Positions 1 through 20,126 of a stretch of DNA of 20,126 nucleotides are shown here, piece after piece (position 1 is the stretch's first letter; every line of letters starts with the position of its first letter). Source of the DNA: a virus. Below the pieces are notes generated by a model. That model was not told the origin of the DNA. It saw only the letters and a list, made by a program, of their open reading frames with translations, and did not search any database. The translations under genes and the position numbers were made by a program. The stretch is taken from positions 1 through 20,126 of the IMG/VR virus record IMGVR_UViG_3300030085_000209, one strand, 5' to 3'.

Positions 1-199
1 TGGCATATAATAGTGCATCATCTATCTTTGCAGATAAGTCTTTATCTTTTTCTATTAGTGGCGATAGATCTACAGATGGCGTAGCTTCTATTGCATCAAG
101 GCGTGTATTGAACTGGCCCCAGGTATAGAACCCTCCGCCGATCGCTCCAATCACACCAACAAGTGCGGCATATGTACTAAGTTTTTCTATAATTTTCAT
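1..199 (-). CDS. Small single-TM membrane protein, 3' part outside window
   Basis: The reading frame opens with ATG at 199 and stays open to the window edge, giving 66 visible residues. An AAGGAG ribosome-binding site lies five bases before the ATG, and the start shares one base with the stop of the preceding secreted protein (TGATG junction). The N-terminus (MKIIEKLSTYAALVGVIGAI) has a short basic lead and then a hydrophobic segment ending in a Gly-Gly-Gly stretch at about residues 12-23. A polar, probably helical region follows. This is the layout of a small anchored protein with a cytoplasmic or periplasmic coiled region. Its position behind a lysozyme-like protein and secreted proteins suggests an envelope role, possibly lysis-related, but no family is recognised. 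The C-terminus is unseen. Confidence 0.8.
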   Translation of the reverse strand, partial: MKIIEKLSTYAALVGVIGAIGGGFYTWGQFNTRLDAIEATPSVDLSPLIEKDKDLSAKIDDALLYA

Positions 200-1728
200 C
201 AGTTCTCCTTAAGTTTTTTTAATTCTAACATAATCGATAGCTTTTGTCTAGCTAAAAATTCCATCCTCTCTTCGAAGATTTGCATAGGATCATTAGCAGA
301 ATAGGCAGATAGGGTAACACCAGCATATATTTGTATACTATAGCTACCCAAATCTACCTGATTCTCAAATAATTCTAAGTTAGCATCTTGATAGATATCT
401 TTAGATTCGTAAAACTGTACCTCCTTGTAGGAATCTAACTCTGGTTGAATTAACATCCTATCAATTTTGCTTAGTTGTTTCTCAACATTCTTTAGTTCTA
501 CTGTAGTTCCTCCAACATCTGTAGATATTTCAATTTGTTTCTCGGACTCCGTTGATATCTTTTCTTCGTCTCCTGCCTCTGCAGTCTGTACCTCGGTGTC
601 CTCAGATTCTTCGCTATCGGGTTCTGCTTCTTCAGTTGTTTCATCTTCATCCTCATTAGCCTCCGATACGCTCTCTTTGTTTTCTGGCTCCTCTTCCATT
701 GATTCACCAGTATCTTCCATAGTCTCTTCATTCTGAACCTCCTTTGTTGGTTCTTCCGCTTCTTCTATGGTAGCTTCCTCCTCGACTTCCATCATGGGTT
801 CAGCTTCCGCTTCCATCTCCGCTACTTCTATTTCTTCTTCCTCAATAACTTCCATGTCAGCTTCTTCTATTATCTCCATCTCTTCTGCAACAATAAACAT
901 TTCTTCAAATTCCTCAAAAGATTCTATATCTTCAAAAGGTATTTCTTCTGGCATTGTTTCTGGAAGTAGATCTATGATAATAAACTCGTCTTCAAAAGTA
1001 AATTCTTCTTCAAAGAAATCTTCTGGTATATCGTCTATAACATCTACTATATCATCTATAGCTTCTTGTGCATCTTCATTAATAGGGGGCAGATTGTTGT
1101 ATGTTAAAGTTAATGTAACGTTATCTACATCTGGACCGCGATGATAATTATCATAAGCCGTGCCTGCAGTTTCATTAAATAACTCTGCCCTAATTGTAAT
1201 ATCTGTTTGTGTATTTGAACCTTGGATGTATTCATTTGTATAGTTTGTAAACTTGTTACCAGTTGAACCGCTAGTGCCAGTTATCTCTCTAACTTGTGTA
1301 GACACGGACCCATCAGCTCCTGTAATAGTTTGTTTAAGAGTAAGTGTGTTTTCTATGTTATTCCAAAACCATACGTCTGCCCCCATAGTAGAGGTAAACC
1401 CTTGGTTCATTTGGAATTGTGTTAAGTGATCATCATCTACTATATCTACATCTTGATATACATTATCTTCTTCATGCCCTTCAAATGCTAATACACCTCC
1501 ACTACTATCCATACCTGTTTCGTATGGAAATCCATTCCAAGCACCATGTGTGTGAATACCATCGTCTCCATCTGTTGACCAACCAGTCGTAGTTGTAGTA
1601 TTGCCAGTTCCAAAAGTGGAATTGTTAAGAAGGTTTTCTGTAGTTACAGTCTGTGCGTTTGCAACGCTGTAAACACATAGAAAAGATATGGCTATTGAAA
1701 GCCATATGCTATAGTATAACCATCTCAT
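199..1728 (-). CDS. Secreted surface protein with Glu-rich spacer
   Basis: This 509-residue protein starts with a clear Sec signal peptide: hydrophobic from about residue 3 to 22, ending SVANAQ with probable cleavage after Ala25. Residues ~26-215 are rich in Thr, Asn, Gly and Asp and look like a beta-sandwich or carbohydrate-binding domain (an NLLNNSTF motif, then GW, a His/Gly/Trp stretch and many aromatic residues). Residues ~216-400 are an extremely acidic, low-complexity Glu/Asp spacer with almost no basic residues. The C-terminal ~110 residues regain mixed composition and end in a basic helix. The start overlaps the preceding stop as ATGA. Secretion plus a glycan-binding-like head suggests a protein placed on the host or virion surface, such as an adhesin or exclusion factor. 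No family is named with confidence. Confidence 0.85.
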   Translation of the reverse strand: MRWLYYSIWLSIAISFLCVYSVANAQTVTTENLLNNSTFGTGNTTTTTGWSTDGDDGIHTHGAWNGFPYETGMDSSGGVLAFEGHEEDNVYQDVDIVDDDHLTQFQMNQGFTSTMGADVWFWNNIENTLTLKQTITGADGSVSTQVREITGTSGSTGNKFTNYTNEYIQGSNTQTDITIRAELFNETAGTAYDNYHRGPDVDNVTLTLTYNNLPPINEDAQEAIDDIVDVIDDIPEDFFEEEFTFEDEFIIIDLLPETMPEEIPFEDIESFEEFEEMFIVAEEMEIIEEADMEVIEEEEIEVAEMEAEAEPMMEVEEEATIEEAEEPTKEVQNEETMEDTGESMEEEPENKESVSEANEDEDETTEEAEPDSEESEDTEVQTAEAGDEEKISTESEKQIEISTDVGGTTVELKNVEKQLSKIDRMLIQPELDSYKEVQFYESKDIYQDANLELFENQVDLGSYSIQIYAGVTLSAYSANDPMQIFEERMEFLARQKLSIMLELKKLKEN

Positions 1729-2468
1729 TGATGAACGTTAAGAGTCGGTACGTATATTACTGGTGCTTCGGTTTCTGTTATTTGACTTTCTAACTGTTTG
1801 TCTAGTTCTTCTTGTGCTTTTCTAGCAGCTTCTTCATCTCTAGCTATTTGATCTGCCAACTCTGCCGCTATCACTGCATCTACTTCTGCTCTAATTTCCA
1901 TACGTTCCTTATACAGTTTATAGTCTGGTCTTAACTCTTCGTACGTATCCCACAATGCAGCAGCTTCGGCGCCTATCTTACCGTCGAATGGGCACGGGGT
2001 GCCTGCAGCTTCCATCGCCATAAAGACACGAGGATCTTGACATAATACTGCGACACTTGCTACCTTCATACCAAAGTCTTGTAATACTTTAGCAAGTTTA
2101 ATACGCTCACAGTTGAGATCAACTACATGTTTACCGCCAGAAAGCCCAAATACACCAGTGCTAACAGAACCGCTAACCCCCATCGAGCACACGTCTTGAG
2201 ACATGCTTGAATAGGATGGACTGTTTGCGGAAGGCGGTGGTATTTCTGCCCCGTTCGTGCTTGATGTAGTGGTACTCGTCGTGGTATTGGTCTGCCCTCC
2301 AGCGTAGGTGTTAGTCGTGGTCGAGGTGTATCCACCTGTGATTTGGGTGTTACTGCCTGACGAATTTGTTTGAGCATTGTTATCATTATTTGAATCCCCC
2401 CATGCAGGTACACTTATACAAAGTATAAGAGTTACTAAAAAAGCTAGTACTAAATTATCTTTTAACAA
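1725..2468 (-). CDS. Secreted Cys-containing protein with Ser/Thr/Asn-rich linker
   Basis: The best start is TTG at 2468, because a GGAGG site sits five bases upstream; an ATG at 2492 in the same frame has no such site and overlaps more of the previous gene. From the TTG the protein is 247 residues. It begins with a signal peptide (Lys/Asp lead, hydrophobic core LVLAFLVTLILC, likely cut near VPAWG/DS). A low-complexity Ser/Thr/Asn/Gly linker of ~60 residues follows, then PPPSAN and a compact domain with Cys in DVCSMG, NCERIK, LCQDPR and TPCPFD. The last ~60 residues are a charged Ala/Glu-rich helix. The Cys pattern fits disulfides outside the cytoplasm. I recall similar proteins from marine phages but cannot name a function. 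Its stop overlaps the start of the next secreted gene, so the two are probably made together. Confidence 0.82.
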   Translation of the reverse strand: MLKDNLVLAFLVTLILCISVPAWGDSNNDNNAQTNSSGSNTQITGGYTSTTTNTYAGGQTNTTTSTTTSSTNGAEIPPPSANSPSYSSMSQDVCSMGVSGSVSTGVFGLSGGKHVVDLNCERIKLAKVLQDFGMKVASVAVLCQDPRVFMAMEAAGTPCPFDGKIGAEAAALWDTYEELRPDYKLYKERMEIRAEVDAVIAAELADQIARDEEAARKAQEELDKQLESQITETEAPVIYVPTLNVHQ

Positions 2469-2979
2469 GGCTACCTCCGAAATACAAACCAATGATTGCT
2501 GACATGAGATGTGTATCCAGAGGAGTTATAACCACTCCAAAAAATTCTTTATCTAGTACCACCTCTTTTTGTTCTATCAAGAATAAAAATCCTCTTGATA
2601 ACTCAGTCCATGTAATCCAAACACTTGTATCAAAAAATACAGGTACGATTTTGGGCCACACAATTATAGCAAACACTGCTGATAAAGCTATAATCCTACG
2701 GGTAAACTGAAACCCTTTGTTCTCATATGTTCTTGCTTTCTCTACGAAAGACATTTGTTTATCAGCTCTCGCCAATAACATCTTTTGTTCATCTTGTTTT
2801 GCTTTGATACTCTGCGACCAGATAGACATAACTCCACCAAGTACGCTTGAGCCAAGCATTGTAATCATTTCTACAGGCAATCCTCCTAACATTCTAGTTC
2901 CTCCATTCGTTACTTGGGTTACTTCCTTTATGCCCTCTTGGACAATCACTCCTGTAATAACTGCTATTAACCATTCCAT
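2455..2979 (-). CDS. Multi-TM membrane protein (holin-like candidate)
   Basis: This 174-residue protein has several hydrophobic stretches: a short N-terminal one (residues 3-14), about 31-54, about 94-115, and the C-terminal 155-172 that ends in Lys-Arg. Between the second and third is a charged amphipathic helix (Lys/Gln/Glu, ~58-90). It lies directly after the lysozyme-like gene and before two secreted proteins, the usual neighbourhood of holins and spanins, but its length and central helix are larger than classical holins. I see no strong ribosome-binding site before its ATG, which follows the upstream stop by three bases, so translation may be coupled. The holin role is inference from context only. 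Confidence 0.75.
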   Translation of the reverse strand: MEWLIAVITGVIVQEGIKEVTQVTNGGTRMLGGLPVEMITMLGSSVLGGVMSIWSQSIKAKQDEQKMLLARADKQMSFVEKARTYENKGFQFTRRIIALSAVFAIIVWPKIVPVFFDTSVWITWTELSRGFLFLIEQKEVVLDKEFFGVVITPLDTHLMSAIIGLYFGGSLVKR

Positions 2980-2982
2980 TCA

Positions 2983-3528
2983 TTATGATTCTATACCAAA
3001 GAACTTATATCCTCTGTCTTTAGTAGCTTTATCTGGATCAGTATGGTGATATATGGCAAACAAATTATAACCAGCTTCTTTATCACCATCTTCAAATGCT
3101 TTTAACAACTCTGTTGTAGATCTTGTTTCATTTAAATCATTATCTTCATCAGTTAATTGTTGTTGTAAATTTCCTAAAAATAAATCTTTTTGTTGTTCTG
3201 GTTTTAAATTTTTTACTCCTATTTCTTCTGCTTTTGATAGCCACAATGGTATGCTGTAACCGTTGGCTTCATATACATTTTTAGTTCTTTGAATAGCTGT
3301 TTCAAATGCATCATCTGTAAATTGATATATACCTTTTGCAGTAGTCTTTGGATTGTCTAAATTTTCTCCGTAACTACTTTCAATACCAGATACTATATTA
3401 GCATAATTATTTATTGTTTCATTGCTTAAACCGTAATTATCTCTAAGTATATTATCCATTTTGGTACCATGAATTAAATCACCTAAGGCGTTCATACCTC
3501 CAGATATTAAATTTTTAATACCCTCCAT
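2983..3528 (-). CDS. Lytic transglycosylase / lysozyme-like protein
   Basis: It probably cleaves the glycan backbone of peptidoglycan, either for lysis or for DNA entry. Counting from the ATG at 3528 (181 residues), residues ~42-90 contain IVSGIESSYG, with Glu50 as the expected catalytic acid, followed by AKGIYQFT, the GLYQ-like motif of goose-type/SLT lysozyme folds. The rest is helical and charged, ending with HHTDPD and a short tail. The frame stays open back to a GTG at 3630, and that extension would read like a signal peptide. The shorter start is preferred because the upstream stretch encodes a Cys-rich ORF in another frame and an AAAGGATATGGG site precedes the ATG at 3528. If the long form were real, the enzyme would be Sec-exported. 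Family is fairly sure; exact role is not. Confidence 0.75.
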   Translation of the reverse strand: MEGIKNLISGGMNALGDLIHGTKMDNILRDNYGLSNETINNYANIVSGIESSYGENLDNPKTTAKGIYQFTDDAFETAIQRTKNVYEANGYSIPLWLSKAEEIGVKNLKPEQQKDLFLGNLQQQLTDEDNDLNETRSTTELLKAFEDGDKEAGYNLFAIYHHTDPDKATKDRGYKFFGIES

Positions 3529-3649
3529 CCCATATCCTTTCGGTTTCTGTATCGTCGTGCTCACAGTTAGAGCATTCACATTGACCGCCCATACAAGAAC
3601 CGCCATTGCTACAGTGACACGCATGACCACAGTTAATACACTCAGGCAT
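3515..3649 (-). CDS. Cys-rich zinc-binding-like small protein
   Basis: A 44-residue frame starts at ATG 3649, overlapping the previous gene's end by eight bases, and stops at 3515, fourteen bases inside the transglycosylase gene. Cys fall at residues 4, 7, 11, 13, 19, 24, 26 and 29, with His at 9, 12 and 31; the head reads MPECINCGHACHC. Two C-x2-C pairs and a CHC cluster imply one or two structural zinc ions. The tail is acidic and ends in GGY. An AGGGA sequence about nine bases upstream could serve as ribosome-binding site. The overlap architecture matches the rest of the operon. The dense, ordered Cys/His pattern is hard to get by chance. Function unknown; a zinc-ribbon regulator or adaptor is possible. 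Confidence 0.68.
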   Translation of the reverse strand: MPECINCGHACHCSNGGSCMGGQCECSNCEHDDTETERIWDGGY

Positions 3650-3893
3650 TAGAGGGTATCCCTAGTTTCATATCTTCAAACATTTCTATTGGATATGAGT
3701 CCACTTCAAAACATATAGAATCAAAGTGAGCATTATAATCTCCTTGACTTTTGGCATACTCTTTAAAATTTTCTATATACATTTCAGTGGATATTAAACA
3801 CGTATCCATATCTGGATATAAATATCCTTGATACTTTACTGATGGCCAGTTTGGCATTGATGTAATTATTATTGCCATAAATACTTTTATCAT
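3642..3893 (-). CDS. Small protein with hydrophobic N-terminus, possibly exported
   Basis: 83 residues, starting at ATG 3893 with an AGGAG site four bases upstream; the start shares one base with the upstream stop (TGATG). The N-terminus (MIKVFMAIIITSMP) has one Lys and then a short hydrophobic run, which could be a weak signal peptide. The mature part has Cys32 and Cys61, numerous Tyr/Asp and ends in acidic residues with a Pro-Ser-Asn tail. Two well-spaced Cys after a hydrophobic leader suggest a disulfide in a periplasmic domain. It lies in the envelope-directed cassette. No family recognised. Confidence 0.75.
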   Translation of the reverse strand: MIKVFMAIIITSMPNWPSVKYQGYLYPDMDTCLISTEMYIENFKEYAKSQGDYNAHFDSICFEVDSYPIEMFEDMKLGIPSNA

Positions 3894-4102
3894 CAGGCTC
3901 CTATTGACTTTTCAATTTGCGCCGCAGTCTTAGTTGGCTTCAAAGGTTGTTTTATTTTAGCCGACTTAACTTTATATATCGGTCTTTTATTATTTTTGTT
4001 ACCTTGTCGCTTACCGAAAGTAACTTTATGTTCCAAATGTCTGGGCGGAGTCTTGCGTCTACCTTGTAATTGTTTACTAATCCCCGCTCTGCTGATCGCC
4101 AT
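3893..4102 (-). CDS. Small basic protein, unknown
   Basis: 69 residues and very basic: about 19 Lys/Arg with only two Glu. It begins MAISRAGISKQL, a head I associate with small proteins near the structural genes of other phages, although I cannot name a family. The basic composition suggests binding of nucleic acid or the virion interior. Its ATG lies inside the end of the preceding 41-residue frame (26-base overlap), and its stop shares a base with the next start. It is the second gene of the transcription unit led by the promoter at 4225-4253. Confidence 0.75.
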   Translation of the reverse strand: MAISRAGISKQLQGRRKTPPRHLEHKVTFGKRQGNKNNKRPIYKVKSAKIKQPLKPTKTAAQIEKSIGA

Positions 4103-4202
4103 TGTCTTCTTCCTTTGGTTCTTCTACTTTAACAGCATCGCCACCTATTTTAACAATGCCCATTTGAAACATTTGATCGTCTGTCCATGGTTGATTATTC
4201 AT
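4077..4202 (-). CDS. 41-residue acidic small protein, first gene of late cassette
   Basis: A short frame starts at ATG 4202 with a near-perfect GGAGG site five bases upstream and ends at 4077. It begins MNNQPWTDDQMFQMGIVKIG and then turns into a Glu/Asp-rich tail. It is the first frame after a strong promoter candidate whose start site would lie about 15 bases upstream of the ATG. The downstream basic protein starts within its last 26 bases. A tidy acidic/basic pair produced from overlapping frames could interact, but that is inference. No family recognised. Confidence 0.72.
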   Translation of the reverse strand: MNNQPWTDDQMFQMGIVKIGGDAVKVEEPKEEDNGDQQSGD

Positions 4203-4224
4203 AATTTCCTCCAAATAATCTTAC

Positions 4225-4253
4225 ATTATACCAGACAAAGGGGGCACATTCAA
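4225..4253 (-). promoter_or_regulatory. Extended -10 promoter for late cassette
   Basis: On the minus strand a TTGAAT -35 (4248-4253) and a perfect TATAAT -10 (4225-4230) are separated by 17 bases. The spacer ends in TGG, giving the extended TGN element. The metallophosphoesterase gene stops at 4272, and the first downstream gene starts at 4202 with a GGAGG site, so the leader would be only about 15 bases. This should drive the genes from 4202 to the left edge. Confidence 0.72.
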
Positions 4254-4259
4254 GCCCCC
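4240..4259 (-). terminator. GC-rich hairpin after metallophosphoesterase gene
   Basis: GGGGGC (4240-4245) pairs with GCCCCC (4254-4259) around an eight-base loop, just after the stop at 4272. Read on the minus strand, a short TTTGT follows, so the U-tract is weak. The -35 of the late promoter lies in the loop and arm, so termination of the oxygenase unit and initiation of the late unit are superimposed. Confidence 0.5.
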
Positions 4260-4271
4260 AATGAATCGGAT

Positions 4272-5504
4272 TTATGCGGCCCATTGAAGCCATTGTTTAC
4301 CACGTTTTTTAACAGGTGCTTCTTCACAAATGATAGGTACTTGAAAAGTTACACCATGTTGTGGGTGTGTAAACCATAAAGCCTGTTTTGGTGTTTCAAA
4401 AGCAAAACGATTACTCATAGCGTACTCGTCATAACCTTTGAGAGAGCCATTTACAATAGCTCCTTTGATAGATATATACTGATGGAAGTGCCCCATGATA
4501 ACATAGTCAATGGACTTACCAAGGTTGGTATATTCTGATCTAACCTTCTGAACTCCTCTCGCAATAGGCCCAAGCATTCCAACAATACCAGTACCTCCTC
4601 GCACACCAAGCCTATCGCCGTGTGTTAGTAGATATGTAGTGTCGTATACTTTATAATACGTATCGAATCCAGTTGGTATCTGAAATTTAATTCTGTTATC
4701 ATTAACAGATTTAAAATGTTTCTCTAATAAATTATACAGCATCCAATCAAAACTAAGATGTGCAGCTTCTTTATTTCTGTACTGCTGATAAGCACGAGAG
4801 TGATTACCGTAACACGTAGGTACAAATACCTTACCAAACTTATCAGCTAGTGTAGTAATTGTCCAGATCAGTTGATCAAATAATTCTAATACATGATCTA
4901 TAGTTGTGCCATCATTTGATTCTGTTAACTCATCGTGTATGTTACCAGACATCATATCACCACCCAAGGCCAGTACTATTCCTGGATACTTAGGATTCAC
5001 CATGTGATTGTGACATAAGTCTATGGCATTTTCTACTGTAGTTTTTAATCTAGTTTGTGAAATCTTTTTATTAAAACTATTTAGATTATTTACCGCATCT
5101 TTCTTAACTACTTCTCCGTAGTGAAAATCAGATAAGAATAATGTAGGCACACCTGGTGTATTTTTAGATGGAGTAGATTTAATTGTCCACTTGGGTGGCT
5201 TGGGGTCATACTCACCTAATTTAAATACATGCTTTCGTATGTAACTAGCTGTAACATTTTGTAATGTTGCTTCTTCTAATTGACTTTTAAGATCTCTTAT
5301 CTGTATGTCATGTGTCATCTTCTGTTCTGCTAAAGCAACTTCCAAGTCAGGAGACTTAACAGTTGGTGTTATGTTATGTCTCTTGGCTTTGGCTACTCTA
5401 TCACAAAGAGTGGGTCTTGGAATACCCAAACTTCTAGCCGCTTCGGACTTATTTCCTTTGGCTAATACTAAAGCATTAACTGCTTTTTGTAATTTTGTGT
5501 CCAT
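4272..5504 (-). CDS. HTH-calcineurin-like metallophosphoesterase fusion
   Basis: 410 residues. The N-terminal ~45 residues form a Fis-type helix-turn-helix (GNKSEAARSLGIPRPTLCDR), followed by a charged coiled region to about residue 90. Residues ~118-345 carry all five calcineurin-like signatures: LSDFHYG (Asp126, His128), LGGDM (Asp183), CYGNHSR (Asn234, His235), LLTHGDR (His295) and MGHFHQY (His339, His341). This predicts a two-metal phosphoesterase, related in fold to SbcD/Mre11, lambda phosphatase and other phage MPEs. The HTH may target it to DNA, suggesting a nuclease or phosphatase acting on DNA. An AGGAG site seven bases before the ATG supports the start. It is the last gene of the unit led by the oxygenase. 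Confidence 0.88.
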   Translation of the reverse strand: MDTKLQKAVNALVLAKGNKSEAARSLGIPRPTLCDRVAKAKRHNITPTVKSPDLEVALAEQKMTHDIQIRDLKSQLEEATLQNVTASYIRKHVFKLGEYDPKPPKWTIKSTPSKNTPGVPTLFLSDFHYGEVVKKDAVNNLNSFNKKISQTRLKTTVENAIDLCHNHMVNPKYPGIVLALGGDMMSGNIHDELTESNDGTTIDHVLELFDQLIWTITTLADKFGKVFVPTCYGNHSRAYQQYRNKEAAHLSFDWMLYNLLEKHFKSVNDNRIKFQIPTGFDTYYKVYDTTYLLTHGDRLGVRGGTGIVGMLGPIARGVQKVRSEYTNLGKSIDYVIMGHFHQYISIKGAIVNGSLKGYDEYAMSNRFAFETPKQALWFTHPQHGVTFQVPIICEEAPVKKRGKQWLQWAA

Positions 5505-5691
5505 GTTTTGTCTCCTGTTTTCTAAGTTCTTTTCGTTCTTTTTTTAAAGCCTGCGCTATACCACGCCATTCATCTCTGTCCTTAAAATCTAGTCTTTCCC
5601 ATATAGGCACCTTGCCTTTCTTACCTCTTCTAAAATCATAGAATAATTTTTTAGCATACCCATCATATTTAGTTTCTTTTTCTTGGTACAT
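5476..5691 (-). CDS. Small Lys/Arg-rich protein, unknown
   Basis: The frame is open back to 5706, but a GGGAG site points to the ATG at 5691, giving 71 residues (MYQEKETKYDGYAKK...). It is highly charged, with KKLFYDFRRGKKGK near the middle and a helical Lys/Glu tail. The composition suggests a nucleic-acid-binding or adaptor protein. It overlaps the end of the upstream 106-residue gene and the beginning of the metallophosphoesterase gene, and so is probably co-translated with them. No family recognised. Confidence 0.7.
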   Translation of the reverse strand: MYQEKETKYDGYAKKLFYDFRRGKKGKVPIWERLDFKDRDEWRGIAQALKKERKELRKQETKHGHKITKSS

Positions 5692-5989
5692 CATACTCCC
5701 TTCCAAATCCGTCTATTAATTTACCTACCCTGTTTGGATCACCAGAAGCTAGAACTCTAAAGTGTTTTACAAAATGACCGTTGGGTAAGTCATTATACAA
5801 CCACGTATCTTTCGTCATCTTGTAATTTATGTTACGTATCATAGCTTGGCAATCTAAATATTCTCTGTGATATTTTGCCCTTTCTTTTGGATCGACACGC
5901 ATAGAACGAGATCTAGAATACGCATCTTTACTACGCTTCTGATACTCTTTAATATATTTTTTTAATTCGTCTTGTGTAAAATCATTCAT
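5669..5989 (-). CDS. Small helical/basic protein, unknown
   Basis: 106 residues from ATG 5989, overlapping the oxygenase stop by eight bases. The first ~60 residues look like a charged helical hairpin (KKYIKEYQKRSKDAYSRSRS, then KERAKYHREYLDCQ). The second half has aromatic and Gly/Asp-rich turns and ends PRKRN. There is no convincing ribosome-binding site, so coupling to the oxygenase is likely. No family is recognised. Confidence 0.72.
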   Translation of the reverse strand: MNDFTQDELKKYIKEYQKRSKDAYSRSRSMRVDPKERAKYHREYLDCQAMIRNINYKMTKDTWLYNDLPNGHFVKHFRVLASGDPNRVGKLIDGFGREYDVPRKRN

Positions 5990-6578
5990 AAAATGAATAC
6001 CATCCTGTTATAATATACTTCTCGTTAGTCGGACTAATCTGCCCCACATGAGCATGAGTCCATTCCGCAGGCCATATCAATGTTAAACCTTTTTCTGCAG
6101 GCGCTATAAATGATTGACTTGGAAACTTTGTACCTCCGTTTGGCACGTCATTAAGATATGTCATGAATACTAAAACTCTTTTGGACATTTGATTACCAGT
6201 TCTTTCGGCATGTAATTGTTTGAAACCTTGGTTCGGGGCATAGTATTGTAAATTGTACGGTTCATTAATATTAAAAGGATCTAACATGGTATGACAGTCT
6301 GGAAACTCTCTTAAGTATGCCTCTAAAACTCTTTGTTGCCACACTCTGTATTGATTAAGTGGGTAGTCTCCATTTTCATTTGATATACCTATCTCAGTTG
6401 ATTCTTTATAACTAGGATCAGTAGCAAAACCACCTTCAAAATTTTTATTATAAACTACACCTTCGACTTGGTACTGTTTATTATCATGATACCATTCTAT
6501 TAACTTGTCACAGATATCATGTGGTATATACCAACCACCAATAAACTTATCCCTATCTATACCTTCAAATTTTTTCAC
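5982..6578 (-). CDS. 2OG-Fe(II) oxygenase (prolyl-4-hydroxylase-like)
   Basis: 198 residues from a GTG start at 6578 with an AAGGAG site six bases upstream. The C-terminal half matches the P4Hc-type 2-oxoglutarate/Fe(II) dioxygenase fold: FKQLHAERTG (His123 and Glu125 as the HxD/E iron ligands), YLNDVPNGGTKFP, the strand GLTLIWPAEWTHAHVG (His175, or less likely His177, as distal ligand) and KYIITGW (Lys187 in the place of the 2OG-binding Arg/Lys). The iron motif uses Glu instead of the more usual Asp. Marine phages often carry such enzymes, whose substrates (protein proline, nucleobase or other) remain mostly unknown. It has its own promoter and a structured leader. Confidence 0.9.
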   Translation of the reverse strand: MKKFEGIDRDKFIGGWYIPHDICDKLIEWYHDNKQYQVEGVVYNKNFEGGFATDPSYKESTEIGISNENGDYPLNQYRVWQQRVLEAYLREFPDCHTMLDPFNINEPYNLQYYAPNQGFKQLHAERTGNQMSKRVLVFMTYLNDVPNGGTKFPSQSFIAPAEKGLTLIWPAEWTHAHVGQISPTNEKYIITGWYSFYE

Positions 6579-6598
6579 ACACTTCTCCTTAAAAAGCT

Positions 6599-6630
6599 AA
6601 GGGCAAACCAACCTAAATCAGCTTGCCCTT
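6599..6630 (-). terminator. Hairpin plus U-tract in oxygenase leader (terminator or attenuator)
   Basis: AAGGGCAA (6623-6630 read on the minus strand) pairs with TTGCCCTT (6599-6606), eight base pairs around a 16-base loop, followed by AGC and five T residues (6591-6595). It lies after nrdB but also downstream of the oxygenase promoter, and the oxygenase ribosome-binding site starts right after the T run. It could end nrdAB transcripts and also attenuate the oxygenase unit. Confidence 0.6.
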
Positions 6631-6649
6631 CTGCCCCCCTTATTCTGTA

Positions 6650-6678
6650 ATAATAGCACACTTTCGATTTTGTGTCAA
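6650..6678 (-). promoter_or_regulatory. Consensus promoter for the oxygenase unit
   Basis: TTGACA (6673-6678) and TATTAT (6650-6655) on the minus strand are separated by exactly 17 bases, with the spacer ending TGC (extended -10). The -35 lies one base after the nrdB stop codon at 6680-6682. The transcript would start near 6643 and carry a leader of about 65 bases including the hairpin. Confidence 0.82.
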
Positions 6679-6679
6679 G

Positions 6680-7639
6680 CTAAAAAGCATCAGCCCAATC
6701 CCCTTTAAGTGCGCCTTTTGCGTACTCTGTAGATCTATTTTCAAAAAAGTTTGTATGCTCTACACCATTGACTACCCAGTCTACCCACTCTAAAGGGTTA
6801 TCTTTGACACCAAAGTTAGGTTTCAATCCTAGCTGTAGTAGTCTGCGGTCAGCTATATGTCGTATGTATTGTTTAACTTCGTGAGGTTCCAATCCTTCAA
6901 CAGGACCTAACTCAAAAGCCAAGTCAATAAATCTATCTTCCAGAGTTACCATGTCTCTGCAGATATCATATAAACTCTTTTTAAAAGTATCATTCCAAAC
7001 GTGTGGCTTCTCATCTAGTAGACAGTGAAATAATTTTATCATACTTTCTACATGATGTGACTCGTCACGAATAGACCATGCGACAATCTGCCCCATGCCT
7101 TTCATCTTACCATGACGTTGAAAGTTCAGCAACATGACGAAACTTGCAAACAGTTGCAAGCCTTCGCCAAATGCTGAGAACACAGCCATGTCACGAACAA
7201 GCTGTTCATCTCTCGTGCCCCCCTTATTTTGCCAGAGATATTCATGCTTGTCGTTCATGGCCGCGTATTCTTGAAACGCTTTATATTCTTTGTCATCCAT
7301 ACCTATCGTGTCATTCAACAAAGAGTAAGAGTGTGCGTGATTTGCTTCACTAGTTGCGATAGCAGACAACATCATTCTTATTTCTGGTTGTTTAAACATA
7401 GGCATGTATACATCCATATAAGCTTGTGCAATATCAACGTCTCCTTGTGTAAAGAAAGTTAATATCTGTTTAACTAAATTCTTTTCTGCATTGTCCATAC
7501 GATTATTCCAATCGTTTACATCTTCATGTAACGGTACTTCACTAGGAAGCCAATGCATTTTCTGTTGCATATCATAAGCTTCAAAGGCCCATGGATATTT
7601 AAATGGTTTGTAATAATCTCGTGCTTCAAATACTGACAT
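6680..7639 (-). CDS. nrdB: Class Ia ribonucleotide reductase beta subunit (radical cofactor)
   Basis: 319 residues. It houses the diiron-tyrosyl radical that starts ribonucleoside diphosphate reduction by the partner alpha subunit. The ligand set is complete: Asp67 (TQGDVDI), Glu98-x2-His101 with radical Tyr105 (SEANHAHSY), Glu159 (FGEGLQ) and Glu193-x2-His196 (RDESHHVE). The C-terminal tail ends KGDWADAF and should dock on NrdA. A retained Tyr105 argues for a classical tyrosyl radical, not a radical-free or Mn/Fe Phe-type variant. An AAGGAGG site precedes the ATG, nine bases after the nrdA stop, so the two subunits are co-transcribed. It expands the dNTP pool for phage replication. Confidence 0.96.
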   Translation of the reverse strand: MSVFEARDYYKPFKYPWAFEAYDMQQKMHWLPSEVPLHEDVNDWNNRMDNAEKNLVKQILTFFTQGDVDIAQAYMDVYMPMFKQPEIRMMLSAIATSEANHAHSYSLLNDTIGMDDKEYKAFQEYAAMNDKHEYLWQNKGGTRDEQLVRDMAVFSAFGEGLQLFASFVMLLNFQRHGKMKGMGQIVAWSIRDESHHVESMIKLFHCLLDEKPHVWNDTFKKSLYDICRDMVTLEDRFIDLAFELGPVEGLEPHEVKQYIRHIADRRLLQLGLKPNFGVKDNPLEWVDWVVNGVEHTNFFENRSTEYAKGALKGDWADAF

Positions 7640-7648
7640 GTTCCCTCC

Positions 7649-9400
7649 TTACGCTTGACACATTACACATTCATCTTCATTGCTATCTGCTCTGACCTGT
7701 CTCTCTACTTTTATAGATACATTCTCTGCCCTTTTGATAGCTTCACTTCGTAGATAATACAAAGTCTTTAACCCTTTTGTCCACGCTCTTTTGTGAACAC
7801 TATTTAATCTTCTGACATCTGCATCTGGTGGGAAGAATAAATTTAACGACTGCGCTTGGCAGATGTACTTTTGTCTTTCTGCCGCGAGGTCAACCAACCA
7901 GGCTTGGTCAATTTCGATTGCTGTTTTGTATACATTCTTTTCGTGTGCATTGAGGAAGTCCAAATGCTGAACACTCCCTCCAGAAGTAATAATGCTGGAC
8001 CAAACATCTTTTGTATTCATCCCTTTCTTTTCTAATAGTTGTTCTAAATATTTATTCTTTAACAAGAAAGAACCACTCAAAGTTTTTTGAGAGAATGCAT
8101 TCGCACGTAACGGTTCTATGCTTGGTGATGTGTTGCCACAGATAACAGAGCTACTTGCATTAGGTGCAATAGCTGTCATGTGTGAGAATCTTTTACCAGT
8201 GCCTTTCATATCTGGCGCTTCACCTTTTTCTTTTCCAAGAAGATAGTTGGCGTTGTCACATTTCTTTTTTATATGTTTAAATATTTTCATGTTAGGACCC
8301 ATAGACATAGGACTTTGTAATGCGATGCCAATCTTTTGTAGATAAGAATGGAAACCCATCGTGCCTAGTCCGATAGATCTTTCTGATTGAGCACTCTTTA
8401 CTGCTCTCCACATGGTAGAGGGGGCAGATTTAATGAATGAATCTAAAGTATTGTCTAACATTCTAACAATATCTTCTATAAACATTTCATCTTGTGACCA
8501 CTCATCAAAGTATTCTAAATTTAAACTAGACAAACAACACACTGCTGTTCTGTCTTCTGCTGTAGGTAAAGTAATCTCACTACATAAATTAGATTGATGT
8601 ACCTTTAAACCTTTTGCTTTTAATTCTTTTGGCAGCCCTCTTTGTACCGTGTCACCAAACATAATGTATGGTTCTCCAGTTGCTACTCTTGTTTCTAATA
8701 ATTTTATCCACAGGGTTCTAGCCTTTACAGTCTTGACTATATCTTTACTGTTAGGATCTATCAGATCCCAGTCCAGATCTCCCTCTACTGCTTTCATAAA
8801 CTTATCTGATACTACCACTCCATGGTGTAAGTTTAGATTCTTTCTGTTGATATCTCCACCACTAGGCTTTCTCATCTCCATAAACTCTATAATCTCTGGG
8901 TGTGATATGTCCATATAACTAGCATACGACCCACGTCTTGTAGATCCTTGGTTAAATGCTACCATTTGTGAGTCCACTACGTGCATAAATGGAATGACCC
9001 CTGTGGTTTTATTACCTTTACTAGTTGACTGTCCCTGTGAGCGAATATGGCCCCAATAACCCCCTATTCCGCCCCCCATGCTAGATAGCCAGATGTTTTC
9101 TGTATAGTGTTCAGCCAGTCCTGTTCTGCTATCGGGTACGTAGTTTAAGAAACATGATATAGGTAAACCCCTGTCTGTGCCACCATTAGATAATAGTGGT
9201 GAGGCAAACATAAACCATAGATTAGATACATATTTGTACAATCTCTCGGCATGTGCCTTGTTGTCTGCGAAAGCCATGCAGGCTCTAGCGAATGATTCTT
9301 GTGGACTTATTTCTTCTGGTAGCATGTACCTGTCACGCAAGATATCCACAGCATTCTTGGGTAACATTTCGTCTTTACTTATATCAATGTTTAATTTCAT
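7649..9400 (-). CDS. nrdA: Class Ia ribonucleotide reductase alpha subunit, no ATP-cone
   Basis: 583 residues, compared with about 760 for the E. coli protein. It reduces ribonucleoside diphosphates to deoxy forms. Catalytic residues are all present: Cys83 (PISCFLNY) and Cys288 (AVCCLSS) as the redox pair, NLCSE with Asn271, thiyl-radical Cys273 and Glu275, the radical-path Tyr548-Tyr549 (LYYLRS), and the C-terminal re-reducing Cys578-x2-Cys581. The N-terminus begins almost directly at the catalytic core, so the regulatory ATP-cone that senses dATP is absent; the enzyme should escape feedback shut-off. A GAGG site lies four bases upstream. It leads a two-gene nrdA-nrdB unit with its own promoter at 9431-9459. 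Confidence 0.96.
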   Translation of the reverse strand: MKLNIDISKDEMLPKNAVDILRDRYMLPEEISPQESFARACMAFADNKAHAERLYKYVSNLWFMFASPLLSNGGTDRGLPISCFLNYVPDSRTGLAEHYTENIWLSSMGGGIGGYWGHIRSQGQSTSKGNKTTGVIPFMHVVDSQMVAFNQGSTRRGSYASYMDISHPEIIEFMEMRKPSGGDINRKNLNLHHGVVVSDKFMKAVEGDLDWDLIDPNSKDIVKTVKARTLWIKLLETRVATGEPYIMFGDTVQRGLPKELKAKGLKVHQSNLCSEITLPTAEDRTAVCCLSSLNLEYFDEWSQDEMFIEDIVRMLDNTLDSFIKSAPSTMWRAVKSAQSERSIGLGTMGFHSYLQKIGIALQSPMSMGPNMKIFKHIKKKCDNANYLLGKEKGEAPDMKGTGKRFSHMTAIAPNASSSVICGNTSPSIEPLRANAFSQKTLSGSFLLKNKYLEQLLEKKGMNTKDVWSSIITSGGSVQHLDFLNAHEKNVYKTAIEIDQAWLVDLAAERQKYICQAQSLNLFFPPDADVRRLNSVHKRAWTKGLKTLYYLRSEAIKRAENVSIKVERQVRADSNEDECVMCQA

Positions 9401-9430
9401 ATTTCCTCTCTATTTACACACAAAGTGCGC

Positions 9431-9459
9431 AGTATAACATTTTTCATTTCATCACGCAA
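9431..9459 (-). promoter_or_regulatory. Extended -10 promoter for nrdAB
   Basis: TATACT (9431-9436) with TGT before it and a weak TTGCGT -35 (9454-9459), 17 bases apart, on the minus strand. The -35 abuts the stop codon of the upstream helicase gene (9460-9462). The weak -35 is compensated by the extended -10. The leader to the nrdA start at 9400 would be about 25 bases. Confidence 0.62.
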
Positions 9460-10719
9460 TTACTTTTTTGGAAAAATTAAATTTCCCTCCAACTTTATAT
9501 AGCCAGAATCTTGCATAGCCTTGATCGTCTGATCTAACTCACCAGGATTCTGTATCTTTCTCAGCAGTTCTCGCTTAAAGAAACGCAACTGCATATGGTT
9601 CTTGTTACCAGATAGAAGTGTGGCATCTAGCCACACCTTCATATCATGAGCAATCCTACCTGTCTTTGCCATACCAAAACCTTCTAAAGCTTTGGGCATG
9701 TTTTGTTCCATGTCAAACATAATCTCTTTTGTAGTTTCCCAATCATCTTTTGTAATCTTAAGACTAGAAGATCGTGAAGCTGACACAGACATAGCAACTT
9801 TTAAAAAGTGTGACACGCGTCTTTGACAATACTCTGACAGATGTGGATCAGTTGGTTCTGGTTGTATGCCATCAAAGATATCTGTATTAGCCAACTCAAA
9901 TGCATCTCTTTCAAATTCCATAGGGCCATGCATCTTAGCTATGTTACTTAAATCATTTCGTAACTCATTGATGGTGTGTTCACTAATAACTTTTTGTCTA
10001 AGATCTTGCGGTATCTTTTCTCCTTCATAATACACAGGTATGATTCTAGATAATAAACCTTGTGACTTCGCATCTTCTGGTAAGTTATCTACAAACTGTG
10101 TAGGCGTAGCACAAGCTATCCAATTTAAACAAGGACCTTGTATTATATATTCACCAGCAGTTTTTGTTTTGTGACTGTAAGAATCTTTGGCATCCCACAT
10201 GTCTGTTAAAAACATTTGTAAGTATCTTTCATTACGACCCATGAATGTACCAAACTCTGATGTAACAAGAGTCAAGGATGAATCATAAAATTCAAAACCA
10301 TTTTCTTCATTACCCAAACGCATATCCATACGAGTAATCTTTGTCATATCAACTGCAAGTTTCTCTGGTGTTATCCTATCTTGTATACTATACAAAGGAT
10401 ACTTACGTAGACCGTAATCATCTAATCCAGAATTAAAATTGTGATCATCTTCTGTTGCACCAACAGGTGAAGTAAGTCTGCTAAATACTTTTGAGAATGG
10501 TAGTATTAAACTTACAGATTTATTTCTGCCTGGCGATGCAATCAGTATGACAAAAAGATTAGAACCTATGTTGTAGTTAGGCATAGGAAACCAAACACTT
10601 CTACCTAATGCACCAGAGACAGCAGACAAAGCTGTCCACTTTGCAAACGGCTTTGGTATCGGACTATCTTTTACAGCGTCAACACATGCCTTAACAAAAT
10701 CTTTGTTTTTTCGTGGCAT
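9460..10719 (-). CDS. DUF3987-like replication ATPase / helicase candidate
   Basis: 419 residues. It resembles the DUF3987/YfjI-type P-loop proteins that act as phage primase-helicase C-terminal parts. Residues 1-50 are helical (KPFAKWTALSAVSGALGR), then strand and loop NLFVILIASPGRNKS at 55-68, a variant Walker A lacking the usual GxGKS glycines. TLVTSEFG at ~150-157 is the acidic strand expected for Walker B or its surrogate, followed by a Trp-Asp segment, ACATP and an Arg pair (SRIIP) that may be a sensor or finger. The C-terminal third is helical with a winged-helix-like end. It sits between the polymerase and RNR genes, fitting a replicative helicase. The TAATG junction couples it to the small gene upstream. 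Helicase activity is inferred. Confidence 0.7.
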   Translation of the reverse strand: MPRKNKDFVKACVDAVKDSPIPKPFAKWTALSAVSGALGRSVWFPMPNYNIGSNLFVILIASPGRNKSVSLILPFSKVFSRLTSPVGATEDDHNFNSGLDDYGLRKYPLYSIQDRITPEKLAVDMTKITRMDMRLGNEENGFEFYDSSLTLVTSEFGTFMGRNERYLQMFLTDMWDAKDSYSHKTKTAGEYIIQGPCLNWIACATPTQFVDNLPEDAKSQGLLSRIIPVYYEGEKIPQDLRQKVISEHTINELRNDLSNIAKMHGPMEFERDAFELANTDIFDGIQPEPTDPHLSEYCQRRVSHFLKVAMSVSASRSSSLKITKDDWETTKEIMFDMEQNMPKALEGFGMAKTGRIAHDMKVWLDATLLSGNKNHMQLRFFKRELLRKIQNPGELDQTIKAMQDSGYIKLEGNLIFPKK

Positions 10720-10940
10720 TAATTAGCATTAGTCTTGCGTATATTTTCTGGATTTATCCTCACGATTTTTTCCACGTTTGATTCTGTCTCTACCCAAATG
10801 TTTCCGTCTTCATCAGACTTCATTTCACTTGGCCCTTTTATATCTAAGCCATGGCATTTGGTAACAACTTCTTTATCATTTATATTTTCTTTAACAACTA
10901 TCATGCCCTCTTCGACATATATCTTTTTTACTTTGTCCAT
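10719..10940 (-). CDS. Small beta-rich protein between polymerase and helicase genes
   Basis: 73 residues from ATG 10940; it overlaps the polymerase stop by thirteen bases and its own stop forms a TAATG junction with the helicase gene. Alternating hydrophobic and charged residues (KKIYVEEGMIVVKENI) and the DEDGNIWVETE stretch suggest a small beta sheet. Position suggests an accessory replication protein, but no family is recognised. The ribosome-binding site is weak (GGATATGAAAAC), consistent with coupling. Confidence 0.72.
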   Translation of the reverse strand: MDKVKKIYVEEGMIVVKENINDKEVVTKCHGLDIKGPSEMKSDEDGNIWVETESNVEKIVRINPENIRKTNAN

Positions 10941-12457
10941 GTTTTCATATCCTTCCAGTTATCTCCTACCTCTACGGAAGAAGGTATTATCATTTCACGT
11001 CCATTGACCATCAATGGGTTGTGCATTTTCTCAAGCACCATTGGCATGAGTTCATCTAACTTATCTTTATGACACTGGCCTAGTATTGCGTCATGCACTT
11101 GGCCTAACACCTCCACACCAGAGTCCTTCAGTTCATCGTATACTCTCCACAGTCCCAGATTAAGTAAGTCACCTATCGTAGACTGCGGGACAAAAGCTAT
11201 CGCCGCACGTAAAGTAGAAGCATCCTTGAGTCTATCCCAAAAGTGTCTGCGTCTACCCATAGGTGTGACAAGACTACCTTTCTCAAGCAATTCTTTTTGT
11301 ATAGCTGAATGCCACACTCGTATGCCTGGGAATGCCCCCTTTATCTTTAGTGTATCTTTTCCTATCTTCTCTCCTTGATCTATTAGTTCTTTGTATCCAC
11401 CTTGTGGATCTTGTTTATGCCATCTTTCTAAAGATGTGGATGATACCACACCACCAAAATAAAGCAACTGAAATCGTGTAGCCTGCGACACTTTGATCTT
11501 TATTTGTCTAGCCAAAGAGTGAGACGATACTCCATAGTTTGTTCCATGTCCTGCTCGTTTGCATATGTCACGGTAACTATGATGTAAATAATATTTTTTA
11601 TCAGCCAACGCTCTGTCTTGAGCAGGATCGTCTGACCAACCTAGATTGGGCCATACCATTTTCACAACCTCGGTATGCAAATCTGTACTCTCACAAACAT
11701 CTATGTAGTTTTGATCCGCAGCCAAGTATGCAACGGCACGAGACTCAGCTTGTTCCAAGTCAGCGTAAAACATTTTGTTACCCTCATCAGGTATAAATAC
11801 TTCTCGTAAATCTTTTGTTATGTTCTGTAAGTTTGTACCAGTGCGCCATGGTGATTCTCTTGAAGACCATCTGCCTGTCTCTGTACCTGCTACATTGTAG
11901 GAACATCTTATTCTCCCATCTGTGTCACGCTTGGAGCTAAGGACAGAAAGGTTTTTATCTATGTCACGCAACGCCAGGATAGTTCTACCAAAAGGTCTTG
12001 CTCTTGGATAAGATTCTGATAATGATTCTAAAGCATCACGATCTGTAGATATCTTTTGTTTACCTTTCTTGTACGAAACGACAGGTGGTAAGTTAAGATC
12101 TTCGTATAATAATTTTTTAAGTTGCACAGGACTGTTGTGATTTAAGTCTTTGCCATTTACAGATCTTGAAAACAAATGTAACATTCTTTCTAGTTGTAAT
12201 CTTTTTTCTTGTAAAGGTTTTCTAATTGCTTTTACTTTATCTTCGTCAACACGTAAGCCACGCAAGGTCATAGCCATGGCTGGCTTTAAACTTTTGATTT
12301 CAAAATCATATGTACCTCTTGTCGTATCATCAAAGTCCTTAGATATTTTCTCCCATATCTCTTGAGTCAAAGCACAATCAAGTGCACAATATATCCAGTT
12401 GATCTGATCATCATTATAAGGTGATAGATCTAGATTATTATTACTTACTTTTATCAT
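10928..12457 (-). CDS. Family A DNA polymerase, polymerase domain with ExoIII motif
   Basis: 509 residues. It holds the polymerase domain: GRWSS and NLQNI near 195-212, motif A YADLEQAESR (Asp233), motif B R296-x3-K300-x7-Y308-G309, and motif C QVHDAIL (His455, Asp456). Two departures are visible: Ala457 replaces the Glu of the usual HDE, and counting along motif B places His304 at the position of E. coli Phe762. The N-terminus contains WIYCALDCALT, the YxxxD ExoIII motif (Tyr23, Asp27) of the 3'-5' exonuclease, whereas ExoI and ExoII are in the separate gene at 12993-14069. An AGGAG site precedes the ATG by about ten bases. It replicates the phage genome, presumably with the exonuclease partner. 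Confidence 0.93.
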   Translation of the reverse strand: MIKVSNNNLDLSPYNDDQINWIYCALDCALTQEIWEKISKDFDDTTRGTYDFEIKSLKPAMAMTLRGLRVDEDKVKAIRKPLQEKRLQLERMLHLFSRSVNGKDLNHNSPVQLKKLLYEDLNLPPVVSYKKGKQKISTDRDALESLSESYPRARPFGRTILALRDIDKNLSVLSSKRDTDGRIRCSYNVAGTETGRWSSRESPWRTGTNLQNITKDLREVFIPDEGNKMFYADLEQAESRAVAYLAADQNYIDVCESTDLHTEVVKMVWPNLGWSDDPAQDRALADKKYYLHHSYRDICKRAGHGTNYGVSSHSLARQIKIKVSQATRFQLLYFGGVVSSTSLERWHKQDPQGGYKELIDQGEKIGKDTLKIKGAFPGIRVWHSAIQKELLEKGSLVTPMGRRRHFWDRLKDASTLRAAIAFVPQSTIGDLLNLGLWRVYDELKDSGVEVLGQVHDAILGQCHKDKLDELMPMVLEKMHNPLMVNGREMIIPSSVEVGDNWKDMKTWTK

Positions 12458-12719
12458 CTAATAATTCTCCTGCTATAGCCGAGTATCCTACCATATCTAC
12501 ATAAGTATCTTTGGTTGGGTTCGGTGATTTAGTTCTTGCTACTTTTAATAATAACATAAGCATGGCAACATCATGTGCGGTGATATCTGTATCTAGATAT
12601 GCAGACCACAGGTTTGCAATGTTTGTGTGATTAGTTTGTTTGTCTCCGTATTCTTTTTCCCTTGGCCCTTTCAATATCCTTAGTGCTTCTTTCAAGTTTT
12701 CTTCTATACTTACTACCAT
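12441..12719 (-). CDS. DUF6378-type phage protein
   Basis: 92 residues. It carries the pattern REKEYGDKQTNHTNIANLW, then AHDVAMLMLLLKVAR and DTYVDMVGYSAIAGE, which I recognise as the helical phage family DUF6378 of unknown role. A GGAG site seven bases before the ATG supports the start, although this puts 89 bases of overlap with the preceding gene. It is lodged between the two halves of the DNA polymerase, so may have been part of the insertion that separated them. Its stop overlaps the polymerase start by 17 bases. Confidence 0.82.
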   Translation of the reverse strand: MVVSIEENLKEALRILKGPREKEYGDKQTNHTNIANLWSAYLDTDITAHDVAMLMLLLKVARTKSPNPTKDTYVDMVGYSAIAGELLDDKSK

Positions 12720-12993
12720 AAAATTTCTCCATCAATTTATAAATTTCTTTACGAGTTGTTCTCCCATCTAAATCTGCTAAGTCACAGATAAAATTAAAAT
12801 CACTGTCCTCGTTGTCATCATTCACCCACTCCCATGCAGATAAATGAGCCTTCTTATCTTCTTTTCCTTTACCTTCGTAAACTAAATCTTGTAGTGTCTG
12901 ATCTAATACAGCACGCCATAAACGTATTGTATTTATATGTTCTTCCCACTTCTCGTCTACATCTTTGGCAGAGAAATAATTTGGTCGCTTCAC
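12631..12993 (-). CDS. Phage protein of unknown function, between polymerase halves
   Basis: 120 residues from a GTG at 12993 that shares one base with the preceding stop (TAGTG). The segment LWRAVLDQTLQDLVYEG, then AHLSAWEWVNDDNEDSDFNFICDLADLDGRTTRKEIYKL resembles a small helical protein seen in many phages (pattern W-x-A-V-L-x-Q-x(3)-D ... W-V ... D-F-x(2)-I/V-C-x-L-A). The C-terminal ~30 residues are very basic (KYRRKLERSTKDIERAKGKRIRRQ), and this tail is the part that overlaps the next gene by 89 bases. No function is known to me; the basic tail suggests nucleic-acid contact. Confidence 0.8.
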   Translation of the reverse strand: MKRPNYFSAKDVDEKWEEHINTIRLWRAVLDQTLQDLVYEGKGKEDKKAHLSAWEWVNDDNEDSDFNFICDLADLDGRTTRKEIYKLMEKFYGSKYRRKLERSTKDIERAKGKRIRRQTN

Positions 12994-14069
12994 TATTCAT
13001 CGGCTTTCGTGCTTTGAGAAAACTTGGCTAGAGTTTTCCATGCACCCTCGTTAGTGTATATGGAGCCTAAGAAGCCTAAACCTTTTTCCATTTCTGGTTG
13101 CAAAGAATGTTGTGCGTGCATAGTGTCATGCACTATACCTTTAACTTCTATATCCTGTTTATATTTTAACCATGACACATCATAAGATTGATTCTGTGCT
13201 ACCTTTGCAATTTGTTTGTCCTCTAATAAATCTTTAACCCAATTCCACGCTTTTGTTTCATCATCTTTCTTCCAGTATCCGTATGTGAATGGTACTACAA
13301 TGGCATGGGTAGATGAGGGGGCAAACCCTATACATGTTATTCGCCCACCTGCTGTTTCAATATCAAATGCCAAAGGATGATCTGCGTTATTTCTTCTTAT
13401 GAAGTCTTCTTTAAATTTATCTAGGTCGTTTATACTCGGCTCGATCCAGAGTTCTCTTTCGATGTTTTTTATTTCTTTTGTTTCAGATTCTTGTTTTGCT
13501 TTTTTGAAATCAGAATATAATATAGATCTCAATGCATAATTTTTTGACACACTAGACAGGGCGTAAGAAGGAACTATTTTTATATCATCATTGATGTGTG
13601 AGGTGTTAGAGGAGATGAGCGCCCCTCTATAAGTTCCAATCTTATCATACCCTGTTAGTGCCCACAATGATACTGCCCCCAGTGCTATTACAACATTAGG
13701 TTTAGCGTCATTGATTTCCTTGTACAATCTTTCTAGATGTGGTTGCGTCTCCTGTTTAAGAAACCCCATCGTCGAAGACGGATAGGGTGATCGCCACTCA
13801 GTAGTCTTGCACAAAGCCTTGTATTCACTTCTCTTGTGAAAAAAGTTTTGTAAGTTTTCTTGTGCTGGTCGTCTTTGAAAGACGTGGGTGAGCATGCATT
13901 CTTCCAGCTGTATCCCTGCTAGTTTACACACCTTGCCTAGAATGTAATCTCCTGCAAGTATTTTATTTAAACGAACTTCGTTAACTGTTGGATAGTCCAT
14001 GACGATTGCAATCTTTGCACCGTCAATTAATTTAGAAGTTACATTCTTGTGTACTGCATACTCACCCAT
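12993..14069 (-). CDS. UDG-like domain fused to 3'-5' exonuclease part of family A polymerase
   Basis: 358 residues. Residues ~15-195 look like a uracil-DNA-glycosylase superfamily domain (AKIAIVMDYPT, AKPNVVIALGAVSLWAL, TYRGAL, VPSYAL, then SDFKKAK), comparable to the N-terminal domain of SPO1-like polymerases. The UDG4 HPS motif appears as VPS, and the iron-sulfur cysteines are absent, so glycosylase activity is doubtful. Residues ~230-340 are a DEDD exonuclease: ExoI AFDIET (Asp236, Glu238) and ExoII QNQSYDVSW (Asp297), then HDTMHAQHSL. The protein ends after WKTLAKFSQSTKADE, before the ExoIII YxxxD motif. That motif is in the polymerase protein. The exonuclease should therefore be assembled from two polypeptides to proofread. 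Confidence 0.85.
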   Translation of the reverse strand: MGEYAVHKNVTSKLIDGAKIAIVMDYPTVNEVRLNKILAGDYILGKVCKLAGIQLEECMLTHVFQRRPAQENLQNFFHKRSEYKALCKTTEWRSPYPSSTMGFLKQETQPHLERLYKEINDAKPNVVIALGAVSLWALTGYDKIGTYRGALISSNTSHINDDIKIVPSYALSSVSKNYALRSILYSDFKKAKQESETKEIKNIERELWIEPSINDLDKFKEDFIRRNNADHPLAFDIETAGGRITCIGFAPSSTHAIVVPFTYGYWKKDDETKAWNWVKDLLEDKQIAKVAQNQSYDVSWLKYKQDIEVKGIVHDTMHAQHSLQPEMEKGLGFLGSIYTNEGAWKTLAKFSQSTKADE

Positions 14070-14073
14070 ATTA

Positions 14074-14514
14074 CTACGCCGCCTTATTAATTATTCTTTT
14101 AATAGACGCTTGTAGTATGTCTTTGTTTCGGCCCACCATTTCGTGCTTCACAACACCAGAAAATGTTTGACCTATGCTTTGCTCTAGCATTTCGCCAAAG
14201 TTAGCACCACCCATACCGAGTGTTTTGGTTAGGAATTTCTTAATAGAAATCACAGGGTTGCCCTGTCCTAACGCTCTAGCCGTAGCCCAGAACTCCATTC
14301 TGGTTGGCTCGCAGTGATCCAAGTCTGCGTCGGTGATCTCAGATTCTAAGACAGCGTTTGCCTTAACATTGATCCTTACGATCTCATTCTGATTCTCACC
14401 TACCTTATCTGTACGATAAGATGTGATAACGAAGTCGTAGCTACCTTCTGGTAAAGGCATCTGCTCCTGTACGTCATCTGGATTCATTGATAAAAAGTCT
14501 GATATTTCAGCCAT
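14074..14514 (-). CDS. Putative ssDNA-binding / recombination partner (DUF669-like)
   Basis: 146 residues from ATG 14514, with a GGAGG site seven bases upstream overlapping the end of the Sak4-like gene (TAATG junction). After a short acidic start, PEGSYDFVITSYRTDKVGENQNEIVRINVKANAV has the strand pattern of an OB-fold, followed by a basic C-terminal region. Small OB-type proteins commonly sit beside Sak4 and other recombinases as ssDNA-binding partners; DUF669 is one such family. I make the family assignment with moderate confidence, mostly from context and strand pattern. Its likely role is coating single-stranded DNA during replication or recombination. Confidence 0.6.
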   Translation of the reverse strand: MAEISDFLSMNPDDVQEQMPLPEGSYDFVITSYRTDKVGENQNEIVRINVKANAVLESEITDADLDHCEPTRMEFWATARALGQGNPVISIKKFLTKTLGMGGANFGEMLEQSIGQTFSGVVKHEMVGRNKDILQASIKRIINKAA

Positions 14515-15329
14515 TATTTACCTCCTTTATTTAAGTTAATTACATTGTCGGCTGACAATTTCTTACGAGCATTTTGCTGTATTGCACTGAACAACTTAGC
14601 TAAATCTAATTCAGTTGTCTGACCAATAAGACTTGGTGCAGTAACTTTTAGATCCATCCTGTGATCAGACACAGTACGCAAAGTCCTCTCGGTTCCTTTG
14701 CTAGAAGAACGTGTATCGATTCTGCATACACAGTTGAAGTATCTACCTAGCTTTGTAGATAGTTTAGAACCTACACTAGTTGGGTACGCTTTGGACACGC
14801 CCATGTCTCCTTCCATGTATTGCATATGCGTTGTAACAACCACGTTACAAGGCACTTCCGATCCTGTTATGTACTGTATGATATGTTGCACATCACGAGC
14901 CGCCGTTCCCCATTCTGGTTGCGACGCTTGATCAGTTGACTTCTTGTTATTGAAAACAAGAGCAGCACGAAGTGCAGCCTCGCCCATCAATGTTAAGCTG
15001 TCAATAACTAACACATCTTTATTAGTCCATTTAGAAACAGGACCGTATTCTTCATCTTCATCTTTCCAATTAGAAATTAAAGTTGCACCCTTACGAAACG
15101 CCTCCGCTCTACCCATAGGATCTTTCAATGTAACATAAGAAACATTGTTGACACCTGTTTCAGTTAAGAACTCGGGTAAAATGTCTAAGCCGTTGTCAAA
15201 ATCTAAGATACGTAACTTGTATCCTGCGTTCGCAAGAGTGGCTAATGAAGCCGTCTTACCAGAGCCACTATCTCCTACGAGTAGTAACTTGGTTACATCT
15301 ACTGATGTATGATTTTTTATACTTGCCAT
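14514..15329 (-). CDS. Sak4-like RecA-fold ATPase (ssDNA annealing/recombination)
   Basis: 271 residues. Walker A GDSGSGKT is at residues 19-26, and Walker B DVLVIDSLT is near 105-113. A DFDNGLDIL motif follows the first helix, and the strand VVVTTHMQYM lies where RecA-fold proteins have motif III. Lengths and order match Sak4 proteins, phage RecA-core ATPases used for single-strand annealing. The C-terminal ~30 residues are basic and extend past the core. It has its own promoter at 15351-15378 and AGGAG before the ATG. It is followed at once by the OB-like gene and preceded by an AddB/Cas4-like nuclease, together a recombination module. RecA-core ATPase is sure; the Sak4 subgroup is a strong inference. 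Confidence 0.88.
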   Translation of the reverse strand: MASIKNHTSVDVTKLLLVGDSGSGKTASLATLANAGYKLRILDFDNGLDILPEFLTETGVNNVSYVTLKDPMGRAEAFRKGATLISNWKDEDEEYGPVSKWTNKDVLVIDSLTLMGEAALRAALVFNNKKSTDQASQPEWGTAARDVQHIIQYITGSEVPCNVVVTTHMQYMEGDMGVSKAYPTSVGSKLSTKLGRYFNCVCRIDTRSSSKGTERTLRTVSDHRMDLKVTAPSLIGQTTELDLAKLFSAIQQNARKKLSADNVINLNKGGK

Positions 15330-15350
15330 ATTTATCTCCTGTATTTTGTA

Positions 15351-15378
15351 ATATTAGCATAATTAAAATTTTTGTCAA
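15351..15378 (-). promoter_or_regulatory. Promoter for the Sak4/replication unit, built on a stop codon
   Basis: A perfect TTGACA (15373-15378) includes the TGA stop codon of the upstream nuclease gene (15375-15377). After 16 bases ending TGC comes TAATAT (15351-15356), so it has the extended -10. The leader to the ATG at 15329 would be about 15 bases and contains AGGAG. Confidence 0.72.
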
Positions 15379-16334
15379 GAAGTTTTTTTACCAAATAAAT
15401 TTTCTGCGTGTATGACTTCTGCTTCTCTAACCAGGTCATCGTGTAACGCAACTTCAAAGTCTTCCTTCAACAATGTGGCACGGTGGTCAGGTGATTCGGC
15501 ACACACTTCCCTGAACTTACAACCACCATAGTTTCCACATGATGTAAAGTTAGCAGGGTAATACTGACTATCCCAATAGGCTTCAGATATTCCCAAGCTG
15601 TGTACTGTATCAGCATACCATTCATCAATAGATAAATTAGATACATTAAATACAGCACGATTAAATCTACAAAAGTGCACACCAGTTTGAACTGCATCAA
15701 TAATAAATCCACGCACAGGTAAATTTAATATGTGTCTCGCCGCCCACAAGTATGCATACACTTGATTGTTTGGTTGATAGTTTCTAAAATACATATCACT
15801 TAAAGAAGCCTTTGTTGTTTTTGTATCGCACAGATACAAGCCACCTTCAAACTCTACGATCTTATCTATCCTACCAGAAAATCTTTTACCTGTGTCGCCA
15901 AAGGGTACTTCAAATCTTTTCTCAAGACACGGTTCACCATTAGGCATAGACGCTATCTTTATATTATCATCCCAGTATTCATCCACTCTCCATACTATTG
16001 CACGAAGTGCGGCTTCTAATCCTCTGGCTTTATCTTCTGACAAAGATAGATCTGCTCCGTAATTCTTAAGTGTAAACTCAATAGCCTCACGCAGTGTCTC
16101 TTGTTTGTTTTTATTATGAAATCTACCTCTATCTAATATCTCATACGCGTCGTGTACCGCAGAGCCAAAGCCCGTAACCGTACCATAACTTTTTAATTTA
16201 TACCCACGTAAGTTTGTTAGATTGTATAGACGGGGGCACGCCAAGAAAGTTGATAGACTTGACGTATCCCACACCACTTGTTTAGGTTTGTCATCCACAT
16301 AAACATACTTCGGAATCCTATCTGGTTTAGACAT
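15375..16334 (-). CDS. Cas4/AddB-like PD-(D/E)XK nuclease with Fe-S cysteines
   Basis: 319 residues. It shows the RecB-type nuclease order: GFGSAVHDAYE (His61), SGRIDKIVE (Asp157), CDTKTTK (Asp170, Lys172) and the NQVYAYLW (Q-x3-Y, Gln191, Tyr195) motif. One Cys near the N-terminus (Cys33 in ACPRLY) and three at the C-terminus (Cys266, Cys272, Cys278 in CGNYGGCKFREVC) match the 4Fe-4S arrangement of Cas4 and AddB. It should be a DNA exonuclease that produces single-stranded ends for the neighbouring Sak4 ATPase. The start ATG lies inside the previous gene's end (eight-base overlap). No CRISPR or other cas gene is nearby, so a CRISPR role is not supported. Confidence 0.9.
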   Translation of the reverse strand: MSKPDRIPKYVYVDDKPKQVVWDTSSLSTFLACPRLYNLTNLRGYKLKSYGTVTGFGSAVHDAYEILDRGRFHNKNKQETLREAIEFTLKNYGADLSLSEDKARGLEAALRAIVWRVDEYWDDNIKIASMPNGEPCLEKRFEVPFGDTGKRFSGRIDKIVEFEGGLYLCDTKTTKASLSDMYFRNYQPNNQVYAYLWAARHILNLPVRGFIIDAVQTGVHFCRFNRAVFNVSNLSIDEWYADTVHSLGISEAYWDSQYYPANFTSCGNYGGCKFREVCAESPDHRATLLKEDFEVALHDDLVREAEVIHAENLFGKKTS

Positions 16335-16554
16335 CTTTAACTAGCACATCTAGTATACTACCTTCTGTCACAGGTTGAGCTTTAGTTCTTGCCGCCTTAC
16401 CTGTTATTCTTTTACCAGATTTTTCTGCCGCTCTGATATTCTCACGAGTCTTTTGTAGATACTCAATGATTGTATCAATATCTTTCTGGCTGTCCGCAAG
16501 TTCCATAGGATCTTTCTCTAATAGTTCTGTTGGTATCTCTAGTTCCTCACTCAT
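16327..16554 (-). CDS. Small charged helical protein, unknown
   Basis: 75 residues from ATG 16554, overlapping the upstream stop as ATGA. The first 45 residues are acidic and helical (MSEELEIPTELLEKDPMELA), followed by a basic stretch KSGKRITGKAARTKAQ and a short hydrophobic end. It overlaps the nuclease start by eight bases, so the two may be produced in a fixed ratio. No family recognised; an adaptor for the nuclease is only a guess. Confidence 0.75.
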   Translation of the reverse strand: MSEELEIPTELLEKDPMELADSQKDIDTIIEYLQKTRENIRAAEKSGKRITGKAARTKAQPVTEGSILDVLVKDV

Positions 16555-16814
16555 TCTGGATCTGTTCCTCCGTAACTAATTGTTTCTATTTGTGGTTCGT
16601 CTAAGCCTGCCGTCTCAAACGGTTCAACTGACATAATCTTTGCGTCTGGTATGGTAACCAAACCCATGGTTAATTTATTAGACACATACTTACGAGTAAC
16701 TTTATCAAACTTCATGTTTGATTCCATCACTTGTTTCGCCGCATCTTCTTTAGTCTTAGCTTCTACTGTCCAATGTTGCGTATACATGTGGCTAGTTGTA
16801 ACATCATACTTCAT
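16551..16814 (-). CDS. Small protein of alpha/beta type, unknown
   Basis: 87 residues, with an AGGAGG site eight bases before the ATG at 16814. The N-terminus (HMYTQHWTVEAKTKEDAAKQ) has a strand followed by a helix of the kind seen in small adaptor domains, then NKLTMGLVTIPDAKI as another strand. The C-terminus is acidic. It overlaps its upstream and downstream neighbours. No family is recognised with confidence. Confidence 0.75.
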   Translation of the reverse strand: MKYDVTTSHMYTQHWTVEAKTKEDAAKQVMESNMKFDKVTRKYVSNKLTMGLVTIPDAKIMSVEPFETAGLDEPQIETISYGGTDPE

Positions 16815-16968
16815 CTTGTCTCCCTCCTCTCATATATCTTTTATGAGGTTTATAATCTATGTTGTGCATCCTATTTAATGCCCACACTCTTGCCTTACCA
16901 GAACATATTTCTAGGTAAGCAAACATTTTAAATATAATTAAATATATCTTTTTAAAAATTTGGTTCAT
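16804..16968 (-). CDS. Small amphipathic/membrane-associated protein
   Basis: The frame is open back to 16986, but a GGAG site ahead of the ATG at 16968 makes this 54-residue product likely. The N-terminus MNQIFKKIYLIIFKMFAYLE is hydrophobic with Lys at regular intervals, suggesting membrane association or an amphipathic helix. The rest is basic (KARVWALNRMHNIDYKPHKRY, RGGR). It overlaps the upstream gene's stop by 17 bases. No family recognised; the short length leaves some doubt. Confidence 0.55.
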   Translation of the reverse strand: MNQIFKKIYLIIFKMFAYLEICSGKARVWALNRMHNIDYKPHKRYMRGGRQDEV

Positions 16969-17134
16969 ACTCCACTCCTTCGTCACTTAATTTTTTATAG
17001 TGAAGGTAGAGTGACTTTGCTTCATGGTATTGCCGCCACCTACCTTCAAACTCTGCGTCATACATCTTGTCTGCCCAATGCTTAAGTTGGGTAGGCACAT
17101 GATCAATGTATTGTTTTTCCTGTAATGTTTGCAT
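16952..17134 (-). CDS. Small helical protein, unknown
   Basis: 60 residues from ATG 17134, which lies 32 bases inside the preceding gene. It appears wholly helical and charged (QLKHWADKMYDAEFEGRWRQ, then HEAKSLYLHYKKLSDEG). The ribosome-binding site is weak, so the start could be slightly different. No family recognised. It lies in a run of small overlapping genes that are typical of phage early host-takeover cassettes. Confidence 0.6.
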   Translation of the reverse strand: MQTLQEKQYIDHVPTQLKHWADKMYDAEFEGRWRQYHEAKSLYLHYKKLSDEGVEYEPNF

Positions 17135-17426
17135 TGTACATCCAATCTTCTAATGCGTCTGGTTCTTGACCTTCTTCCCTCATGGAAGCTAAGTCTTTTT
17201 CTATTAAATGTCCTATCGAAGTTGCATTTTGTACACACACCGATAACATATGCAACGCAGGTAAACTACCTGCTGATGTTAATATCATTCGCATACCCAT
17301 TTCAATCAGTGCTGATTCCACTAATGCCATAGGATACTTCATGCATAAATCTGCGATAGGTTTCTTTAGTTCATCCAAACAATCATTAAACATTTTTTGT
17401 TGGACTTTATTTAGTTCATCGCTCAT
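17103..17426 (-). CDS. Helical protein of unknown function
   Basis: 107 residues from ATG 17426, overlapping the upstream stop as ATGA. The sequence is helical with a charged start (MSDELNKVQQKMFNDCLDEL), then a hydrophobic middle ALVESALIEMGMRMILTSAG, and a Cys in HMLSVCVQNATS. This could be a four-helix bundle. No family recognised. It is transcribed with the early cassette. Confidence 0.72.
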   Translation of the reverse strand: MSDELNKVQQKMFNDCLDELKKPIADLCMKYPMALVESALIEMGMRMILTSAGSLPALHMLSVCVQNATSIGHLIEKDLASMREEGQEPDALEDWMYNANITGKTIH

Positions 17427-17743
17427 AGTTTATTTCCTTCCTCATCTGTCATATCAAATGATTTCGTTTCTAATGAAGATGTAATTGTAACACAATCATT
17501 TTTAATGTCAAACACTAAATGATCGTATCGCATTTCATCTACACCATCTTTGCTTTTCATCTGTGTACGATATGCTTTCACATATCTATACAATCTCATC
17601 TTCAAAGCGAATGGTTTGTCATGCCGTAGATATATACAAGGCTCGTCACTCTCACTATTATCCAGATGATCGACGGCTTTTTCCAATGCGTTCGATAAAT
17701 CTGTCGAGTGCAATAGGTTGTATGTCTTCGGATTGTACGCCAT
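17423..17743 (-). CDS. Alpha/beta protein, unknown
   Basis: The frame extends to 17770, but AGGAGG three bases before the ATG at 17743 indicates the 106-residue form (MAYNPKTYNLLHSTDLSNAL). Helices occupy the first half; the second half has strands (YDHLVFDIKNDCVTITSSLE) before an acidic tail. It overlaps the preceding gene by about 85 bases, which is long for this genome and is a reason to be cautious about its start or that neighbour's end. No family recognised. Confidence 0.7.
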   Translation of the reverse strand: MAYNPKTYNLLHSTDLSNALEKAVDHLDNSESDEPCIYLRHDKPFALKMRLYRYVKAYRTQMKSKDGVDEMRYDHLVFDIKNDCVTITSSLETKSFDMTDEEGNKL

Positions 17744-17903
17744 ATTCCTCCTGTATATGTTCATAGTCATTGTGATCTAAACTTAAATCATCATTATGTT
17801 TAGATGTGTCTTCGATATTAACTGTGTATCCATCTAATACAAAGTCACCATCTTCTAAGATGTCATCTTCTTGTTCTATTTTTTTCTTGTATGGTTCTGC
17901 CAT
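17658..17903 (-). CDS. Acidic small protein, unknown
   Basis: 81 residues with an AGGAG site seven bases before the ATG at 17903. It is strongly acidic in the middle (EQEDDILEDGDFVLDGYTVN, DLSLDHNDYEHIQEEYG) with a basic end (RFIERIGKSRRSSG). Such acidic early proteins in phages sometimes mimic DNA or bind host enzymes, but nothing here shows that. The basic tail coincides with the overlap of the next gene. Confidence 0.7.
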   Translation of the reverse strand: MAEPYKKKIEQEDDILEDGDFVLDGYTVNIEDTSKHNDDLSLDHNDYEHIQEEYGVQSEDIQPIALDRFIERIGKSRRSSG

Positions 17904-18055
17904 ATTCTAACTCCTATTAATATATAAGATATAATCATCAAAGCAACGAACGGATTTCGAAACTTTTCTTCAGTAATAAAACCTACAATAGCGATTAAAG
18001 GGAACGCTGTCAAGCCCCCAATAAACATAAGGTAGGACATAAATTCTATAATCAT
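17876..18055 (-). CDS. Small two-TM membrane protein
   Basis: 59 residues from ATG 18055, chosen because it overlaps the upstream stop as ATGA and has GGAG eight bases upstream; a GTG at 18064 is possible but has no better site. Two hydrophobic segments, about residues 5-28 (MSYLMFIGGLTAFPLIAIVG) and 36-51 (NPFVALMIISYILIGV), are separated by a charged loop TEEKFR, and the tail is basic (HTRKK). This predicts a hairpin in the inner membrane. Function unknown; superinfection exclusion or membrane disturbance are possibilities. Confidence 0.75.
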   Translation of the reverse strand: MIIEFMSYLMFIGGLTAFPLIAIVGFITEEKFRNPFVALMIISYILIGVRIWQNHTRKK

Positions 18056-18468
18056 AGTGACCACTCCTTTATGTTGTCTACTGCTTCAATGTCTTTAACT
18101 GGCATAAGTCTATGGTTGTTGCCAGGAAACATAAAGACTAACACAGATCCAACTTCATATTCTTTTGTTACTTCATTCATCACATCTATTTGAAAAGGGT
18201 AGTATGATGATCCACTCTCGATAGCATTTACTCTATCCATAGTTTCTGGTGTGACTGACCACACCTCACCCCGTATTCTAAATCCTTTCTCTCTTGCCAC
18301 AAGAATAGGAAAACTTTTTGCGTAACTAAACAAATCATACTTGTCATCCGCTGTCACATATGTGCCAACAAATTCAGATGAATTGCCTAACACACTGTGT
18401 AGTCTGCCATTCTTTTTTAATGTGCCATAGACGAATAGATTAGTCCTCCAATCATAATCATTCGACAT
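18052..18468 (-). CDS. Gamma-glutamylcyclotransferase-fold (AIG2/GGCT-like) protein
   Basis: 138 residues. The signature LFVYGTLKKNGRLHSVLG at residues 11-28 is the substrate-binding loop of the GGCT/AIG2 fold, and GEVWSVTPETMDRVNAIESG contains Glu84 at the expected catalytic acid. Family members cyclise gamma-glutamyl amines or peptides to 5-oxoproline, so this could act on glutathione-like or gamma-glutamyl metabolites, or on a modified macromolecule. In phages their targets are mostly unknown. An AAAGGA site precedes the ATG by seven bases, and the stop overlaps the next start. It belongs to the early cassette. Confidence 0.88.
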   Translation of the reverse strand: MSNDYDWRTNLFVYGTLKKNGRLHSVLGNSSEFVGTYVTADDKYDLFSYAKSFPILVAREKGFRIRGEVWSVTPETMDRVNAIESGSSYYPFQIDVMNEVTKEYEVGSVLVFMFPGNNHRLMPVKDIEAVDNIKEWSL

Positions 18469-18724
18469 TAATTTGTCCTTTCAATATTGTTTTCTTTGTA
18501 ATACAGTTGGTGGGAATAACAACACCCCCACCACCACATTGACTCTCCTCGTCAAAAGATGATACAAGAATGACAGAATCATTGTCTTCTTTGATAACAT
18601 ATCCGACACTTGTGACAGGTCTTAGCTTTTGTTCTTGCAATTCTTTCAAGTCCTGCCATGAGTTATCATCCGACATAGCGTCGAGCCAATCAATCAATAC
18701 AATTTGTAGTTCATCTTTCTTCAT
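18458..18724 (-). CDS. Small beta-rich protein, unknown
   Basis: The frame can start at 18736, but that ATG is itself followed by AGGAGG, which serves the second ATG at 18724; that gives 88 residues (MKKDELQIVLIDWLDAM). The middle, SVGYVIKEDNDSVILVSSFD, reads as strand-turn-strand, then a Gly-rich GGGGVVIPTNCI segment. I recall similar 'GyVi-IP..I' small phage proteins with no assigned function. It overlaps the next gene by eleven bases. Confidence 0.75.
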   Translation of the reverse strand: MKKDELQIVLIDWLDAMSDDNSWQDLKELQEQKLRPVTSVGYVIKEDNDSVILVSSFDEESQCGGGGVVIPTNCITKKTILKGQINVE

Positions 18725-19220
18725 AGTCCTCCTCATATGTATCGTTAAACTCTGACCATACTTCTTCTATTCGATCATTAATCATGTTCTCAATTTCTCT
18801 GGAATAATTTGTTGGTCTTCGTCTTGGTCTGATTTGTCCAACTATACCAAGATTAGTATTGATCTTTTTACCAGACGAAAGTATCTTATCCCAATGCTCT
18901 TTGTCATAATCAATAAGAACTCGTCTACCTACTTTCTTAATACGAACATTGAATAAGTCCTCGCCATTATTCTTACGAGTATTGTTTATGTTGTTAATAT
19001 ATTTATTCCATCTGCGAGTATCTTCACGAGCATAGTCAGATAACCTGCGACGATAGTACACAGGTCTACCTGTTATATTAACATCACGAATTAAGTCTGC
19101 GACATCTGTCATTTCTTCTTCGTTCCATATGTATTCGTTACCATCTTCATCTTGTTCATACTGAGGATGAACATATCTAACTTGTATCGCATTGTCAGGT
19201 ATATACTTTCCGATAATCAT
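18711..19220 (-). CDS. Charged protein of unknown function
   Basis: 169 residues from ATG 19220, overlapping as ATGA the stop of a possible upstream 24-residue peptide. It begins with strands (MIIGKYIPDNAIQVRYVHP), then an acidic patch and long basic helices (VYYRRRLSDYAREDTRRWNK). The middle (KVGRRVLIDYDKEHWDKIL) and IRPRRRP stretches suggest nucleic-acid contact; the tail is acidic. No family recognised. Its own ribosome-binding site is weak, so coupling to the upstream peptide is likely. Confidence 0.75.
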   Translation of the reverse strand: MIIGKYIPDNAIQVRYVHPQYEQDEDGNEYIWNEEEMTDVADLIRDVNITGRPVYYRRRLSDYAREDTRRWNKYINNINNTRKNNGEDLFNVRIKKVGRRVLIDYDKEHWDKILSSGKKINTNLGIVGQIRPRRRPTNYSREIENMINDRIEEVWSEFNDTYEEDYEER

Positions 19221-19291
19221 TTCAGATACCAGATGATGAATATACCAATAAGACTAAGAATAAGATACAAAACTGAGTTGTCAATTTCCAT
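19217..19291 (-). CDS. 24-residue single-TM peptide (start ambiguous)
   Basis: From ATG 19291 this reads MEIDNSVLYLILSLIGIFII and ends WYLK, a typical tiny transmembrane peptide. GGAGG lies about nine bases upstream, and its TGA overlaps the next ATG as ATGA. An alternative frame from ATG 19296 (stop at 19222), closer to the same GGAGG and overlapping the upstream stop as ATGA, also gives a hydrophobic 24-residue peptide. Only one need be real; the ATGA coupling to the next large gene favours the first. Confidence 0.45.
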   Translation of the reverse strand: MEIDNSVLYLILSLIGIFIIWYLK

Positions 19292-19292
19292 T

Positions 19293-19385
19293 TCATCTGC
19301 CCTCCTTCACAAAGGTATAAGTTCCAAGTGCGATGCAGCCACACGCCACACCACAAATAAAAGTTAATAATGTAATTATAATCAT
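19293..19385 (-). CDS. 30-residue hydrophobic peptide candidate
   Basis: A frame from ATG 19385, with AGGAG six bases upstream, reads MIIITLLTFICGVACGCIAL and ends FVKEGR: a single membrane helix with three Cys. Its end overlaps the next possible start by ATGA. Against it, the ATG sits within the -10 element of a promoter candidate, which would start transcripts inside the frame, so it would need a transcript from farther upstream. Confidence 0.4.
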   Translation of the reverse strand: MIIITLLTFICGVACGCIALGTYTFVKEGR

Positions 19386-19408
19386 AGCATACTCCTGTAA
19401 TTTGTCAA
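19381..19408 (-). promoter_or_regulatory. Promoter candidate for early cassette next to repeat array
   Basis: A perfect TTGACA (19403-19408), 16 bases ending TGC, then TATGAT (19381-19386) on the minus strand. The -35 begins seven bases from the left repeat array (19416-19448), a position suited to an activator or repressor. It would start transcripts for the 169-residue gene and onwards. Confidence 0.6.
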
Positions 19409-19415
19409 TAGAAAA

Positions 19416-19591
19416 AACACCGATAGAACACCGAAAGAACTCGATAGGTCAAGATATCTAAGGTGTGGGGTATGTGTTATCCCTATTAACGATTTAAAAT
19501 TTATTATTATTTTTCTTATAATAATATACTGAACTGCCCCCTTGACAGTAAACATGATACCCTCGTGTCCTATCGGTGTCATGTCGGTGTT
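19416..19591. repeat. Inverted arrays of 11-bp repeats flanking AT-rich core
   Basis: Left array: AACACCGATAG (19416-19426), AACACCGAAAG (19427-19437) and a degenerate AACTCGATAGG (19438-19448). Right array, in opposite orientation: CTATCGGTGTC (19570-19580), ATGTCGGTGTT (19581-19591) and a decayed copy at 19559-19569. The units are head to tail at 11 bp, about one helical turn. The midpoint falls in an AT-only stretch near 19495-19528. This stretch has no convincing gene (a 66-codon open frame covers it). Candidate replication origin or operator. Confidence 0.65.
19523..19552 (-). promoter_or_regulatory. Weak second promoter candidate inside the repeat-flanked core
   Basis: TTTACT (19547-19552), 18 bases, then TATATT (19523-19528) on the minus strand. 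It lacks the TGN element shared by the other candidates, so it is less certain, but its transcripts would pass through the left repeat array and could supply the leader for the 30-residue peptide frame. Confidence 0.35.
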
Positions 19592-20120
19592 ATACTACCA
19601 TGTTATAAGCCCTTAGACTTGGGTTTTGTTCTTCCGTAAACAAACACGCAAAGCTGTTAAACCTATCTTGATAGTTTGCTCTATGCATTGATAATGCCAT
19701 AGCTTTTTTAGGTATATTCATACTATGCCCCCACGCTCTAAGCGTTTGTAATTTGTGAGTAGCATGACCTCTTTGAAAGTTACCAATCCATTCACACAAA
19801 TCAAATCTTCTAATAGATGTAGAAGTCAATCTCTTGTTGCCAATGTAGTTCCACTCGCCCATTCGTTTTAATCTCTCAACTAATTGTGGTAAAGACACTT
19901 GTAAAGTACTATTGCTTTTTAGATTTATAAGAGTCTGTGGATACTGTTTAGTATGAGGATCGTATAACTCATCATATTCTGATTTGCGTATGCGAACACC
20001 ATTGAATGTAATATACTTTATATTATCCACAGGTATTATACCATCATGATCAAGCCATCTAATTGAGGTAGAAGATTCGCCACTAGGCACATACCCATAG
20101 CTAATATTCTTTAGATGCAT
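19590..20120 (-). CDS. Unknown protein, possibly continuing beyond the window
   Basis: 176 residues from ATG 20120 to a stop at 19590. The frame is open to the edge (20126), so the true start may lie outside. It begins with strands (SYGYVPSGESSTSIRWLDHD, then NIKYITFNGVRIRK), and the C-terminal half is basic and helical (RLTSTSIRRFDLCEWIGNFQ and HKLQTLRAWGHSMN). The basic C-terminus could bind DNA. Its stop codon lies inside the right-hand repeat array, so the encoded protein could be the repeat-binding factor, as often happens when a regulator is next to its site. No family recognised. Confidence 0.7.
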   Translation of the reverse strand: MHLKNISYGYVPSGESSTSIRWLDHDGIIPVDNIKYITFNGVRIRKSEYDELYDPHTKQYPQTLINLKSNSTLQVSLPQLVERLKRMGEWNYIGNKRLTSTSIRRFDLCEWIGNFQRGHATHKLQTLRAWGHSMNIPKKAMALSMHRANYQDRFNSFACLFTEEQNPSLRAYNMVV

Positions 20121-20126
20121 GTGGTT

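Follow-up and report, generated by a model that had tools for sequence, protein, structure and literature searches.

A phage family A DNA polymerase encoded by two genes, with a proofreading site probably divided between the two chains

The DNA analysed here (the window, 20,126 nucleotides) is a 20-kb viral fragment from a metagenome, positions 1-20,126 of IMG/VR record IMGVR_UViG_3300030085_000209. A sequence-only reading had described two open reading frames (ORFs) on its minus strand, at 12993-14069 and 10928-12457, as the halves of a split polymerase with ExoI and ExoII on the former protein and ExoIII on the latter; inspection of the sequence confirmed both ORFs and located the motif residues at the places named. 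The features of the region are listed below, with conservation referring to 130 complete pairs of N- and C-halves and with motifs read from the sequence.

14074..16334, minus strand: upstream SSB-like, Sak4-like and PD-(D/E)XK nuclease genes of a replication/recombination module (Pfam/PHROG matches)
12993..14069, minus strand: N-half of the split polymerase (ORF, 358 aa), with a UDG-like domain and three quarters of a 3'-5' exonuclease, its leading part with ExoI and ExoII
13533..13973, minus strand: UDG-superfamily-like domain, residues 33-179 of the N-half (PF03167, E 2e-4, under the gathering threshold)
13356..13364, minus strand: ExoI motif D236-I-E238 (D and E invariant in 130/130 pairs)
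13179..13196, minus strand: ExoII motif QNQSYD with D297 (D297 and N293 invariant in 130/130 pairs)
12993..13040, minus strand: C-terminal tail of the N-half, WKTLAKFSQSTKADE plus stop, at the conserved break point (W344/K345 invariant, K355 90%, D357 89%)
12631..12993, minus strand: spacer gene 1 (ORF, 120 aa), whose GTG start overlaps the N-half stop
12441..12719, minus strand: spacer gene 2 (92 aa, DUF6378; PF19905, E 1.4e-28), overlapping spacer gene 1
12467..12471, minus strand: Shine-Dalgarno-like AGGAG, 9 nt 5' of the C-half ATG
10928..12457, minus strand: C-half of the split polymerase (ORF, 509 aa), with the ExoIII segment and a complete family A polymerase
12377..12391, minus strand: ExoIII motif Y23-x3-D27 of the polymerase chain (Y and D invariant in 130/130 pairs)
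11759..11761, minus strand: polymerase motif A, D233 (invariant in 130/130 pairs)
11090..11095, minus strand: polymerase motif C, H455-D456 (invariant in 130/130 pairs)
9460..10719, minus strand: downstream DUF3987/primase-like gene (PF13148, phrog_14296)

The C-half is a family A DNA polymerase by its match to PF00476 (DNA_pol_A, E 5e-45) and by the residues of motifs A, B and C (D; R/K/Y; H-D), which are kept in at least 129 of the 130 pairs. The N-half matches PF01612 (DNA_pol_A_exo1, E 3.7e-12) only at profile positions 10-130 of 173, which bears out the earlier statement that the upstream protein stops before ExoIII. In relatives, the N-halves match positions about 4-130 of this profile, and its missing end (150-173) was found on the C-half ORF in two of them, below the family cut-off. 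On the phrog_17 DNA polymerase, the N-half matches positions 478-795 and the C-half 808-1236. The motifs of a DnaQ-like exonuclease (PF01612; ExoI D-x-E, ExoII D and ExoIII Y-x3-D) are all present in 130/130 pairs, divided over two ORFs, and no single polypeptide carries the full set, as ExoIII sits on the other chain. The break is flanked in the window by a 13-aa N-half tail past the last conserved motif (WK) and by a 22-aa C-half head before ExoIII. Within the first 49 residues of the C-half, the only columns conserved at 100% are the ExoIII Y and D plus T31, and the residues around ExoIII vary. The assignment of the UDG-like domain is sub-threshold, with PF03167 scoring 21.7 bits on the N-half against a curated cut-off of 24.3; the homologue in a relative, L288, has a weak match to the solved UDG TM0511.

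A minimum of 154 distinct loci, drawn from many samples, share the identical break, among them that of the cultured, complete Caulobacter phage Kuura, and the split is therefore far beyond chance. Since the window is a metagenomic fragment, the split might have been produced by sequencing or assembly, or might mark a pseudogene in decay, but an assembly artefact is ruled out by these loci and Kuura, which are independent genomes, and dN/dS values of about 0.1 argue against a pseudogene, leaving such explanations with next to no probability. The earlier claim that the break is no sequencing frameshift holds. On the polymerase tree, the split forms make up one clade (SH-aLRT 100), separate from the one-piece relatives, and thus have a single origin. 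The five exonuclease catalytic residues (D, E and D on the N-half, Y and D on the C-half) are invariant in all 130 pairs, and both halves are under purifying selection (dN/dS 0.03-0.13). The distances of N-halves and C-halves correlate with r = 0.956 over the 130 pairs, to which shared ancestry also contributes. A second family A polymerase was found neither in 22 virus records of 32-61 kb nor in phage Kuura. Judging from these sequences, a large group of mostly uncultured phages has kept the arrangement through long evolution. The matches in bacterial assemblies that carry the break are MAG contigs assigned to Terriglobia, Phycisphaerae, Acidobacteria and Actinomycetes, which may be co-binned phage.

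The two small genes between the halves, to which the sequence-only reading had drawn attention, are present in the window, but they proved to be a variable feature, as the halves touch or overlap without a spacer in 11 loci, L288 and L297 among them. Spacer gene 1, for which no match was found in Pfam or PHROG, is kept in the marine clade and belongs to a cluster of 115 spacer ORFs; in place of spacer gene 2, relatives carry DUF3310 or lack the gene, and the spacers elsewhere consist of unrelated genes, some of them homing-endonuclease-like. Because of the loci without spacer and the unrelated genes in others, the two window spacer genes are not part of the split mechanism; they are dispensable and exchangeable.

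The spacers also bear on the explanation that the halves end up in one chain after all, be it by a self-splicing intron in the spacer, by split-intein trans-splicing, or by ribosomal bypass or readthrough. There is precedent for this, as introns in phage polymerase genes and the split-intein PolB of MIJ3 are known (PMC6892783) and the authors of the MEP401 study suspected an intron in their own split polymerase (PMC10580990); in L288, moreover, the TAG stop is directly followed by an in-frame ATG. However, an Rfam search of the window and 13 relatives gave no intron match, which, together with the 11 zero-spacer forms, speaks against an intron-interrupted gene, and the spacer holds overlapping ORFs, with the DUF6378 gene under purifying selection. 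The 13 and 22 residues flanking the break are too short for intein halves, which argues against a split-intein polymerase of the MIJ3 PolB type. In addition, a start codon of its own opens the C-half, in most marine loci with a Shine-Dalgarno sequence ahead of it: such a motif lies 5' of the C-half start in 96 of the 118 loci with a gap of 400-700 nt (background 11%), and is weaker in the remaining loci (11/34); in many of these, the C-half overlaps or directly adjoins the N-half. We thus regard joining into one chain as very improbable.

The natural in-frame pair of L288 was used for a joint AlphaFold2 model, computed as a covalent chain with the TAG read through. This model (pLDDT 91.9, pTM 0.88) shows one Klenow-like fold, with a TM score of 0.77 to Klenow, normalised to Klenow. 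Residues 360-368, at the site of the stop (368), are predicted to be disordered and are followed by an ordered strand at 371-374 and a helix at 386-411 bearing ExoIII. In the folded alignment (A8), the N-half rows were misplaced past the UDG-like domain, so that the exonuclease part rests mainly on 28 one-piece rows; adding one-piece relatives corrected the alignment only when N- or C-halves were used singly. Modelled alone, the C-half of the window reached a pLDDT of 57-70 over its first 30 residues and had no continuous ExoIII helix. The joint fold of L288 is compatible with two chains reassembling into an active enzyme.

We conclude that the two ORFs very likely encode a two-subunit, Klenow-type family A PolA with its proofreading site divided between the chains, and this polymerase is most likely the replicative one of the phage. 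A single gene break in a flexible loop just 5' of the ExoIII helix would go back to the phage from which a large clade descends. Both chains would be translated successively from one cistron and assemble non-covalently. In subunit A, the exonuclease core bearing ExoI and ExoII would be combined with the UDG-like domain; subunit B would consist of the thumb/palm/fingers polymerase and the ExoIII helix, whose Tyr and Asp would make the two-metal proofreading site of subunit A complete. Assembly of the chains, common metal binding and proofreading are what we infer. The initial proposal that two proteins together form the exonuclease active site is supported by the residues conserved in 130/130 pairs, the monophyly, the selection, the lack of a second family A copy and the modelled joint fold. 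The chains might instead act apart, the C-half as a non-proofreading polymerase and the N-half as an inactive or structural remnant or in UDG-type repair. Phage PolA variants that have lost exonuclease residues do exist (divPolA1, PMC11348598), and a separate function of the UDG-like domain is conceivable, but the five exonuclease residues show no variation on either chain in the 130 pairs, and a C-half with ExoIII comes after the N-half in the loci that span both, making this alternative improbable.

The one-piece polymerases of phrog_17 (Microcystis phage Mel-JY34, ctMlz233 and vir526) have the same three domains (UDG-like/exo/PolA), order and catalytic motifs as the window. In Mel-JY34, a single polypeptide, 16 residues lead from the WK motif to ExoIII, whereas the window has the 13-residue tail, a stop, a new start and the 22-residue head. 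In phage Kuura (Kuura_029/Kuura_026), the break is as in the window, with two unrelated small genes in between; the halves are 34-36% identical to the window proteins and the spacer genes differ. The split went unnoticed there, the N-half being annotated only as a hypothetical protein.

Split phage enzymes are already known. The halves gp43A and gp43B of the PolB of Aeromonas phage 25 co-purify with polymerase activity (PMC2988022); this replicative polymerase, in two pieces as in the window, is of family B and unrelated in sequence, and in phages 25 and 44RR the pieces are kept apart by an untranslated insert or by the gene of a seg homing endonuclease. NrdA-a/NrdA-b of Aeromonas phage Aeh1, likewise an essential enzyme in two polypeptides and fully active (PMC2988022), is not a polymerase but a ribonucleotide reductase whose gene is interrupted by mobE. 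The PolA of the OM43 phages MEP401/MEP402 (PMC10580990) and that of Vibrio phage VS-ABTNL-3 are family A polymerases in two ORFs with a small gene in between; they are broken within the polymerase domain (at a point just past the NLQN motif in VS-ABTNL-3), which leaves the exonuclease whole on the first chain, whereas the window is broken before ExoIII. The sequence-only reading had contrasted the window with known split phage polymerases divided between domains, and this contrast was overstated, because MEP401/402 and several loci found here break inside the polymerase domain. The break through the exonuclease site is a new variant beside gp43A/B, NrdA-a/b and MEP401 PolA; no prior description of a break before ExoIII was found in the open-access literature searched.

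A natural two-chain proofreading site, as proposed here, would allow one to test how a cut essential catalytic centre survives and whether separating proofreading from synthesis changes fidelity, and the zero-spacer forms are short natural gene pairs suited to expression. Annotation overlooks the N-half, and a survey that looks for proofreading only in the polymerase ORF would mistake such phages for exonuclease-deficient ones. More speculatively, the UDG-like/exonuclease chain could be a dissociable proofreading subunit and the split a device rather than a scar, which we consider doubtful; if true, PolA could be run with or without proofreading, e.g. via the ratio or timing of the chains, giving adjustable fidelity.

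The neighbourhood of the split genes recurs around one-piece polymerases. A primase-like gene lies directly downstream in Mel-JY34 and vir526, as in the window, and such a gene follows the one-piece polymerase in L005, L333 and L335, and nuclease and Sak4-like genes are found 5' of it in vir526.

The sequence-only reading had described a family A DNA polymerase that is broken inside its exonuclease domain, and both open reading frames were found where it had placed them, as were ExoI (D236, E238) and ExoII (D297) in the N-terminal half (N-half) and ExoIII (Y23, D27) in the C-terminal half (C-half). The locus consists of four reading frames, each overlapping the next, end to start:

12993-14069, minus strand: N-half, 358 aa; matches profile positions 10-130 of 173 of Pfam DNA_pol_A_exo1 and, weakly, the UDG superfamily
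12631-12993: spacer gene 1, 120 aa, no known family; the window copy is without Pfam or PHROG match
12441-12719: spacer gene 2, 92 aa, DUF6378
10928-12457, minus strand: C-half, 509 aa; matches Pfam DNA_pol_A

The stop of the N-half overlaps a GTG start, the end of the DUF6378 gene overlaps the ATG of the C-half, and AGGAG is located 9 nt upstream of this ATG. Both halves match the same PHROGs polymerase family, phrog_17, consecutively and without overlap (478-795 for the N-half and 808-1236 for the C-half). In two virus records, the C-half reading frame gave a match, below the family cut-off, to the end of PF01612 (150-173), apart from the start of the profile in the N-half.

The same break turned up in at least 154 distinct loci when phage records, IMG/VR and bacterial assemblies were searched. 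They comprise the clade of the window (named 'marine' by inference from its sample and the contigs it groups with), a second large clade, a Kuura-like pair and two MAG contigs that each stand alone. The position of the break is constant throughout, with an N-half ending in ...WKxxRK..TIKRDE(stop) and a C-half opening with M(R/K/A)II.T....Y..LD. The cultured Caulobacter phage Kuura, whose genome is complete, carries this break with two unrelated small genes in between; its N-half is annotated as hypothetical protein only, and the polymerase passages of the paper describing the phage mention no split (PMC9959647). A spacer is absent from 11 loci, all of the second clade, in which the halves meet in a 4-nt stop/start overlap, in a 1-nt overlap or, in L288, in a TAG followed directly by an in-frame ATG. 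In the relatives with all domains on a single chain (59 full-length ones; also Mel-JY34, ctMlz233 and vir526), the domains follow each other as in the split pair, and a primase-like gene lies downstream of the polymerase in Mel-JY34, vir526 and the window. One split polymerase (L324), on a 52-kb MAG contig binned with an Acidobacteria genome, provides a possible host lead.

For the polymerase part, a maximum-likelihood tree of 65 rows was built by a quick search, and its distant one-piece rows have long branches. In this tree, all 29 representatives with the exonuclease-internal break were on one side of a single branch (SH-aLRT 100). One change of the split label suffices on this tree, and no reversal to the one-piece form was seen among its 65 rows. 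Since the one-piece relatives all fall outside this clade, a single fission is the simplest history of the exonuclease-internal break. The same polymerase family is also broken at the boundary of the UDG-like and exonuclease domains (L391, L412), at the exonuclease/polymerase boundary (L334 = MW202554) and, within the polymerase, behind NLQN (L378, L384, L406-L408, L411 and Vibrio phage VS-ABTNL-3); the MEP401/402 polymerase of OM43 phages is split within the polymerase domain (PMC10580990). Because breaks also occur at these other places, fission is recurrent in this family, with the exonuclease-internal one founding a large clade.

The family of spacer gene 1 (95-120 aa, 115 spacer ORFs in the cluster) is conserved between the halves in more than 100 loci. 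Spacers in the clade of the window combine this 120-aa family with DUF6378 or DUF3310; in other loci with a spacer, the halves are separated by one gene unrelated to these, coding for instance for an HNH, endonuclease VII, weakly LAGLIDADG-like, RNase H, DUF7768 or DUF1937 protein. Genes of the first three kinds separate the halves in some second-clade phages (L266, L270, L273, L285, L289, L292). The junction resembles an insertion site of homing endonucleases. Synonymous divergence between the window and the related locus L013 is 0.07 for the N-half and 0.26 for the C-half versus 0.94 for the DUF6378 gene, so that the spacer was apparently exchanged as a cassette, by recombination. By inference, insertions are tolerated at the junction, which serves as their landing site, and the split does not need the spacer genes; the first form of the break may have been either an inserted gene that disappeared afterwards or a plain stop/start.

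Both halves are under constraint. D236, E238, D297, Y23 and D27 are invariant in 130/130 distinct complete pairs, and so is almost every motif residue of the polymerase. Y23, D27 and T31 are the only 100% conserved columns among residues 1-49 of the C-half, as expected if the exonuclease site were formed with the other chain. The dN/dS values of the halves are 0.03-0.13, and their divergences are correlated (r = 0.956), to which shared ancestry contributes. No family A polymerase besides the split one was found in any of 22 virus records (32-61 kb each) or in the Kuura genome; the single MAG in the same set has further polymerases.

In L288, reading the single TAG as a residue joins the two halves with no other letter altered. 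The AlphaFold2 model of this joint chain (60 rows) had a mean pLDDT of 91.9 and a pTM of 0.88, and fell below a pLDDT of 50, the last seven residues aside, only at 360-364 and 366-368, i.e. at the break, where residue 368 corresponds to the stop. On the C-half side, an ordered strand (371-374) is followed by a continuous helix (386-411) carrying ExoIII. The model, which is one covalent chain of a relative and was built on an alignment in which the N-half rows were out of place past the UDG-like domain, matched Klenow structures over ~660 columns with a TM of 0.77 normalised to Klenow. For the C-half of the window folded alone, pLDDT was 57 over residues 1-10, 70 over 11-20 and 62 over 21-30, the strand was absent and the ExoIII helix was predicted to be broken. 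These two runs, which differ in proteins and alignments, suggest that the ExoIII segment may be ordered only together with the N-half.

The best-supported reading is that one cistron would give two chains translated in sequence, which would assemble non-covalently into a Klenow-like enzyme with a proofreading site made of D236, E238 and D297 from the N-half and Y23 and D27 from the C-half. The roles of these residues are those known from the ExoI-III chemistry of Pol I. Precedents for such reassembly of split phage replication enzymes are gp43A/43B, the halves of which co-purify and are active, and the split NrdA of Aeh1, which is fully active (PMC2988022). Joining of the halves by splicing, inteins or bypass is disfavoured by the lack of Rfam intron matches in the window and 13 relatives, the short flanks at the break and the existence of zero-spacer loci. 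Fractured phage enzymes are known as a kind; new are the break position through the proofreading active site, of which no earlier description was found in the open-access literature covered by our search, the breadth of its conservation and the spacer-free forms.

With regard to the polymerase domain, H304 of the C-half (window 11546-11548) is the apparent equivalent of E. coli Pol I position 762 (motif B, K-RAG-H). A histidine at this position is invariant in our alignment A9 and present in one-piece relatives, too; a virioplankton survey sorted phage PolA into groups with Phe, Tyr or Leu at position 762 (PMC6302109). The polymerases of the window's clade carry a ~40-residue insertion between Y333 and A375 (GGVVSSTSLERWHKQDPQGG..., C-half ~334-372), which is absent from Kuura and the second clade. 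Elsewhere in the window, 4272-5504 codes for a 410-aa protein that has a Fis-type HTH at its N-terminus and a body resembling a phosphoesterase (GNH and GHFH motifs) and that matched no Pfam phosphoesterase model, and 18052-18468 for a gamma-glutamyl cyclotransferase-like (AIG2) phage protein (PF06094).
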